DNA of 64,000 nucleotides from Sulfurovum sp. TSL6 (GTDB lineage Bacteria; Campylobacterota; Campylobacteria; Campylobacterales; Sulfurovaceae), in NCBI RefSeq assembly GCF_019972115.1, contig NZ_BPFJ01000001.1, positions 62,001-126,000 of the forward strand, read 5' to 3'. The notes under the pieces were generated by a model, which was not told the origin of the DNA, ran no database searches, and saw nothing but the letters and a program-made list of their open reading frames with translations. Shown piece after piece: positions 1-64,000 of the stretch (its first letter is position 1; the number at the start of each line of letters is the position of its first letter). The translations under genes and the position numbers were made by a program.

Positions 1-2
1 TT

Positions 3-644
3 GGATATAGATTAAGAAAAGTCAATGACCCCATGGAAATAAAAAGATTAAGACTTGCCTATTCGGAAGCACAGCTTGATACTCTACATGTTTCAGTGAA
101 GATTGATAATCCTGAAAAACTGCCTCAAGAGGGCCAATATCTTCTTGTGATCAATCATAGAAGCATTATCGATCCGCCTATCGTAGAAGTGGCACTTAAA
201 AATACAAAAATATTCGGTCCATGGATCTCAAAAAAAGAGCTTTATAACTCTTTTTTCTTTGGACTTTTTGTCCGTAATGCGGGTTCGATACTCCTCGACA
301 GAGAAAAGAGCCAAATGAGTGGTTTTTTTGCAGAGACAAAAGAAGCGGTCAAACGTGGAGAATCCATTTTCATTTTTCCTGAAGGAACACGAAATAAAAC
401 AGACAGCGCGTTGACAACATTCAAAGAGGGGTCTCGTATCATTGCTTTGAAAAACCGTTTGCCTATATTGCCTCTATATATTAAAACGGATGCGGATAAA
501 GTATTGAAAAATGCGTTAAATGACAGTAAACTTGAACAAGAAGTGACTGTCGTTGTGGGGGATATTATAGATTATAAAGAGAAAACAAGTCTTGAAACAC
601 TCTATCGTAAAATGTTTTCTCTTGAGGAAGAGAGCTCTTCCTAA
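3..644 (+). CDS. plsC: 1-acyl-sn-glycerol-3-phosphate acyltransferase (PlsC family), probably 5'-partial
   Basis: Transfers an acyl chain to lysophosphatidic acid to give phosphatidic acid, the second acylation step of phospholipid synthesis at the inner membrane. Counting from the ATG at 33 (203 aa), the HX4D catalytic motif NHRSIID is at residues 41-47 and the substrate-binding block FPEGTR at 115-120. The frame is open to the window's left edge, and the hydrophobic N-terminal helix usual in this family is missing after the ATG at 33, so the true start probably lies upstream of the window; ATG 33 is the first in-window alternative. Its 3' end overlaps the convergent ftsY by 4 nt. The family call is firm; the start is not. 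Confidence 0.85.
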   Translation, partial: GYRLRKVNDPMEIKRLRLAYSEAQLDTLHVSVKIDNPEKLPQEGQYLLVINHRSIIDPPIVEVALKNTKIFGPWISKKELYNSFFFGLFVRNAGSILLDREKSQMSGFFAETKEAVKRGESIFIFPEGTRNKTDSALTTFKEGSRIIALKNRLPILPLYIKTDADKVLKNALNDSKLEQEVTVVVGDIIDYKEKTSLETLYRKMFSLEEESSS

Positions 645-1507
645 ATAAAGATCTCGTCTAAGATCGTATTGACATACTCATTTGCTTTGAATCTTATAAG
701 GTCTTCAGGCTGTTCTCCGGTCCCTATGTAAAAAATAGGCATTTTCAATTCATCTGCGATACTGAATACAGAACCACCTTTGGCTGTACCGTCAAGCTTG
801 GTAATAATAATGCCATCAATGCCGACCATTTCATTGAATACTTTTGCCTGATTGATAGATGAACTTCCTTGTGTACCATCCAGAATAAGCATTTTACGGT
901 GTGGAGCACCATCAAGTGCCTTTCCAGCAACACGGATCATTTTTTTCAACTCTTCACTCAGGTTTGTTTGTGTGTGGAGTCTTCCTGCAGTGTCAATGAT
1001 GATGTTATCAAAACCTTTGGCTTTTGCAGACTCTATAGTATCGAAGACCACAGCAGATGGATCATGCCCCTGTTGTGTAGCAATGATAGGGACCTCTAAT
1101 TTGTCTGCCCATCTTGTAAGTTGTTCTATCGCCGCAGCACGGAAAGTATCTCCTGCTCCAAGCATTACTTTTTTACCTTCTTGTTTGTAACGATACGCCA
1201 GTTTAGAGATGGTCGTTGTCTTTCCTGCACCATTGACACCGATAATCATTTCCACAAAAGGTGTGGCATCACTCTCTTTGAAGTCTGCTTTATATTGAAA
1301 CACAGAGATAAGTGAGTTGAAGGCTTGAATTTTGCTGATCTTGTCAGGCAATCCCTCTAAAAGTCTTTCTACAAGTTCATAGTTCACATCTGCTTCAAGC
1401 AAGATATCTTCAAATTCATCTTTAGGGATCACTTTTCGTTTTGTCGGTGCAACATCTTTGATGGCATCACTGGTTTTACCCAATACTTTTTTTAATAAAT
1501 TAAACAT
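641..1507 (-). CDS. ftsY: Signal recognition particle receptor FtsY
   Basis: SRP receptor GTPase that docks ribosome-SRP complexes at the inner membrane for co-translational insertion. The 288-aa protein has the short N-terminal helical N domain (about 1-80) and the G domain: G1 GVNGAGKTT at 90-98, G3 DTAGR at 172-176 and G4 TKLD at 236-239, followed by the SRP-type GTAKGG loop. It lacks the long acidic A domain of E. coli FtsY, as is usual for short FtsY proteins. The TlpA-like gene lies just upstream on the same strand (6-nt gap), so the two are probably co-transcribed. The gene is convergent with plsC, overlapping by 4 nt. Confidence 0.97.
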   Translation of the reverse strand: MFNLLKKVLGKTSDAIKDVAPTKRKVIPKDEFEDILLEADVNYELVERLLEGLPDKISKIQAFNSLISVFQYKADFKESDATPFVEMIIGVNGAGKTTTISKLAYRYKQEGKKVMLGAGDTFRAAAIEQLTRWADKLEVPIIATQQGHDPSAVVFDTIESAKAKGFDNIIIDTAGRLHTQTNLSEELKKMIRVAGKALDGAPHRKMLILDGTQGSSSINQAKVFNEMVGIDGIIITKLDGTAKGGSVFSIADELKMPIFYIGTGEQPEDLIRFKANEYVNTILDEIFI

Positions 1508-1513
1508 GCTGTA

Positions 1514-2227
1514 TTACCTTGCTTTTAATTGTTTCTTGGCTTGTTGTATATCGTATTCTATCATTTCTACGGGGACTGCACCTTCATAATGTGTGAAGTA
1601 CTTACCCTCAACATACATCACTGTAAGGGGGATGGGAAAGTTCTTAGGTAAGTGGAGTGTCGTTGCCAGTAGAGTTGCAAACGCTTCGTTGTCTGTACCG
1701 TTGGAGATAAAATAATTGATTTGATTTTTTGCCATAAATGTCTCCAGTTCATCTTGTGCAATACTGTCATGGGTAAGTATACCTGCAACAAGAAGCTCTT
1801 TTTCATACTTTTTCTGAAGATCATTCAAATAAGGGATCTCTCCGATGCAAGGCGGACACCATGTAGCAAAAAGATTTACTATGAGAATGGGTTGTGCTGT
1901 ATCTTGAAACATGACTTTTTGATCGGAGACGGTCACTTTATGACTTTGTACTTTTGTGTTGATGAGTGTAAACGACCCTAGCTGTATTTCTGGTACAGAT
2001 ATATTTGCCTCTGCTATAGACGGCTTCACTTGAGGAAGCATATCTTCTTTCTTACCCAGTTGAAACCTTTTGTCTTCTTGGTCTATTTTAACTTTTTCCG
2101 TCAAAACTTCAGTAGTGTTCTCTGTGGGAAGAGTGGTAGGTTTAGCTTGTTTGTCTTCCCATCCTAGAAAGATGAGCAAAACAATGAGCAGTAATATTGA
2201 AAGAAGTATAGCTATTTTTTTATACAC
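1514..2227 (-). CDS. Membrane-anchored TlpA/ResA-like thioredoxin-fold protein
   Basis: A thioredoxin-fold protein anchored in the inner membrane and facing the periplasm, of the TlpA/ResA type that reduces or exchanges disulfides, for example in cytochrome c maturation. With a GTG start at 2227 it is 237 aa: one N-terminal TM segment (about 4-24), a Thr/Glu/Lys-rich linker, then a Trx fold with WCPPC (Cys at about 124 and 127). The longer frame from TTG at 2275 is unlikely because a -10 box (minus strand, 2258-2263) lies inside it, and AAAAGGG sits five bases before the GTG. It is followed by ftsY. The exact client is unknown. Confidence 0.85.
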   Translation of the reverse strand: MYKKIAILLSILLLIVLLIFLGWEDKQAKPTTLPTENTTEVLTEKVKIDQEDKRFQLGKKEDMLPQVKPSIAEANISVPEIQLGSFTLINTKVQSHKVTVSDQKVMFQDTAQPILIVNLFATWCPPCIGEIPYLNDLQKKYEKELLVAGILTHDSIAQDELETFMAKNQINYFISNGTDNEAFATLLATTLHLPKNFPIPLTVMYVEGKYFTHYEGAVPVEMIEYDIQQAKKQLKAR

Positions 2228-2241
2228 ACAGACCCTTTTGG

Positions 2242-2247
2242 TATAAT
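2242..2247 (+). promoter_or_regulatory. -10 box for the 5-formyl-THF cyclo-ligase gene
   Basis: TATAAT on the plus strand about 40 nt before ATG 2287. It faces a second TATAAT on the opposite strand only 10 bp away, so the two predicted transcripts start within a few bases of one another and overlap. Confidence 0.45.
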
Positions 2248-2257
2248 TAGTCTGGCG

Positions 2258-2263
2258 ATTATA
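2258..2263 (-). promoter_or_regulatory. -10 box for the tlpA-like/ftsY transcript
   Basis: GCTATAAT on the minus strand, about 30 nt before the GTG start at 2227. Its position inside the longest open frame is the main reason for choosing the shorter start of the TlpA-like protein. Confidence 0.5.
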
Positions 2264-2286
2264 GCCAAAGAGCAATAAATAATAAG

Positions 2287-2850
2287 ATGAATAGACGGAT
2301 CAGTATGACAAAAGAGGCTAAAAAAAAGCAATTTAGAATGCAGAGCTTGAAACGATTGGAAAAAGTTTCTAGATCGGGTAGTTATAAAAAAGATAAGACA
2401 ATAGTGCATGCACTGTATCAATATATTGTGGAAAATAAGGCCAACACTGTGATGCTTTATATACCTTTAGGAACAGAGGTGAACGTGCACCCTCTCATAC
2501 AGAGATTGCGCAAGGAAAAGAAACTGCTCTATGTACCATTTATGGAAGGTGCAAGTTTTAGGTTGGTAAAATATAGACTTCCACTCAAGAAAAAGCAGTT
2601 TGGGATAAAAGAACCCAATGATTCAAAACAATACAGAATAAAAAATATAGATATCGCTATCGTACCTATCGTGGGAGTAGATACAACACATAGACGTGTT
2701 GGATTTGGTAAAGGTATGTATGATAGATTTTATGAAAAACAGAATGAATATATAAAACAAACAGTTTTTGTAGCGCGTGAATTGTGTTACAGCAAAGAGA
2801 TCATAACAGACGACTATGATGTAAAAGCAGACATGATTATCACCGCTTAA
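2287..2850 (+). CDS. 5-formyltetrahydrofolate cyclo-ligase
   Basis: ATP-dependent enzyme (5,10-methenyl-THF synthetase) that converts 5-formyl-THF to 5,10-methenyl-THF and so recycles the storage or inhibitory folate form. The 187-aa protein has a basic N-terminal helix (RR, KKK) and the family's nucleotide/substrate loop GFGKGMYDRF at about 139-148, preceded by the VPIVGVD strand. The start could be ATG 2287 or ATG 2305, both followed by the Lys-rich helix. It is divergent from the TlpA-like gene, with face-to-face -10 boxes. In E. coli this gene is ygfA; I leave the symbol empty because usage varies. Confidence 0.9.
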   Translation: MNRRISMTKEAKKKQFRMQSLKRLEKVSRSGSYKKDKTIVHALYQYIVENKANTVMLYIPLGTEVNVHPLIQRLRKEKKLLYVPFMEGASFRLVKYRLPLKKKQFGIKEPNDSKQYRIKNIDIAIVPIVGVDTTHRRVGFGKGMYDRFYEKQNEYIKQTVFVARELCYSKEIITDDYDVKADMIITA

Positions 2851-2885
2851 ATAGGTTTTGTCAAAAGCAAAGCTTGGATGGTCGA

Positions 2886-2914
2886 ATAACGTAGGAACCT
2901 GGTTCGTATGTTAT
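2886..2914 (+). promoter_or_regulatory. Imperfect hairpin upstream of rny
   Basis: Inverted repeat ATAACGTAGGAAC / GTTCGTATGTTAT with a 3-nt loop. Eleven of 13 positions pair and one more can form a G-U wobble. It lies 28 nt before the rny start, in the gap after the cyclo-ligase gene, and has no T-tract. It could be a processing site or leader structure of rny mRNA, but this is not proven. Confidence 0.3.
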
Positions 2915-2942
2915 GAGACATGTAATGACCGAAGGATAAGTA

Positions 2943-4469
2943 ATGTTAGGGATAATAGGGGTTTCCAGTATAGCTGGGATAGCTATTGGGGCAGGTGTGT
3001 GTTACCTGTGGATGAAAATAAGTACTAAGCACAAATTTTCATACATGGAATCAGAAGCAAAAGCAAAAGCTAAAGCGATAGAGAAAGAAACGGAACTTTT
3101 ACTCAAATCTGCACATGTGAAAATCAAAGAAAACGAGTTGGAACAAGAGAGTGAATTTCAAAAACGTGTAGGAAAGGTAGATGAACGTAATCGTACCTTG
3201 ATCTTGAAAACCAAAGAACTGACGGCTAAAGAAGAGAGTTTAAAACTCCTGGAAAAGAGAGTCTTGGAGAAAGAGACCCAGTTAGAAAAACTGGAGAAAA
3301 GAAAACAAGAAGAGATTGCCAATACGGTAGATAAAATGCAGCATATAGCTTCTTTGACAAAAGAGGAAGCAAAAGCATATATTTTAGAAAAGGTAGAAGA
3401 GCAAAGCCGTGCAGATGTTGCTAATATTGTACGTAAGTATGAACAAATAGCCAAAGAAGAAGGTGAACGAAAAGCCAATTATATTTTGGCACAAGCCACT
3501 ACGCGTTATGCAGGTGACTTTGCAGGTGAACGTCTTATTAATCTTGTGAATTTGCCAAGTGATGAGCACAAAGGACGTATCATAGGCAAAGAGGGTAGAA
3601 ACATCAAGACACTTGAAATGCTTTTAGGCGTAGATATTGTGATAGATGAAACACCGGGTGTGATCCTTGTAAGCAGTTTTAATCTCTATCGAAGGGCTAT
3701 TGCAACCAGGGTGATAGAAATACTGGTAGAAGATGGACGTATACACCCGGGTCGTATAGAAGAAGTCCATGCAAAAGTAGAAGAAGAGTTTGAACAAAAA
3801 ACCTTTGAAGAGGGTGAAAATATACTTATAGAACTGGGGCTTTTCCCGATGAATGAAGAACTAGTGAAACTTTTGGGTCGTATGAAATACAGAGCCAGCT
3901 ATGGACAGAATGCTTTGGCACATACCTTGGAGGTAGCCAAACTTGCACGTGTCATGGCAGCTGAAATGGGCGGAGATGAAAAACTTGCGCTTCGTGCAGG
4001 TCTACTACATGATATCGGCAAGGCGCTGACACAGGATCTGGGTGGTTCACACGTAGATATAGGTGTGGATCTTTGTCGTAGACATGGGGAACACCCTACA
4101 GTCATCAATGCGATATATGCCCACCATGGGCATCAAGAACCAGACTCTGTAGAGAGTGCCGCGGTATGTGCTGCAGATAAACTCTCTGCAGCAAGACCCG
4201 GTGCAAGAAGAGAAGTCCTTGAAAGCTTTACAAAGCGCGTGAAAGAGGTTGAAGACATTGCCCTCAGTAAAGCCTACGTCAATCAAGCCTATGCCATTAA
4301 TGCAGGTAGAGAGATACGTGTTTTTGTCAATGCCCAAAAGATGAGTGACAATGAAACCGTACTTTTAAGTAAAGAAATTGCCAAAGAGATAGAGGACAAA
4401 GTACAGTACCCTGGTGCAATAAAAGTGAATGTGATCCGAGAGACAAGGGCTGTCAATTATGCAAAGTAA
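2943..4469 (+). CDS. rny: Ribonuclease Y
   Basis: Membrane-anchored endoribonuclease that starts mRNA decay. The 508-aa protein shows the full family layout: one N-terminal TM helix (about 4-24), a long charged coiled coil (about 30-200), a KH RNA-binding domain with GRIIGKEGRN at 211-220, and an HD metal-dependent hydrolase domain with LLHDIGK at 354-360 and YAHHG downstream. The start ATG is preceded by AAGGAT at good spacing. Its length is close to the usual 510-520 aa. The gene follows the folate gene after a 92-nt gap that holds an imperfect hairpin. Confidence 0.97.
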   Translation: MLGIIGVSSIAGIAIGAGVCYLWMKISTKHKFSYMESEAKAKAKAIEKETELLLKSAHVKIKENELEQESEFQKRVGKVDERNRTLILKTKELTAKEESLKLLEKRVLEKETQLEKLEKRKQEEIANTVDKMQHIASLTKEEAKAYILEKVEEQSRADVANIVRKYEQIAKEEGERKANYILAQATTRYAGDFAGERLINLVNLPSDEHKGRIIGKEGRNIKTLEMLLGVDIVIDETPGVILVSSFNLYRRAIATRVIEILVEDGRIHPGRIEEVHAKVEEEFEQKTFEEGENILIELGLFPMNEELVKLLGRMKYRASYGQNALAHTLEVAKLARVMAAEMGGDEKLALRAGLLHDIGKALTQDLGGSHVDIGVDLCRRHGEHPTVINAIYAHHGHQEPDSVESAAVCAADKLSAARPGARREVLESFTKRVKEVEDIALSKAYVNQAYAINAGREIRVFVNAQKMSDNETVLLSKEIAKEIEDKVQYPGAIKVNVIRETRAVNYAK

Positions 4470-4483
4470 AATTTTAAAATGGT

Positions 4484-4489
4484 TATAAT
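4484..4489 (+). promoter_or_regulatory. -10 box upstream of the cyclophilin gene
   Basis: GGTTATAATTTT, 29 nt before ATG 4518 and just after the rny stop. No clear -35 is visible, which is usual for this lineage. Confidence 0.4.
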
Positions 4490-4517
4490 TTTAAGATATT
4501 AGATAAAGGATGTATAC

Positions 4518-5048
4518 ATGAAAAAAATTTTAGTAGCGATACTATTGATAGGATTGAGTTTTCAAGCATTTGCGAAAGATACTGTGGTAGTACTGGAAAC
4601 CAATGTAGGGAAGATAGAATTGAAAATGTATCCTGAAGTGGCACCGCTTGCCGTTGAAAACTTTACCACGCATGTTAAAAATGGTTACTACAATGGGCTT
4701 ATTTTTCATAGAATCATTAAAGGTTTCATGATCCAGGGTGGTGATCCGACAGGTACAGGTAGAGGTGGTGAGTCTATTTGGAAAACAGATTTCAAAGATG
4801 AATTTGCACCCAATGTCGTATTTGACAGACCGATGCTGTTGGCAATGGCAAACCGTGGACCTAAAACAAATGGAAGTCAGTTTTTCATTACACTTGCACC
4901 CACACCTTGGTTAAATGGTAAGCATACTATCTTTGGTGAAGTGATCTCAGGTGAAGAAATTGTACGCAAGATGGAAAATGTTACTACGGGTAGAGGGGAC
5001 AGACCCATGTTTGACCAGATAATTAAAAAAGCGTATATCAAAAAATAG
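4518..5048 (+). CDS. ppiA: Periplasmic cyclophilin-type peptidyl-prolyl isomerase
   Basis: Catalyses cis-trans isomerisation of Xaa-Pro bonds during protein folding. The 176-aa protein begins with a Sec signal peptide (KK, hydrophobic core, cleavage near AFAKD), so it should act in the periplasm. The cyclophilin core follows: FHRIIKGFMIQGGDPTGTG with the catalytic Arg, then the MANRGPKTNGSQFFIT block and the WLNGKHTIFGEV strand. It is directly abutted by cmoB with no intergenic base, so the two probably share a transcript although their roles are unrelated. The symbol follows the secreted E. coli homologue. Confidence 0.9.
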   Translation: MKKILVAILLIGLSFQAFAKDTVVVLETNVGKIELKMYPEVAPLAVENFTTHVKNGYYNGLIFHRIIKGFMIQGGDPTGTGRGGESIWKTDFKDEFAPNVVFDRPMLLAMANRGPKTNGSQFFITLAPTPWLNGKHTIFGEVISGEEIVRKMENVTTGRGDRPMFDQIIKKAYIKK

Positions 5049-5954
5049 ATGGATTTAAATAGTTTACGAGACGAGCGTAAGAAATGGCTTACGTGGAAAA
5101 ATATCATACCTTATCAGGAAGCCATTAAGTCGCTTAAAACGTATGAAGATGTTGAGGTAAAGCTTGGAAACAGAGTCGAAGTTCACATCAAGAACCTTAG
5201 TCCCCAAGATGCCCAGCAGATAAAAGAGACGGCACTTCTCATGAAGCCTTGGCGAAAAGGCCCGTTTCAGATTAATGATCTTTTTATAGACTCTGAATGG
5301 CAAAGCCAAATTAAATACAATCTGCTTGAACCACATTTTGACCTGAAAGACAAGATCGTTGGCGACATAGGGTGCAACAATGGATACTACCTGTTTCGTA
5401 TGTTGTCTCAAGCACCTAAAAAACTTATAGGCTTTGACCCCTCTGCTATCTATTATTCACAATTCCAGTTTATGAACCATTTTATAAAGTCAGATATTGT
5501 GTATGAACTTTTGGGTGTAGAACATGTAGAGTTCTATGAACATAAGTTTGATACGCTGTTCTGTTTGGGTGTGCTCTATCACAGGTCTGACCCTGTTGCT
5601 ATGCTGAAATCACTCTTTAAAGGATTGAATAAAGGCGGTGAACTTATTTTAGATACGTTTATGATAGATGGTGAAGGTGAAATGTGTCTGACACCTAGGG
5701 ACCGTTATTCAAAGATACCAAATATCTATTTTGTACCTACTGTCAATGCCTTAAAAAATTGGTGCTTAAGGGCAGGGTTTGAAACAGTTGAAGTGTTGGA
5801 GATCATGAAAACAGAACCTACTGAACAAAGAAAAACTGAGTGGATAGACACACAAAGTCTAGAAGATTTCCTGGATCCTGATGATCATACAAAGACCGTC
5901 GAGGGATATCCTGCACCTAAAAGAGTCTACATCAAAGCAATGAAATCACTTTAA
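5049..5954 (+). CDS. cmoB: tRNA U34 carboxymethyltransferase CmoB
   Basis: Transfers a carboxymethyl group from carboxy-S-adenosylmethionine to 5-hydroxyuridine at tRNA position 34, giving cmo5U in the wobble position. The 301-aa protein has the CmoB N-terminal region (WLTWKN, PWRKGPF near 68-73) and a Rossmann methyltransferase core with the nucleotide loop DIGCNNG at 106-112, then LGVLYHRSDP. Its length is just below that of E. coli CmoB (323 aa). It starts on the base after the ppiA stop codon. No cmoA, the source of carboxy-SAM, is in this window. Confidence 0.95.
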   Translation: MDLNSLRDERKKWLTWKNIIPYQEAIKSLKTYEDVEVKLGNRVEVHIKNLSPQDAQQIKETALLMKPWRKGPFQINDLFIDSEWQSQIKYNLLEPHFDLKDKIVGDIGCNNGYYLFRMLSQAPKKLIGFDPSAIYYSQFQFMNHFIKSDIVYELLGVEHVEFYEHKFDTLFCLGVLYHRSDPVAMLKSLFKGLNKGGELILDTFMIDGEGEMCLTPRDRYSKIPNIYFVPTVNALKNWCLRAGFETVEVLEIMKTEPTEQRKTEWIDTQSLEDFLDPDDHTKTVEGYPAPKRVYIKAMKSL

Positions 5955-6014
5955 AATAGCTTAAAAATCTTCATTCTTAAAGTTACTTTTATTTTTAAAT
6001 AAGGTTGATTTAGC

Positions 6015-6020
6015 TATAAA
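6015..6020 (+). promoter_or_regulatory. -10-like box upstream of the HsrA-like regulator
   Basis: TAGCTATAAA about 70 nt before ATG 6089, in an AT-rich stretch of TTAAA/TTTAA runs. Regulators of this family often bind AT-rich repeats in their own promoter, but no specific operator is visible. Confidence 0.35.
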
Positions 6021-6088
6021 TACGCTAATAAAAGCGAAAAGTAGACAAAATTTAAGTTTTGGACACTTGCTTATCGGATTGGAAAAGA

Positions 6089-6748
6089 ATGAGAATATTA
6101 ACGGTAGGTTTCAACGATGAATACGTTAAGGAACTTGAAAAAGAATTAGATAAATACTTTATTTGTATTGTTGACAATGCAAAAGATATGTATGATGCAA
6201 CTAACTTTACAGACTTTAGACATTATGAACTGGTTGTGATCGTGGATGAAGGTGTGAAGTTTTCACTTGAGCGTTACGTGAATGAAGTCAAAAAGAAAAA
6301 GAGTGAAACGAAGATCATGATATTGACAAAAAATGTCAAAGCACAATCTGCTTTCTTCTCTTTGGGTGTAGATGATGTGATCTATCAGCATGGTGAATAT
6401 CCTGATCTTATCGCTGCAAGAGTTTTGGCAAATATGAGACACCTTTTTGGTACGCAGGTGAATATTGATAAACTTGTGATCGATATCGCAAATAAAAAGA
6501 TCGAATATGATGAGAAGATCGTTTCGCTCAATGGCAAGACATTTGATATCTTGGCATACCTTGCACTTCGTAAACAACGTGTTTTTTCAAAAGATGAGAT
6601 CATCAATGCACTTTGGGAAGAGCCTGAGTATGTCAGTGATAATACCGTTGAAGTAGCGATCAACCAGATCAGAAAAAGACTGAAGAGTATCCTCGGATTT
6701 CAAGTGATCCATACTGTACGTAGACGCGGATATAAATTCTCTTATTAA
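6089..6748 (+). CDS. Orphan OmpR-family response regulator, HsrA/CosR (HP1043) type
   Basis: Campylobacterota-specific essential regulator of the HsrA (H. pylori HP1043) / CosR (C. jejuni) type, known for oxidative-stress and housekeeping control without a partner kinase. The 219-aa protein has a receiver-like domain (about 1-115) and a winged-helix DNA-binding domain with WEEPEYVSDNTVEVAINQIR and the C-terminal VRRRGYKFSY. In the receiver, the position of the usual phospho-Asp in the YELVVIVDEG strand is Val, so phosphorylation is unlikely. The start is ATG 6089, preceded by GGAAAAG; a TTG at 6059 in the same frame lacks support. No histidine kinase is nearby. Confidence 0.85.
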   Translation: MRILTVGFNDEYVKELEKELDKYFICIVDNAKDMYDATNFTDFRHYELVVIVDEGVKFSLERYVNEVKKKKSETKIMILTKNVKAQSAFFSLGVDDVIYQHGEYPDLIAARVLANMRHLFGTQVNIDKLVIDIANKKIEYDEKIVSLNGKTFDILAYLALRKQRVFSKDEIINALWEEPEYVSDNTVEVAINQIRKRLKSILGFQVIHTVRRRGYKFSY

Positions 6749-6883
6749 TACTTGGTGCTGACTGCACTGCATCTTTGAAGGAGTTTACTTAGTCACTTAC
6801 TGACGTAAGCTTCTTCGAAACAATCTCCAAATATACAGCACATTTAACACAAATTATTCAATAAGTTTCATTAAAAATATTGC

Positions 6884-6889
6884 TATAAT
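6884..6889 (+). promoter_or_regulatory. -10 box for the hotdog thioesterase gene
   Basis: TTGCTATAATCC, 26 nt before ATG 6915. A GAGGA ribosome-binding site follows at about 6904. Confidence 0.5.
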
Positions 6890-6914
6890 CCTTAAAACAC
6901 TTTGAGGATCTACA

Positions 6915-7298
6915 ATGCAACTTAACACCCATTTAAATATCAATACGTCACTTTGTGGAAAAGTGACAAAGCTTCAAGAAAATTATGCAGAAGTACTTCT
7001 GCATACCACACAACAGATGGCAGCGGATACACAGGGATTGGTACATGGTGGTTTTATCTTCGGTGCAGCAGATTATGCAGCAATGTCTGCAGTGAATGAC
7101 CCTTATGTGGTCCTGGGAGCTTCAAGTTCCAAATTTATAGCACCTGTAAAGGTTGGTGATGCGGTACTATGTAAGGCTTCCGTTGTCAATAGTAAAGGTA
7201 AGAAAGCTGAGGTAGAAGTAGAAGCTTTTGTCAATGAAAAGCTAGTGTTTACAGGCAATTTTACAACGTTCGTATTGCCTTCGCATGTCCTAGGCTAA
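6915..7298 (+). CDS. Hotdog-fold (PaaI-like) thioesterase
   Basis: A single hotdog-domain protein of 127 aa. The segment GLVHGGFIFGAADYAAMSAV matches the PaaI/YbgC-like acyl-CoA thioesterase signature (HGG followed by the long central helix), and the C-terminal strands (VLCKASVVNSKGKKAEVEV) complete the fold. Members hydrolyse acyl-CoA thioesters; the substrate cannot be told from sequence. It stands alone with its own -10 box and GAGGA ribosome-binding site, and no CoA-ester pathway gene is adjacent, so a general CoA-recycling role is only a guess. Confidence 0.8.
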   Translation: MQLNTHLNINTSLCGKVTKLQENYAEVLLHTTQQMAADTQGLVHGGFIFGAADYAAMSAVNDPYVVLGASSSKFIAPVKVGDAVLCKASVVNSKGKKAEVEVEAFVNEKLVFTGNFTTFVLPSHVLG

Positions 7299-7311
7299 CA
7301 GAAGCTTATGC

Positions 7312-7317
7312 TATACT
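7312..7317 (+). promoter_or_regulatory. -10-like box for the Cys-repeat protein gene
   Basis: GCTATACTTC about 35 nt before the start of the small membrane protein, with AAGG as ribosome-binding site at about 7339. Confidence 0.35.
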
Positions 7318-7350
7318 TCATTTTTTAAATAGAAATCAAGGTAAATGACA

Positions 7351-7605
7351 ATGAAAAAATTCTTTCTTTATGTGTTTCTGGCTCTGGCGGTATTGGCTGC
7401 AATCTTTACATATATCCTTTACAGCGAAGGTGCATTTGAAACCTATGAACCTGAACCAAAAAGTGAATTGAAACCTTTTATGAAGTGTGAAGCAGGAAAG
7501 TGTGGTTCAGGGAAACCGGAAACTGCCCAAAAAAGTGATTTAAACCCTTCTATGAAGTGTGAGACAGGAAAATGCGGTACAGGGAAATGCGGTAACGCTC
7601 AATAA
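7351..7605 (+). CDS. Small membrane-anchored protein with repeated Cys motif (unknown)
   Basis: An 84-aa protein that I do not recognise. It has one N-terminal TM or uncleaved signal segment (about 1-24), an acidic linker, then two copies of a roughly 24-residue unit of the form K-S-[ED]-L-[KN]-P-x-M-K-C-E-x-G-K-C-G, ending in extra GKCG. The paired Cys spaced CxxGKC recall metal-binding tails of small exported proteins, so copper or other soft-metal binding is possible but unproven. ATG 7351 fits the AAGG site better than ATG 7345. It has its own promoter-like box and lies between a thioesterase and a convergent MBL hydrolase. Confidence 0.7.
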   Translation: MKKFFLYVFLALAVLAAIFTYILYSEGAFETYEPEPKSELKPFMKCEAGKCGSGKPETAQKSDLNPSMKCETGKCGTGKCGNAQ

Positions 7606-7619
7606 AGCAGATTAGAGGA

Positions 7620-8225
7620 TCAAAGTGTCCTCTTTACCTGTTCTATCCAAAAAGGCATGACTCTTTGTTCTGCTTTGAGGGTCGTGCTCATGCCATGGCC
7701 AGGATAGATCGTGTAATTGCCTTCTATGGTGAGCGCTTTTTCTAAACTTTTCACCATATCTTCTCCGCTTGATGAAGGAAAATCCCATCTTCCGATACTT
7801 TGTTCAAAAAGAAAGTCCCCACTGAACCATACATCATCTATCTCTATAATGGAACAGCCAGGCGTATGTCCCGGAAAGTGACGGTATTTGATCTTTACCC
7901 CTTCGATGTTCAGTGTTTCATCACCTAGGATGATATGATCAGGCTGACTAGGAGGCGTACCTTGTCCAAGAGGATCATCTGTAAGCATAAAAACATCCCC
8001 TTTGGGACAATAGATAGGCAGCCTCAGTTTCTCTTGAACCTCCGTATTTGACCATACATGGTCAAAGTGACCATGCGTGTTAAGTATAGCGACGGGATTT
8101 GTGACATTGTCAAGTACCCATTGCGTAGCACCCATGCCAGGATCTATGATAAAATCTTTTCCATCCACTGTGGCGATGTAACAGTTGGTTTGGTAAGTTC
8201 CCATAGGTTGTATTTTGATTTGCAT
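7620..8225 (-). CDS. MBL-fold metallo-hydrolase (glyoxalase II-like)
   Basis: A 201-aa metallo-beta-lactamase-fold hydrolase with the dinuclear metal motif THGHFDH (H51, H53, D55, H56), later ligands in FPGHTPGC and the SGDFLF strand, and a final YPGHG. This is the compact YcbL/GloB-like type that often hydrolyses S-lactoylglutathione or other thioesters. It lacks the long C-terminal substrate domain of classical GloB, so the substrate is uncertain. AGGAG lies eight bases before its ATG. It is divergent from the DUF455 gene with only 14 nt between the start codons. Confidence 0.85.
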   Translation of the reverse strand: MQIKIQPMGTYQTNCYIATVDGKDFIIDPGMGATQWVLDNVTNPVAILNTHGHFDHVWSNTEVQEKLRLPIYCPKGDVFMLTDDPLGQGTPPSQPDHIILGDETLNIEGVKIKYRHFPGHTPGCSIIEIDDVWFSGDFLFEQSIGRWDFPSSSGEDMVKSLEKALTIEGNYTIYPGHGMSTTLKAEQRVMPFWIEQVKRTL

Positions 8226-8227
8226 GA

Positions 8228-8233
8228 TATAAT
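8228..8233 (+). promoter_or_regulatory. -10 box immediately before the DUF455 start codon
   Basis: TATAAT ends seven bases before ATG 8240, so transcription from it would begin at or next to the start codon. No Shine-Dalgarno sequence is visible on this strand (the bases are TTCTCCT). Confidence 0.4.
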
Positions 8234-8239
8234 TCTCCT

Positions 8240-9067
8240 ATGAATATATTTAGTCTGTTAGAACGTGCCATTATCAGTGACGATATTCTTATAAAAGAGG
8301 ATTTGACCGCTCAATGTTTGGCGTATTGTACCAAAAATGAAATAAGGTGTAATGATGATTTTACCCCTCTGCGATTTTCAAAACCGTCCTATGCTTCCAA
8401 ATGTCATATTGTAGATCCGAGAGAGTTGCCTGCCAGAAAAGACTTTGAGAGTAAAGAGGGGTTGGCTACCTTGGTACATGCTATTGCACACATAGAGTTT
8501 TCTGCCATCGATCTGGCACTGGATGCCGTGTATCGTTACCCACAGATGCCTCATGCCTATAAAGTAGATTGGCTTGAAGTAGCCAGTGATGAGATACGTC
8601 ACTTTAAACTCTTGCGGAGCATATTGACAGAACTTGGATATGACTATGGGGATTTCCCAGTACATTGCGGACTTTTTGATGCGGCAGAGCACAGTGCAGA
8701 GAATATTCTGGACCGTATGGCGATCATCCCGCGTTACTATGAAGCATCAGGTCTTGATGTCAGCCCCCAGATCATTAAAAAACTGGACAACAAACGTAAA
8801 AATCCTCAGGTAAAAAAAGTGATAGATACACTGTATATTATCTATGATGAAGAGATAGACCATGTGTACAAGGGTGACAAATGGTTTAAATATCTTTGTA
8901 AAGAGGAAGGAAAAGCAGAAGGGACAGAAGAAGAGGTGTATTTTGAGATACTTGAACGCTATAAGTTACTCTCAAAACACCGTCCTCATGTCAATGTGGA
9001 AGCAAGAAAAGAGGCAGGGTTTTCCTGTTCTGAGATCAAAAAACTGGGTGCAAAGGAGTGTTCATGA
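8240..9067 (+). CDS. DUF455 ferritin-like protein
   Basis: A 275-aa protein of the DUF455 family, related to ferritin-like di-iron proteins. Candidate metal ligands are in HIEFSAIDLA (about 84-93), SDEIRHF (116-122) and the later YDEEIDHVYKGDKWF segment, a pattern of Glu and ExxH in a four-helix bundle. No biochemical role is established for the family as far as I know. It overlaps lpxK by 4 nt and so heads an lpxK-argB transcript. Its start is odd: the only nearby -10 box is seven bases upstream, predicting a leaderless mRNA. Confidence 0.85.
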   Translation: MNIFSLLERAIISDDILIKEDLTAQCLAYCTKNEIRCNDDFTPLRFSKPSYASKCHIVDPRELPARKDFESKEGLATLVHAIAHIEFSAIDLALDAVYRYPQMPHAYKVDWLEVASDEIRHFKLLRSILTELGYDYGDFPVHCGLFDAAEHSAENILDRMAIIPRYYEASGLDVSPQIIKKLDNKRKNPQVKKVIDTLYIIYDEEIDHVYKGDKWFKYLCKEEGKAEGTEEEVYFEILERYKLLSKHRPHVNVEARKEAGFSCSEIKKLGAKECS

Positions 9068-9975
9068 GAGGATTTTTTGAAGCAATGCTCTTTGCACCAA
9101 AATGGTATCATTACCCTCTGATCTTGCTTCTCTTCCCGTTTTCTGTCATTTATGGGATCATGATGTCCATACGCAGGATAATGACTTCCCCAAAAGAGTT
9201 TGGGATTCCCATCATATCTGTGGGAAATCTTATCGTCGGGGGGAGTGGAAAAACACCTTTTGCCATAGCACTTGCTTCACGACTCCAAGGTGTAGTGATC
9301 ATCTCTCGAGGGTATGGCCGTAAAAGCAAAGGGCTGGTCGAGGTCAGCTCTGAGGGCAAGATACTTGTCGATGTAACACAGAGTGGAGATGAATCTATGC
9401 TGATGGCACAGTCACTTCCTAAAGCAAGCGTCATAGTCAGTGAAGATAGAGCATCAGCCATAGAACTAGCCAAAGAAAAAGGTGCAAAGTGTATCATCTT
9501 GGATGATGGATTTAACCGTGTTGAGATAGAAAAATTTGAAATCGTGCTTGAACCTGAACACATCAAAAATTATCTCCCTTTCCCGGCAGGTGCATTTAGA
9601 GAATTTTGGTTCAATAAAAAATATGCAGATATTGTGGCAAAAGAAGGAGAGGCATTTCATCGACAGGTAGCGTTTGAGAACCTTAAACCCAAGATGGTAC
9701 TGGTAACGGCCATTTCAAATCCGGATAGACTTAATACCTATTTGCCTGAGGGAATAGTAGATAAAGTCTATTTGGAAGATCATGCTTATTTTGAGGAAGA
9801 AAAGCTGAAAATGCTCCTCTCTGAGCATGAGGCCCAGAGTCTTCTTGTGACGCAAAAAGATGCAGTCAAAATGCAGGATTTTAAGTTACCTATCTCTGAA
9901 ATGAAGTTAAAATTAGAGATCAAAGAGACTATCTTCACCCAGGTAGATGAATATATAAAGGGATATCCAGAATGA
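9064..9975 (+). CDS. lpxK: Tetraacyldisaccharide 4'-kinase LpxK
   Basis: Phosphorylates the 4' position of the lipid A disaccharide to form lipid IVA at the inner face of the inner membrane. The protein (303 aa) has an N-terminal membrane-associated helix (YHYPLILLLFPF) and the family's P-loop VGGSGKTP at 58-65, followed by ISRGYGRKSKG and the ILDDGFN motif. The start is ATG 9064 with AAGGAG five bases upstream; it overlaps the end of the DUF455 gene by 4 nt, and its own 3' end overlaps argB by 4 nt. MsbA, the later flippase for lipid A-core, is at the other end of this window. Confidence 0.95.
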   Translation: MRGFFEAMLFAPKWYHYPLILLLFPFSVIYGIMMSIRRIMTSPKEFGIPIISVGNLIVGGSGKTPFAIALASRLQGVVIISRGYGRKSKGLVEVSSEGKILVDVTQSGDESMLMAQSLPKASVIVSEDRASAIELAKEKGAKCIILDDGFNRVEIEKFEIVLEPEHIKNYLPFPAGAFREFWFNKKYADIVAKEGEAFHRQVAFENLKPKMVLVTAISNPDRLNTYLPEGIVDKVYLEDHAYFEEEKLKMLLSEHEAQSLLVTQKDAVKMQDFKLPISEMKLKLEIKETIFTQVDEYIKGYPE

Positions 9976-10823
9976 AAAATAATATTAATGTTGTAAAAAC
10001 GCTGCTTGAAGCTTTACCGTTTATTAAAAAGTTTGCCAATGAAAAAATCGTTATTAAGTATGGCGGTTCTGCACAAACGAGTGATGCGCTAAAAGAACAG
10101 TTTGCACAGGATATTGTACTGTTGCATCTTGTAGGGATGAAACCTATTATCGTACATGGCGGAGGTAAAAGTATTACAGACCTTCTTGCCGATTTAGGGG
10201 TAGATACGAAGTTTATAGATGGACAGAGAGTCACGACAAAAGAGGTGATGCGTATCGTAGAGATGGTATTGAGCGGAGAGATCAACAAAGAGATCGTCTC
10301 TTTGCTTGATAATCATGGGTCCAAATCCATTGGGATCTCTGGAAAAGATGGCGGTTTTTTGAAGGGTATACCTAAAGATTTTGAAAAGTTCGGTTATACG
10401 GGTATCATCGAACATGTCAATCCTGAAATTGTAAATAACATCATTGAAGACGGTGCGATACCTGTGATCGCTCCTATCGCTGGAAGCAGTACGATGGGAC
10501 ATCCTGGATTTAATATCAATGCGGATCTTGCAGCAAGTAAAATAGCGGTAGCTTTACAAGCAAGAAAAGTACTTTTTCTGACAGACACTCCTGGTGTGTT
10601 AGATAAAGAGATGCAATTGATTACAAACCTAAGCATAGAAAAAACAGAATCCCTTAAAGCAGACGGAACGATACAAGGGGGTATGGTACCTAAAGTGGAT
10701 GCCTGTATAGAAGCTTTACGTGGTGGCGTAAAAAAAGCACATATCATCGATGGTCGAGTGGAGCATTCATTACTTCTGGAAATTTTAACAAGTTCGGGTG
10801 TAGGAACTTGTATCGAACTCTAA
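9972..10823 (+). CDS. argB: Acetylglutamate kinase
   Basis: Phosphorylates N-acetylglutamate, the second step of arginine biosynthesis (cyclic or linear route). The 283-aa protein shows the amino-acid-kinase fold: KYGGSA near the start, the HGGGK loop at about 62-66, the substrate strand GFNINADLAASKIA and the nucleotide-binding GGMVPKVDA. The N-terminal helix (NVVKTLLEALPFIKKF) is the extension typical of arginine-sensitive hexameric enzymes, so feedback inhibition by arginine is likely. It overlaps lpxK by 4 nt. No other arg genes are in the window. Confidence 0.97.
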   Translation: MKNNINVVKTLLEALPFIKKFANEKIVIKYGGSAQTSDALKEQFAQDIVLLHLVGMKPIIVHGGGKSITDLLADLGVDTKFIDGQRVTTKEVMRIVEMVLSGEINKEIVSLLDNHGSKSIGISGKDGGFLKGIPKDFEKFGYTGIIEHVNPEIVNNIIEDGAIPVIAPIAGSSTMGHPGFNINADLAASKIAVALQARKVLFLTDTPGVLDKEMQLITNLSIEKTESLKADGTIQGGMVPKVDACIEALRGGVKKAHIIDGRVEHSLLLEILTSSGVGTCIEL

Positions 10824-10833
10824 AGTGGAACGC

Positions 10834-12030
10834 ATGTTCAAAAAATCATTGACGGTTCTTCTTGTAATCGTATTGTGTTTCTCTGTACTGCAGGCAAAAG
10901 AATCATCGAAGAAAAAAGCACTTAAGAAAGAAGTATACCAAGCTGTATGGGAAAAAACGTATGGTGGAGATGACGGAGATATTGCAAATGGTATCGTAGC
11001 ACTTGAAAATGGTGAATATGCCTTGGTAGGTACATGTAAATCGTTTGGTGCACAAGGTACGGATATGTGTGTAGTACGAATGAATGGCAAGGGTGAGATA
11101 CTATGGCATATATTACTTGGCGGGAAGAAAAAAGACGTCGGTAAAGCCATAATCCGTGCAGCAGATGGCAGCCTTATCATACTTGGTACTTCCAAGTCTT
11201 TTGCAAAACACTATGATAGAGATATTTATGTCGCAAAAGTATCTTTGGAAGGCAAGCTGGTCTGGGAGAAAAGTCTTGGCGGTAAACGTGATGAATTTGC
11301 CGGAGATATAGCAAGAACAGATGATGAAGGTTTCCTGGTTGTAGGTGACAGTAACTCCTTTGGTAATGGATATAAAGATGTCTATATCGTCAAACTTGAT
11401 CAAAATGGAAAAGAGATCACATCTTATGTCATAGGTGGCGAAAAAGAAGACAGTGCCCAAGCCCTTACACGTACATCTGACGGTGCTATGATGCTTGTGG
11501 GATACCGTGAGCTTGAACGTTCTGGAAATACAGACTTTTTTGTGATGAAACTGGACCAAAACGGAAAGAAAATTTGGGCTAAAACCTATGGAGAAGAACA
11601 GGCAGACCGTTTAAATGGTGTGACAGCTACAGCAGATGGCGGTATTGTGGCAACAGGTTCAACACGTTCTTATAAAAGTGCACAAACGGATATGTCAGTC
11701 ATGAGATTAGACAATGATGGCAATATTGTATGGCATAAAATTTATGGATTTAAATATTATGAATACGGCAATGCAGTGACTGGTACAGGTGACGGATCAG
11801 TGATGGTTGCTGGAGGTACAAGTACTTTAGGAAAGGGCGATCACAGTGCCTATATGCTCGCGCTTGATCAATCGGGTAAGCTTCTCTGGTCACATGTCTA
11901 TGGGGACAGAAATAAAGATAGAATGAATGCAATTGCACGCATGGATGATGGAAGTATAGTTGCAGCCGGTGGAAGTGACAGTTATAGTAGAGCAAGTAAA
12001 TTTTATCTGTTAAAACTAGAAAAACAATAA
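10834..12030 (+). CDS. Exported seven-repeat beta-propeller-like protein (unknown)
   Basis: A 398-aa protein with a Sec signal peptide (MFKKSLTVLLVIVLCF... cleaved near LQAKES). The rest is about seven units of roughly 50 residues, each starting with a strand such as VWEKTYGG, ILWHILLGG, LVWEKSLGG, KIWAKTYGE, IVWHKIYGF or LLWSHVYGD and continuing with a 'GDGS(I/L)VxxGxTxS.. D.YVxKLDxxG' pattern. Seven such four-strand units suit a seven-bladed propeller in the periplasm or on the surface. I do not know a function. ATG 10834 is preferred over GTG 10825, which lies one base after the argB stop. It is probably the last gene of the lpxK-argB transcript. Confidence 0.75.
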   Translation: MFKKSLTVLLVIVLCFSVLQAKESSKKKALKKEVYQAVWEKTYGGDDGDIANGIVALENGEYALVGTCKSFGAQGTDMCVVRMNGKGEILWHILLGGKKKDVGKAIIRAADGSLIILGTSKSFAKHYDRDIYVAKVSLEGKLVWEKSLGGKRDEFAGDIARTDDEGFLVVGDSNSFGNGYKDVYIVKLDQNGKEITSYVIGGEKEDSAQALTRTSDGAMMLVGYRELERSGNTDFFVMKLDQNGKKIWAKTYGEEQADRLNGVTATADGGIVATGSTRSYKSAQTDMSVMRLDNDGNIVWHKIYGFKYYEYGNAVTGTGDGSVMVAGGTSTLGKGDHSAYMLALDQSGKLLWSHVYGDRNKDRMNAIARMDDGSIVAAGGSDSYSRASKFYLLKLEKQ

Positions 12031-12090
12031 AAAATTGTAAATTTTTAAAATTTTTTTAGAATTTAAGTTATTTCTCTTAGGTAAGTGTGC

Positions 12091-12096
12091 TATAAT
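12091..12096 (+). promoter_or_regulatory. -10 box for the riboswitch-like transcript
   Basis: GTGCTATAATTC, which predicts a transcript starting near 12103, a few bases before the first paired segment of the GEMM-like structure. Confidence 0.5.
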
Positions 12097-12111
12097 TCTT
12101 TCATACGGTTA

Positions 12112-12196
12112 TACTGTATTGAAAAAGCCAAGTTCATCGCGAGGTGGGTACGGAAAGTTATGGGTCTCACGTAGATCGCCAGACTACCAATAGAGA
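12112..12196 (+). ncRNA. GEMM-I / c-di-GMP-I-like riboswitch (aptamer candidate)
   Basis: The pattern matches the class I cyclic-di-GMP (GEMM) aptamer in order. P1 is UAUUG (12117-12121) with CAAUA (12188-12192). A second stem, GUUCAUC / GGUGGGU, is closed by a GCGA (GNRA) tetraloop. Next comes ACGGAAAG, against the family's ACGCAAAG. The third stem has GGUCU pairing with AGAUC, then the GCCA receptor-like loop and a final CUACC. The family pair GCC/GGY is replaced by GUU/GAC, a compensatory change. I judge this by eye; a covariance-model search would settle it. No gene begins until thrC, 250 nt downstream. Confidence 0.6.
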
Positions 12197-12216
12197 TATA
12201 AACTCATCTATCTTTT
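12192..12216 (+). terminator. Weak hairpin followed by U's: possible expression platform
   Basis: AGAGATA (12192-12198) pairs with TATCTTT (12209-12215) around a 10-nt loop and runs into T's. Its 5' arm shares bases with the outer part of the aptamer's P1, so the two structures could exclude each other, as in transcription-attenuating riboswitches. The stem is AT-rich and short. Confidence 0.3.
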
Positions 12217-12441
12217 AGAAAGTTTCATTCTTCTATTACCTGAGTATTTTAGTGTTTGTTTGTCTCTATAATTTTATTAGTTGACATTCTTTTCCCTAAA
12301 AAACATTCTTCTCCTATAATTGTAGGACAAATAGATACTAGATACTTGAGTTTACTTCATACCTATATTCCCCCTAATTTCTTATAACCCTTAGCTTATT
12401 TAGCTATAATTCTTATTAATATAAACAGTAGGATAATATAG
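12217..12441 (+). other. Gene-free leader between riboswitch-like RNA and thrC
   Basis: No ATG occurs on the plus strand before 12442. The stretch is very AT-rich and holds three more TATAAT boxes, at 12267-12272, 12315-12320 and 12405-12410. The last is well placed for thrC. Nothing else is recognisable. Confidence 0.6.
12405..12410 (+). promoter_or_regulatory. -10 box for thrC
   Basis: TTTAGCTATAATTC, 31 nt before ATG 12442, followed by a TAGGATAA ribosome-binding site. It lets thrC be expressed independently of the upstream riboswitch-like RNA. Confidence 0.5.
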
Positions 12442-13908
12442 ATGCAATTCATTGAGACACGGGGAAATGACGGACAGAAACCTTCATCTGTACCATTTTC
12501 AGAAGCGATACTCAGCCCAAGTGCTAGTTTTGGTGGGTTATATGTACCCAAAGAACTCCCAACTTTAGATAAAGAATTTTTAGAGGGACATCTCTCTAGC
12601 CATTATAAAACATTGGCATTAGATTTTTTAGAACAGTTTGGTATAGATATTGAAACAGAAGTACTGGTAGAAGCGTTAAAAAGATATGATGCTTTTGATG
12701 ATCCTTCAAATCCGGTACCACTTTCTCAAATAGAAGATGACTGCTTTGTCTCTGAACTCTATCATGGACCAACAAGAGCCTTTAAAGATATGGCATTACA
12801 ACCTTTTGGGTACGTGTTAAGTAAACTGGCACAAAAAAGAGGTGAAAACTATCTTATTATGGCGGCAACGAGCGGAGATACCGGTCCTGCTACACTAGAA
12901 ACATTTAAAAACCAAGAGGGTGTTAAAGTAGCTTGTCTTTATCCTGATGGGGGCACATCGGATGTTCAAAGACTTCAAATGGTCACTGAAGATGCTTCGA
13001 ACCTTAAAGTGATCGGTGTGAAAGGTAACTTTGACGATACGCAGAATACACTCAAAGATCTGCTTGCCTCTGAAGATTTTAAAGCAGAATTGGAAGAGAG
13101 AAATATCAAGCTTTCCGCAGCGAATTCTGTAAACTTTGGACGTATTATCTTTCAAGTTATTTACCATATTCACTCATACCTGGAGTTGGTACGCAAAGAG
13201 AAGATCCAAATGGGTGAAAAGATCTATTTGGTTGTCCCAAGTGGTAACTTTGGTAATGCTTTAGGTGCCTATTATGCAAAGAAGGCAGGACTTCCTATAG
13301 AAAAGATCCTTATCTCATCAAATATCAATAATATTTTGACAGATTGGATCACGAATGGTGCATATGATCTTACGACACGTTCACTCATACAGACAGAATC
13401 ACCTGCAATGGATATTTTGAAAAGTTCAAATGTTGAACGTATCATGTTTGATAAATTTGGTCCAGAACGTACCAAAGAGCTTATGGAAGCATTGGCTAAA
13501 GACGGTAAGTATCAATTGACTGCAGATGAACTTGCATTGCTGCGTGAAGATTTTGATGCTTCTTTCTCAGATGATGAAGAGTGTGAAACTGTGGTAGGCG
13601 AATATGCAAAAAAAGGGTACATTATGGACCCGCATACAGCAACATGTATGAGAGCGTATAAAACGTTAAGAGAAAAAGATCTCAAAACCGTGGTTTATTC
13701 GACTGCGGAATGGACTAAATTCAGTCCGTCTGTTTCAAAATCATTGGGTCATGAAGTCAAAGATGATGTAGAAGCATTAAAATGGGTGAGTGAAAATGCA
13801 GGGGTCACTGTACCGCCTATGATACATGGTTTATTTGAAAAACCTATTGTTCATTCTGTTGTTGTTCCAAAAGAATCCATTAAAGGAGAGATGTTAAACT
13901 TTTTATAG
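12442..13908 (+). CDS. thrC: Threonine synthase
   Basis: PLP enzyme that converts O-phosphohomoserine to threonine. The 488-aa protein has the N-terminal STRGGxxP-like region (ETRGNDG), the PLP-lysine motif HGPTRAFKDMALQ with Lys115, the phosphate-binding loop TSGDTGPATLE and the PSGNFGNALG cofactor loop. Its length fits the long (E. coli/yeast-like) threonine synthase class. A separate -10 box lies 31 nt upstream. The downstream LysM-3D gene follows after 14 nt and is probably co-transcribed. Confidence 0.97.
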   Translation: MQFIETRGNDGQKPSSVPFSEAILSPSASFGGLYVPKELPTLDKEFLEGHLSSHYKTLALDFLEQFGIDIETEVLVEALKRYDAFDDPSNPVPLSQIEDDCFVSELYHGPTRAFKDMALQPFGYVLSKLAQKRGENYLIMAATSGDTGPATLETFKNQEGVKVACLYPDGGTSDVQRLQMVTEDASNLKVIGVKGNFDDTQNTLKDLLASEDFKAELEERNIKLSAANSVNFGRIIFQVIYHIHSYLELVRKEKIQMGEKIYLVVPSGNFGNALGAYYAKKAGLPIEKILISSNINNILTDWITNGAYDLTTRSLIQTESPAMDILKSSNVERIMFDKFGPERTKELMEALAKDGKYQLTADELALLREDFDASFSDDEECETVVGEYAKKGYIMDPHTATCMRAYKTLREKDLKTVVYSTAEWTKFSPSVSKSLGHEVKDDVEALKWVSENAGVTVPPMIHGLFEKPIVHSVVVPKESIKGEMLNFL

Positions 13909-13922
13909 TTTAACATAACGTA

Positions 13923-15026
13923 ATGTCCAGAAAACATTTTGTCTATTTAATATTATCTTCTTCTTTATGTCTAGAGGCAGCCACTGCAAGATCAATGGTT
14001 GATTGCAGGGTTGTCACTGGCAGTATTACTGAGTGCAATCTTTACGGGGCAAAATTTCTTAAATCAAAAGAGATTGTGCATGAATTGGATAGACAAAAAT
14101 TGATCAGAGAAAAAACGTTACCTATCCCTGAAAAAAAGCGTTTTGTCAAAGTAGTTTCCGTAGAGGATATGATAGAACGACATGTAAAAGTTCAAGAGTC
14201 TGTACGTTTTAAAGGAAGTGAAAAAGCACCTATAAAGCCTACAAAAACAAAAGAACCTGTCACGCAAGTCATACTTGATGACAAAATAGAAGAGATAGAG
14301 GTTTGTGAAGTTCCCCCGCGTATCGAAAGAGAACTTTTAGAAACAATAGTACCTGAGAGACCTCAAATTGTTTACGGTGATTACAGCGTTGTAAGCGGCG
14401 ATGCGCTTATTAAGATCGCAAAGAAATTTGGGTTAAAAGCAAAAGAGATCGCCACGATCAATGGTATTACACTTCAATCTCCTTTACGTATCGGACAGAA
14501 ATTAAAGCTCCCTTTTGAACAAAAGATGATTGATGCAGTCTCTTCTGGTAAATATATTATCGAGAAGGGAGATTCGCTTATTTCCATTGCCAAAAAGTTT
14601 AAACTGTATCCTAGAGAATTGGCAGAGTTCAACGGAATTAAAAATTATGCGCTCATACGTATAGGTAAAATCATAAAACTGCCACTCCCTCATATCCTGG
14701 CACAGATAAAAACCAAGAAAAAACTGCGTGTAACCGCAACTGCGTATACGTCACATAAAGGACAAACTGACAGTACACCTTTCTTGGCAGCATGGAATAA
14801 CCGTCTGCGTCCAGGCATGAAGATCATTGCGGTCTCCAGAGATATGTTAAGTAGGTATGGGATGCGAAATGGGACAAAAGTACGTATTTCTGGTTTACCT
14901 GGGTATTATACTGTACGGGATAAAATGAATAAACGCTATAAAAGACGTATAGATATTTATATGGGAATAGACATAAGAAGAGCGCTGCGTTGGGGAAGAC
15001 GCAGTGTGGTGGTATACTGGAATTAA
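13923..15026 (+). CDS. Exported LysM-LysM-3D domain cell-wall protein
   Basis: A 367-aa exported protein predicted to bind and probably cut peptidoglycan. An N-terminal signal-like segment (about 1-23) is followed by a Lys/Glu-rich linker, two LysM peptidoglycan-binding repeats (about 154-197 and 211-253), and a C-terminal 3D domain (about 269-366) with the MltA-like double-psi barrel and its three Asp motifs (TDSTP, RDKMN, RIDIYM). 3D-domain proteins are typically lytic transglycosylases. It lies 14 nt after thrC. The 3' end overlaps the convergent uup stop by 4 nt. Confidence 0.88.
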   Translation: MSRKHFVYLILSSSLCLEAATARSMVDCRVVTGSITECNLYGAKFLKSKEIVHELDRQKLIREKTLPIPEKKRFVKVVSVEDMIERHVKVQESVRFKGSEKAPIKPTKTKEPVTQVILDDKIEEIEVCEVPPRIERELLETIVPERPQIVYGDYSVVSGDALIKIAKKFGLKAKEIATINGITLQSPLRIGQKLKLPFEQKMIDAVSSGKYIIEKGDSLISIAKKFKLYPRELAEFNGIKNYALIRIGKIIKLPLPHILAQIKTKKKLRVTATAYTSHKGQTDSTPFLAAWNNRLRPGMKIIAVSRDMLSRYGMRNGTKVRISGLPGYYTVRDKMNKRYKRRIDIYMGIDIRRALRWGRRSVVVYWN

Positions 15027-16957
15027 AGAGACTCGAAAATCTCCAAAACTTCCAGATATCGGTCACTTTTTTCTTCATACAAGCTTTCAAGTTTTGACAA
15101 TTCATCACTCAGTGCAGTGAGACCTTTTTCCTGATAGCATTCCGGATCTTGCAAACATGCATTGAGTGTATCTATCTGCTGTTCCAGGGCTTCGATCTCA
15201 TCAGGTAATGTATCATAATCCCTTTGCTCTTTATAACTCAGTTTTGTCTGTTTTTTGTCACTGACCGGCGTCTCTTTTTTCACAGATGTTTTGACCTCTT
15301 GTTCCAGAGTATCAAGCGCTTTCATCTCTTTTTCTATCTCCAGGTACTCAGTATAGGTCTGATAAGACTCTTCAACGACACCATTGCCTTTAAAGATAAA
15401 GAGCTTGGAAGCTATCTTGTCTATGAAGTAACGGTCATGTGAGACAAAGAGTATGGCTCCAGGAAAGTTGATGAGTTTTTCTTCTAAGATATTAATGGTT
15501 TGGATGTCCAGGTCATTGGTAGGTTCATCCAAGATAAGACAGTCTACTTTTTTAGCCAAGAGTAATGCCAGTGCCACACGGTTCTTCTCTCCGCCTGAAA
15601 GCATACCTACTTTTTTAGCCAGGAATTCTTTAGGGAAAAGAAAAGATTTCAGGTAACCGTAGACGTGAAGATTGACCCCTTGTACTTCTATGTGGTCTCC
15701 CCCGTCAGGACAAAAAGTTTCAATAAGTGTTTTTTCGTTGTCAAGCATCTCTCTATGCTGGTCAAAATAACCGATAGAAAAGTCTCCCTGTTTGATGAGT
15801 CCGCTTTGGGGTTTGATGCGTCCAAGCATCAGTTTTAAAAGCGTAGATTTCCCCGCACCATTGATACCTACAATGGCTATTTTGTCTTTTTGAAGGATAC
15901 GTGTACTAAAGTTTTCTATGAGCTTTTTCCCCGGAACCGAGTAAGAGATATTTTCAAGTTCAAAAAGCATCTTTTTACGCGACACACCTTCATCCCGGTT
16001 AAAGTGTTTTTTCTCACGTTCAAGTTCGACCATCATCTTCCGAATGAGCGTAGGGTTTTTCTTGGCTTCATCACGAAGTTCATAGACGCGTTTTTTACGT
16101 CCCTGATTACGTTTTTCTCTGGCTTTGACCCCTTTACTTAACCAGGCTTCTTCTTGTTTGAGAAGTCTCAGAAGGTTTTCATGACCTTTTTTTAGGGCAT
16201 GCATACGCGCTTCTTTTTGTTCAAGGTAGCTCATGTAGCCCCCGGTATAACTTACAAGATCCTGATTATCCACTTCTACAACACGTGTGGCAATGGTGTC
16301 GATGAAATGTCTGTCGTGTGAGATAAACAGCAAGGTAAAATTTCCTTTAAGAAGCATCTCTTCTAAGAACTCAACCATATAGACATCAAGGTGGTTGGTC
16401 GGTTCATCAAGAAGCAGCACATCGGGTTTTTTAAGTATGAGAGATGCCAGGGCTACACGGCGTTGTTCCCCTCCTGAAAGAGAGACTACAGGACGGTCTT
16501 CATAGGCTTTAAGCTGAAACTCCTGCATCACACGTTCTATCTTGTCATCAAGGTTCCAGGCATTGTGATGGTCCAGAAAAGAGGAAACTTTTTCGAGTTT
16601 TGTGAGCAGCTCTTCATTTTCAAACTCTTCAGCCACTTTGAGACTCAGTGTATCATACGCCTCTTTGGCTTCTTTGAGTTCAGTCAGTTCATTGAATATC
16701 GCGTCTCTGACTGAAAGACCCGGATCAAAGTGAGGCTGTTGTGCAAGCATCTCTATCTGTACCGAACTGTTCACCACTCTTTTCCCGTCTGTAGGTTCCT
16801 CTTCTCCCATGATGATCTTCATCAGTGTAGATTTCCCGCAGCCGTTTTGACCCACAATAGTGACACGTTCACCTTCATTCAGGTGAAAATCAACCCCATT
16901 GAGAAGTAATTTGATGTCATATTGTTTTTTGATGTCAAAGAGGTCGATGAGTGCCAA
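15023..16957 (-). CDS. uup: ABC-F family ATPase, Uup-like
   Basis: Soluble ABC-F protein with two ATP-binding cassettes and no membrane domain; family members act on ribosomes or, for Uup, on ribosome or DNA-repair intermediates. The 644-aa protein has Walker A GQNGCGKST and GINGAGKST, two LSGGE signatures (LSGGEQRR, LSGGEKNR), a charged inter-domain linker, and a C-terminal coiled-coil extension of about 70 residues (LPDEIEALEQQIDTL) typical of Uup rather than EttA. The start is TTG 16957, placed after AAGGAAG; the longer frame to 17035 would include the -10 box at 16985-16990. It is divergent from the M48 gene. Confidence 0.88.
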   Translation of the reverse strand: MALIDLFDIKKQYDIKLLLNGVDFHLNEGERVTIVGQNGCGKSTLMKIIMGEEEPTDGKRVVNSSVQIEMLAQQPHFDPGLSVRDAIFNELTELKEAKEAYDTLSLKVAEEFENEELLTKLEKVSSFLDHHNAWNLDDKIERVMQEFQLKAYEDRPVVSLSGGEQRRVALASLILKKPDVLLLDEPTNHLDVYMVEFLEEMLLKGNFTLLFISHDRHFIDTIATRVVEVDNQDLVSYTGGYMSYLEQKEARMHALKKGHENLLRLLKQEEAWLSKGVKAREKRNQGRKKRVYELRDEAKKNPTLIRKMMVELEREKKHFNRDEGVSRKKMLFELENISYSVPGKKLIENFSTRILQKDKIAIVGINGAGKSTLLKLMLGRIKPQSGLIKQGDFSIGYFDQHREMLDNEKTLIETFCPDGGDHIEVQGVNLHVYGYLKSFLFPKEFLAKKVGMLSGGEKNRVALALLLAKKVDCLILDEPTNDLDIQTINILEEKLINFPGAILFVSHDRYFIDKIASKLFIFKGNGVVEESYQTYTEYLEIEKEMKALDTLEQEVKTSVKKETPVSDKKQTKLSYKEQRDYDTLPDEIEALEQQIDTLNACLQDPECYQEKGLTALSDELSKLESLYEEKSDRYLEVLEIFESL

Positions 16958-16984
16958 AATGCTTCCTTGTAATATAATGGTGCA

Positions 16985-16990
16985 ATTATA
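16985..16990 (-). promoter_or_regulatory. -10 box for uup
   Basis: GCTATAAT on the minus strand, about 28 nt before the TTG start of uup, and inside the longest open frame. It therefore supports the shorter protein. Confidence 0.5.
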
Positions 16991-17053
16991 GCAAATAGAG
17001 TGGTCTTTAAGGCTTGATTTGGTATATTTCTCCATTATATACCAAGGAAATCT

Positions 17054-18325
17054 ATGCTAGAAACCATTACCATCTTTTATTCTATTTATACCTTTATGAA
17101 ACTCTATATCTCTATGATGCAGATAGGGTATATCAATGAAGAAAAAAGAAAAACACCTGTACTGATGTCAGCTGACAAATACCTGACAGCAGGAAACTAT
17201 GCCGTGGCCAACGGAAAACTTTCACTTGTGACTACTTTTGTGGATTATTTGGTATTTATCTGGTGGGTCTTTGCAGGTTTTGCCTGGCTTTCATCACTGG
17301 TTCAGGTAGAAGGAAACATCATGCAGGCTGTTGTGTTCCTGTTTGGTTTTATTATCGTCAATTACGTGATAGGACTTCCTTTTGAACTCTATCAAAAGTT
17401 TAAGATAGATGAAGAGTTCGGATTTAACAAGATGACTGCAAAAATGTATGTGATAGATATGCTAAAAACGAGCCTGTTATTTTTCATTTTGGGTGGTGCG
17501 ATCTTTGCGCTTTTATCTTGGATCATACAGAGCTATGAAGCATGGTGGATCTGGGGATTTGCAGCCATGTTCACTGTAGCGGTGATGGCAAATCTGTTGG
17601 CTCCCACCTTTATGGCGTTGTTTAACAAGTTTTCTCCACTCGAGGAGGGGGAACTTAAAGAAAAGATCACCGCAATGATGAACCAGGCCGGACTTAAAAG
17701 TGACGGTATCTTTGTGATGGATGCCAGTAAACGTGACAGTCGTTTGAATGCATTTTTCGGTGGATTGGGTAAGAGTAAACGTGTGGTTCTCTTTGATACA
17801 CTTTTAGAAAAACTCAATACCAAAGAACTCCTTGCCGTACTGGGACATGAATTGGGTCATTTCTCACATGGTGATATTTGGAAAAACATAGGGTTAATGG
17901 GAGTACTTCTTTTTATCGCATTTTATCTCTTTGGACATTTACCGGATGCACTGTTCACACAGATGGGTGTGGTTCCTGAAGCAGGAGTGCAGATCGCTAT
18001 GCTGATGTTGTTGTTACCGCTTGTGAGTTTTGTTTTTACACCATTTATGTCGTATGTAAGCCGTCATAACGAGTATGCAGCCGATGAATACGGTTCGCAA
18101 ATGGGTGGTAAAGAAAATCTGGTATCCGCACTGATGAAACTTGTGACAGAAAACAAAGCATTTCCAAAATCACATCCATTGGTGATCTTCTTTTACTATA
18201 CGCATCCGCCAGTGCTTGAAAGACTCAAAGAGTTGGGCTTTGATGCATCCAATACTATCGTAGGTGAAGAGACATCATTGCCTAAAGATGGTATTTTCGC
18301 ACATATGGACAGAAATGACGATTAA
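17054..18325 (+). CDS. M48 family zinc metalloprotease (Ste24/CAAX protease 1-like)
   Basis: Integral membrane zinc endopeptidase of 423 aa, resembling Ste24-type CAAX proteases. There are several TM segments in the first 180 residues, the zinc site HELGH at 265-269 and the third ligand in NEYAADEYG. The TM helices between and after these complete the barrel-like chamber. Bacteria lack prenylated CAAX proteins, so a membrane quality-control role is more likely. It overlaps prmC by 11 nt and heads a transcript running towards apaH. The ATG at 17054 follows AAGGAAA. Confidence 0.9.
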   Translation: MLETITIFYSIYTFMKLYISMMQIGYINEEKRKTPVLMSADKYLTAGNYAVANGKLSLVTTFVDYLVFIWWVFAGFAWLSSLVQVEGNIMQAVVFLFGFIIVNYVIGLPFELYQKFKIDEEFGFNKMTAKMYVIDMLKTSLLFFILGGAIFALLSWIIQSYEAWWIWGFAAMFTVAVMANLLAPTFMALFNKFSPLEEGELKEKITAMMNQAGLKSDGIFVMDASKRDSRLNAFFGGLGKSKRVVLFDTLLEKLNTKELLAVLGHELGHFSHGDIWKNIGLMGVLLFIAFYLFGHLPDALFTQMGVVPEAGVQIAMLMLLLPLVSFVFTPFMSYVSRHNEYAADEYGSQMGGKENLVSALMKLVTENKAFPKSHPLVIFFYYTHPPVLERLKELGFDASNTIVGEETSLPKDGIFAHMDRNDD

Positions 18326-19145
18326 AGAGGGGCTCATTTGGGCCAGAGAAGCACTCAAAGAGGCGTGTGAACGTCCTGCTTTGGAGGCAGAATTACTCTT
18401 GGCCTATCATCTTGGACAAGACCGTACCTATTTACTGATACATGAGAGAGACAGTTTTCCCGATGTGGATACATTTCAAAAACTTATTCAAAGAAGGGCT
18501 GCCCATGAACCTTACGAATATATCGTGGGATCAGCCAGTTTCTATGACATTCATCTGGAAGTGGAAGAGGGGGTACTGATACCCCGCCCTGAGACGGAGA
18601 TACTTATAGATCTGGTCGCAGAGATCATAGAAAAAGAAAAGATCACCCGTATCGCTGAAATAGGGGTAGGCTCGGGTGCGATCTCCATTGTGTTAGCCCG
18701 TAAATTTCCACAGCTTCATATTATCGCAACAGATATTTGTGATACTCCGCTAAAAGTAGCAAAGAAAAACATTGAAACATTCGGTGTGGGTAAACAGATA
18801 GAACTTCGCAAGTCTCATCTTATAGATGAGGTACCTGAAGATCTGGAATTAGTGGTTTCCAATCCTCCTTACATCGCAGAAGATTTTTTACTTGAATCCA
18901 ATGTCATTGATTATGAACCCAAAGAAGCACTTTTTGGCGGAAGAGTAGGAGATGAGTTGCTTAAACAGATCATTTTGGATGTGAAGGAGAAAGGGGTGAA
19001 ATACCTTGCTTGTGAGATGGGATATGATCAAAAGGGACCCATACAAGAGTTTGTTAATGAAATCGGTGTAGAATACATAAAATTTTATATGGATCTGGCA
19101 CAGTTTGACCGGGGATTTGTGATTAAATTTAAAGAAAGTGAGTAA
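18315..19145 (+). CDS. prmC: Release factor glutamine methyltransferase PrmC
   Basis: SAM-dependent enzyme that N5-methylates the GGQ glutamine of release factors RF1 and RF2, which is needed for efficient termination. The 276-aa protein has the N-terminal helical RF-binding domain (about 1-80), then a methyltransferase core with EIGVGSGAIS at 115-124 and the catalytic NPPY at 183-186. The longer frame back to 18264 runs inside the upstream protease gene, so ATG 18315 is preferred; it still overlaps that gene by 11 nt. Confidence 0.95.
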   Translation: MTIKEGLIWAREALKEACERPALEAELLLAYHLGQDRTYLLIHERDSFPDVDTFQKLIQRRAAHEPYEYIVGSASFYDIHLEVEEGVLIPRPETEILIDLVAEIIEKEKITRIAEIGVGSGAISIVLARKFPQLHIIATDICDTPLKVAKKNIETFGVGKQIELRKSHLIDEVPEDLELVVSNPPYIAEDFLLESNVIDYEPKEALFGGRVGDELLKQIILDVKEKGVKYLACEMGYDQKGPIQEFVNEIGVEYIKFYMDLAQFDRGFVIKFKESE

Positions 19146-19147
19146 GC

Positions 19148-19627
19148 ATGAACAGATATTTTAGAATGGTAACCATGACATACCTTATATTTTTGAGTGC
19201 AGCGCTTGGAGCAGGGCTCTTTGCCGGTATCGTAGTCGCACCTGTCACTTTTCACACAGAACAATGGCTAGGCAGTGAAGTGCTCACGCAGTTTCAAGAG
19301 GGCCAGATCATGACAGAGAACTTTTTGAGGCTCTCTTATCTGCTCAATGTACTACTTGTGTCTGTGGTACTGTATGAAGGGTATAAGTTTAAAAAGTTTG
19401 AGAGAGACACTCTGACACAAGTGGCCACATTTTTTGTATTGGCAACAGGGCTGCTTTTTTCCCAGTACTATATCCCGGATATTGTTGCGATGCAGGAACA
19501 AGGGGTGGAGGCAACTAAATCAGTAGCTTTTATCAATACGCATAAAGGAAGTGAGATCAATTTCAAGATCTTTTCTTTGGCTCTGCTTGTACTGATCATA
19601 CAGAATATGCGAAAGGCATGTAAGTAG
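19148..19627 (+). CDS. DUF4149 family membrane protein
   Basis: A 159-aa inner-membrane protein with about four TM segments (near 10-32, 60-80, 92-112 and 140-155). The pattern GAGLFAGIVVAPVTFH matches the DUF4149 family, which is common in this phylum. No function is known. It lies 2 nt after prmC and 5 nt before the DNA glycosylase gene, in a tight run from the M48 protease to apaH; the context does not suggest a shared pathway. Confidence 0.8.
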   Translation: MNRYFRMVTMTYLIFLSAALGAGLFAGIVVAPVTFHTEQWLGSEVLTQFQEGQIMTENFLRLSYLLNVLLVSVVLYEGYKFKKFERDTLTQVATFFVLATGLLFSQYYIPDIVAMQEQGVEATKSVAFINTHKGSEINFKIFSLALLVLIIQNMRKACK

Positions 19628-19632
19628 CGAGT

Positions 19633-20121
19633 ATGAGCGAAATTTTATCCCACCCTTTCCAACCTATCGTATTTAAAGATACCCAAACAATGATCCTGGG
19701 TTCTTTCCCCAGTATACAGTCTTTTGAAAAGAATTTTTACTATGCACATCCACGCAATCAATTCTGGAAGATCCTTGAAAGTGTGACATCCTATCCTGCG
19801 AACACACGCGATCAAAGACTCTGGTTGCTGAAAGAGTGTAAATTAGGGCTTTGGGATATGATCAAAGGGTGTAGTCGGGAGAACTCTCTTGACAGTTCTT
19901 TGGAAAATGAAGAGGTCAATGACCTGGCTGCATTTTTAGAAGAGCATCCGAATATTACTAAATTGGCCTTTACAGGGAAAAAGGCTGAAGCACTTTTTAA
20001 AACACATTTTTCACACCTCAGTATAGAAACAGTCTACCTTCCTTCACCCTCTGCAGCCTACGCAAAAATGAGCTTTGAGAAGAAAGTAGACGAGTATAAA
20101 AAACAGTTGGGGTACAGTTAA
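19633..20121 (+). CDS. Family 6 uracil/hypoxanthine DNA glycosylase (HDG-like)
   Basis: A 162-aa base-excision repair enzyme of the uracil-DNA-glycosylase superfamily. The segment ILGSFPSIQS with the following FYYAHPRNQFW is the signature of family 6 (hypoxanthine-DNA glycosylase), and the C-terminal LPSPSAAYA is the substrate-groove motif of the superfamily. It is expected to remove deaminated bases, hypoxanthine first of all. It overlaps the next gene by 1 nt. The relation to mismatch-specific UDG families cannot be excluded on sequence alone. Confidence 0.88.
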   Translation: MSEILSHPFQPIVFKDTQTMILGSFPSIQSFEKNFYYAHPRNQFWKILESVTSYPANTRDQRLWLLKECKLGLWDMIKGCSRENSLDSSLENEEVNDLAAFLEEHPNITKLAFTGKKAEALFKTHFSHLSIETVYLPSPSAAYAKMSFEKKVDEYKKQLGYS

Positions 20122-20993
20122 TGGCAGTTTGGGCTATAGGTGATCTACAAGGGTGCTATCATTCGTTTAGAGCATTACTGGAAAAGATAGAGTTCGATGT
20201 CACCCAGGACAAGCTTTGGATCGCAGGAGATTTGGTCAACAGAGGAGAAGGTTCACTGGAAACACTGGAATATCTTTACAGCATGAAAGAAAATGTTGAG
20301 ATCGTTCTGGGTAATCATGATATTAGCCTCATAGCGGCGTATTATGGGATCAAAAAATCAAATCCGACCATTGACCCTATACTTGAGTCGCCTGAAGCCC
20401 AAAAGCTCATAGATTGGCTTAGAGGGCAAAAGTTCTTACATGTGGACTATCAACTGGGGTATTGTATGGCCCATGCCGGTATCTCCCCAGAGTTTGATCT
20501 GGGTATGGCGATGATGTATGCAAAAAGTGTGGAAGAGAAACTGCAAAGTGATCATGCTGCTGCCTGGTTGGAGCAAATGTTAAAACAGGGAAGTAACCGT
20601 TTTAACAGGGATGCGAGTCTTATAGACATCGACCGTTACATCGTCAGTGCCTTCACACGCATGCGCTTTTGCTATGGTGACCATAGACTTGATTTTGACC
20701 AAAAAGGCCCCCCTACAGATGAGCTGAGAGAACAAGAGTTAAAACCCTGGTTCGAATGTGATTATCGTAAAGATATTCATCTGCGTATTATTATGGGACA
20801 CTGGTCAGCTTTGGGATTTTATCAAGATGAGCATGTATTGGCTCTTGATACAGGATGTGTCTGGGGTGGCAAACTCACGGCTGCACGCATAGACAGTGAT
20901 GAAGTGGAGATCGTCTCTGTAGAGTGCAGCAAAGAAGATGAAGATGAAGAACAAAGAGAAGAATCTACTTTACCAGATACATCACAAATGTAA
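20121..20993 (+). CDS. apaH: Symmetrical bis(5'-nucleosyl)-tetraphosphatase
   Basis: Hydrolyses Ap4A to two ADP and so limits dinucleotide alarmones and Np4 RNA caps. The 290-aa protein has the calcineurin-like metallophosphatase motifs in order: GDLQGCYHSF near the N terminus, GDLVNRGEGS, GNHDI and a late MGHWSALG with HVLALDTGCVWGG. Its C terminus carries an acidic tail (DEDEEQREE). It is the last gene of the M48-prmC-DUF4149-glycosylase run. The left arm of a long inverted repeat begins 91 nt after its stop. Confidence 0.95.
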   Translation: MAVWAIGDLQGCYHSFRALLEKIEFDVTQDKLWIAGDLVNRGEGSLETLEYLYSMKENVEIVLGNHDISLIAAYYGIKKSNPTIDPILESPEAQKLIDWLRGQKFLHVDYQLGYCMAHAGISPEFDLGMAMMYAKSVEEKLQSDHAAAWLEQMLKQGSNRFNRDASLIDIDRYIVSAFTRMRFCYGDHRLDFDQKGPPTDELREQELKPWFECDYRKDIHLRIIMGHWSALGFYQDEHVLALDTGCVWGGKLTAARIDSDEVEIVSVECSKEDEDEEQREESTLPDTSQM

Positions 20994-21083
20994 ATATATG
21001 GATGTTTTCATCATAAAACCTCTTATATAGCAAACTTCTTGTATCTTTGAGTGAGTATAGAGGGTTTAGCGAGGTGTTTTGAA

Positions 21084-21104
21084 GCTAAAATATAAGGGGT
21101 GACT
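21084..21104 (+). repeat. Left arm of a 20-bp inverted repeat enclosing the 105-aa gene
   Basis: GCTAAAATATAAGGGGTGAC plus a final T. It is the reverse complement of the segment at 21526-21545, with one inserted base. It lies 23 nt upstream of the -10 box of the enclosed gene. Confidence 0.7.
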
Positions 21105-21126
21105 ACACTATCTTTTACTTTTTAGC

Positions 21127-21132
21127 TATAAT
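21127..21132 (+). promoter_or_regulatory. -10 box for the 105-aa gene
   Basis: TTTAGCTATAATCC, 47 nt before ATG 21179, inside the inverted-repeat-bounded segment. Confidence 0.5.
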
Positions 21133-21178
21133 CCGAGAATAATCGATTTAAAGAAATATTTTAAGAATAGGAAGAAAA

Positions 21179-21496
21179 ATGTTCCCAGGATCAAAGATAA
21201 GAAAAGGCTTCTCAATGAAAGTCAGTGGAATCCATCTTAATCGTCCAGACTTGCATAATATAGCGGCAGAATTAGGTATTGGCACTAGAGATGTACTTGC
21301 AAAAGATGGAATACTGACCATTTACAACACCTCTAAAGCATGCCAAGAAATTATAGATGATAATGCTTTGGTCTCATTTATTTCAATGGCACTAGAGATC
21401 CCTGCTGAAGATATCAGTGAGTTAAACGAAGTGGTAGAAGAACCTGTAAAAATAGAGTTTGATCCAAGTGATTTTGAAGATGAGGATGATGACTAG
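21179..21496 (+). CDS. Small acidic protein of unknown function
   Basis: A 105-aa protein that I do not recognise. It starts with a basic stretch (GSKIRKGFSMK) and ends with a strongly acidic tail (DPSDFEDEDDD). The middle, IAAELGIGTRDVLAKDGILT, could form helices but shows no known motif. AGGAAG precedes ATG 21179; ATG 21215 is an alternative start. The gene has its own -10 box and no operon partner. A near-perfect 20-bp inverted repeat (21084-21104 and 21526-21545) encloses it together with its promoter, which would suit a small cassette. Confidence 0.65.
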   Translation: MFPGSKIRKGFSMKVSGIHLNRPDLHNIAAELGIGTRDVLAKDGILTIYNTSKACQEIIDDNALVSFISMALEIPAEDISELNEVVEEPVKIEFDPSDFEDEDDD

Positions 21497-21525
21497 TTAC
21501 TCATATCACATTTAAAATAAAAGGA

Positions 21526-21545
21526 AGTCACCCCTTTATTTTAGC
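21526..21545 (+). repeat. Right arm of the 20-bp inverted repeat
   Basis: AGTCACCCCTTTATTTTAGC, the inverted match of 21084-21104. It lies 29 nt after the 105-aa gene and 8 nt before the end of the convergent thioredoxin gene. There is no clear target-site duplication outside the two arms. Confidence 0.7.
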
Positions 21546-21552
21546 GATTATT

Positions 21553-21918
21553 TTACTCATTCTCTTCTTGAGCTATCTCTGCACGTATTTGATCCATATC
21601 AAGTCCCTTAACATGATCTATGAGTTTGTCAAAGGCTTCTTCAGGTAGAGAACCTGCTTGATTAAGCAGGATGATACCATCTCTGACTACCATAATTGTT
21701 GGGATAGATTGGACACTATATTGTGCTGATATAGCTCGTTGTTCTTCTGTGTTGACCTTAGCAAAAACGACATCAGGGTACTTTTCTGATACTTTTTCAA
21801 AAATGGGAGCAAACTGTATACAAGGGCCACACCATGATGCCCAAAAATCGATGATGACTATTTCGTTGTTATCAAGTGTTTCGTTAAAGTCTTTTGTTGT
21901 TAAATCTATACATGCCAT
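21553..21918 (-). CDS. Thioredoxin
   Basis: A 121-aa cytoplasmic thioredoxin with the classical WCGPC active site in DFWASWCGPCIQFAP and the cis-Pro loop SIPTIM. It reduces protein disulfides with electrons from thioredoxin reductase, which is not in this window. The start is ATG 21918, with AAAGGA upstream; the longer frame to 21984 has no start signal. The C-terminal extension (DQIRAEIAQEENE) is slightly longer than in minimal thioredoxins. It is monocistronic and convergent with the 105-aa gene. Whether this is the main or a secondary thioredoxin is unclear. Confidence 0.92.
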   Translation of the reverse strand: MACIDLTTKDFNETLDNNEIVIIDFWASWCGPCIQFAPIFEKVSEKYPDVVFAKVNTEEQRAISAQYSVQSIPTIMVVRDGIILLNQAGSLPEEAFDKLIDHVKGLDMDQIRAEIAQEENE

Positions 21919-22025
21919 AGTGGGTCCTTTATATTTGAATGGAGTATAACATAGCGATTGTTTTTGCCCACTTAATAGTGTCACTTAGATCATGTATGTT
22001 TATCTTCTTCTTTCTCATATGATAT

Positions 22026-22178
22026 CTACGAGGAACAGATAAGTTTGATATTCTTGGACTTCATGGGTGTTGGTATGCATAAATATTCTAATGCATGGTG
22101 TTCATCAAAGAGAGCTAAAGCTACCGTTCGAAGTTCATTTACTATGCTAAAGTCGTGCTCCTCAGCTTCACTAAGCAT
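22026..22178 (-). CDS. Possible 50-aa small ORF or gene remnant
   Basis: Reads MLSEAEEHDFSIVNELR and continues to a stop at 22026. It lies in the same frame as the preceding ATP-grasp gene, starting eight codons after that gene's stop codon. The composition (acidic N-terminal half, VALALFDEHHALEYL helix, basic end) looks coding, but the ribosome-binding site is weak (AGAAAAAAG). I do not recognise it. It could be a real small protein, a remnant of a longer downstream gene or chance. Confidence 0.3.
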   Translation of the reverse strand: MLSEAEEHDFSIVNELRTVALALFDEHHALEYLCIPTPMKSKNIKLICSS

Positions 22179-22202
22179 CTTTTTTCTAAACGTACTGCTA
22201 AG

Positions 22203-23387
22203 TTAATCTTTAACAATATGTCCCACAAATTTGGACATATTATCTAAGATCTTTCCACCTTTTCTAAAGCCAAGTCCAGAAGCTTCATAAGCATAAAATA
22301 CACCTGCCTGATAGGATTGACCTTCTGTATCTTTTGGCAGCTCTGTATAGGCTTGATAGACCATTTTATGACTGTCGTAGTCACCTGCCACACTTTCTAT
22401 ATCATTGAATACTTCATCCAAAATACTCACACTGCCACCTTCTCTACCAAAAACAGGTTTTTTTACTTGTTTTTTCCCTTCCAATGGTTCAAAAGAACTC
22501 TCAAGTAGAAGAGGGTGATTAGGATAGAGATCCCATAGTATCTTGAGTAAACCTTTACTCTGAAAAAGCAGGGTATAAGCCGGGTTGAAAATGATGGCCT
22601 TTTGATTTTTGATGATATTGGTAAGCAGCATCGCCAGGTCTGACTCTTCGAGTGCGATGTCTTCCCATGGAATGAGTTTAAACCACAGTTCATAGTTCTT
22701 GTTTTCATAAAAGATGCCCTCATCCGGGGAGAATTCTATGTCGTCTATGTAGGCAAACTCTGTATTGTATCCTGCTTCTGTTGCTATGTGCTGGAGGAGC
22801 CTTACTGTATTTTCTTCTTCAGAGTTTCCTCTGACAGAGGTAAAGAGAAAGTTCCATCCGTCATAACGTTCCTCAAATGTAGAAACATCTTCTTCCAGTG
22901 TTACCAAACGCTTGAAATTGTCTACCAGTGATTCATAGAGTGCATTAAACTGACGCTCTTCTTCAAGACCATCTTTTTTGAGCATGGCCCACTGAATAAT
23001 GGCTGTTTCGAACAGTGCAGTGGGAGTATCTGCATTGAATTCTAAAAGTTTGATGGGTTTTCCATCTACGCCACCGGCTAGATCAAAACGTCCGTATAGA
23101 TGCCAGTGTACATCATTTTCCCATGACTCTTTGATCACTTCTACGAGATTAAAAGGTATGCCTATCTCATGAAAGAGGTTATTTTCTATGACATGTTCTG
23201 CTGCTTCCACAACCATGTCATAAAGCGTATTGGTCGCTTCATAATACGCCTCAGCTTCCTCTTCAGAGATGACAACCAGTGTATCTGAGATATAACTTGT
23301 TTCATCACGGTCTGTATGCCATACAAAACCGAGCGATTCTAAATAGTCTGTATCTAATGGTGTGGTTTTTTGCAAATGTAACATCAT
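22203..23387 (-). CDS. Glutathionylspermidine synthase-like ATP-grasp protein (YgiC/YjfC type)
   Basis: A 394-aa protein of the glutathionylspermidine synthase C-terminal (ATP-grasp ligase) family, similar to E. coli YgiC and H. pylori HP0233. It has the family features HLYGRFDLAG near the N terminus, LLEFNADTPTALFE and a late KPVFGREGGSV nucleotide loop. The amidase half of true glutathionylspermidine synthase is absent, so it probably makes an unknown amide or peptide bond. It directly follows the UPF0323 lipoprotein gene with no gap; the same pair occurs in Helicobacter, which suggests a linked envelope role. Confidence 0.85.
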   Translation of the reverse strand: MMLHLQKTTPLDTDYLESLGFVWHTDRDETSYISDTLVVISEEEAEAYYEATNTLYDMVVEAAEHVIENNLFHEIGIPFNLVEVIKESWENDVHWHLYGRFDLAGGVDGKPIKLLEFNADTPTALFETAIIQWAMLKKDGLEEERQFNALYESLVDNFKRLVTLEEDVSTFEERYDGWNFLFTSVRGNSEEENTVRLLQHIATEAGYNTEFAYIDDIEFSPDEGIFYENKNYELWFKLIPWEDIALEESDLAMLLTNIIKNQKAIIFNPAYTLLFQSKGLLKILWDLYPNHPLLLESSFEPLEGKKQVKKPVFGREGGSVSILDEVFNDIESVAGDYDSHKMVYQAYTELPKDTEGQSYQAGVFYAYEASGLGFRKGGKILDNMSKFVGHIVKD

Positions 23388-23978
23388 TTATCCACCAAAG
23401 AAACCGCCGGTACGGCTTGAAGCGCTTTTATTTCCAAAAAAACCACTTCTTTTAGCGCTTCTTTTTTTAGCTGCATCAAAACTTTTTTGACTTCTTGTAT
23501 AGGTTGAAGGAGATTTGTATCCTGCTTTTCTGTTGTTTTGGTAGTTCTGGTTACCAAAAAGCTTAGATCCTATCCAAGAACCAATGACTGCACCAGCCAT
23601 ACTCGATAGCAGTATTTCTCCCAGACCCATACCGCCTTGTTGCGACATTTGAGGATTTTGTTCTTTGGTAAGGGTAGAAGTCCCATTGTCAATCTTGGCT
23701 GCCTCTTGTGCCACCAGCGCATCCATCTCAGGCTTTGTCAATACGCGTTCTGTTCCATCGAGTTGTTTCAGTACGATACGTGTTTCCTCTGCAGGAAATT
23801 CATCTTTAATCTGGTATCTGCCCGGGGCAGTCTCCTCTATAATGACAAATGCATTTTGCGCTTTAGCTTCTTCCTGCTGTTGCTGGTTATTGCTAAAGCA
23901 ACCTGTTACACCGGTAGCTAAAAGCGTACCAAGACCAGTTGCCGTTGCCATGGTTGAAAGTTTTTTTAAATGTTTCAT
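23388..23978 (-). CDS. UPF0323 family lipoprotein
   Basis: A 196-aa predicted lipoprotein of the UPF0323 family (H. pylori HP0232 type). The signal segment ends in a VTGC lipobox (Cys27), followed by a Gln/Glu-rich linker, a small conserved domain (YQIKDEFPAEETRIVLK, ERVLTKPEMDALV), a glycine-rich helix (SSMAGAVIGSWIGSKLFG) and a Ser/Arg/Gly-rich tail with repeated GFFG. No function is known. It heads a two-gene transcript with the ATP-grasp protein. Confidence 0.88.
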   Translation of the reverse strand: MKHLKKLSTMATATGLGTLLATGVTGCFSNNQQQQEEAKAQNAFVIIEETAPGRYQIKDEFPAEETRIVLKQLDGTERVLTKPEMDALVAQEAAKIDNGTSTLTKEQNPQMSQQGGMGLGEILLSSMAGAVIGSWIGSKLFGNQNYQNNRKAGYKSPSTYTRSQKSFDAAKKRSAKRSGFFGNKSASSRTGGFFGG

Positions 23979-24005
23979 AGCATTCCCGTAATAATGATTT
24001 GGAGA

Positions 24006-24011
24006 ATCATA
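24006..24011 (-). promoter_or_regulatory. -10 box for the UPF0323/ATP-grasp transcript
   Basis: TTTGCTATGATTC on the minus strand, about 28 nt before the lipoprotein start at 23978. Confidence 0.45.
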
Positions 24012-24056
24012 GCAAAATATAATTAATAGAAAGGAGGAAAAAATGTAGGGAAAGGT

Positions 24057-24082
24057 AAAACAGAGAAGGAAGAGTTTCTCTG
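24057..24082 (-). terminator. Rho-independent terminator after ftsZ
   Basis: On the minus strand CAGAGAA (24082-24076) pairs with TTCTCTG (24067-24061) around an 8-nt loop and is followed by TTTT. It lies 30 nt after the ftsZ stop codon. Confidence 0.55.
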
Positions 24083-24111
24083 CTTTAGATCATAAAAAGG
24101 AATAGGTGTAT

Positions 24112-25257
24112 TTAGTCCATTTGCTTTCTAAGGAAAGTAGGTACATCTAAGATATCTTCATTGTCACCATTGTATCCACCTACAACCATCTTACTTCTTA
24201 CAGTATTGATGTCACAAGTGTTAGAATTTAAAAGTGTTTTTTGTTTTGTGACTGTTGGTTCAGCAACAGCATTTTTATCTTCAAATCCGGTAGCAACGAT
24301 AGTGATCTTCACTTCATCTACTTCCATATTCTCATTGGTTGTTGTACCAAAGATCACAGATGCATCTTCATCTGCACTCTCTTCAACAATACTCATCGCT
24401 TCACCGATCTCCATGATTGGATAATCAGGGTGGATGTCAAAGTGTACAAGTACACCCATAGCACCATCGATGGAGATATTGTCAAGCAGTGGAGACTCAA
24501 TAGCCGCTTTTGCTGCATCATAAGCTGCATTGGTTCCTGTACTATATCCTGCACCCATAAGAGCAAGACCTCTATGACTCATCACCGTTTTCACATCGGC
24601 AAAGTCAAGGTTGATATCATTTTCCCCATGAGAAAGAATGACTTTGGAGATACCGCCTACGGCTTGCGCAAGAATATCGTCTACCATTCTAAAGCTCTCT
24701 TTGATACCAAGGTTTTTCTCAACGATAGAAAGAAGTTTTTCATTAGGTACAACAATGATCGAATCACTCTCTCTTTTGAGTTCTTCTAAACCTTCTTTTG
24801 CAAGCTTTGTTCTTTTTCTACCTTCAAATTTAAAAGGACTTGTTACGATGGAAACAGTCAGTGCACCTACTTCTTTTGCAGCCTGTGCAATGATCGGCGC
24901 TGCACCTGTACCTGTTCCCCCACCAAGACCCGCAGAGATAAAGACAATATCTGAACCCTCAAGCATCTTTTTGATATCTTCAAAGCTTTCAAGTGCAGCT
25001 TCTCTACCCTTGTCAGGAAGCATACCTGCACCCAATCCTCTTGTGGCATTGATACCTAATTGCATTTTGTATGGTGCTAAAGAACTGTCCAGTGCTTGTG
25101 CATCCGTATTGGCAACGATCAGATCAATAGTGTTAATTCCTTCACTGATCATGTGATTGATCATGTTACCACCGCCGCCACCGACGCCGATAGCTTTGAT
25201 CTTCGCTCCATTTGTGTGACACTTTGTTTCGACGATGTCTATTTCAAACTCTTCCAT
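24112..25257 (-). CDS. ftsZ: Cell division protein FtsZ
   Basis: Tubulin-like GTPase that polymerises into the division ring. The 381-aa protein has the tubulin signature GGGTGTGAAP at 112-121, the GVGGGGGN loop at the N terminus, and a C-terminal conserved peptide (DILDVPTFLRKQMD) that binds FtsA. It follows ftsA by 36 nt and ends before a good terminator, so it is the last gene of the ppiD-like-ftsA-ftsZ run. Confidence 0.98.
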   Translation of the reverse strand: MEEFEIDIVETKCHTNGAKIKAIGVGGGGGNMINHMISEGINTIDLIVANTDAQALDSSLAPYKMQLGINATRGLGAGMLPDKGREAALESFEDIKKMLEGSDIVFISAGLGGGTGTGAAPIIAQAAKEVGALTVSIVTSPFKFEGRKRTKLAKEGLEELKRESDSIIVVPNEKLLSIVEKNLGIKESFRMVDDILAQAVGGISKVILSHGENDINLDFADVKTVMSHRGLALMGAGYSTGTNAAYDAAKAAIESPLLDNISIDGAMGVLVHFDIHPDYPIMEIGEAMSIVEESADEDASVIFGTTTNENMEVDEVKITIVATGFEDKNAVAEPTVTKQKTLLNSNTCDINTVRSKMVVGGYNGDNEDILDVPTFLRKQMD

Positions 25258-25293
25258 GTTTTCCCCCTTTATTTGATGTGTTTAAAAATACTT

Positions 25294-26694
25294 TTAAAAA
25301 AGCTGCCTTGCCCAACTGGCCAGTTTTTTAAATGGATTTTTATTTTCATGACCTAGGTCCGATAGATCATCAAATGATATATCAGCCCCTTCCTGATCTT
25401 CTTGTTTGTGTTCTTTGTGTTCTTTGTTTTCTTTCTGACTTCTCGTTGCCTGTACCTCTTCGGTATTATTTGCTGTATGACCTATCCTGATGTCCTTGAG
25501 GTTATCTTCGAACATAGCTTTTGAATGTAATAACTCTTGTTGGAAATTGATCTCATATTGTGTATGACCACCTGCTTTATAGAGCAGCAGACCCACTACC
25601 GTTGAAAATGCCGGGTCTTTGAGTTCATCAAAAAGACCATTGACATTATCTGGGTAACCTACTCTTACAGGCATACCAGTGAAGATGGCTTGTGCCAATT
25701 CTCTCATACCTTTAAGTTTTGTCATACCTCCAGTCAAGATAATACCGGCACCTATTTGCTCTTTTAATGCGGATTTCTCCAATGACTTTGACAAGATCAT
25801 GAGTGCTTCTTCTACACGTGAGAAAATAACAGAATGAACCACTTCTAAAGAGACACCATTACGACTCTCTTCATCACCAATGATAGGGAGTTCTATAATT
25901 TCATTTGAACTCTCAATAAGACTCCCATGACGCACTTTTACATTTTCAGCTATTTGCAAAGGTGTATGCAGTGCCATGGAGAGGTCATTGGTGATGTGGT
26001 TTGAACCTACTCCTAAGAAATCATTGTATCTGATGGAGTTACCCGTGTGGATGACAAGATTACTTGTTTGGCCACCCAGGTCAATGACTGCAACACCAAG
26101 TTCTTTTTCATCTTCATCCATCGTAGCAATAGCAGAAGCATAACCGCTTAAGACAATACCATCTATCTCAACACCTGCTGAACGTACTGCTTTTTTAAGA
26201 TTAGAAAGATTTGATTTTTGTGTCATGATGATATTGACATCTACTTCCATACGACTTGCATTCATACCGAACGGATCTTCAATGAAGTCTTGATCGTCTA
26301 CTCTAAAGTTGTAAGGCAATACATGGATAATATCATATTCAGTGGGTACGTTTGCATTGTAAAGTGCTGTTTGCATCACACGATTGATCTCTTTAATGGA
26401 GATGTCTTTATGTGGGATGTTGACAATACCCGTAGAGTTAAGACTCTTGGCATAGGCATTTGAAATAGAAACCGTTGCAGAAGAAATGTTACTCCCTGCT
26501 ATACGTTTTGCATCGCTAATGGCTTTTTTGATAGATTTAGAAGCAAGTTCTATGTTGGTGATCGCACCTTTCTTAACCCCTTGGGATTTAGAGATGCCAT
26601 GTCCTTGAATGGTGACTTCAGAGTCTTCGATTTCAGCGATGATAGCGCATATCTTAGTGGAACCGATATCAATAGCTAAAACTGTGTCACTCAA
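25294..26694 (-). CDS. ftsA: Cell division protein FtsA
   Basis: Actin-like ATPase that tethers FtsZ filaments to the membrane and recruits the divisome. The 466-aa protein begins with AIDIGSTKICAII (phosphate-1 loop), has AVIDLGGQTSN as phosphate-2 and GAGIILTGGMTKLKG as the adenosine motif, and ends in an amphipathic helix (KNPFKKLASWARQLF) for membrane binding. The segment just before it (about 400-450) is a long charged linker. It overlaps the upstream PpiD-like gene by 4 nt. Confidence 0.97.
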   Translation of the reverse strand: MSDTVLAIDIGSTKICAIIAEIEDSEVTIQGHGISKSQGVKKGAITNIELASKSIKKAISDAKRIAGSNISSATVSISNAYAKSLNSTGIVNIPHKDISIKEINRVMQTALYNANVPTEYDIIHVLPYNFRVDDQDFIEDPFGMNASRMEVDVNIIMTQKSNLSNLKKAVRSAGVEIDGIVLSGYASAIATMDEDEKELGVAVIDLGGQTSNLVIHTGNSIRYNDFLGVGSNHITNDLSMALHTPLQIAENVKVRHGSLIESSNEIIELPIIGDEESRNGVSLEVVHSVIFSRVEEALMILSKSLEKSALKEQIGAGIILTGGMTKLKGMRELAQAIFTGMPVRVGYPDNVNGLFDELKDPAFSTVVGLLLYKAGGHTQYEINFQQELLHSKAMFEDNLKDIRIGHTANNTEEVQATRSQKENKEHKEHKQEDQEGADISFDDLSDLGHENKNPFKKLASWARQLF

Positions 26695-28166
26695 TTTGTC
26701 AGCCCTCCCATATAGACTTCTGTAGGATATTGTTTATCTAACATCTTAATCAGGTTCGATTCAAATGTACTTTGCTTAAGTTTACTTGCAGTCTGTTTAA
26801 CAAAATCTGTCTGATTTGCATCCATCGGAAGCAGTTTTTGTTCTAAGATATTATAAACTATAACCTTGTCGAATACGCTTATGATACCTTTTTCTTTTGA
26901 TGATGTAAAGAGTTTTTGTAAAAATTGTAAACTTTCTTGGGTATTTAATGGATTTAGGTTGACATTTTCTTCTAATTTGACAAAATCTGAGATGATCGCA
27001 TCGTTCTGATCAAAGTTTTTAAGTGTTGACTCTGCCAAGGTTAAAAGCGCCTCTTTTTTAGCCTGCTTTTCATAAAGTACTGTCACTTCTTCTTTGGCCT
27101 CTTCATAGGTTTTTACCCTTGGTAATACAATGTTCTCTATTTTTACCGTTACATAGGCATCTGCAACGACTTTTGGCTTAAGTATATCTCCCACGGATTT
27201 TTCTTTCAAGGCACTCCATACTTCTTCTGTAAGCTTGGTATCACCCATTGGAAGGGTGATCTTCTCACTGTTGTCCAGGGTCCCTTTTTTAAATGCGATA
27301 TAGGCTTTTTGTGCTGTTTTTTTTGTTTTCTTTATTTTAAGATCTTTGGTTACCAATACTTTGGCTTCTTCGAAAGGGAGTTGTTTCCCTGTTCCATCTG
27401 TATAGTTGAAGCTGTTTGCCTCATAGTGTGCTCTTATTTCATCCTCAGTGACAGCTGTATTTTGACTTTGTGTCCATACGACAGAGAGGTCATACATTTG
27501 CGGTGTCAAAAAGTTCTCTTTTTGCATCTCCCAGTAGGCTTTGACTTTTGTTTCATCAATAACGAAGTTAAGGTCAGCGTTTGTCAATACTTTGTATGCC
27601 AACTTGTCACTTACATTCATCGCTGCAGAAATAGCTTCTTCCTCAAGTGGCAAAGTACCCACGGCAAGTAATGAAAATGTTTTTTCCAGGATAAGTTCTT
27701 CTCTGAGCGTCTCTTCGAAGGCATTGGCTCTAAGTCTTTGACTTTTAAGGTAACCGTCATAGATCTCTTTAACGAAAACACCATCTTTTTGGAAGGCTCT
27801 GATCTCTTGTAATTTCTGTGCTACTTCAGCATCTGAAACAATGATACCCAGGTCTTTTGCAAAGTTCAGGATCTTGGCCTGTGTTGCCAGTCTGGCGAAT
27901 GCCTGTTTGATCAGTCCCATCTCTTGGGCTTTTTTATCATCAAGTTGACCTTGCATTGCTTGATTGTATTGGTTGTATATATTGCTGTAAACCATGTTGA
28001 GTTTTGTTTGTTTGATCTCAATGTCACCTACTTTTGCAACATTCCCGGCTTTGGAACCAAAATTGTAACTTCCCCAACCTACAAAACCTGCACCAATAAA
28101 TGCGATTGTTGCTACCCAGATTGTCCATACCAGGTATTTATTGTGTTTTTGCATCCAACTAATCAT
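26691..28166 (-). CDS. PpiD/SurA-like membrane-anchored peptidyl-prolyl isomerase
   Basis: A 491-aa periplasmic folding factor of the PpiD type. One TM anchor (about 14-32) is followed by a SurA-like N-terminal chaperone domain (VAKVGDIEIKQTKLNMVY onward), a central region where parvulin would be expected, and a C-terminal helical part. The parvulin motifs are weak, so it may act mainly as a chaperone. It overlaps ftsA by 4 nt. The same gene order (ppiD-like, ftsA, ftsZ) is known from Campylobacter and Helicobacter. Confidence 0.82.
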   Translation of the reverse strand: MISWMQKHNKYLVWTIWVATIAFIGAGFVGWGSYNFGSKAGNVAKVGDIEIKQTKLNMVYSNIYNQYNQAMQGQLDDKKAQEMGLIKQAFARLATQAKILNFAKDLGIIVSDAEVAQKLQEIRAFQKDGVFVKEIYDGYLKSQRLRANAFEETLREELILEKTFSLLAVGTLPLEEEAISAAMNVSDKLAYKVLTNADLNFVIDETKVKAYWEMQKENFLTPQMYDLSVVWTQSQNTAVTEDEIRAHYEANSFNYTDGTGKQLPFEEAKVLVTKDLKIKKTKKTAQKAYIAFKKGTLDNSEKITLPMGDTKLTEEVWSALKEKSVGDILKPKVVADAYVTVKIENIVLPRVKTYEEAKEEVTVLYEKQAKKEALLTLAESTLKNFDQNDAIISDFVKLEENVNLNPLNTQESLQFLQKLFTSSKEKGIISVFDKVIVYNILEQKLLPMDANQTDFVKQTASKLKQSTFESNLIKMLDKQYPTEVYMGGLTN

Positions 28167-28287
28167 ACTTCATCTACCTTCAATCGAAAAATTTGTAATA
28201 TTCTATCTAAAATAAGCTTATCGCTAATGAATTGAAAGTGTGAAAAGAGTATCTCTAATCAAAATAGTAAAATGATGCTAAAGAAGT

Positions 28288-29523
28288 TTACTTTTTAAAG
28301 AAACTACGGTTTTCTTTTTTTAAACGGTGATAGTGTTTTTCAGCTCTTTTGATGCCAAATTCCATGGCCTCTTTGTACAATTGTTCAGCCTTTTTTTTGT
28401 CTTTGCCTGTACCTATGGCATGTTCATAAAATTGTGCTAGATCACAGAGTGCTTCAGGATAGTCTTCAAGGGCTAAATTATGCATCTGTGTAAATGCTTC
28501 AGGTATGTCTTTAGTGAGTAAAACACCCTTGAAAAGTTCTCTGCCCAACATAAACTGTGCAAATTTTGATTCTGTTGCAGCGCAGACAAGCAGTAGTTGT
28601 GCTGCTTCAGTCTCTTTGTTCTCTTCACTTAACTTGTTGATATAAGTGAGCGTTTCTTCTATCTCTTCTTCGGTATACCCATCCTGAGAGATCTTTCTTA
28701 AGAGGTTTTCTACGGAATCAAACTTTTCATAGGTGCTTTCTCTAGGTGGATATTGTTTTTTCATAGTGTTAAGTTTTTGGTCAATGTAAGGAATGGCTTT
28801 GTAGTGGTATGAACGTGTTTCTTCTTCTGTCTGAATAACAGGCTTTAGCTCTTTGAGGAGTTCATCTTTAGAAGGCATCTCTTTTTCTATGAAGGTCTCA
28901 GTCTCTGTTGTAAATATTTCTCCAGTTGGAGTCTCTTTTGTTATTGGCGCTTCTTTGCTCTCTTCAGCATCAAAAAAAGTATCTCTAGCTATAGGGTGGG
29001 TATGGGTACTTGGTTGGCTTGTTTCTTTTGGAGATTCAAAGAAAGTATCTTTTGAAGTATGTGCAACATCCAATTCAATGTTGTCAGTCAGTACATGATC
29101 AACGTCAATATTGAGAAGTGCATCAAAATCACTATGATCGACTTTTTTTGTTTCGACTTTTGTTTGAACTGGAAGTTCATCAAGAAGAAAATCATTAATA
29201 TCGATCTCTTGAGGTTTTTCATTGGCGTTTGATGTGACAAAAAGATCGAACTCATCTATAATGGCTTGCTCTTCTGCGGCCATTGCAGCTTGTGCTTTTT
29301 GTGATGTTCTTTGAAGGATGTTGTCTGTAGGTGTTTCAATATATTGGTTAATAAGCCCTTGTGCCTTTGCATAGTTCTCAGCCTGAATTGCTGTAACGAT
29401 CTCTTGAATTTTCAGATCTGTTTTAAGCAGTGCCAACTTTAAAACCTGAAGCTGGATGGTCTCCACATCCGTGATGGAAATAGCATGGTTAATGATACTT
29501 AATCTTTTCTGCGTCTGATTCAT
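28288..29523 (-). CDS. Sel1-type repeat protein with long acidic linker (unknown)
   Basis: A 411-aa cytoplasmic protein without a signal peptide. The N-terminal 60 residues are helical (IQLQVLKLALLKTDLKIQE). A Glu/Thr-rich disordered linker of about 150 residues contains two similar short motifs, KDTFFESPKE and RDTFFDAEE. The C-terminal 130 residues have Sel1/TPR-like helices ending in ALCDLAQFYEHAIGTGKDKKKAEQLYKEA-type repeats. Sel1 proteins are adaptors; the partner is unknown. A single-gene unit between the ftsZ cluster and the aldolase. Confidence 0.65.
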   Translation of the reverse strand: MNQTQKRLSIINHAISITDVETIQLQVLKLALLKTDLKIQEIVTAIQAENYAKAQGLINQYIETPTDNILQRTSQKAQAAMAAEEQAIIDEFDLFVTSNANEKPQEIDINDFLLDELPVQTKVETKKVDHSDFDALLNIDVDHVLTDNIELDVAHTSKDTFFESPKETSQPSTHTHPIARDTFFDAEESKEAPITKETPTGEIFTTETETFIEKEMPSKDELLKELKPVIQTEEETRSYHYKAIPYIDQKLNTMKKQYPPRESTYEKFDSVENLLRKISQDGYTEEEIEETLTYINKLSEENKETEAAQLLLVCAATESKFAQFMLGRELFKGVLLTKDIPEAFTQMHNLALEDYPEALCDLAQFYEHAIGTGKDKKKAEQLYKEAMEFGIKRAEKHYHRLKKENRSFFKK

Positions 29524-29675
29524 ATCAGGTGTCCTATGTTTGATTGTATTTGGAGGAGTATAACAAAAGTATGCTTTACAGAAGTGTTGACACTTGAAGA
29601 GTCGCTATGGGTATGGACTGTCTATGAAGTGTGAAGATAACTACTTTATAAACAGCAAGAAGAAGGAACCATGGT

Positions 29676-30251
29676 TTACAGATTGGCTGATAAAGCCAAT
29701 AATCTGCAAGAGTTTTCTAAAATAGAGATCTTTTTTGCCATTTCTGTGATGTCCCTGTCATAAGAGATAAGACCAAAACCTTTGATAAGAAGAAGATGTG
29801 TGTCATGCTTTTGGAAAAACTGTGGGATCTCATAGGGTGCACGTTCCATCCAATCATCTATGTTTTTGGGATCATATACGATGATCTCACCCAGGACTTT
29901 TTGTCCAAAGTAGTCTTGCGGAGAGACTTTACCATGTTTGAGTGAGTATGCTGTTGCATAAGGAGGCATAGTATAACAGACATATTTGGCATTGGGGATG
30001 GTTTCATAGATATGTTCATGTATGTGCACATCTGCATTTGCCATACTCCAGCGATAGTCTCTCTTTTGACAATCAAGTTTTACCAGTGATTCTTCAGTAA
30101 ATTCATCTAAGATCGTATCTTTAGAGTTGATGATAAATCCACTGCTGCTTACTCTTGCTGAGATGGAGCCATGATAGACACCAAAGAAGTTTTTGTTAAA
30201 CAGAGAGAGTGAAACATGTTTAATGTCTTCGATGAGATGCTTATCTACCAT
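29676..30251 (-). CDS. Class II aldolase/adducin-family protein
   Basis: A 191-aa protein with the class II aldolase/adducin fold. It has an N-terminal FFGVYHGSISARV segment where sugar-phosphate aldolases have the G-N-x-S phosphate loop, and HIHEHIYETIP in place of the usual H-x-H zinc site. YVCYTMPPYATAYSL and LLIKGFGLISYDRD are also family-like. The Gly-Asn is changed to Gly-Ser and the third His is not obvious, so substrate and activity are uncertain. It is divergent from rsmH. Confidence 0.75.
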   Translation of the reverse strand: MVDKHLIEDIKHVSLSLFNKNFFGVYHGSISARVSSSGFIINSKDTILDEFTEESLVKLDCQKRDYRWSMANADVHIHEHIYETIPNAKYVCYTMPPYATAYSLKHGKVSPQDYFGQKVLGEIIVYDPKNIDDWMERAPYEIPQFFQKHDTHLLLIKGFGLISYDRDITEMAKKISILENSCRLLALSANL

Positions 30252-30330
30252 TTTAAGTAACCTTTAGTTAGGAATATTTCGGTATTATATCATTAAAATA
30301 TTTCAAACTATGATGCAATGAAGGAAACAC

Positions 30331-31266
30331 ATGGAAACACCTCACATACCTGTACTTTTAAATGAAGTGTTGGAAAGTTTTAAAGGTGTGGGTGAAGGTT
30401 ATTTTGTTGATTGTACGCTTGGTTATGCGGGGCATAGTTCTGAAATACTGGCCAAATATAAAAATTTGAAACATATAGGAATTGACAGGGATGATGAGGC
30501 TTTGGCTTTTTCTAAAAAACGTCTAAAACCTTATGAGGAACGCAGTACACTTTACAAGGGTACATTTGCAACTGTGTTCCCTACATTGAAAGAAAGCCCG
30601 ATCGTAGCAGTGTTGGCAGATTTTGGTGTCTCCTCTTTGCAACTGGATAAACAGGACAGGGGCTTTTCTTTTACTTCTGAAACATTGGATATGCGGATGG
30701 ATGCATCTTCAGCACTCTCAGCGTATGAAGTAGTGAATGAATACCCTAAAGAAAAACTGGAATATATCTTTGATGTGTATGGTGAAGTACGTTCCTTTAA
30801 AAGATTGGCATCTGCTGTGGTTGAAGCAAGAGCACAAGCGCCTATCAACTCTGCTAAAGAGTTAAGCGAGATCGCAAAAACCGTTATCCCTGCAGGAGGA
30901 AAGATACACCCTGCAACTCTGATGTTTCAGGCTATCCGTATAGAAGTAAATAATGAACTGGGTGAAATAGAAGGATTACTGGATGCTTTGGAACAAAAGC
31001 ATGTGAAGGGGGAAGTGGTTTCTCTCATCTCTTTTCATTCTCTAGAAGACCGTCTGGTCAAGAACCGTTTTAAAAAATGGGCACAAAATTGTATTTGTGA
31101 TCCCCAGGCAATGCGCTGTACCTGTGGTAAAAATCATGCTTTAGGTAAAGCATTTTCTTCCAAGCCTGTGACAGCAAGCAAAGAGGAACTGAAGGTAAAT
31201 CCACGAAGCAGATCTGCAAAACTGAGAAGTTTCAGGTTTAAAAAAGACAGTGTTGATGGCAAGTAA
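30331..31266 (+). CDS. rsmH: 16S rRNA m4C1402 methyltransferase RsmH
   Basis: Methylates N4 of C1402 in 16S rRNA at the ribosomal P site. The 311-aa protein begins with HIPVLLNEVLESF, has the SAM loop DCTLGYAGHS, the LADFGVSSLQLD catalytic block and MRMDAS, and ends with the SFHSLEDRLVKNRFK and C-terminal RSRSAKLR motifs. A TATGAT box lies about 20 nt upstream. The next gene, an FtsL-like protein, overlaps it by 11 nt, the usual rsmH-ftsL arrangement. Confidence 0.97.
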   Translation: METPHIPVLLNEVLESFKGVGEGYFVDCTLGYAGHSSEILAKYKNLKHIGIDRDDEALAFSKKRLKPYEERSTLYKGTFATVFPTLKESPIVAVLADFGVSSLQLDKQDRGFSFTSETLDMRMDASSALSAYEVVNEYPKEKLEYIFDVYGEVRSFKRLASAVVEARAQAPINSAKELSEIAKTVIPAGGKIHPATLMFQAIRIEVNNELGEIEGLLDALEQKHVKGEVVSLISFHSLEDRLVKNRFKKWAQNCICDPQAMRCTCGKNHALGKAFSSKPVTASKEELKVNPRSRSAKLRSFRFKKDSVDGK

Positions 31267-31525
31267 AAAGAAACAGCTGAAGCCTAACGGTATAACTTTT
31301 GGTATGGCAATGGTCATATTAATGTCTGTAGCCATTGTTTTGATCTTGACAACCATTAAGATCTACTTGAGCAATCAGATCTATTATGAGAGTAAAGTGG
31401 TGAACAAAATGAAACGTGAAGTTTCAGTACTGAAGGCGGAAAAAGTGATGCTTGAACAAAGTGTTGAGGCCTTGAAGTTTAAGAATAGAGTTACAGATAC
31501 CATCTTTGTCATAAAGGAAAATTGA
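31256..31525 (+). CDS. FtsL-like single-pass membrane protein
   Basis: An 89-aa protein with a basic N terminus (MASKKKQLKP), one TM helix (about 16-38) and a C-terminal coiled coil (KVVNKMKREVSVLKAEKVML). This size and layout, directly after rsmH with an 11-nt overlap, match the divisome protein FtsL, which is very divergent in sequence. The start is ATG 31256; GTG 31250 and TTG 31253 lie just upstream. The identification rests on position and topology. Confidence 0.65.
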   Translation: MASKKKQLKPNGITFGMAMVILMSVAIVLILTTIKIYLSNQIYYESKVVNKMKREVSVLKAEKVMLEQSVEALKFKNRVTDTIFVIKEN

Positions 31526-31543
31526 CGATGGGAATACAACAAT

Positions 31544-34500
31544 ATGATACGTAGTTTTATTCGTTTTGCAGTAGATAAGCCTATTATCAATCATATTTTG
31601 ATGGTTTTCATGTTGCTGCTCGCTGTTTTTGCCTATCAGAACATTGCCAAGGAGATATTCCCTCCTTCCACACTTGATCAGATATCGGTACAGGGTGGAT
31701 ACGTCGGTACCAGTGCTGATGTGTTGGACAAAATGGTTGTCACAAGTATAGAGGATGAACTTAAAAGTCTTTCTGAGATCGATACCCTTTACACCAGTAT
31801 ACAAAATGGAAGTTTTAGTATTAATGCAGATATTAAACCGGGCAGTGATACTCAGTTGGTCCTTTCTGATGTGAAAGATATTATCTCAAAAACAAGACGT
31901 GATCTTCCTGCTGATATGGATGAACCTGTTGCACGTATCGTGGTACATGAATATCCGCTTTTACTGGTAGCAGTTTCAGGTAATGTAGAGAAAAAAGCAC
32001 TGATCGACGCGGCAGATGCGCTTAAAAGTAAACTAGCACTCATCCATGACCTTAGCAGTATAGAGATACGTGGAGACACAGATGAAGAAGTGATCATCAC
32101 CTTAGACCAAAAAAAGCTGGATGCATATGGTCTGGATAAATCTGCAGTGTATCAGGCTATCTCCAGTATATCGAGTATTTTTCCTGCTGGAACACTTGAT
32201 GGTCAGGGTGATCATCTTTATATCTCTACGATCAACGGTGAGAAAAGTGCAAAAGCGTTAGGGCAAACGCTATTGAGCGTAGGCGGAAAAAGTTTTCGCT
32301 TGGAGGATGTGGCTGAAGTGTATTATGGGTTGGGTGATCCTACACAGATATCGCACTATAACGGTAAACAGAATATCTCTTTAAATATCAATAAAAGTAA
32401 AGAGGGTAATGCCATTGCCTTGAGTAAAGAGATACGTAAAATACTTGCCGAATTTAATGAAAACTATGGGAATGTTAGATTTGAAGCCTATACGGATACT
32501 TCTATCTGGATCAAGAATCGTTTGAATCTTGTCTCTTCCAATATTTTGTTCGGACTGATTCTGGTCTTTATGGCCCTCTTTTTATCTGTGAATATGCGGA
32601 TCGCATGGGTGGTGGGTATCGGGATACCGGCCAGTTTTTTCATTACGCTGATCGTGATGGACATGATAGGCTACAGTTTGAATATGCTGACGCTGCTTGG
32701 GGCACTCATCGCCCTTGGTATGCTTGTGGATGAAGCCATTGTTGTAGCGGAAAATATCTATAGGCATATGGAGATGGGAAAGACGCCAAGAGATGCGGCT
32801 ATTGAAGGTGCTATTGAAATGTTTCCTGCAGTACTTACGGCAACACTGACCACGGTATTTGCATTTTTGCCACTCTTGATCATGAGCGGTAAAATGGGGA
32901 TGTTCATGCAGGTTCTTCCTGTGATGATATCTGTACTGCTTGTCTCTTCTTTGTTTGAAGCATTTTACTTTTTGCCTTTACATGCAAAAGAGTTTTATAC
33001 TATGGGAACTTTTAAAAAAGAAAAATATGATGAAAATTTTTGGAAAGGATGGATAGCATGGTATCAAAAATTTCTAGGAAAACTTTTAGATCATAAGAAA
33101 CGGTCTCTTTTAATCATATTGACACTGATCATTTTGGGAACTTTAGGAATGGCAAAAATTACCAAGTTTCAGCTTTTCCCTGAGTTCGATGCACAGCAGG
33201 TCTATCTGAATGGAAAAGTAAACATCAACAATGACCTGCAAGATACTGAAGTCTATGTCACACAGATAGAGGAAGCACTGCTGGAGATACTGGATAAAAA
33301 AGAGATGGATTCAGTCACTTCGGTCATAGGGTTTAAGTTTAATAAAGACCAAAGTTTTGAGCTAGGAGAAAACCTTTTCCAGATCTTTATCAATCTACAT
33401 GAAAAAGCTCCGGAAAACTTTTTTGACAAGTATATCAATCCCGTATTTTCATTGGAATATGACGGCAGTGATATGATCAGAGACAGACTCTCTCAGGAGA
33501 TCGCTAAAGAGATACAAGAACGCATTGTTGAAAAATTCAAAAAAATAGAACTCAATGAGGAAAAACTCTATGAAGAGTTTAATGTCTATGTACAACAGGC
33601 AGGTATTGTCAGTAATGATATAGAGATCGGATTTGAACATCCAGATAGAGACAAAATGTTGGCTTCAATGAAAAGAGTAGAAGAGAAGCTTGACAGTATC
33701 AATGGAGTCGAAGACATAGCAGACAATGCCAATGAGGGAGAGCGTGAACTCAAGCTGCGTGTCAATGAATACGGGCAACAGTTGGGCTTTAGTGAAGGAT
33801 ATGTTACCTCTGTACTGAAGGGTGCTTTTCTCAAGGCTGAGTATGCAAAAATGTTCAATAAAGAAGGCTTGGTCAGAGTGAAGATAGAAGATGTCTATAA
33901 AGAGGATGCGTCAGCTATAGGAAACTTTCAACTGACTACCCCGGATGGACAGAAAGTGGTGAGACTTTCAGATATCTGCGATTTCACCTATCAAAAAAGC
34001 TTTGTCAAAATCTTTAAAGAGGACGGTGAAAAGGTACGTTCACTGTATGCAAGGGTGGAAAAGAAGGTCATTACTCCCGTTGAGGTCATGCAACAGTTAA
34101 AACCTCTTTTGGATGACATAGAAAATGAAGGGGTCAAGATCATTATTAAAGGTGAAGAGAAAGAGAATGAAAAGTTGAAAAAAGAGCTTGGTCAGGCATT
34201 GATGATAGCCATATTCCTGATCTTTATCACTTTGGTTTGGATGTTTAACTCTTTGGTCTTACCATTGATCATACTGACAACGATACCACTTTCTCTTTTT
34301 GGTGCTTTGGTCGGAACTAAACTCATGGGTGTAAATATGACGATGCCTGGTATGATGGGAGTCATTGGACTTGCCGGTGTAGTGGTCAATGACGGACTTA
34401 TTATGCTTGATTTTATCAAAGGAAGTAAAAATTATGAAGGGATCCAACAAAAAGCAGGGATGAGACTCCGTCCTATTTTGCTTACGTCTGTGACCACAGT

Positions 34501-34663
34501 ATTGGGATTGTCGTCTTTGATCTTCTTCGCTTCCGGGCAGGCACTGATACTTCAACCTATGGCTATTTCACTAGGTTTTGGTATCGCTTGGGCAACTGTG
34601 TTGAATCTCTACTACGTCCCTTTGATGTATGCAGTGATATACAGAGTCAAGAATACAGCGTAA
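31544..34663 (+). CDS. RND-family efflux transporter permease
   Basis: A 1039-aa inner-membrane proton-driven exporter of the RND superfamily. It shows the twofold layout: TM1 at about 14-32, a large periplasmic loop to about 330, TM2-6 (with GMLVDEAIVVAENIYR in TM4, where the proton-relay acidic pair is Asp-Glu), then TM7 and a second periplasmic loop and TM8-12 near the C terminus. No membrane-fusion or outer-membrane partner gene is adjacent. It lies 18 nt after the FtsL-like gene. The substrate is unknown. Confidence 0.9.
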   Translation: MIRSFIRFAVDKPIINHILMVFMLLLAVFAYQNIAKEIFPPSTLDQISVQGGYVGTSADVLDKMVVTSIEDELKSLSEIDTLYTSIQNGSFSINADIKPGSDTQLVLSDVKDIISKTRRDLPADMDEPVARIVVHEYPLLLVAVSGNVEKKALIDAADALKSKLALIHDLSSIEIRGDTDEEVIITLDQKKLDAYGLDKSAVYQAISSISSIFPAGTLDGQGDHLYISTINGEKSAKALGQTLLSVGGKSFRLEDVAEVYYGLGDPTQISHYNGKQNISLNINKSKEGNAIALSKEIRKILAEFNENYGNVRFEAYTDTSIWIKNRLNLVSSNILFGLILVFMALFLSVNMRIAWVVGIGIPASFFITLIVMDMIGYSLNMLTLLGALIALGMLVDEAIVVAENIYRHMEMGKTPRDAAIEGAIEMFPAVLTATLTTVFAFLPLLIMSGKMGMFMQVLPVMISVLLVSSLFEAFYFLPLHAKEFYTMGTFKKEKYDENFWKGWIAWYQKFLGKLLDHKKRSLLIILTLIILGTLGMAKITKFQLFPEFDAQQVYLNGKVNINNDLQDTEVYVTQIEEALLEILDKKEMDSVTSVIGFKFNKDQSFELGENLFQIFINLHEKAPENFFDKYINPVFSLEYDGSDMIRDRLSQEIAKEIQERIVEKFKKIELNEEKLYEEFNVYVQQAGIVSNDIEIGFEHPDRDKMLASMKRVEEKLDSINGVEDIADNANEGERELKLRVNEYGQQLGFSEGYVTSVLKGAFLKAEYAKMFNKEGLVRVKIEDVYKEDASAIGNFQLTTPDGQKVVRLSDICDFTYQKSFVKIFKEDGEKVRSLYARVEKKVITPVEVMQQLKPLLDDIENEGVKIIIKGEEKENEKLKKELGQALMIAIFLIFITLVWMFNSLVLPLIILTTIPLSLFGALVGTKLMGVNMTMPGMMGVIGLAGVVVNDGLIMLDFIKGSKNYEGIQQKAGMRLRPILLTSVTTVLGLSSLIFFASGQALILQPMAISLGFGIAWATVLNLYYVPLMYAVIYRVKNTA

Positions 34664-34683
34664 AAAGATTAACATTATTTGGC

Positions 34684-34689
34684 TATAAT
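34684..34689 (+). promoter_or_regulatory. -10 box for the ispB-hemA-proS run
   Basis: TTGGCTATAATTA, about 80 nt before the GTG start. An 8-bp inverted repeat (GATTAACA at 34667-34674, TGTTAATC at 34740-34747) brackets it. Confidence 0.45.
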
Positions 34690-34770
34690 TATTGACTTTT
34701 ATAATAAATACATAGGATACAACAGAGAGTAGCATCTATTGTTAATCACTGTGAATAAGGACCGTTATAC

Positions 34771-35667
34771 GTGTTAAGTGCTGTTGAGAGAAAAATAGAA
34801 CAATTTATAGCTGACCTGAATGATAAAGAGGTAAATGGACTTTATGCTCAATTGCCTGATGGTAAAAGGCTGCGTGCAAAACTCATTTTGAAAATAGCAG
34901 GAAGTAACCTTTCTGTAGTGAAAACCGCTGCTATCGTTGAAATGATACATGCAGCAAGTCTTTTACATGATGATGTGATAGACGATGCCTATACCAGACG
35001 TTCAAAACCTTCTCTTAATGCACTTTATGGCAATAAAACTGCCATAATGCTGGGAGACATCCTCTACTCAAAAGGTTTTTTAGAGTTAAATAACATTAGT
35101 CCGGATGTGGCTAAGATGATCTCAAATGCCGTTGTCCAACTCAGCCTTGGAGAACTCAAAGATGTCTCACTTTCAAAAACATTTAATTTGGATAAAGATG
35201 TCTATATTGAAATGATCTACCAAAAAACGGCTTCTCTTATGGAAGCCAGTGCAGGTGCTGCAGCTTTATTAGCCGGCAAGTCTAAAGAAGCCTATATGAC
35301 ATACGGTAGAAACTTGGGTATTGCATTTCAAATGATAGATGACTTGCTTGATATTACATCCGATAGTGCTACTTTGGGTAAACCTGCATTGCATGACTTT
35401 GAAGAGGGAAAAACCACACTGCCATATATGTACCTTTATGAACTGTTGGGGAGTGATGAAAAAGAGAAATTAAGATCACTACATGGAAAAAATCTCTCTA
35501 CAGAAGAACAACATTGGATCAAAATGAAAATGCAGGAACACCAAGTGATACAAAAAAGCTATCAGGAAGCCAAGGTACTGATAGAAGAAGCGATCACTCT
35601 GATGAATGACAAAGGTGAAGATGCACTCTCAAGTATAGCTATGCAGATGATAGAAAGGGATTTTTAA
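34771..35667 (+). CDS. ispB: Long-chain polyprenyl diphosphate synthase (IspB-like)
   Basis: Makes the polyprenyl chain for the quinone side chain (menaquinone in this group) from farnesyl or geranyl diphosphate and isopentenyl diphosphate. The 298-aa protein has the first Asp-rich motif DDVID at 67-71, shortened compared with farnesyl synthases, and the second, IDDLLD, near 188-193. It starts with GTG 34771, after AAGGACC. The stop codon overlaps the hemA ATG by 1 nt; this gene order, ispB-hemA-proS, is known from Helicobacter. Confidence 0.88.
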   Translation: MLSAVERKIEQFIADLNDKEVNGLYAQLPDGKRLRAKLILKIAGSNLSVVKTAAIVEMIHAASLLHDDVIDDAYTRRSKPSLNALYGNKTAIMLGDILYSKGFLELNNISPDVAKMISNAVVQLSLGELKDVSLSKTFNLDKDVYIEMIYQKTASLMEASAGAAALLAGKSKEAYMTYGRNLGIAFQMIDDLLDITSDSATLGKPALHDFEEGKTTLPYMYLYELLGSDEKEKLRSLHGKNLSTEEQHWIKMKMQEHQVIQKSYQEAKVLIEEAITLMNDKGEDALSSIAMQMIERDF

Positions 35668-36974
35668 TGTATTACCAAGTGATGAGTTTTTCGCATAAGA
35701 ATTGTGATCAGGGTATGAGGGAAAAGCTGGCATTTGCCAATAATGAAGAAAAAATTGAAATGCTGAATCAGTTGGTTGAATTTGAGTTTATTCATGAAGC
35801 ATTCATTGTTTCTACCTGTAACCGTGTTGAAATCGTATTGGCAACACGAGACAACTTTTCCAGTTATCACACGATCTTGGGACTCATGAGTCAAAAGAGC
35901 GAACTGAATTTTTATGAGATCAAATCGGCAGGGATACGTTATGATGATGAAGAGGCGGTACAGCATATTTTTTCTGTGGTTTCTTCACTGGATTCTTTGG
36001 TCATAGGTGAATCTCAAATTACAGGACAGGTGAAAGAGGCATTTATGCTCTCACATCAAAATGGTACGGCTGGGCGTAAACTTAATCGTATCATCTCTTA
36101 TGCAGTGAAGTGTGCTGCAGAAGTACGCAATGCAACGAATATTTCTCAAAACCCTATTTCGATCGCTTCAGTTGCCGTGGCACAGGCACATAAACTTTTG
36201 GGTGATAGTATGGCTGGTACGACAGCTGTGGTAGTAGGTGCAGGCGAAATGGGTATATTGGCAACTAAACATCTACTCAGAGCAGGCTGTGATGTGGTGA
36301 TGATAGGAAGAGACCAAGAGAAGGTCGCACTGCTGGCAGAGACCCTGGGGGAAAATGTAAAAGCAGCCACCATGGAAAAACTTCCAAAGTATTTGAACCG
36401 TTATCGATTGCTTTTTACAGCTACATCAGCCAGAGAACCGATCATTACCCAGGATCTTATAGAGAATGAAGCCTTGCCAAGACTCTGGTTTGATATGGCA
36501 ATTCCTAGAGATATCGAAGATATGGAGTTAGAGAAATTAAAACTCTTCCGTATCGATGACCTTCGTACCATTTCTCAGGATAATCATGCATTACGCGAAG
36601 AACAAGCAGTCAGAGCAGCTGAAATAGTAGAAAAGTATAAAGAAGAGTTTTATGCATGGCTTAGAGCACTCTCTATAGAACCGGTGATCAAAGAGATGAG
36701 AGAACAGGTGAATGATGCTATAGACGCTGAAATGCAAAGAGCCCTTAAAAAAGGTTTTGTCCCTGCAGAAGCCGAAGCAAATATGCGTAAAATGGCTGAG
36801 CAAATGTTCAAACGTTTTTTACATCAACCGACACAAAACCTGAGACACTCTTCTACCGAGAAGAAAAATGCAAACTGCATAGAATCAATCAAAAAAATGT
36901 TCAATATAGATACAGAAAATATTGATCTGAAACAGTACAAGAATGACCATCATACAAAAGGATACAACGCGTGA
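35667..36974 (+). CDS. hemA: Glutamyl-tRNA reductase
   Basis: Reduces glutamyl-tRNA to glutamate-1-semialdehyde, the first committed step of C5-pathway tetrapyrrole synthesis. The 435-aa protein has the catalytic Cys block VSTCNRVE at about 51-58, the substrate segment [15 protein letters not shown], and the NADPH-binding VVVGAGEMG. It ends with a helical dimerisation domain. It overlaps ispB by 1 nt and proS by 4 nt. hemC, a later step of the same pathway, lies three genes downstream. Confidence 0.97.
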
Positions 36975-38491
36975 GATTTTCAAGATTATTAATCCCTACA
37001 ACCAAAGAGACACCCAATGACGCAACATTGGCAAGTCATATCTATCTTATAAGAGGTGGATTTATCCAGTCAGTGGGCGGAAGCGGTCTCTACAATTTTT
37101 TGCCTCTAGGCAAAAAGATACTGGATAAAGTACATGCAGTCGTGAAAGAGGAATTAGATAAAGCAGGTTGTCAAGAGGTGAGCCTTTCTTTTGTTACCCC
37201 TGCAGCACTATGGGAAGAGAGTGGCCGTTTAGAGAAGTATGGTAAAGAGTTGTTACGTTTTAAAGATCGTAAGAACAATGACTTTATTTTAGGACCGACC
37301 CATGAAGAGATGATGGTGAACCTGGTAAGACAAACAGTGAAAAGTTATAAACAGCTTCCTTTAAATGTCTATCAGATCAACCTCAAGTTCCGTGATGAGA
37401 TCAGACCGAGATTCGGTTTGATGCGCGGACGAGAGTTTTTAATGAAAGATGCCTATAGTTTCCATACATCTACAGAAGATATGCAAAGAGAGTTTGCATT
37501 GATGGAAGAGACGTATAAAAAAATATTCACACGCCTTGGGCTAGAGTTCAGGGTTGTTGAGGCAGACTCCGGTGCGATCGGGGGTTCTGGCAGTAAAGAG
37601 TTTATGGTACTGGCTGACTCCGGTGAAGATACGATCGTAGTATGTGATGAGTGTGACTATGGTGCCAACATAGAGGCGGCTGTAGCAAAACCGAAAGCCT
37701 ATGATGCTTCTGCAGAGATCAAAGTGATCGCGATGAAAGCCTTATATGATGAAGGTGTGAGCAAAGTGGTGCATTTTGCTTTACCTGCATCGGTGGAACT
37801 TCAGGATGTGAAAGCATGTAATGCAGTCAATGCCAATGATCTTGTAGAGTATGAAGAGTCAGTAGCGATAGAAACCCTGGTGCTAGACTCTGCATTGGAA
37901 GGTATAGATGACCTTACAGCTGAAGAGAAATCCTATGCAGATATTTCAGCAGTGCAAGAGGGTGATGCTTGTGCTTCTTGTGGCGGTTCATTGCGTTATA
38001 CCAAGGGTATAGAAGCTGGGCACATTTTCCAATTGGGTACACGATACTCTGAACCGTTAGCTGCAAATTTCTTAGATGAAAATGGCAAATCTCAGCCTAT
38101 GGTCATGGGAACCTATGGTATAGGTGTCAGCCGTCTGCTTGCAGCGATCATCGAACAGAACCATGATGATAAAGGGTGTATCTGGACGAAAGAGTCTGCA
38201 CCGTTTGATCTGCAGATCATCGTCTCCAATATCAAAGATGACGCACAGGTCGCATTAGGTGAAGCATTGTATGAAACGATGTTGGCCAAAGGTGTGGATG
38301 TCTTGCTTGATGAGAGAAAAGACAGATTTGGGGCTAAGATGAAGGACTATGAACTTATCGGTGTTCCGCATGCTGTGGTCATAGGTAAAAAACTGGCAGA
38401 CGGTGTAGTAGAATTTATGACCAGAGATGGTATGATAAAAGAAGAAGTTCCTGCTGAAGCCATCACAGAACTATTGACAGAAAGATTTTAA
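36971..38491 (+). CDS. proS: Prolyl-tRNA synthetase
   Basis: Class II aminoacyl-tRNA synthetase charging tRNA-Pro. The 506-aa protein has motif 1 ([12 protein letters not shown]), motif 2 ([21 protein letters not shown], in part) and motif 3 ([12 protein letters not shown]), a central insertion of about 150 residues (220-370) that is shorter than in the E. coli enzyme and includes a Cys pair (CASCGG), and a C-terminal anticodon-binding domain. It starts with GTG, overlapping hemA by 4 nt. The shorter insertion may mean weakened YbaK-type editing, but I cannot be sure. Confidence 0.95.
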
Positions 38492-38914
38492 ATGATATTT
38501 TTAATTATACCTTTTGCTCTTATAGAACTTTACCTCTCTTTGAAGACAGGAGAAACCATAGGTTTCTTTTGGTCTGTGGTATGGATCGTACTTAGTTTTG
38601 CTCTGGGTATGATGCTTTTGCAAAAGTCATCAGAAACAATGATGGGGAATATGCAGTCTATGAAACAAGGTAAACTTGACCTTAGAAGATTTCAAAATGC
38701 AAGTATGTCTTACTTTATCGGTGCGATACTTCTTATTATCCCGGGAGTATTTTCTGACTTCTTGGGGGTTATTGCATTTTTTTACTCACTTTATTTACAA
38801 TTTATTGCTAAAATAACACCTGAACGAACAACTCATTTTACAAAACAAGGAGATGACAATGTCATTGATGTCGAAATTATTGATGAGCACAGTCCTAGCG
38901 ACCGCGACTCTTAG
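38492..38914 (+). CDS. FxsA family membrane protein
   Basis: A 140-aa membrane protein of the FxsA family, with about four TM stretches in the first 110 residues (FLIIPFALIELYL, FFWSVVWIVLSFALGMML, GAILLIIPGVFSDFLG) and a charged C-terminal tail. FxsA is known in E. coli for easing phage T7 exclusion by plasmid F, but the cellular role is unclear. The GAILLIIPG-F-D block is the family's most conserved stretch. It abuts proS with no gap and overlaps the next gene by 56 nt, an unusually long overlap. Confidence 0.82.
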   Translation: MIFLIIPFALIELYLSLKTGETIGFFWSVVWIVLSFALGMMLLQKSSETMMGNMQSMKQGKLDLRRFQNASMSYFIGAILLIIPGVFSDFLGVIAFFYSLYLQFIAKITPERTTHFTKQGDDNVIDVEIIDEHSPSDRDS

Positions 38915-39692
38915 TGCAAATGCACAGCCAGATAACAAACAATTAGTTAAATATGTTAAAAGATCTGTGGTGAAAAACCCACAGGTGAAAGTAAAAGGTG
39001 TAACTGTTCTTGAATCTAAAACAGATGAAAGATTACCAGGCTGGACGATCTTGTTAACCACTATGGATCTAGAGTATCAGAAAAAAGAGATACATGCACC
39101 AGAAATGATGTTTGTGAAAGATGGACTTATCACAGGACATTTAGTGAATCTCAAAACGGGAAATGATTACAGAGATGAGATCAAACCTAGTGTCTCTCAG
39201 AGTTATTATGATGATGCACATTTATTTTTTGGTAACAAGGATGCAGAGCATAAGGTACTTATATTCTCTGATCCGCAGTGTCCATTCTGTCAAGAAATAG
39301 TACCAGAGATCTTTAAAGCATCCAAAGAGAATCCTACAAAGATTGCAGTCTATTATTATCACCTGCCGTTACTTCGTATACATCCTGTATCAGATGTACT
39401 GACACGTGTGATGCATGTGGCACAACATGAAGGGAAAATGGATGTGGTTGAAAAGATCTACTCACTTAAGATCGATCCAAGAGAAACCGATATGAAGAAG
39501 ATACTTGCTGCAGTAAAAAGTCATACGGGTTATAGCGTGACTGCTGCACAGATAGAGGCAAAAGAGGTGAAAGCAGCAATGCATGCAGATGAATTGGCCG
39601 CGAGTAAAATGATGGTATCAGGTACACCTACGATCTATGTAGATGGTCAGTGGGATAAAATGCGTGATGGGTATAAAAAGCTCATAAAATAA
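38859..39692 (+). CDS. Periplasmic DsbC/DsbG-like thiol-disulfide oxidoreductase
   Basis: A 277-aa periplasmic thioredoxin-fold protein. The signal peptide (MSLMSKLLMSTVLATATLSANA) is followed by an N-terminal domain (about 25-110) of the DsbC/G kind and a Trx fold with the CPFC site at 141-144 (FSDPQCPFCQE) and cis-Pro loop SGTPTIYVDG. It should oxidise or isomerise disulfides. AAGGAG at 38847-38852 favours ATG 38859 over ATG 38853. Expression is probably coupled to fxsA, whose last 56 nt it overlaps. Similar proteins occur with heme or cytochrome genes, which suits the flanking hemA and hemC. Confidence 0.82.
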   Translation: MSLMSKLLMSTVLATATLSANAQPDNKQLVKYVKRSVVKNPQVKVKGVTVLESKTDERLPGWTILLTTMDLEYQKKEIHAPEMMFVKDGLITGHLVNLKTGNDYRDEIKPSVSQSYYDDAHLFFGNKDAEHKVLIFSDPQCPFCQEIVPEIFKASKENPTKIAVYYYHLPLLRIHPVSDVLTRVMHVAQHEGKMDVVEKIYSLKIDPRETDMKKILAAVKSHTGYSVTAAQIEAKEVKAAMHADELAASKMMVSGTPTIYVDGQWDKMRDGYKKLIK

Positions 39693-39706
39693 TAGAGTTA
39701 GCGTAT

Positions 39707-39727
39707 GTATAAGGCTTTGCCTTATGC
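39707..39727 (+). promoter_or_regulatory. Hairpin between the dsb-like gene and hemC
   Basis: GTATAAGGC / GCCTTATGC with a TTT loop, nine pairs including one G-T. It has no T-tract, so it is more likely a processing or stability element than a terminator. The hemC ribosome-binding site (AAGGG) lies 11 nt after it. Confidence 0.35.
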
Positions 39728-39747
39728 AGATATAGACAAGGGTAACA

Positions 39748-40701
39748 GTGGAAAAATTAATTATCGCGACAAGAGCAAGTAACCTTGCGCTTTGGCAGGC
39801 ATATCACATTAAAGAAAGAATCGAAACATCGTTTCCGGAGATCACGGTAGAACTGAATGAAATTACTTCTAAAGGTGACAAGATACTGGACAAACCGCTT
39901 GCACTTATAGGGGGGAAAGGTCACTTCACCAAAGAACTTGAAGATGAAATGCTTGAAGGGAATGCAGATCTTGCAGTACATTCACTCAAGGATGTACCTA
40001 CGTACATTCCTGAGGGACTGGAACTCTGTGCTATTACCACACGTCAAGATCAGAGTGATGTTCTGCTCTCCCATACCTATAAAAGTCTGGATGAACTTCC
40101 TCAAGGTGCAGTGGTTGGAACAACAAGTCTAAGAAGACGTATGCAACTGCTTGAGAAACGTCCAGACCTGAAAGTAAAAGAGCTTAGAGGAAATGTGAAT
40201 ACAAGACTCAGAAAGCTCAAAGAAGGTCAGTATGATGCGATCATACTTGCTTATATAGGGCTGCATAGACTTGACCTGCTGAAGGATATACCTTTTGTTG
40301 AAAAGCTGGATTTTTTTATACCACCAATGGGACAGGCTGCCCTGGGTATCGAAATTGTGAGTAATAATGACAGGGTTCGTGAAATTGCGATGACTTTAAA
40401 TGATGAGAATGCTTATCTCTGCACAAAGCTGGAACGTGACTTTGTCTCAAAGATAGGCGCTGGTTGTTCTGCTCCTGTGGCTGTGAATGCGATCATCACA
40501 GGAGATGATATCACGGTTAAAGCGATGCTCGGTTATCCAGACGGCACAAATATTATGCATAAAGAATTGACATCAAAGGTAAGTGCATGTGATACATTAG
40601 GCCAACAGTTAGCTGAAGCAATGATCGCTGAGGGTGCCCTGGATATACTCGAAAAAGCAGAATCCATAGCATTTAAAGATGAAATGCCAGAGAGACTATA
40701 G
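39748..40701 (+). CDS. hemC: Hydroxymethylbilane synthase (porphobilinogen deaminase)
   Basis: Joins four porphobilinogen units into hydroxymethylbilane in tetrapyrrole synthesis. The 317-aa protein starts ATRASNLALWQAYHI, has the KDVPT loop (HSLKDVPTYIP), the GTTSLRRRMQL block and, in the last domain, the cofactor-binding Cys in GAGCSAPVAVNA. It starts with GTG after AAGGG. It closes the ispB-hemA-proS-fxsA-dsb-hemC run; a terminator-like hairpin follows its stop. Confidence 0.97.
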   Translation: MEKLIIATRASNLALWQAYHIKERIETSFPEITVELNEITSKGDKILDKPLALIGGKGHFTKELEDEMLEGNADLAVHSLKDVPTYIPEGLELCAITTRQDQSDVLLSHTYKSLDELPQGAVVGTTSLRRRMQLLEKRPDLKVKELRGNVNTRLRKLKEGQYDAIILAYIGLHRLDLLKDIPFVEKLDFFIPPMGQAALGIEIVSNNDRVREIAMTLNDENAYLCTKLERDFVSKIGAGCSAPVAVNAIITGDDITVKAMLGYPDGTNIMHKELTSKVSACDTLGQQLAEAMIAEGALDILEKAESIAFKDEMPERL

Positions 40702-40728
40702 GCATTATAGTCCATACATACAACTTCA

Positions 40729-40757
40729 AAAAAGATAGCCTTTTTGGCTCTCTTTCT
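40729..40757 (+). terminator. Rho-independent terminator after hemC
   Basis: AAAGATAGCC and GGCTCTCTTT form a stem (AGCC/GGCT plus AAGA/TCTT, one mismatch between) around a TTTTT loop, followed by a pyrimidine-rich run TCTTCCTT. The flanking A and T runs could also let it work in the reverse direction. Confidence 0.5.
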
Positions 40758-40917
40758 TCCTTAAGTGTTCACACTTTATAAATCATTTTAATCATATCAT
40801 TATAGTTAACTTGTGTAGATTTGGCTAATTCTATTTTTTATAAGTGTATTAATTAAATTTACTTATGTATTTAATTCATATAAAAATATTTTTAAACTAT
40901 ACTCCATGAACTTAATT

Positions 40918-40977
40918 CAGTTTTTTCCCTATCATGACAGTAAAATATTATTTTATGTATATGCAAAGAAAAAACTG
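40918..40977 (+). promoter_or_regulatory. 9-bp inverted repeat in the leader of the TSP3 lipoprotein
   Basis: CAGTTTTTT (40918-40926) pairs with AAAAAACTG (40969-40977) across a 42-nt AT-rich loop. It lies just before the lipoprotein start at 41000 and after a TATACT -10-like box at about 40900. The other part of this 298-nt gap is AT-rich with no ORF. Confidence 0.3.
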
Positions 40978-40999
40978 TTTTATGTATCTAGGGAAAAGA

Positions 41000-43900
41000 A
41001 TGAAAAAAGGGAAAAGAATGGGATATATAAAGGTAATTGTTGCAACTATTGCAACAATAATGGTGTTAAGCGGCTGTAATAGTAAAACAAGACCAGTGGA
41101 CTCTTGCGGAAATGAGATAGATTTTTATGCTACATATGGTATCAAGCTCAATATAGGTAGCTTAATAATTTATGATTTGGTACTTGATTCTGATGGAGAC
41201 CATATAACCAATTGTGAAGATATGGATGATGACAATGACGGTATTAGTGATGAAGAGGAAGTAGTTTCTGGAACTAATCCTGCTGACCCAAATGACCCTA
41301 TAGTGGGAGGAGATAATGACACAGATAGTGATGGTACACCAAATGGTGCAGATACAGACGATGACAATGACGGTATCAATGATTCAGATGAAAATTTAAC
41401 AGGAACCGATCCTTTAGTGGTAACACCTTCAGATACGGATAGTGATGGTGACGGTATTACCGATGCAGATGAGTCGGATGAGAATTTGACAACAGTTACG
41501 GATACAAATCCAGCAGATGGTAATCCGGATATCACTTTTTCAGATACCGATAGTGATGGTATAGATAATAAGACAGATGAAGATGATGATAATGATGGTG
41601 TCAATGATTCTGATGAAGTTACTAACGGAACAGATCCACTTAATCCAGATACTGACGGAGATGGAAAAGATGATGCAGCAGAAGGGACGACAGACACTGA
41701 TAATGACGGTGTGATCGATGCACTTGAATCTGATAGTGCAGATCAGGATAATGATACGATATCAGATGAACTTGATCCGGATAATGACAGTGATGGTGAT
41801 GGTATTTCTAATGAGAATGAAACTGCTGTAGGCACAGATCCACTTGATCCAGAGAGTACACCCGTAGATACAGATGGAGATAGTACACCTGATGCATTGG
41901 ATTCTGATGACGATAATGATGGTGTTAATGATACTGATGAAGTAATCAATGGAACCAACCCGCTTGACCCAGATACAGATGACGACGGAAAAAATGATGG
42001 AACAGAGGGGACAACCAATACAGATGGCGATGGCATGATAGATGCCGTAGAGTCTTCGATTATTGATAGCGATAGTGACGGCGTAGTTGATGAATTGGAT
42101 GCTGAGAACAGTAACCCTAATAATGACAGTGATGGTGATAATTATTCTAATAGTGTTGAAACAAATGCAGGAAGTGATCCATTAAATCCAGATATTACTC
42201 CTGATGATCTTGATGGTGATGGTATACCGAATGGATCTGATGATGATATAGATGGAGATGGTCTTTTAAACAGTGATGAAACTGATACATATCTTACTGA
42301 TCCATATGATGCAGATACTGACGGTGATGGCATGTATGATGGTGACGAACTTATTATCGGTACAGACCCGCTTGATGCAGACAGTGATGATGATGGTAAG
42401 AGTGACGGAGCTGAAGGTACGACAGATACAGATGGTGATGGCATCATCGATGCATTGGAATCAGATGATCTGGACAACGACAGTGATGGTGTTGTAGATG
42501 AGCTGGATGCTGTAAACAACGGAGATAATGACAGTGATGGTGACGGGATTACAAACCAAGAGGAGACTATAGCAGGTATAGACCCGCTTGATGTAGACAG
42601 TGATGATGACGGTGTACATGACGGTGCAGAAGTCACCAATGGTACAGACCCGCTTGATGCAGACAGTGATGATGATGGTAAGAGTGATGGAGATGAAGGC
42701 ACGATAGATACAGATGGTGATGGTATCATCGATGCACTTGACTCTGCTATTGCAGACAGTGACAGTGATGGTGTTGTAGATGAGCTGGATGCTGTAAACA
42801 ACGGAGATAATGACAGTGATGGTGACGGGATTACAAACCAAGAGGAGACTATAGTAGGTATAGACCCGCTTGATGTAGACAGTGATGATGACGGTGTACA
42901 TGACGGTGCAGAAGTCACCAATGGTACAGATCCACTTGATGCAGACAGTGATGATGATGGTAAGAGTGATGGAGATGAAGGCACGATAGATACAGATGGT
43001 GACGGTATCATCGATGCACTTGACTCTGCCATTGCAGACAGTGATAGTGATGGTGTTGTAGATGAGCTGGATGCTGTAAACAACGGAGATAATGACAGTG
43101 ATGGCGATAATTATTCAAATGGTGATGAAACAGCGGCGGGGAGTGATCCTCTTGACGTAGACAGTATTCCTTCCGATATGGATGGTGATGGTATATCAGA
43201 TGAAACAGATACTGATAGAGACGGAGATGGCGTTTTAAATAGTGATGAAAATATCAATGGAACCAACCCTAATGATCCGGATACTGATGACGACGGAAAA
43301 AATGACGGAGAGGAAGGTGTGACTGATACAGACGAAGACACTATCATCGATGCATTAGAATCAGATGATCTAGATAGTGACAATGATGGCGTAGTGGATG
43401 AGCTGGATGCCGTTGATGGGGATAATGATACGGACAGTGACGGTATCTCTAATGTAAATGAAACCATCAATGGTACAGACCCTCTGAAAGCTGACAGTGA
43501 TGATGACGGTAAGGTTGATGGAGTGGAGGGGACAACAGATACAGATAGCGATGGTCTTATAGATGCGGTTGAATCATCTATTGATGACAGTGACAATGAT
43601 GGTGTTGTAGATGAGCTCGATGCTCAAAACAGTAACCCAGACAATGATAGTGACGGTGATGGTCTTTCAAATTCACAGGAGGCTATAGCAGGTACAGATC
43701 CGCTTGATACAGACAGTGATGATGATGGTGTGAATGATGGAGCTGAAGTCATTAATGGTACAGATCCTCTAAAAGCTGACAGTGATGATGATGGTAAAGA
43801 TGATGGTGTAGAGGGAACGACAGATACAGACAGTGATGGTATCATCGATGCATTGGAATCAGATGATCTTGATAGTGACAGTGACGGTGTCGTGAATGAA

Positions 43901-44131
43901 TTGGATGCCCAAAACAGTAACCCTGACAATGACAGTGACGGTGACGGTCTTTCAAATATTGATGAAATAACAGCAAATCCATATGTTACAGATCCTCTGA
44001 ATCCAGATACAGATGGTGATGAACAAACAGATGGTGCTGAAGTCAATAATGGTACTGATCCTACAGATGAGAATTCTTATACAACTTGTTCTATATTCAA
44101 TCCTATGTGTTGGATGAGTTTTTTCTTTTAG
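41000..44131 (+). CDS. Thrombospondin type 3 (TSP3) calcium-binding repeat lipoprotein
   Basis: A 1043-aa protein. The signal peptide ([20 protein letters not shown]...) ends in a VLSGC lipobox, so it should be lipid-anchored. Almost all the rest is Asp-rich TSP3-like repeat (D.DGDG...N..E...GTDP.D.DSDDDG), which folds around many calcium ions. Two adjacent 94-residue units (from about 42542 and 42824) are nearly identical. The C terminus has an odd tail, [19 protein letters not shown] 41018 is an alternative start with the same upstream signal; the ATG at 40934 lies before the signal peptide. The gene stands alone; surface adhesion or biofilm is a guess. Confidence 0.85.
42542..43105 (+). 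repeat. Two near-identical 282-bp tandem units in the TSP3 gene
   Basis: The unit beginning GACGGGATTACAAACCAAGA at 42542 recurs at 42824, a 282-bp (94-residue) period. Differences are few, for example GCAGG versus GTAGG, GACCCG versus GATCCA and GGTGATGG versus GGTGACGG. A third copy starts at about 43106 but diverges quickly. This points to a recent in-frame duplication. Confidence 0.85.
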
Positions 44132-44204
44132 AATTGAAAGATAGTAAATAGATTGTTTCATATGTAGTATATGCTTTGATTCCTCTTTTGAGAGGATGAG
44201 AAGC

Positions 44205-44282
44205 TATAAAGTCCTATAAGTAAGACTAGAGTACAAAGAATAAATTTTTAAAAAAGCAGATATACTCAGGAAGGACTTTATA
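44205..44282 (+). repeat. 11-bp inverted repeat between convergent genes
   Basis: TATAAAGTCCT (44205-44215) and AGGACTTTATA (44272-44282) are perfect inverted copies 56 nt apart, in the gap between the TSP3 lipoprotein and the AsmA-like gene. A smaller hairpin TCCTCT-TTTG-AGAGGA lies at 44181-44196. They may help end both transcripts, but neither is a standard terminator. Confidence 0.4.
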
Positions 44283-44337
44283 TATTTTCTTTTAGTTGAT
44301 AGTATGGAGTTGATGCATAGAAGTTAAAAACGAAAAG

Positions 44338-47007
44338 CTAGAAAAAGATTCCCATAAATCCTCCGGCAACACCTGAAGCGGCATCTTTTGATGCTTCACC
44401 CATAGGCATTTTTTCCATCATCTTCCGGTTTCCTTTTCCTATCATTGAATCCATCTGTTTATCCATTTTGTGCCTGATAAGTTTTTTCATATTGAGGTCT
44501 ACTTCCGGATCATCCAATGCACCATACACTTTTCCTGAAAATACCTGCTCCTGCATTCTAAGATCAAAGTATGCATTAATGGTATTTGTATGAGTATTCA
44601 TAATGGTGTTGGTTAAAAAGAAGTGACCTCTGTCATTTGAAAGCTTTAAATCTCCCTGTAAAATATCGTTTTGGTAACTTGCTTCTAAAGTACTATCATC
44701 AAACTCTTCCAGAAGCATATTAACATCTGCTTTTTTATAGATGTTACTGACCACGTCTGAATGTAGGAATTTTGCATTTTTGAGTTTTGTATTGACTACC
44801 ATACGCTTGTTTATAAAGTCATAATTGATCTTCCCCGTGGTATCTCCATCTATCATAACTTGGAATGGAAATAAACCCATAAACTGTTTAAAAGAGACAG
44901 AATCCAGGTCAATGTCCAACTGATCCTTTTCATAAACAAAATCAAGCATCCCTCCAAATGTTTTAGAAAGTCCCTGCACTTTAAAATGCTTATGATAGGT
45001 TGCTTCTCCCATAGCGTAGAACGGACCATGATATTTGTAGCCTAAAAGTTTTTCAAAGGGTGTCAGGTCTTTCACATCTATCACATAAAATGCACTAGTC
45101 GTATTTGTATCTGTATCGCGATATCCTTTTGTGATGTTGATCTTAGCATTTGCCATCGTGACATCAGCCGTAAAAGTTTGCTTGCTATTGTCAAGATCTA
45201 TTTGGGTATACAAAGAGAAAGGAAGTGTATCGAGCGTACTTTTCTCAAGTGAGTAGGTCAGTGTACCTTTTTTATTTTCTTTACTCAGGTATTCAAAATC
45301 TGCATGCAGATCGGCTCTACCCTTAGGGAAGGTTTTTTGACCAAGCAGTGTAGAAAGTTTGACTGAGTGAATACCATCCATACTAAGGGTAAAGTTTTCC
45401 AAGTTATCATTGATCTTGACACCATCATAACGGATATGCCCATCAAGGGCTTCTCCTTCTCCGCTGATATGTAAACGGGAAAAAGGACCATTGATATGCC
45501 CGGTGAGATTGACATCATCTTCTATCGTATAGGTAGGACCAGGAAAACGCGCAGCACTGAGGGTATAATCCATATTGGCCCACGTATCATTGATCAAACC
45601 ATTCAGTGCAAGTTTGTAATGTGTGTTAAATGTTCCGTTAAACCTAATATACGTATCTTGTAGGGCATTTTGCATAGGTGTGGCTTCATCAAGACTTGCA
45701 ACATATGTTTTCCCCGAAAGTTTGTATTTTTGGGTTTGCAGGTCAATAGTCGATTCCATAGATCTTTTTGTAAGATTCACTTTTGCATCATTGAACAACA
45801 AATGATTCTCTTTGTTTGCAAAGCGTATATCACCCGTTAAGATATCGTCTTTGTACGTGAGGTTTACACTACTGTCATCAAAAACTTCCTTACGCATATC
45901 GATACCAGACTTTTCAGAGAGTGTATCAAGAAGCCCTGAAGGTAGAAATTTTGCATTTTTGAGTTTTGTATGGATCATGATACGTTTGGAAAGAAAGTCA
46001 TAACCCATTTGTCCTGTTGTGTTTGCATCAAGTAGAGGTGTATAAGAGAGTTTTGTGATGAAGTTTCTGAAAGGCACACCCGTTAAATCAGCGTTTAGTG
46101 TATCTTTTTCATAGATAAAGTCGATCAACCCGTCAAAGCTTTTAGAAAAACCCTTTATGATGATATGTTCGTCATACTCAATTTCACCAGAAGCATAGAA
46201 CGGACCTGCATATCTATAGCCTAGCAACTTTTCTAAATGGCTTAATTCTTGAATATCAAGCGTATAAAAAGCATGGGCAGTGTTCTTCCCTTGATCATAA
46301 CGTCCCTTCGTAAGATGCAGTGTTAATTCTGGTGCAACGACATCTATGATAAATGTTTGATCATTATCCTCTATATCTATGTTTGCATGCAGATCTACCA
46401 GCAGACCAGAGAAGTCACTCTTCTTTACCTCATAGGATATTTCACCTCTTTTATGCGCTTGGTTTAGGATGTCAAAATGCATACGGGCATTGGCTTTGCC
46501 TTCTAAAAGAGCCGTTTGACCTAGAAGTGTAAAAAGCTTACTTGAATTGATGTCATTTAAAACAAGGTTAATATCTTTAAATGTATCTTCTTGCTTTAGC
46601 CACTCATAACTGATATTGCCATCTAGTGTTTTACCTTCACCTGTGATCTTCACTTTATCTAATGGACCGGTTAGATGACCTATGATGTTGATCTCATCAT
46701 CTATGGTACAGACACTGCTCTGAAGGCAGTTGCTTGTGAGTATGTAGTCCATATCGAGTGTATCGTTTTCCAGGAAGCCTTTAAGCTTGAGGTTATATTT
46801 GTCTTCAACGAGCATATCTGCTTCGAGATAAGGATACTGCTGTATGTTTATAGATTCAACATCAACGTCCAACCCGGATTTCTTAGTAAGTATATAACTG
46901 ACGGAGCTATAGATCTGTTGATTTCCCAAAGGGGTGTAGAGAAAGTAAAAAAGTATAAGTGATAGTAAAACGATAATAAAAATGCTATATTTTATAAGTG
47001 TTGACAT
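44338..47007 (-). CDS. AsmA/TamB-like envelope protein with internal duplication
   Basis: An 889-aa protein with one N-terminal TM helix (about 8-26), then a long beta-rich periplasmic part of the AsmA/TamB/YhdP kind, which are proposed lipid-transfer bridges between the two membranes. Residues of about 75-440 and 460-830 are two copies of one unit; both contain E-LDG-I-Y, LLGQ, LEKLLGY-[YK]-GPFYA, and KLKNAKFL followed by an EFDDS/VFDDSS segment. It ends in a short Gly-rich tail GVAGGFMGIFF. The start is ATG 47007; the TTG at 47013 is less likely. Convergent with the TSP3 gene. Confidence 0.7.
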   Translation of the reverse strand: MSTLIKYSIFIIVLLSLILFYFLYTPLGNQQIYSSVSYILTKKSGLDVDVESINIQQYPYLEADMLVEDKYNLKLKGFLENDTLDMDYILTSNCLQSSVCTIDDEINIIGHLTGPLDKVKITGEGKTLDGNISYEWLKQEDTFKDINLVLNDINSSKLFTLLGQTALLEGKANARMHFDILNQAHKRGEISYEVKKSDFSGLLVDLHANIDIEDNDQTFIIDVVAPELTLHLTKGRYDQGKNTAHAFYTLDIQELSHLEKLLGYRYAGPFYASGEIEYDEHIIIKGFSKSFDGLIDFIYEKDTLNADLTGVPFRNFITKLSYTPLLDANTTGQMGYDFLSKRIMIHTKLKNAKFLPSGLLDTLSEKSGIDMRKEVFDDSSVNLTYKDDILTGDIRFANKENHLLFNDAKVNLTKRSMESTIDLQTQKYKLSGKTYVASLDEATPMQNALQDTYIRFNGTFNTHYKLALNGLINDTWANMDYTLSAARFPGPTYTIEDDVNLTGHINGPFSRLHISGEGEALDGHIRYDGVKINDNLENFTLSMDGIHSVKLSTLLGQKTFPKGRADLHADFEYLSKENKKGTLTYSLEKSTLDTLPFSLYTQIDLDNSKQTFTADVTMANAKINITKGYRDTDTNTTSAFYVIDVKDLTPFEKLLGYKYHGPFYAMGEATYHKHFKVQGLSKTFGGMLDFVYEKDQLDIDLDSVSFKQFMGLFPFQVMIDGDTTGKINYDFINKRMVVNTKLKNAKFLHSDVVSNIYKKADVNMLLEEFDDSTLEASYQNDILQGDLKLSNDRGHFFLTNTIMNTHTNTINAYFDLRMQEQVFSGKVYGALDDPEVDLNMKKLIRHKMDKQMDSMIGKGNRKMMEKMPMGEASKDAASGVAGGFMGIFF

Positions 47008-47074
47008 AAACAATATGACCTTAGCTACTTTTTATTATCATACCATAATCATCTAGTGTAAATTACTTTATAGA

Positions 47075-47080
47075 TATAAT
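47075..47080 (+). promoter_or_regulatory. -10 box for the UbiD-type decarboxylase
   Basis: TAGATATAATATT, 26 nt before ATG 47106, with an AGAGGAT ribosome-binding site. Confidence 0.45.
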
Positions 47081-47105
47081 ATTTTAGAAAAAAAGAGGAT
47101 AAAAA

Positions 47106-48929
47106 ATGCAAGACGTAGTACAATGGCTTAAAGATAATGGTAATTTAAAGATCATAGATGAACCGCTTGATGTGGAACTTGAGATCCCTCATGTAGCCTA
47201 TGTAGAAGTCAAGACAGAGGACTCTCGTCCTATCCTTTTTACAAATCCTGTGAACAAGGCCAAAGGTATAGAGTATGATATGCCTGTACTGATGAATATC
47301 TTTGCCAACAAAGATCTGACTGAAAAGATCTTCGGCAAACATCCTGATGATGTTGCAGAGGGGATCGATACACTTCTTAAGCTCAAACCACCTAAAGGAT
47401 TAAAAGCAAAGCTGGCAATGCTGCCTAAACTTTTTTCACTTAAAAATGTTTTTCCCAAACGTTTAAATTTTAAAGGAGAGTGCCAAGAGGTCATCATCCC
47501 TAAAGATGAGGTAGACTTAGATATCTTACCTATACTTAAGACATGGGAAGAGGATGGTGGTCCTTTTATCACGATGGGACAGGTCTATACACAAAGTCTT
47601 GACGGTGAGATGCAAAATCTCGGGATGTACCGACTGCAACAGTATGACAAAAACAGACTGGGGATGCACTGGCAGATACACAAAGATGCTTCCCATTTCT
47701 TTGACCAGTATCAAAAAGCAGGGAAAAAGATGCCTGTGACCGTGGCTATTGGTGGTGACCCTCTTTATATTTGGTGTGGACAGGCACCTATGCCTCATGG
47801 TATGTTCGAAATGTTACTCTATGGTTTTGTACGCAATAAAAATGCACAGCTGGTGAAGTCGATCACCAATGACATTTATATCCCTCGTGATGTCGATGTC
47901 GTCATAGAAGGTTTTGTGGACCCTGAACTGATGGAGATAGAAGGACCTTTTGGTGACCATACAGGCTACTATACGCTGAAAGAACCTTTCCCTGTAATGG
48001 ATGTAGAGACGATCACGATGAAAAAACATCCGGTATTTCAGGCAACAGTGGTAGGAAAACCGCCGTTGGAAGACAAATATATGGGCTGGGCAACAGAACG
48101 TATCTTCCTGCCGATGCTTAAACCCATGGCTCCAGACCTCATAGACTACAATATGCCTGAAAATGGAGTGTTTCATAACCTCATACTGGCAAAGATGAAA
48201 ACACTCTATAAAGGGCATGCACAGCAGTTCATGCATGCATTTTGGGGTGTGGGTCAGATGAGTTTTGTGAAACATGCCATTTTTGTAGGAGAAGATGCAC
48301 CCGAACTTGAAGAGAGTCAAGCATTGGCCGTACATATACTCAATCGACTCGATCAGAGTAAGATCCTCATTACACAGGGTATCGTGGATCACCTTGATCA
48401 CTCTTCATCTGAACAATTTGTCGGTGGAAAACTGGGTGTGGATGCGACAGGAGATGAGGTAGAGGAGGGTGTAGAAGTACTACTTTCAGATGAAGCATTA
48501 CTGGTGAAGATGCAAGAGATAAGCAGTACGGTTGTAGGACTTAAACAATACATGACAGAGACTAAAACACCTATCTGTGTGATGAGCGTAGAGAAGAAAA
48601 AGTCTCAACTCAAGCTCATTAAAAAATTTCAAGATTTAAAACAGCATATCAAGTTGCTTGTGATTGTTGACCATGAAAATAATGACTTGGATGATGCCTA
48701 TATGCTTATATGGCGTGTAGTGAACAATATTGATGCAGGAAGAGATGTCATGCTTAAACCGTTCATAGCAATCGATGCAACCAATAAAAGCGAAGTAGAC
48801 GGCTATGAAAGAGAATGGCCCGGAGATACTTTCTGTACGAAAGAGGTACTTGACAGGCTTCAGGAAAAAGGACTTATTGATATAGATGAGGCTTTTATTA
48901 AAAAATTTGGATTGCTTCCTTTTTTATAG
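47106..48929 (+). CDS. UbiD-family decarboxylase (menaquinone biosynthesis type)
   Basis: A 607-aa UbiD-family enzyme that uses prenylated FMN to decarboxylate aromatic acids. The length and the N-terminal EPLDVELEIPHVAYVEVK and EGPFGDHTGYY motifs fit the branch linked to the futalosine (menaquinone) pathway, as used in this phylum, rather than E. coli UbiD (ubiquinone). The catalytic Arg/Glu/Glu set cannot be checked in full by eye. It stands alone upstream of the peroxiredoxin gene; the ispB-like prenyl synthase in this window would supply the side chain. The prFMN-making UbiX partner is not here. Confidence 0.88.
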   Translation: MQDVVQWLKDNGNLKIIDEPLDVELEIPHVAYVEVKTEDSRPILFTNPVNKAKGIEYDMPVLMNIFANKDLTEKIFGKHPDDVAEGIDTLLKLKPPKGLKAKLAMLPKLFSLKNVFPKRLNFKGECQEVIIPKDEVDLDILPILKTWEEDGGPFITMGQVYTQSLDGEMQNLGMYRLQQYDKNRLGMHWQIHKDASHFFDQYQKAGKKMPVTVAIGGDPLYIWCGQAPMPHGMFEMLLYGFVRNKNAQLVKSITNDIYIPRDVDVVIEGFVDPELMEIEGPFGDHTGYYTLKEPFPVMDVETITMKKHPVFQATVVGKPPLEDKYMGWATERIFLPMLKPMAPDLIDYNMPENGVFHNLILAKMKTLYKGHAQQFMHAFWGVGQMSFVKHAIFVGEDAPELEESQALAVHILNRLDQSKILITQGIVDHLDHSSSEQFVGGKLGVDATGDEVEEGVEVLLSDEALLVKMQEISSTVVGLKQYMTETKTPICVMSVEKKKSQLKLIKKFQDLKQHIKLLVIVDHENNDLDDAYMLIWRVVNNIDAGRDVMLKPFIAIDATNKSEVDGYEREWPGDTFCTKEVLDRLQEKGLIDIDEAFIKKFGLLPFL

Positions 48930-48953
48930 AGTTCAATTAATTTCCTTTTAAAT

Positions 48954-48968
48954 ATATTATGATAATAT
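48954..48968 (+). promoter_or_regulatory. Perfect 7-1-7 palindrome (Fur/PerR-box-like) at the peroxiredoxin promoter
   Basis: ATATTATGATAATAT reads the same on both strands around a central G, a spacing and composition like Fur/PerR operators. A TATGAT -10-like box (48958-48963) lies inside it, so a bound repressor would block RNA polymerase. A Fur/PerR-family gene is the next gene but one. Confidence 0.55.
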
Positions 48969-49004
48969 TTCCTTGTTAATAAAAATTATCTTTAAGGAAA
49001 CAAC

Positions 49005-49601
49005 ATGTTAGTAACTAAAAAAGCTCCAGATTTTACAGCAACAGCTGTACTCGCAGACGGTCAAATCGTAGAGGATTTCAATTTGATGAACAACCTTGGT
49101 GAAAAAGGTGCAGTTCTTTTCTTCTATCCACTTGACTTTACATTTGTATGTCCATCAGAAATTATTGCATTCTCTCACAGAGCAAAAGAATTTACTGATA
49201 GAGGCATCAATGTTATAGGTGTGTCTGTAGATAGCCAATTCTCTCACTTTGCATGGAGAGAAACTCCGGTAGAAAATGGTGGTATTGGTAGAATTAATTT
49301 CCCATTGGTTGCTGACCTTTCTAAACAAATCTCAAGAGACTATGATGTTCTTCTTGACGAAGCAGTAGCACTTAGAGGTTCATTCCTTATTGATGCTGAC
49401 GGTACGGTAAGACACGCAGTGATCAACGATCTTCCACTTGGTAGAAACATCGATGAGATGATCAGAATGGTAGATACTATGTTGTTTACTAACGAGCATG
49501 GTGAAGTATGTCCTGCTGGTTGGGTAAAAGGTGACGAAGGTATGAAAGCAGATACTGAAGGTGTTGCTGAATATCTTGCAAAACACGAAAAAGATCTATA
49601 G
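49005..49601 (+). CDS. Typical 2-Cys peroxiredoxin (AhpC/TSA family)
   Basis: Reduces hydrogen peroxide, organic peroxides and peroxynitrite. The 198-aa protein has the peroxidatic Cys49 in FTFVCPSE, the FAWRETP loop and the resolving Cys169 in EVCPAGW, so it is a homodimeric 2-Cys enzyme. Electrons would come from thioredoxin, as no AhpF gene is adjacent. The upstream 7-1-7 palindrome overlapping the -10 and the downstream Fur/PerR-family gene imply peroxide-responsive control. The well-known tsaA/ahpC of this phylum is the likely orthologue. Confidence 0.95.
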   Translation: MLVTKKAPDFTATAVLADGQIVEDFNLMNNLGEKGAVLFFYPLDFTFVCPSEIIAFSHRAKEFTDRGINVIGVSVDSQFSHFAWRETPVENGGIGRINFPLVADLSKQISRDYDVLLDEAVALRGSFLIDADGTVRHAVINDLPLGRNIDEMIRMVDTMLFTNEHGEVCPAGWVKGDEGMKADTEGVAEYLAKHEKDL

Positions 49602-49611
49602 TCGTGTATAT

Positions 49612-49635
49612 ATTCCCATCCTTAGTGATGGGAAT
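49612..49635 (+). terminator. Stable hairpin after the peroxiredoxin gene
   Basis: ATTCCCATC / GATGGGAAT, a perfect nine-pair stem with a CTTAGT loop, 11 nt after the stop codon. There is no T-tract; it may stop transcription partly or stabilise the peroxiredoxin mRNA. Confidence 0.45.
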
Positions 49636-49673
49636 GCATACATCAGTGTATAGCGGTACATTGATATATGCAT
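49634..49673 (+). promoter_or_regulatory. Second stem-loop directly before the Fur/PerR-like gene
   Basis: ATGCATACATCA (49634-49645) pairs with TGATATATGCAT (49662-49673), 11 of 12 positions. It shares two bases with the previous hairpin, so the two could compete. The AAAGGA ribosome-binding site of the regulator follows. Confidence 0.4.
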
Positions 49674-49686
49674 TGAAAGGAATATT

Positions 49687-50106
49687 ATGACAGATTATGC
49701 AACTCTACTGAAAAACAGTGGATTAAAAGCTACATTTCAACGTATGAATATATTGGAAAAGATAGAAGCGTATGGACATATGTCTATAGACACTATCTAT
49801 GCAGAGGTCATTAAAGCACATCCATCTCTTTCGCTTGCAACAGTGTATAAAAATATTATTTTAATGGTAGAGAAGGGTGTACTTGTAGAAGTGCCTATCA
49901 CAGGTAAAAAGTCCAAATATGAGCTTTTAAAAGAGGATCATATCCATTTGGTCTGTACGGAGTGTGGAGAGGTGGAAGATAAGCCACAGCATACTGTTGC
50001 GGATGAACTGTTCACTTCCATCACCAAGCAAGAGAACTTTACGATCAGTAAACAACAGATCAATCTTTATGGTGTATGTAGTCACTGTAGAGAAGCAGTA
50101 GCTTAA
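49687..50106 (+). CDS. Fur-family transcriptional regulator, PerR-like
   Basis: A 139-aa Fur-superfamily repressor. An N-terminal winged helix (about 1-75, with SLATVYKNIILM as recognition region) is followed by a dimerisation/metal domain with HIHLVCTEC (His85, His87, Cys90, Cys93) and a second zinc pair CSHC (Cys131, Cys134). Position next to the peroxiredoxin gene and a matching palindrome upstream support a PerR-like peroxide sensor, but Fur or Zur cannot be excluded by sequence. Its own promoter is not obvious; it may be read from the peroxiredoxin promoter. Confidence 0.85.
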   Translation: MTDYATLLKNSGLKATFQRMNILEKIEAYGHMSIDTIYAEVIKAHPSLSLATVYKNIILMVEKGVLVEVPITGKKSKYELLKEDHIHLVCTECGEVEDKPQHTVADELFTSITKQENFTISKQQINLYGVCSHCREAVA

Positions 50107-50142
50107 GGGTTAGAGGTTTGATAAACTCAAACCCCTAACAGT

Positions 50143-50826
50143 TTATTTAAACAGTGCTGATCCGATCCTAACCAAATTAGACCCACACTTTATAGCCAAT
50201 TCATAATCACCGCTCATACCCATAGAACAGATACTCGCACCCTCTTTTCCCAGTTTCTCATAAACACTGTATGTGGTTTCAAAACTTTGTTGTATCAGTT
50301 TCGTATCTTCGCTGTGTGCACCTATGGTCATCACACCTTTGAGATTGATCTGAGGACAGGTTTCTTTGATCGTTTGGTAAATGTCCACAGCATCTTCAGG
50401 GTTCACACCTGACTTTGTGGCTTCATTGGCTGCATTGATCTGAAGCAGGCAATGCATCTTTGTCTCTTTTGCCAAGAGTTTTTTGTTAAGTTCTGTTGCC
50501 AATTCTATACTGTCAAGAGATTGCATAAGTGTAGGACGCAAGTCTATGAGATTATTGATCTTGTTTTTTTGGAGTGAACCGATCATATGCCACTCAAGTG
50601 GAAGGTCCTCGAGAGCATGCATACGTTCTTTAAGCTGTTGCACCTGATTCTCACCAAAGGCTCTTTGTCCCAGCTCATAGAGGGTAGCAATATTCTCCAG
50701 TTCCGTATATTTTGCTACAGTGACAAGTTTTACAATGTGGTGCTCACTCACTGTTATACGTGCCTGTTCTATGTTCCAGATCACTTCATCCAGATTTGCT
50801 CTTAAGTGTTCTTTGTCCAATATCAT
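50143..50826 (-). CDS. YggS family PLP-binding homeostasis protein
   Basis: A 227-aa alanine-racemase-like single-domain protein (YggS/PLPBP family) that binds pyridoxal phosphate and buffers its level; it has no known enzymatic activity. The PLP lysine is in VKLVTVAKYTE (Lys39). Later blocks include FGENQVQQLKER, WHMIGSLQKNK and the C-terminal SMGMSGDYELAIKCGSNLVRIG phosphate loop. It is downstream of rseP on the same strand after an 84-nt gap; in other bacteria it neighbours proC or cell-division genes. Convergent with the Fur/PerR-like gene. Confidence 0.93.
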   Translation of the reverse strand: MILDKEHLRANLDEVIWNIEQARITVSEHHIVKLVTVAKYTELENIATLYELGQRAFGENQVQQLKERMHALEDLPLEWHMIGSLQKNKINNLIDLRPTLMQSLDSIELATELNKKLLAKETKMHCLLQINAANEATKSGVNPEDAVDIYQTIKETCPQINLKGVMTIGAHSEDTKLIQQSFETTYSVYEKLGKEGASICSMGMSGDYELAIKCGSNLVRIGSALFK

Positions 50827-50910
50827 ACTTATTATCCTTTTCTAATGAATTGCCTGCTCGGCGACGCTGCCATTTCGACCATTTCAGGCTGAAGAGCCCA
50901 TTGAAGGTTT

Positions 50911-51963
50911 TCATCCCCAAAGTCTATTGATATCATTATACAATCCTAACATCATCAGAGAGATGAGTATAGCCCAACCTACCAATGTGATGTAGGTCAT
51001 AACCTGCTCACTCGCAGTTTTACCCGTAATCATCTCATAGAGGTTAAACATAATATGTCCACCATCCAGAGCAGGTATAGGAAGAAGGTTCAGTACTCCC
51101 AAGTTCACTGAAATGAGCGCTGTAAAAAAGAAAAGAGCCAGTATACCAGCAGAACTTGCTTCAGCAGTGACATCTACAATGGTGATAATACCTCCCAGTT
51201 TGTCTGTACCTACTACACCAGTAATGAGTTTTTGTACACTCTCTACGATGAGCAAAGAAGCTTTTTTTGTCTCATCCCATGCATAACCTAATCCATCTAT
51301 CAACCCAAAGTAGACCGTCGTTTGTTTTCCCAATGGACTGATCCCAATAATACGTCTGCTGATCTTTTCTCCAAAGATATTTTGGTCCTCTATGACCTTT
51401 GGTGTAAGTTGCAGCGTGATCAGTCGTTTTTCATGCTCTACGATAAGTGTGACATCACCTTTATCACCGTTAATGTTTTCACCGATATCTTCCCAGAAAC
51501 GGATATTGTTGCCATTGACTTGAATGATCTTGTCTTCTTTGGTTAAACCTGCACTAAATGCAGGTGTATCTTTTCCTACTTCCCCGACATAAGGTAAGAG
51601 CTTCGGAACACCAATGTTCGCAATAGCAAAATAAAGGAGAAAAGCCAGTAAAAAGTTGGCAAAAGGTCCAGCCAATAAAATGATGATACGCTGCCATGGT
51701 TTTTTCACATTATATGAATCTTCATCATAAGAGACCGCCGTAGGGTCAGTGTCATCCTGCCCTTTCATTTTGACATACCCGCCAAGAGGTATAGCAGAGA
51801 GACTCCATTGCGTTTTTCCTATCATTTTGGAGTACAGTTTTTTTCCAAAACCTATGCTAAAGACATCTACCTGTACGCCAAAAAAACGTGCTGCGGTAAA
51901 ATGCCCAAGTTCATGAAAAAAGATCAGTACCGACAAGACTAAAAGTGCGACTATAATGCCCAT
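50911..51963 (-). CDS. rseP: Site-2 membrane metalloprotease RseP
   Basis: M50 intramembrane zinc protease that cleaves anti-sigma factors and leftover signal peptides within the membrane. The 350-aa protein has HELGH at 17-21 in the first TM helix, a membrane-reentrant beta loop (YVKMKGQDD), one periplasmic PDZ domain (about 108-190) and the LDGGH metal motif near 297-301. It has a single PDZ domain rather than two as in E. coli, which is common in this phylum. Usually pgsA lies directly upstream in this group; here they are 2.6 kb apart. Confidence 0.94.
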   Translation of the reverse strand: MGIIVALLVLSVLIFFHELGHFTAARFFGVQVDVFSIGFGKKLYSKMIGKTQWSLSAIPLGGYVKMKGQDDTDPTAVSYDEDSYNVKKPWQRIIILLAGPFANFLLAFLLYFAIANIGVPKLLPYVGEVGKDTPAFSAGLTKEDKIIQVNGNNIRFWEDIGENINGDKGDVTLIVEHEKRLITLQLTPKVIEDQNIFGEKISRRIIGISPLGKQTTVYFGLIDGLGYAWDETKKASLLIVESVQKLITGVVGTDKLGGIITIVDVTAEASSAGILALFFFTALISVNLGVLNLLPIPALDGGHIMFNLYEMITGKTASEQVMTYITLVGWAILISLMMLGLYNDINRLWG

Positions 51964-51989
51964 AAAATTCCTCTGTGCTAATATATTGA

Positions 51990-51995
51990 ATTATA
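51990..51995 (-). promoter_or_regulatory. -10 box for rseP
   Basis: GATATAATTC on the minus strand, 27 nt before the rseP ATG, in the divergent gap to the coiled-coil protein gene. Confidence 0.4.
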
Positions 51996-52074
51996 TCCAA
52001 GTGTTGTAAAAAATCGTTATAGATTAAAAAGATAATGAAAAATTTTGCTAAAATAGAATCGAAGGATGGCAAAA

Positions 52075-53235
52075 ATGAATAATAACGCGAATGTGTCGGA
52101 GGAGATAATCAGAAATGCTGAAGATAAAAGCTCTGAAACAATAGATGAAATGATTGAAGAGATTGAAAATGAAGCTTCAGAGGATCTAGAAAAAATAGAT
52201 GATGCAACTTTAAAAATGAGAGAAGAAACTATAGAACCATTTGAAGATGAAACTTTAGAAATGACTGAAGGACCTGTTCCAGATCCTATATTACCGGGGA
52301 AAGCTAAAAAAAATGTCAAGACCATGCATCTTGTTGAGAAAACAAAAAAGATGCTTAAAGAAGTAAATGATCGGGAAGAGGCTTGCAAGCACTTACTTGA
52401 AAAAGATATAAAAGAGTATGAGGATGCCAGATCATCACTTAAAGAAAATGGACTTGACGCATGTACATCGTTAGTGAAAAAATTAGGGTATCAGACAAGA
52501 AATGATGAGCTCGAAGAGAAGGACACAGTTGTATGTACTCCTAAGAAAGAGTTAAAACCTTTAGTGCTAAAAGATATTTCAAGAGGTAGATTCTCAGGAT
52601 TGGTCTTTGCTTTACTAGGAGGGATTGCAACAGCTATAGGATTGGTGTACCTGGCAACAGAAAAATTAAATATGACGCTCAATGTGACAAGAGTACCTTC
52701 AGAAGATGAGACACAAAGTATATTGGCATGGTTCAGTACTTTACTGGGACTACATGAAGATGTGACTATCGGTGCAGGTGTATTAGGTTTTTTAGTCATT
52801 TTGGTCATGATCCTTATCTATGTTGCTCGTGTAAGTTTGAAAACAAGCAGCAATCTTCACATTGCAGTCAAACAATTTGTAGAAACTGAGTTTTACATAG
52901 CGCAAAAAGCCAACTGTCATGCAGAAACAGACAAAATAGATATGCATATCAAAGATACGATAGGCATAATGAGAACTTATGAGGTACTCTTTACCGAACA
53001 AAAAGGAAAACTAGAACGGATCTTATATGTAGAAGGGGAGAGAGAAAAGAGTACAGATTATCATGACAAATCATATACAGAGATACGTGAAACAAAAGAA
53101 CTGATACGTGCGATAAGGGAGTATATGAATATTCCTATGGTAGAAGAAGGAAAACTATCTTCAAAAAGTGTACTTCTTTTACAGCATGCAAAAGATCAGG
53201 CCGATAAAATGATTAAACGGTTTTATTATAAGTAA
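52075..53235 (+). CDS. Two-TM coiled-coil membrane protein of unknown function
   Basis: A 386-aa protein that I do not recognise. The first 160 residues are acidic and helical (ETIDEMIEEIENEASEDL), with a proline-rich turn near 67-75. Two TM helices lie at about 174-193 and 231-251, joined by a 35-residue loop, then a C-terminal helical region of about 130 residues. Both ends should therefore be cytoplasmic. AAGGAT precedes ATG 52075 at better spacing than ATG 52066. It is a single-gene unit divergent from rseP. A scaffold or signalling adaptor is possible, but no domain supports it. Confidence 0.6.
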   Translation: MNNNANVSEEIIRNAEDKSSETIDEMIEEIENEASEDLEKIDDATLKMREETIEPFEDETLEMTEGPVPDPILPGKAKKNVKTMHLVEKTKKMLKEVNDREEACKHLLEKDIKEYEDARSSLKENGLDACTSLVKKLGYQTRNDELEEKDTVVCTPKKELKPLVLKDISRGRFSGLVFALLGGIATAIGLVYLATEKLNMTLNVTRVPSEDETQSILAWFSTLLGLHEDVTIGAGVLGFLVILVMILIYVARVSLKTSSNLHIAVKQFVETEFYIAQKANCHAETDKIDMHIKDTIGIMRTYEVLFTEQKGKLERILYVEGEREKSTDYHDKSYTEIRETKELIRAIREYMNIPMVEEGKLSSKSVLLLQHAKDQADKMIKRFYYK

Positions 53236-53256
53236 TTGATAGTTATTTAAGAGAGT

Positions 53257-53297
53257 AGCCCGAACACTCTCCGAAGAGAGTGGTGTATTCAAACGGG
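53257..53297 (-). terminator. Hairpin between convergent coiled-coil and porin genes
   Basis: CACTCTC-CGAA-GAGAGTG (53265-53282) is a perfect seven-pair stem; outer CCCG and CGGG add a possible base stem, with TTTT after it on the plus strand. It lies between two convergent genes and may serve both. Confidence 0.35.
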
Positions 53298-53319
53298 TTT
53301 TGGAGATTACAATGTTTGA

Positions 53320-54468
53320 TTAAAATTTGTAAGTTGCGATAAGCTCCATAACTTGCTCATCATCACCTGTACCATAATCAGTAATAGTATAGGCAGCATC
53401 TAGAGAGATACAATCAGTCACACCATATCCTAAGACAAGGTCAAATTCTGATCCACCTTCTGTACCAATATTTTCATATTCATAGTCTGCATAAGCAACA
53501 GATGCAGAAATTCCGCTGAACTCAGTTGCTGCAGAAACCATCCAGTTATCACCAACTGTGTTAGAAGTAGCAGTCATCCACATACTTGTGTAAAGACCAT
53601 CCCAATCAAGATATCCTGCAGTTGCATCCTCAACCTTTACATATGCCGCTGCAAGGTCAAATCCTGCTAATGTTGTTTCTGCTTTAATACCATATGCTGT
53701 AGAGTCATCACCTGCATCATAATCAGTCTCTACATATTGCGCAGCAAGTTTAATACCAGATACCTCTACACCTGTATCAGCATATAGTTGAGTATAGTCA
53801 GAATGATCTATATTATAGTACCAAACACTTGCATCAAATGCATCACTATATGCAGCACCTACTGTCCAGTTATCACCATCAGCTTCAGCAAAGTCAGTAC
53901 CTAAACCGTTCGCTCTATATGCTTCAATATATGAACCAACTAAAGTAAGGTTTGAGATAGATTTATTTACTACTGAATAAGCTTCGAATGAACCTGGAGC
54001 CAATAACCAATCAAAACTTTGAACCATTGGCGTGTCAAGAAGCTGACGACCAAGAACGAAAGTTGTATCACCGTAAGCTGCAGTGATGTTAGCAATGTTT
54101 AGGTAAGCAGCTGTCTCTTCACCTTCGAACATATTCCAAACATCTGGATTGTCAAAAGAACTTGTAAGGTTAGTAAAACCTACTGCAGTAACGTTAGCAG
54201 TTACGTTATCTGTTATTTTATGAGCTACATCTAAAGTCACAGCTGCACCTAATGCACTGCTATCTCCCTTATACCAATCTAAATCACCATAACCATCTGT
54301 TGTAAAAGAGTAAAGTACCGCTTTACTATTGATCGTTGTTTTGCTGTTACAAGCTGCTGCTTCAACTACCGGTGCTTCAACTACCGGTTCTACTGGAGCA
54401 ATGTCTCCACCTGCAACTGCCGAGCTAACAGCTAAGGCTGCTACTAAACTTAATTTTGTCCATTTCAT
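53320..54468 (-). CDS. Outer-membrane porin
   Basis: A 382-aa outer-membrane beta-barrel protein, probably the major or a major porin. The signal peptide (MKWTKLSLVAALAVSSAVAG) is followed by a Pro-Val-Glu linker (PVEPVVEAPVVEAAAC), then alternating amphipathic strands rich in Tyr, Asp, Gly and Thr, ending with Phe (LIATYKF) as BamA substrates do. The start is ATG 54468 with CAAGGAA upstream; a longer frame to 54510 is unsupported. The linker type is common in porins of this group. Selectivity is not predictable. Confidence 0.82.
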   Translation of the reverse strand: MKWTKLSLVAALAVSSAVAGGDIAPVEPVVEAPVVEAAACNSKTTINSKAVLYSFTTDGYGDLDWYKGDSSALGAAVTLDVAHKITDNVTANVTAVGFTNLTSSFDNPDVWNMFEGEETAAYLNIANITAAYGDTTFVLGRQLLDTPMVQSFDWLLAPGSFEAYSVVNKSISNLTLVGSYIEAYRANGLGTDFAEADGDNWTVGAAYSDAFDASVWYYNIDHSDYTQLYADTGVEVSGIKLAAQYVETDYDAGDDSTAYGIKAETTLAGFDLAAAYVKVEDATAGYLDWDGLYTSMWMTATSNTVGDNWMVSAATEFSGISASVAYADYEYENIGTEGGSEFDLVLGYGVTDCISLDAAYTITDYGTGDDEQVMELIATYKF

Positions 54469-54557
54469 GTTTTTTCCTTGTTTTTTAATTTGGATAAGTA
54501 AGTGTAACATGAACGTTAACGGAAAATAAACGGGAATGTGATTAATTTTTAATCAAT

Positions 54558-55118
54558 TTAATGTGTAGAAGTATGTTTAAAGAAATCTCTGACATATTCA
54601 TAGCCAGAGTAGAGAGTTAATGCTACAGCAGTCCATAAAAGAAGTTCAGCACCCGGCCACTGCATCAGTAAAAAACCTATAGCGACCATCTGTGCTACTG
54701 TTTTTACTTTACCCATCCATGATGCGGATATGTCAAGACCCTGACTGACAGCAGAAACTCTTAGTCCAGTGATGAACAGTTCTCGGGTAAGTATAAGAAA
54801 GATAGCCCAAGGTGAGGCAGATCCAAGCATCATCAATCCTAAAAAACCTGCTAAAGTAAGCATTTTGTCTGCTAGTGGGTCGAGGATCTTTCCTAAGGTT
54901 GTGATCTGGTTAAAGGTACGTGCGACATAGCCATCAAAAAAGTCTGTAGCTGAAGCAACTACAAAGATAAAGGCGGCAAAGTAGTTGAGCCATGAGGGAT
55001 GTATATTTTGAAAAATAGATGCATCCTGGTTGACTAGGAAAAGAAACATCACAGGAGCAAGAAGAAGACGGATAAATGCTAAGATATTTGGGATGTTAAA
55101 TATTTGTGAGTCTGACAT
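54558..55118 (-). CDS. pgsA: CDP-diacylglycerol-glycerol-3-phosphate 3-phosphatidyltransferase
   Basis: Makes phosphatidylglycerol phosphate from CDP-diacylglycerol, the committed step to phosphatidylglycerol and cardiolipin. The 186-aa multi-pass protein carries the CDP-alcohol phosphotransferase signature DFFDGYVAR...GKILDPLAD, with the Asp residues at 59, 62, 80 and 84. About five TM helices surround it. It is transcribed on the minus strand toward the porin gene. A long AT-rich inverted repeat lies just upstream. Confidence 0.93.
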   Translation of the reverse strand: MSDSQIFNIPNILAFIRLLLAPVMFLFLVNQDASIFQNIHPSWLNYFAAFIFVVASATDFFDGYVARTFNQITTLGKILDPLADKMLTLAGFLGLMMLGSASPWAIFLILTRELFITGLRVSAVSQGLDISASWMGKVKTVAQMVAIGFLLMQWPGAELLLWTAVALTLYSGYEYVRDFFKHTSTH

Positions 55119-55165
55119 CTTATTACTCCTAAGTTTCTATTTGGATTTTGGATTCTCTTTGTCAC

Positions 55166-55220
55166 TTTTTTCTTTTTTATACTGCGACAAAAGAGAAAAG
55201 AGTAACCAAAAAAGAAAAAA
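55166..55220 (+). repeat. 13-bp perfect inverted repeat of T/A runs upstream of pgsA
   Basis: TTTTTTCTTTTTT (55166-55178) and AAAAAAGAAAAAA (55208-55220), with a 29-nt spacer holding CGACAAAAGAGAAAAGAGTAA. The rest of the 190-nt gap to fabL has no ORF. The sequence resembles purine-rich intergenic repeats seen in other bacteria; only a genome-wide search can show whether it is repeated. Confidence 0.45.
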
Positions 55221-55309
55221 ACGCAAGCGAATCTAACTGTTTGTAGTTATTTAGTGGTTCAATAGATTGAATATTCTTATATTACTCATAGAATAATGAA
55301 TATATTATT

Positions 55310-56089
55310 CTAACGGAATGTAGTTCCACCATCAACAACCAAGGTTTGACCTGTGATCCATGATGCTTCATCTGTACAGAGGAAATAGACAGAACCGGCA
55401 AGGTCTTCAGGACTTCCCATTCTGTTCACTGCTGAACGTTTAATGGTTTCCGCTTTGACCTCTTCATAGTTTGTAAATGCTTTAAGGGCATCTGTATCGA
55501 TAGGTCCACCAGATACAGCATTGACTCTGATACCCATTTCTCCCAGTTCAACAGCAGCATAACGACTCATAGCTTCAACCGCTGCTTTATTTGTACCATG
55601 ACCTGCATAGTTTTCAATGTAAATAAGATTACCGGTTGAACTCAGTGTTACGATGGCACCACCACCTACTTTTTCCATACGTACAGCGGCTTCTTGTGAA
55701 CCACGTACAAATGCTCCTACCGTTGCAGTATAAATGTTCGTTAAACCTTTTGCAGGTCTGAGTTTCATAAATTTACCATAACCACCTACGACTGGACGGC
55801 CGTAGATCATAGCATTAGAGACAAAGAAATCTACTCTGTCAAAGTCCTTATCGATCGATTCAAAGAGAGGCTTGAACTCATCAAGCTCTAATATGTTCAG
55901 AGGGTATGCTCTTGCCTTAACACCGTATTTACTCTCTAGATCTTTAGCGATCTCATCGGCAACTTCTTTATTAGAGTTGTAAGTAAATGCGATATTTACA
56001 CCGTTTTGAGCAAATTTTTCGGCTACGGCTTTACCGATACCTTTGGTTGCACCTGTGATGACAAGTGTTTTACCTTTCATTTCTGACAT
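55310..56089 (-). CDS. fabL: Enoyl-ACP reductase of the FabL type
   Basis: NAD(P)H-dependent enoyl-ACP reductase of the short-chain dehydrogenase family, final step of fatty-acid elongation. The 259-aa protein has the dinucleotide loop TGATKGIGKA near 12-21 and the catalytic Tyr161 with Lys168, a Y-x6-K spacing typical of FabI/FabL rather than the Y-x3-K of ordinary dehydrogenases. The C-terminal WITGQTLVVDGGTT is standard. It starts one base before the dapA stop, and the same order occurs in Campylobacter (Cj0806-Cj0807). Some related proteins are annotated simply as SDR oxidoreductases. Confidence 0.83.
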   Translation of the reverse strand: MSEMKGKTLVITGATKGIGKAVAEKFAQNGVNIAFTYNSNKEVADEIAKDLESKYGVKARAYPLNILELDEFKPLFESIDKDFDRVDFFVSNAMIYGRPVVGGYGKFMKLRPAKGLTNIYTATVGAFVRGSQEAAVRMEKVGGGAIVTLSSTGNLIYIENYAGHGTNKAAVEAMSRYAAVELGEMGIRVNAVSGGPIDTDALKAFTNYEEVKAETIKRSAVNRMGSPEDLAGSVYFLCTDEASWITGQTLVVDGGTTFR

Positions 56090-56090
56090 A

Positions 56091-56984
56091 TTACGCTCCT
56101 ACTATATTGTATTTTTTCATAACTTCTTCGATTTTTTTCATATTCTTACTACTTGGCGGTACAAGTGGCAATCTGTATTCCAGTGTATCGATCAGTCCTG
56201 CAATATACATCGCAGCTTTGATAGGAATAGGGTTGCTTTCACAGAAAAGCACTTTGTTGATCTCAAAAAGTTTATCATTGATGGCTTTAGATTTTACAAA
56301 GTCACCTTTAAGCGCTGCATGAGCAAGCTCCGCTTTCATATCTGGCAAAAGGTTTGAAGTCACAGAAGTAATTCCTTTTCCTCCACTTGCCAAAATAGGA
56401 AAATCGATAGCATCATCACCTGAGAATACATAGAGATCAGGTACTTTTGCCAAAAGTTCAACCGTTCTTTCTATAGAACCTGTCGCTTCTTTAATACCCA
56501 TAATGTTCTCTACATCATCATAGAGTCTTTTTACTGTGTCCGGCAAGATATCTACACCTGTACGTCCCGGTACATTATAAAGCATGAAAGGTACTTTTAC
56601 AGCAGAAGCGATGGCTTTGTAGTGTTGATAAAGTCCTTCCTGACTTGGTTTGTTATAGTAAGGACTCACAGAAAATATAGCATCAGCACCACACTCTTCT
56701 GCATGTTTAGCGATATCTATGGCTTCATGTGTAGCATTGCTACCTGCACCTGCGAGGACTTTGGTCTCCGTACCTTTACATACTTCAACGGCTATCTCAA
56801 TACATCTTTTGTGCTCATCATGACTTAGAGTCGCACTCTCACCTGTAGTTCCTACAGGACATACCGCATCTATACCATGTGCAATTTGTCTTTTGATAAG
56901 TGTCGCAAAGGTTGCTTCATCCAATGTACCATTTTTAAATGGAGTAATCAGTGCAGTGGTTGCACCAGTAATATATTTACTCAT
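56091..56984 (-). CDS. dapA: 4-hydroxy-tetrahydrodipicolinate synthase
   Basis: Condenses pyruvate with aspartate semialdehyde, the first step of the lysine/diaminopimelate branch, needed for peptidoglycan. The 297-aa TIM-barrel protein has GTTGES at 46-51, Tyr136 in YNVPGRTG and the Schiff-base Lys165 in GIKEATG. It sits between the M16 peptidase gene and fabL on the same strand with short gaps (10 nt and 1 nt). Lysine feedback is possible in this family. Confidence 0.97.
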
Positions 56985-56994
56985 GTCTACTATC

Positions 56995-58323
56995 CTAGTT
57001 TTTTTTCAAGATCACAGTTGTTGAAAAGTTGTGATCAAAATACTTTTTAGCGGCATCGCTAATATCTTTGAGCGTAATTTTATCTAATTTCTCTTCATAT
57101 TCAAGTAAAGGCTGGATATTTCCTTTGACATAATAGTCTCCATAGAGTCCTGCCACTGAATTTGAACTCTCTAAAGAGTAGATAAATTCTGCTTTTGTGT
57201 TGATCTTGACCTTGTCCAGTTCTGCCTGTGTGACATCACCATTTTTGATCTTTTCAAGTTCAGCAAGTATCTCTTTTTCCAAAGTATCCAGAGATGCATG
57301 AGGTGAACACATCGCCATAATAAGGAAAACACCAGGGTCTGCAAGTTCCATATTGTATCCATAGACCTGGTTTGCCAGTTGCTTCTCATTCACCAGGGTT
57401 TTTTCAAAACGCGAACTTTTCCCGGAACTGAGTATATGGCTGATAGCAGAAAGTACTACCTGGTCATCATGCTCATAGTTAGGAATAGAATAGGTAATAG
57501 CCAGCGTATCCACCTGGTTACTCTCTTTATGCAGTACGGCTCTTTTGGCACCATCCACTTTAGGTTCAACAGCAGTGACCTTTGGAATCGTATGTTTATT
57601 TTGTATGTGTCCAAAATATTTTTCAGATTCTTTAAACACTTCTTCCGGGGTGATATCGCCGGCCACGACCAAAATGGCATTATTTGGTTGATAATAACGT
57701 TGATAAAAGTCTCTGATATCTTCTATCTTCCATGAGAGAATATCTTGCATAAAACCGATTGGGAGCCAATGGTAAGGATGGTAGGTAAAGTGTGTGTTAA
57801 AGACCCTGAAGTAGAGGTAACCCATAGGATTGTTGTCCGTTCTTAAACGTCTCTCTTCTGCAACAACATCACGCTCTTTTTGAAATTCTTCATCTGTGAG
57901 TTTGAGGTTATGCATCAGCTCAGAAAATAAGTCAAGACTGAGTCCCAGGTTCTTGCTGGCTGTTTTAATATAATAGTGTGTTTTGTCAAAACCGGTGGCT
58001 GCGTTATTGACACCACCACGGCTTTTCACGATCGTGTCAAATTCACCCTCTTCGAGTTTATCGGTAGATTTGAAAGAGAGATGCTCAAGCATATGGGCCA
58101 TACCGCTTTTCCCCATGACTTCGTTTCTGCTTCCTACTTTGTAGTAGATATCTGTAGTGATAACACCTGAATTGTTATCCATAGGGATGACAACGATCTG
58201 CATCCCGTTGTCTAGTGTTTTTGTAAAATGTTCTGGCAATGAATTGGCCATTGATACTCCTGTTGTGATCATAAGTCCGATGATAAATGTATATGAAAAT
58301 AGTTTGAGGCTTTTTAGGCTCAT
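56995..58323 (-). CDS. Periplasmic M16 family zinc protease
   Basis: A 442-aa zinc peptidase of the M16 (pitrilysin/PqqL/MPP-like) family. The signal peptide (about 1-27, ending SMANS) puts it in the periplasm. The inverted zinc motif HMLEH is at 77-81, with the third ligand, a Glu, further on in the [11 protein letters not shown] segment. The C-terminal half-domain is the usual inactive partner lobe. It overlaps pyrD by 4 nt and precedes dapA by 10 nt. Substrate unknown; the same neighbours occur in Campylobacter (Cj0804-0806). Confidence 0.92.
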
Positions 58324-59396
58324 TTGTAATCTGCTCCGATGGCTTCGCTGATATGTTTATAACCATCTTTTTGTAAGAGTTTAATTAAACCTTCATTGAT
58401 CTCTTTGATCAATGCCGGACCTCTGTAGACAAGCATACTGTAAACCTGTACCAAAGAGGCACCGGCTTTGATACGTTTGTAAGCCTCTTCTGCAGAGTCT
58501 ATACCCCCTACAGAGATGAGCAGGGTTTTGCCATAGAGTTCTTTTCCTATGGCCTTGAAGAGCTGGTACGACTTTTCTGTAAGCAATGCACCTGAAATAC
58601 CGCCGAAGTCTTTGGCATGCGGTGTTAAAGAGTAATCTATGGTTGTATTGGTAGCGATGATCCCTGCAGCACCTGCTTCTACCGCTGTTTTACAAAGAAC
58701 AATAGCATCTTCGGGTTCCATGTCCGGAGCAATTTTAAGCAGTACAGGCTGAGTAGTGATCTCTTTGGCCATTTTAAAGATAGCATTGATAAATGCTTCA
58801 TTTTGCAGATCTCTCAGACCCGGCGTATTTGGAGAAGAGATATTGATCACAATGTAGTCACCATAATCTTTAAATGCTTTAAATAGTGTTTCATAGTCAT
58901 CTAAGGCATCATCTTCAGATGTGAGTTTATTCTTCCCGATGTTTATGCCTATAGGATAGTCAAAAAAGTAGAGTTTTTTAAGACGCTGCAGCATGTAGTG
59001 GCTGCCTTTGTTGTTAAAGCCCATGGCATTTTGTATGGAGTTGTCTTCAATAAGTCTAAAGAGTCTTGGTTTTGCATTACCATCTTGAGGACGTGGTGTG
59101 ACTGTACCTATCTCAGTAAATCCAAATCCCATCGTGGGCATGGCTGTGATGTATTGGCCGTTTTTGTCAAAACCTGCCCCCAAACCTACAGGATTCTGAA
59201 ATGTACGTCCAAAGAACTCCTGTTGGAGCATAGGATGGGTAATAAAGTTTTGGTTTTTCACAAAACGTAGAAGTGAAGGAGAATGGGCAATAGCTCTGAG
59301 TCCAAGACCAGCAACAGTATGTGCGGTTTCCGGATCAAGTTTAAAAAGTATTTTTTTGAGGTTTTGGTAAGAAAAAAGTGACAAAGGATACTCCAT
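58320..59396 (-). CDS. pyrD: Dihydroorotate dehydrogenase (quinone), class 2
   Basis: Oxidises dihydroorotate to orotate in pyrimidine synthesis, passing electrons to the membrane quinone pool. The 358-aa protein has the class 2 N-terminal extension (about 1-45) for membrane and quinone binding, the GLGAGFDKNG substrate loop, the catalytic Ser in INISSPNTPGLR, and the FMN block ISVGGIDSAEEA. In this phylum menaquinone should be the acceptor. It overlaps the M16 protease by 4 nt. Confidence 0.95.
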   Translation of the reverse strand: MEYPLSLFSYQNLKKILFKLDPETAHTVAGLGLRAIAHSPSLLRFVKNQNFITHPMLQQEFFGRTFQNPVGLGAGFDKNGQYITAMPTMGFGFTEIGTVTPRPQDGNAKPRLFRLIEDNSIQNAMGFNNKGSHYMLQRLKKLYFFDYPIGINIGKNKLTSEDDALDDYETLFKAFKDYGDYIVINISSPNTPGLRDLQNEAFINAIFKMAKEITTQPVLLKIAPDMEPEDAIVLCKTAVEAGAAGIIATNTTIDYSLTPHAKDFGGISGALLTEKSYQLFKAIGKELYGKTLLISVGGIDSAEEAYKRIKAGASLVQVYSMLVYRGPALIKEINEGLIKLLQKDGYKHISEAIGADYK

Positions 59397-59426
59397 AATT
59401 ATAGTGCGTTTATTATAGCAAAATAA

Positions 59427-59930
59427 TCAAAAAAAGTAATGTAAAGAGAGGCTTGCACCTTGCATGGTATCGAGTGGATCTAGACCTGATACCTTATAGT
59501 AGTGATAGGAAAGATCTACATCCACAGTGGCTGTGGCATAGATCAGGAATCCAAAATTCCCTCCATAGTAAAACCCATCACTCTCTAAAGAAGCGTCCTC
59601 ATCATAGTGAAGATATCCGATAGTAGCACCAAGATAAGGTCTGAGTTTCGGTGTTCCGAAGAGTTCATCAAGGAGTATTTTATCTATTTCCACTCCAAAA
59701 GTTTGAAGATCATTATTACCGGAGAGTGTAAAGACCGTACGCCAATCCAGGGTTTGTTTACCATAGCGAAATCCCAGAACAGTTTCATTTTGGCTGGATG
59801 TTTGGTCTATAGATTTCAAATCTATGACATGAGTGGAGAGGGTTGCTCCTATGAAAGGAAATTGTTCACTCTCCTGTTGTGCAAAAAGTATTGTAAATAA
59901 AAAAGTAAAGAGGAGGGTGGATCTTAACAT
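59427..59930 (-). CDS. Small outer-membrane beta-barrel protein (unknown)
   Basis: A 167-aa protein with a signal peptide (MLRSTLLFTFLFTILFAQ) and amphipathic beta strands rich in Tyr, Asp and Gly, ending in SLSLHYFF, a C-terminal Phe typical of outer-membrane barrels. Eight strands would fit an OmpA/OmpX-sized barrel. I do not recognise a specific family. The start is ATG 59930 after AGGGAG; a longer frame to 60041 overlaps msbA and is unsupported. It lies one base after the msbA stop and 30 nt before pyrD, so it belongs to the cysS-msbA-pyrD-dapA run. Confidence 0.72.
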   Translation of the reverse strand: MLRSTLLFTFLFTILFAQQESEQFPFIGATLSTHVIDLKSIDQTSSQNETVLGFRYGKQTLDWRTVFTLSGNNDLQTFGVEIDKILLDELFGTPKLRPYLGATIGYLHYDEDASLESDGFYYGGNFGFLIYATATVDVDLSYHYYKVSGLDPLDTMQGASLSLHYFF

Positions 59931-59931
59931 A

Positions 59932-61635
59932 TTATAAACTCCCTGATAATTTTTGATAGGTAGGACACTCTTGCAACAAGGTTTGATGTGATCCTCTGCA
60001 GATGATCTCTCCCTCTTGGAATACCAGGATGGTATCGGCATCTTCTATGGTACTCAATCTATGTGCCACAGTAAAGGTGACCATTTCTGGTTTGAGTTCA
60101 TGCAAGGCTTTTTGTATAAGCGCTTCACTTTTGTTATCCAGCGCAGAGGTGGCTTCATCCAGTATGAGAATATCCGGGTTTTTATAGAGTGCACGTGCTA
60201 ATGCGATACGCTGTCTTTGTCCTCCAGAGAGATTGTCACCACTTTCTGAGAGAAGTGTATGGATACCATCATCCAATTTGTTTATAAACTCCATAGCGTA
60301 TGCTTTCTCTAGTGCCTCTGCCACGCGTGCTTCATCTATACCTTCACCATAGGCAACATTGGCTGCAATGGTATCGTTGAAGATATAGATACGTTGTGTT
60401 ACATAAGAGATCTTTTTGTGTAAAGAAATGAGGCTAAACTCTTTGTGATCGGTATCGTTGATAAGAATTTTCCCCGAACTTGGATCATAAAATCGTACAA
60501 GTAGATTGACCAATGAACTTTTACCTGCACCACTGTCACCAACCAATGCGATGGATTGTCCTTTTTTTGCTTGGAGTGTGATATGCTTTAGGGCAGGTAT
60601 ATGATCATAATTTAGCGAAACATTTTCCAAAGTGATGGTTTCTATAGGGTCTGTAAGTTCTTTTAACCCTGAGGTGATAGTAGGTTTTGTATCAAGTAGT
60701 TCATGCATACGTGTATTGGCAGTGATGGCATCCTGTGCTTTGTTGTAAAGAGATGAAAGACGTTTTACTGGATCATAAAGCATAAAGAGGGCAGTAGCAA
60801 AAGCAAAAAATGAACCTACTGTCATATGTCCGTCTATGACCTCTTTCCCTCCAATGTAGATGACAATACCTATAGCCACCGCACCGAGTGTTTCCATTAT
60901 CGGTGATGTCAAAGCATTTGTCTTCACCTGTTTCATAAGAAATCTAAAGACACTTTGATTGTCTTTTTGAAAACGTTTCTCTTCATAGACTTGACTTGAA
61001 TTGGACTTAATTACTTCAATGTTAGAAAGTATTTCATTCAGTCTTGTTGTCATATCAGCCGTACTTTCCTGTGAAAGTTTAGAGTATTTACGCATTTTTT
61101 TAGCAAGCTTGGTAAGAGGAAATATCGCCAATGGCATGATAAATAAAAAATAAAATGCAAGTTTAGGATTTTGATAAATAACATACCCGGTCAATGCAAT
61201 AATGATCATGGTTTCTCGAATAAGATCGGGAATGATGTTGGCAACAACCGTTTGAATACGTGCTATATCATTTGTTGTACGAGAGAGTATCTCTCCGGAA
61301 TGTGTCTTTCTGAAAAATTCCATATCCAGGTATGTGAGATGAGAAACAAGTTGGTCTCGTAGTCTTCGCACGACATCTTGGCCGATGTAAGAGGTATAGT
61401 AGGTTTGTATATATCTTCCTAACCCTTTGAGTGCAAAGACACCCACAAGGGCAAAAGGCATAAGTAGAAGCATCTCTCTGTCTTTATTGATGAAGACATC
61501 ATCCAGTACGGGCTTAATAAGTTGGGCTGTTCCCGCAGTACCGATCGCAACAGCGATCATCCCCAGTATGGCAAAGAAAAACTCTCTTTTATACCCTGCA
61601 AGATAGGGTAGATACTGTTTGAGAAGGTCTTTCAT
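59932..61635 (-). CDS. msbA: Lipid A/lipid exporter ABC transporter MsbA-like
   Basis: Homodimeric ABC exporter that flips lipid A-core (or related lipids) across the inner membrane. The 567-aa protein has six TM helices (about 1-320), an intracellular-loop rich core, Walker A GDSGAGKSSLV, signature LSGGQRQRIALAR, Walker B ILILDEATSALD and the switch His in VAHRLST. The start is ATG 61635, overlapping the cysS stop codon by one base (TAATG). LpxK in the same window makes the lipid A it would carry. The order cysS-msbA-pyrD is known from Campylobacter. Confidence 0.9.
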   Translation of the reverse strand: MKDLLKQYLPYLAGYKREFFFAILGMIAVAIGTAGTAQLIKPVLDDVFINKDREMLLLMPFALVGVFALKGLGRYIQTYYTSYIGQDVVRRLRDQLVSHLTYLDMEFFRKTHSGEILSRTTNDIARIQTVVANIIPDLIRETMIIIALTGYVIYQNPKLAFYFLFIMPLAIFPLTKLAKKMRKYSKLSQESTADMTTRLNEILSNIEVIKSNSSQVYEEKRFQKDNQSVFRFLMKQVKTNALTSPIMETLGAVAIGIVIYIGGKEVIDGHMTVGSFFAFATALFMLYDPVKRLSSLYNKAQDAITANTRMHELLDTKPTITSGLKELTDPIETITLENVSLNYDHIPALKHITLQAKKGQSIALVGDSGAGKSSLVNLLVRFYDPSSGKILINDTDHKEFSLISLHKKISYVTQRIYIFNDTIAANVAYGEGIDEARVAEALEKAYAMEFINKLDDGIHTLLSESGDNLSGGQRQRIALARALYKNPDILILDEATSALDNKSEALIQKALHELKPEMVTFTVAHRLSTIEDADTILVFQEGEIICRGSHQTLLQECPTYQKLSGSL

Positions 61636-63044
61636 TAGGCTTTTTCCCAAAGTGTACCATCAGGCGTATCCATGATCGATATACCTAGTGCTATGAGTTC
61701 ATCACGGATGGCATCTGAACGTTCAAAGTTCTTTTCTTTTTTGGCTTCACTGCGCTCAGAGAGTAGTGTTTCTATCTGTATTTTAAGTGCTTCATCGACA
61801 CCTATTTGAAAATAAGAGAAAGGCTCTTTCCCTCCAAAACCAAGCAGTGTATCGATAAAATCGATGTTTGCTAAAGTCTCTTTTTTTAGGGCTTTGTCTT
61901 TTGGATTGTTATCTAAGACATCATTCGTTGCAGCTACCATTTCATCTATTACGGCAAGGGCTATAGAGATATTGAGGTCATCACTCATCGCATCCAAGAG
62001 TGCTTTTTTGAATGTTTTGTTGACTGTAGAAGCTTTACCCGGGCTGACACGTTTTTTAAGTCTGTAGATCTTGTCCAGTCTTTTTTTGGAAGTGAGCAGA
62101 TCTTCTTCATTGAAATTAAAATCATTTCTATAATGGACAGAGTTGAGGTAGTAGCGCAGGACTTCTCCGTCATAAACTTTGAGTGCATCTTTGAGAAAGA
62201 AACTGTTTCCTAAAGATTTACTCATTTTTTCACCATCTATTTGTACAAAACCATTATGCATCCAGTATTTTGCGAGTTCATGTCCTGTAGCACAGCGGCT
62301 TTGGGCTGCTTCATTTTCATGGTGAGGGAAAAGCAGGTCAGCACCGCCTGCGTGGATGTCTATACTGTACTCCTGCGTACCATGCTCATGCGCAAAGTGT
62401 TTTTCTATCATCGCAGAACATTCGATGTGCCAACCTGGACGACCTGAAGAGAAGGGTGTTTCAAAACAGATATCCTCATTTCCTTTACACGCTTTCCAGA
62501 GTGCAAAGTCTTTAGGATTTCTTTTTTCTGAAGTGTGTGCTACACGGCTTTGGTTGTCCTCATCTTCACCCACCTGGTGTGATATCTCTCCATAATGGGT
62601 ATCTTTACTGGTATCAAAGTAGACATCACCTGTGGAAATGACATACGCTATGTCCTTGTCGATGAGTGTCTGTATCATGTTTTCTATCGCCTGTAGGGAC
62701 TCTGTGGCTTTGGGTTCGATGTCAGGACGATGTATGCCAAGTTCTGCCATCTCTTCAAGGTAGCGGTCAATGTAAAAAGAGGTGAGCTCTTCCATGCTTT
62801 TGCCTGTCTCTTCTACTTTTTTGATGATCTTGTCATCAATGTCGGTAAAGTTCTTGCCCAGTGTGACTTTGTAGTTAAGGGCTTTGAGCGTACGCGAAAG
62901 AAGGTCAAAAGAGAGGCTGCTGCGTGCATGGCCTAAATGCGCATCATCATACACTGTAGGCCCGCAGACATAGATGCTTGCTTCTCCTTTACGGATGGGT
63001 TCAAAAGGAAGTTTTGTTTTTTGTACGCTGTCATAGATGTGCAT
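61635..63044 (-). CDS. cysS: Cysteinyl-tRNA synthetase
   Basis: Class I aminoacyl-tRNA synthetase for tRNA-Cys. The 469-aa protein has the zinc-binding Cys in YVCGPTVYDD, the HIGH variant HLGH in DDAHLGHARS, the GRPGWHIECS zinc block and KMSKS in GEKMSKSLGN, then a helical anticodon domain. It overlaps msbA by one base and heads the run cysS-msbA-OMP-pyrD-M16-dapA-fabL. A -10 box lies 36 nt upstream. Confidence 0.97.
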   Translation of the reverse strand: MHIYDSVQKTKLPFEPIRKGEASIYVCGPTVYDDAHLGHARSSLSFDLLSRTLKALNYKVTLGKNFTDIDDKIIKKVEETGKSMEELTSFYIDRYLEEMAELGIHRPDIEPKATESLQAIENMIQTLIDKDIAYVISTGDVYFDTSKDTHYGEISHQVGEDEDNQSRVAHTSEKRNPKDFALWKACKGNEDICFETPFSSGRPGWHIECSAMIEKHFAHEHGTQEYSIDIHAGGADLLFPHHENEAAQSRCATGHELAKYWMHNGFVQIDGEKMSKSLGNSFFLKDALKVYDGEVLRYYLNSVHYRNDFNFNEEDLLTSKKRLDKIYRLKKRVSPGKASTVNKTFKKALLDAMSDDLNISIALAVIDEMVAATNDVLDNNPKDKALKKETLANIDFIDTLLGFGGKEPFSYFQIGVDEALKIQIETLLSERSEAKKEKNFERSDAIRDELIALGISIMDTPDGTLWEKA

Positions 63045-63079
63045 AATAATCGATAGCCCTTAAAATATGTAGTGTTGTG

Positions 63080-63085
63080 ATTATA
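63080..63085 (-). promoter_or_regulatory. -10 box for cysS
   Basis: TTAGCTATAATCA on the minus strand, 36 nt before the cysS ATG. It would serve the run towards fabL. Confidence 0.5.
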
Positions 63086-63167
63086 GCTAAAAGTTAATTA
63101 GAAGAGATACGCACAATATTTATAGATTAAACTGTCTATTTTATATTTTTTGGTTTTAGAGTAAAGG

Positions 63168-63186
63168 TTAACACATAATTAACACA
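63168..63186 (+). promoter_or_regulatory. Tandem TTAACACA half-sites upstream of the TonB-dependent receptor
   Basis: TTAACACA occurs at 63168-63175 and again at 63179-63186, an 11-bp repeat spacing (one helical turn). A TATAAA box follows at 63192-63197 and ATG at 63228. The spacing suits an OmpR-family activator or another dimeric regulator in the -35 region. Confidence 0.45.
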
Positions 63187-63227
63187 AGGCCTATAAACTT
63201 TCATCACTAAATATAACAAGGGAAGAT

Positions 63228-64000
63228 ATGAAAATCAAATATTCATTAATAACGCTACTGGCTTTATCATCAATGAACGCAGAAGAGGTTAGTCTTGAGG
63301 CTGTGAGTGTTACAGCAACAAAGATCGCAACACCAACAAAGGATGTGTCGCAGTCAATTGTTGTGGTAGATGAGCAAACGATAGAAGATAAAAATATCTT
63401 GAATATCCAGGAAGCTATCGAAAATATACCAGGGGTAAATGCAGAGTCATCAACCAATTCACCAAGTCCTAGACTAATTATCAGGGGAGCAGGACTCAAA
63501 GCTAGATATGGTGTAAGAGAGATCATGGTGATGAAAGATGGGGTTCCTATGACGGATCCGGATTCATTTACAAGATTTGATTTTATAGATATGCAAGATG
63601 TGTCTAGTATAGAGGTTCAAAAAGGTCCAGGTTCTATCAATGCTGCAAATGCAACTGGTGGTGTAATCCAGCTTGTAACAAAATCTGTCTTTCAAGAGGG
63701 AGATGACAGAATCAAAATTGGTGTGGGTGATGATGGACAAAAAAATGTCAATCTAAAAGTTCGTGGTCAACTTGGAGAGAATGATTTTGCTTCTTTGACT
63801 TTTTCTCAACGTGAACTTGACAATGACTGGAGAGATAACAATGATTTTGATTCGACGCAAGTGAGTTTAAAACATGGTCATATCTTTGAAGATGAGGCTA
63901 CATTGGAGACAGAAGTTTCTTATACAGAATCAAATATGAACATTCCAACATCCATGACAGAAGAGGAATTTGAAATCTTTAAAGAAACGGGAGAACAACA
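63228..64000 (+). CDS. TonB-dependent outer-membrane receptor (3'-partial)
   Basis: Start of an outer-membrane receptor importing siderophores, cobalamin or metal complexes with energy from TonB. A signal peptide (MKIKYSLITLLALSSMNA) is followed by a TonB-box-like segment (EAVSVTATK) and the plug domain: IVVVDEQTIED, NIQEAIENIPGV, RLIIRGAG, VMKDGVPMTDPDSF, SSIEVQKGPGSI, GGVIQLVTK. The first barrel strands follow (DRIKIGVGDDGQKNVNLKVRG). At least 257 residues are coded before the window ends. AAGGGAAG precedes the ATG. The ligand is unknown. Confidence 0.92.
   Translation, partial: MKIKYSLITLLALSSMNAEEVSLEAVSVTATKIATPTKDVSQSIVVVDEQTIEDKNILNIQEAIENIPGVNAESSTNSPSPRLIIRGAGLKARYGVREIMVMKDGVPMTDPDSFTRFDFIDMQDVSSIEVQKGPGSINAANATGGVIQLVTKSVFQEGDDRIKIGVGDDGQKNVNLKVRGQLGENDFASLTFSQRELDNDWRDNNDFDSTQVSLKHGHIFEDEATLETEVSYTESNMNIPTSMTEEEFEIFKETGEQ

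Follow-up and report, generated by a model that had tools for sequence, protein, structure and literature searches.

The stretch of DNA analysed here, 64 kb long, from the sulfur-oxidising bacterium Sulfurovum and referred to as the window, carries a c-di-GMP-I (GEMM-I) riboswitch aptamer between a DUF5122 beta-propeller gene (10825-12030, about 400 aa) and thrC. No protein gene is attached to the aptamer, in agreement with the preliminary description of the locus. A cmscan search against Rfam gave it as the sole match within the window (RF01051, 12117-12191, + strand, 48.3 bits, E 2.3e-6; the gathering score of the family is 35 bits). The features of the locus, along with one candidate target elsewhere in the window, are as follows.

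12088-12096, + strand: extended -10 element TGCTATAAT of the ncRNA, a putative promoter read from the sequence
12103-12119, + strand: 5′ hairpin P0 (ATACGG 12103-12108 / CTGTAT 12114-12119), placed where transcription presumably starts
12117-12192, + strand: c-di-GMP-I aptamer with P1, identified by the RF01051 score and covariation
12189-12237, + strand: stem-loop PA, outer stem AATAGA 12189-12194 / TCTATT 12232-12237
12242-12347, + strand: 3′ domain of ~105 nt, a long hairpin of about 40 pairs in the window (model R2, 103 bits)
12280-12299, + strand: apical loop GTTGACATTCTTTTCCCTAA with core ACATTCTTTT(T)CC, whose reverse complement reads as Shine-Dalgarno, spacer and ATG (AGGGAAAAGAATG)
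12405-12410, + strand: -10 box of thrC (TATAAT), separate from the RNA and kept in RNA-less relatives
40990-41020, + strand: candidate target, two tandem 13-nt exact loop complements (AGGGAAAAGAATG) in the start region of a TSP3 lipoprotein gene; predicted pairing

The preliminary description had called the aptamer from the letters and had proposed, as checks, covariance searches with RF01051 and the c-di-GMP-I variant models and a comparison of the paired bases and of the whole locus in relatives. The RF01051 score lies well on the family side of the threshold, and the P1 stem (TATTG 12117-12121 / CAATA 12188-12192) and the GNRA tetraloop capping P2 (GCGA in the window) are both present as described. 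Across 45 related copies, 98.6% of the cells of the aptamer pairs are paired and 13 of the 19 pairs show double changes, against 29-54% paired in slid controls. Judged by score and covariation, the c-di-GMP-I aptamer at 12117-12191 is genuine. The same description took it for a variant because of the ACGGAAAG block, and this part did not hold. The block is one side of a compensated pair flip from the consensus G21-C46 to C21-G46. It may be noted that C21-G46 replaces the Rfam consensus in 45 of 45 Sulfurovum-type aptamers (alignment A1, columns 18-43), and since the exchange is invariant it does not mark a new ligand pocket. The equivalents of G20, A47 and C92, the positions that touch c-di-GMP in the Vc2 structure, are retained here and in almost all of the aligned copies (read as G at model position 11, the first A past the 36-37 pair and the C that opens ACC). 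With the change compensated and genus-wide and the contact positions unaltered, the reading as a ligand variant is rejected. The variant-model search did return a match to c-di-GMP-I-GGC (RF03167, same clan; 52.2 bits at 12118-12192), but this is under its cut-off of 59 and the G47 that defines that family is an A here, so the window aptamer is not assigned to it. One relative (L060) exceeds this score with 60.7 bits.

On the 5′ side, a -10 box had been claimed for the RNA, and the extended -10 element can be read there as claimed. The consensus promoter scan did not call it in the window because it has no -35; in the relatives a -10-like hexamer keeps its position just 5′ of the P0 hairpin. 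P0 is paired in 98.8% of cells over 27 loci, is found even where the aptamer has been deleted (L114/L154), and overlaps with its 3′ strand the 5′ strand of P1. On the other side of the aptamer, the outer stem of PA, with 95.7% of cells paired in the same 27 loci, is built in part from the 3′ strand of P1, and P1 and PA exclude each other. PA also encloses an inner hairpin at about 12200-12225, and its own 3′ side is U-rich. Taken together, the outer stems of P0, P1 and PA have 96.5% of cells paired in the 27 loci compared to 28-46% in slid controls, and the folding model places the state with P1 and the aptamer 1.4-9.1 kcal/mol above the state with P0 and PA in the 27 sequences. As for the weak hairpin with U residues reported right after the aptamer, a hairpin is there and it is weak, but the terminator search called none in the window; PA was called as a terminator in one relative (L063).

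Beyond this point, 225 nt without ATG had been described, with an RNA end implied at about 12216. An ATG is indeed lacking between the aptamer and thrC, but the stretch is not empty. An alignment of thrC-upstream loci revealed it to be a conserved, structured continuation of the RNA, which through its 3′ hairpin extends to about 12350. Compared to dinucleotide shuffles, this hairpin is much more stable (mean MFE z -4.8 for 26 distinct sequences). In 27 of 27 cases the + strand folds better than the - strand, and the hairpin contains 4-9 G-U pairs. Therefore, it is selected as RNA, and the reading of the 3′ domain as a DNA palindrome is ruled out by the strand preference and the use of G-U pairs. 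The apical loop has a mean unpaired probability of 0.72 in the folding model. Its core is invariant in all 27 aligned loci save for a one-base indel that separates two clades (4-U versus 5-U loop), and this indel along with the missing ATG also led us to reject a small ORF within the 225 nt. Most of the stem sequence has changed in the most distant carrier (L095), and its pairing is preserved.

An aptamer-model search found the aptamer before thrC in 15 named relatives. Using a model of the 3′ domain, we obtained exactly one match in each of 28 of the 78 Sulfurovum genomes, and each time it lies upstream of thrC, so the locus is conserved in related genomes. The domain also occurs in a single genome outside Sulfurovum, from another genus of the family (G300), and is absent from all others of the 200 genomes sampled across the order. 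An aptamer-model match lies directly upstream of it in 27 of the 28 genomes, sound in 26 and decayed in one. At L151 the decayed aptamer scores 34.5 bits and has lost G20 and further conserved positions, and the loop and hairpin are intact. At L154 (same genome record as L114) the promoter, P0 and the 3′ domain are joined directly, the aptamer and PA being deleted. The reverse case, an aptamer kept while the 3′ domain is lost, was not seen for this locus. As the aptamer has been deleted in one case and has decayed in another while the 3′ domain stays, the 3′ domain is the lasting part of the RNA; a control element can vanish or decay while the part that it controls persists, as at these two loci. 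The aptamer, the conservation of the 3′ hairpin as RNA rather than DNA, the linkage of the two, their separability and the independence from thrC (see below) can be held with high confidence.

The aptamer is one of many in this genus. The genome of the window (G000) has 17 c-di-GMP-I aptamers in 2.25 Mb, among which the present one ranks 14th. They (L001-L017) include three tandem pairs (L001/L002, L005/L008 and L007/L017) and mostly lie upstream of genes for lipoprotein-like, exported or PAS-domain proteins. In a first search, at least one such aptamer was found in 35 of 37 Sulfurovum genomes, with a maximum of 21 per genome, and in 2 of 23 genomes of other genera of the order. Intrinsic terminators were mostly not found behind the other cis copies, so these copies do not settle the direction of control. 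Two aptamers at L022 (1501-1578 and 2479-2553) lie upstream of genes for response-regulator-like and exported-protein-like products; both have the same 5′ hairpin, in both a PA-like helix precedes U-runs, and they are possibly cis relatives of the control element of the ncRNA.

We read the locus as a free-standing ncRNA of ~250 nt under the control of c-di-GMP, in which a 5′ control element is followed by a 3′ hairpin as the product, and we give this reading a probability of about 0.6. The control element would comprise P0, the aptamer and PA, and the product would be the long hairpin that presents the invariant pyrimidine-rich loop. Binding of c-di-GMP would stabilise P1, the bases of which are also used by P0 and by the outer stem of PA. 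The ligand would then decide whether PA forms and would by this govern the synthesis, completion or release of the 3′ domain, be it by termination, folding or processing; control by such a choice between P1 and PA is probable. A c-di-GMP riboswitch is known with a Kd of ~1 nM (PMC3627812), and binding of this strength could cover the calculated energy gap. An ON response to c-di-GMP is slightly favoured, because in the cis copies at L022 a PA-like helix precedes a U-run and would be opened by the formation of P1.

What the product may do is suggested by the loop. Its reverse complement, TTAGGGAAAAGAATGTCAAC, resembles a Shine-Dalgarno sequence, a spacer and a start codon. Exact 13-nt complements of the 4-U loop, other than the RNA itself, occur at 27 sites in the 17 genomes with a 4-U loop, compared to 12 sites in 50 RNA-less genomes and 4 sites in 11 genomes with a 5-U loop. 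The rate test gave p 1e-8, or 3e-6 with the five closest genomes collapsed, it being a post hoc test in which the 4-U carriers are one clade. The reversed pattern used as a control showed no difference (3 sites in 17 genomes versus 5 in 50, p 0.33). On a hand count, about 23 of the 27 sites in 4-U genomes are at ORF starts, as opposed to 4 of the 12 in RNA-less genomes. The genes concerned mostly encode proteins with signal-peptide-like N-termini (an outer-membrane protein, lipoproteins, an MlaC-like protein and a TSP3-repeat lipoprotein), the labels other than TSP3 having been assigned by reading the N-termini. The TSP3 lipoprotein of the window (40934-44131) has 1065 aa with 17 TSP3_bac repeats, and in its start region the AGGGAAAAGAATG site is repeated as an 18-nt tandem duplication. 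In the genome of the window, the only one so counted, the matching spacer AAAGA is the commonest of all spacers in AGGGA-N5-ATG sites (5 of 83, every other spacer at most 2). The enrichment at start sites and the spacer count are suggestive of an antisense role. It may be noted that the 4-U loop genomes form a clade, and a lineage-specific habit of ribosome binding sites could mimic the enrichment. In such a role the loop would pair with the Shine-Dalgarno and start codon regions of mRNAs, largely those of exported and outer-membrane proteins, and would block their translation. Judged by the complement sites, this pairing and block may occur, at something short of an even chance. The whole proposal of a c-di-GMP-gated antisense sRNA, the loop of which acts as a generic complement of Shine-Dalgarno sequence and start codon and represses the mRNAs of a set of envelope proteins in trans, is more tentative still.

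We also considered a single conserved target. With up to 3 mismatches, TTAGGGAAAAGAATGTCAAC has one other match in its own genome. This match coincides exactly with the start of P0003, a 185-aa gene that is present in 65 of the 78 Sulfurovum genomes. P0003 has no match in Pfam, NCBIfam, PHROGs or the PDB sequences, and its AlphaFold model (mean pLDDT 69.5) gave no significant Foldseek match. The 185-aa family is highly conserved in Sulfurovum (L156:1513-2067; L173, L174, L175, L177, L185 and L194). In six RNA-less genomes P0003 is immediately preceded by a cis c-di-GMP-I aptamer, which was not found there in any of 25 RNA carriers, and the P0003 start carries the loop complement in several RNA-carrying genomes. 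Across the carriers the P0003 start drifts while the loop hardly varies, strong pairing being confined to some members of the 4-U clade, so that the loop needs an explanation beyond P0003. Pairing in genomes with and without the RNA differs with p 0.05 by a statistic that ignores phylogeny, and P0003 as the one conserved target is not supported across the clade.

The enrichment at start sites would be a coincidence if the 3′ domain instead binds or titrates a protein in amounts set by c-di-GMP, comparable to the ANTAR elements that titrate EutV. This is a serious rival, albeit an unlikely one. An invariant loop on a freely changing stem is typical of a protein-binding hairpin, and the known riboswitch-controlled sRNAs EutX and Rli55 act by protein sequestration (PMC7602753); there is no candidate protein, and a duplicated hairpin was not seen.

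The deleted and decayed aptamers bear on another possibility, that the RNA is a c-di-GMP sponge or reservoir in which the 3′ hairpin only stabilises the transcript. The model for this is merRNA of Bdellovibrio, which is 445 nt long, contains a c-di-GMP riboswitch, lacks a conserved downstream ORF, as does the Sulfurovum RNA, and is proposed to store c-di-GMP (PMC3627812). The stand-alone architecture is shared. However, merRNA was not found outside Bdellovibrio, and the Sulfurovum RNA differs in that its 3′ domain with the loop outlives the aptamer, at L114/L154 and at L151. Also, a mere stabilising stem would need no invariant loop, and the 16 other aptamers in the same genome could act as a sink. 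We consider a sponge improbable.

A separate promoter of thrC had been claimed, and the TATAAT box is backed by the RNA-less close relatives L051-L053, in which argB is followed after 78 nt by thrC with the same promoter. The RNA sits 3′ of argB wherever the flanking sequence includes argB. The next gene is thrC in 25 of 29 loci, and the DUF5122 beta-propeller gene intervenes in 4; in the window and in L145 it is located upstream of the RNA instead. Between argB and thrC, this gene may be missing or may lie on either side of the RNA, depending on the Sulfurovum genome. As the RNA-less relatives keep the thrC promoter, the RNA is not a thrC leader, and by sequence it is not the 5′ UTR of a gene that it would control. 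An ordinary cis riboswitch, in which a long 5′ leader would act by read-through on thrC or the beta-propeller gene, might be argued from the constant nearness of thrC, the lack of a strong terminator call in the window and a distance of 244-250 nt that is close to the 36 to about 234 nt of other cis copies in the genome, but with the promoter kept without the RNA, either gene found next to it, and a gap of varying length and unconserved sequence, this is the least probable reading. Of the two options left by the preliminary description, thrC read-through is thus disfavoured and the guess of a stand-alone ligand-sensing RNA is supported.

In fold, conserved positions and score the aptamer agrees with RF01051; the ncRNA locus departs from that family in heading a conserved ncRNA domain and not a regulated ORF, and in the C21-G46 pair. 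The nearest parallels are EutX and Rli55, which are trans-acting sRNAs under B12 riboswitches (PMC7602753). As with them, a 5′ riboswitch would control a stand-alone regulatory RNA, aptamer and conserved, separable ncRNA domain being located in one unit that is predicted to be a single transcript, and an analogy to them is the best reading. They differ in ligand (B12) and phylum, and they contain ANTAR elements where the Sulfurovum RNA has one long hairpin with a loop complementary to ribosome binding sites; the switching step in Sulfurovum is a predicted one. A survey of gene-antisense riboswitches lists many c-di-GMP cases, which are cis-antisense predictions (PMC9943018). In a search of the literature outside subscription journals, we came across neither an account of a c-di-GMP-I aptamer that is linked to a conserved, separable ncRNA domain nor a paper naming a riboswitch and Sulfurovum together with c-di-GMP.

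Riboswitches that control an ncRNA instead of a gene are rare, the clear examples in our literature search being the B12-controlled EutX and Rli55, and merRNA is the sole stand-alone c-di-GMP RNA that it returned. The density of aptamers in the genome of the window extends dense use of c-di-GMP-I riboswitches to the Campylobacterota. An RNA present once per genome, with aptamers deleted or decayed in some of its carriers, offers a natural system in which to follow how a second messenger may come to control a trans-acting RNA. If the antisense reading is true, one riboswitch would control a set of envelope mRNAs in trans, and not one gene in cis.
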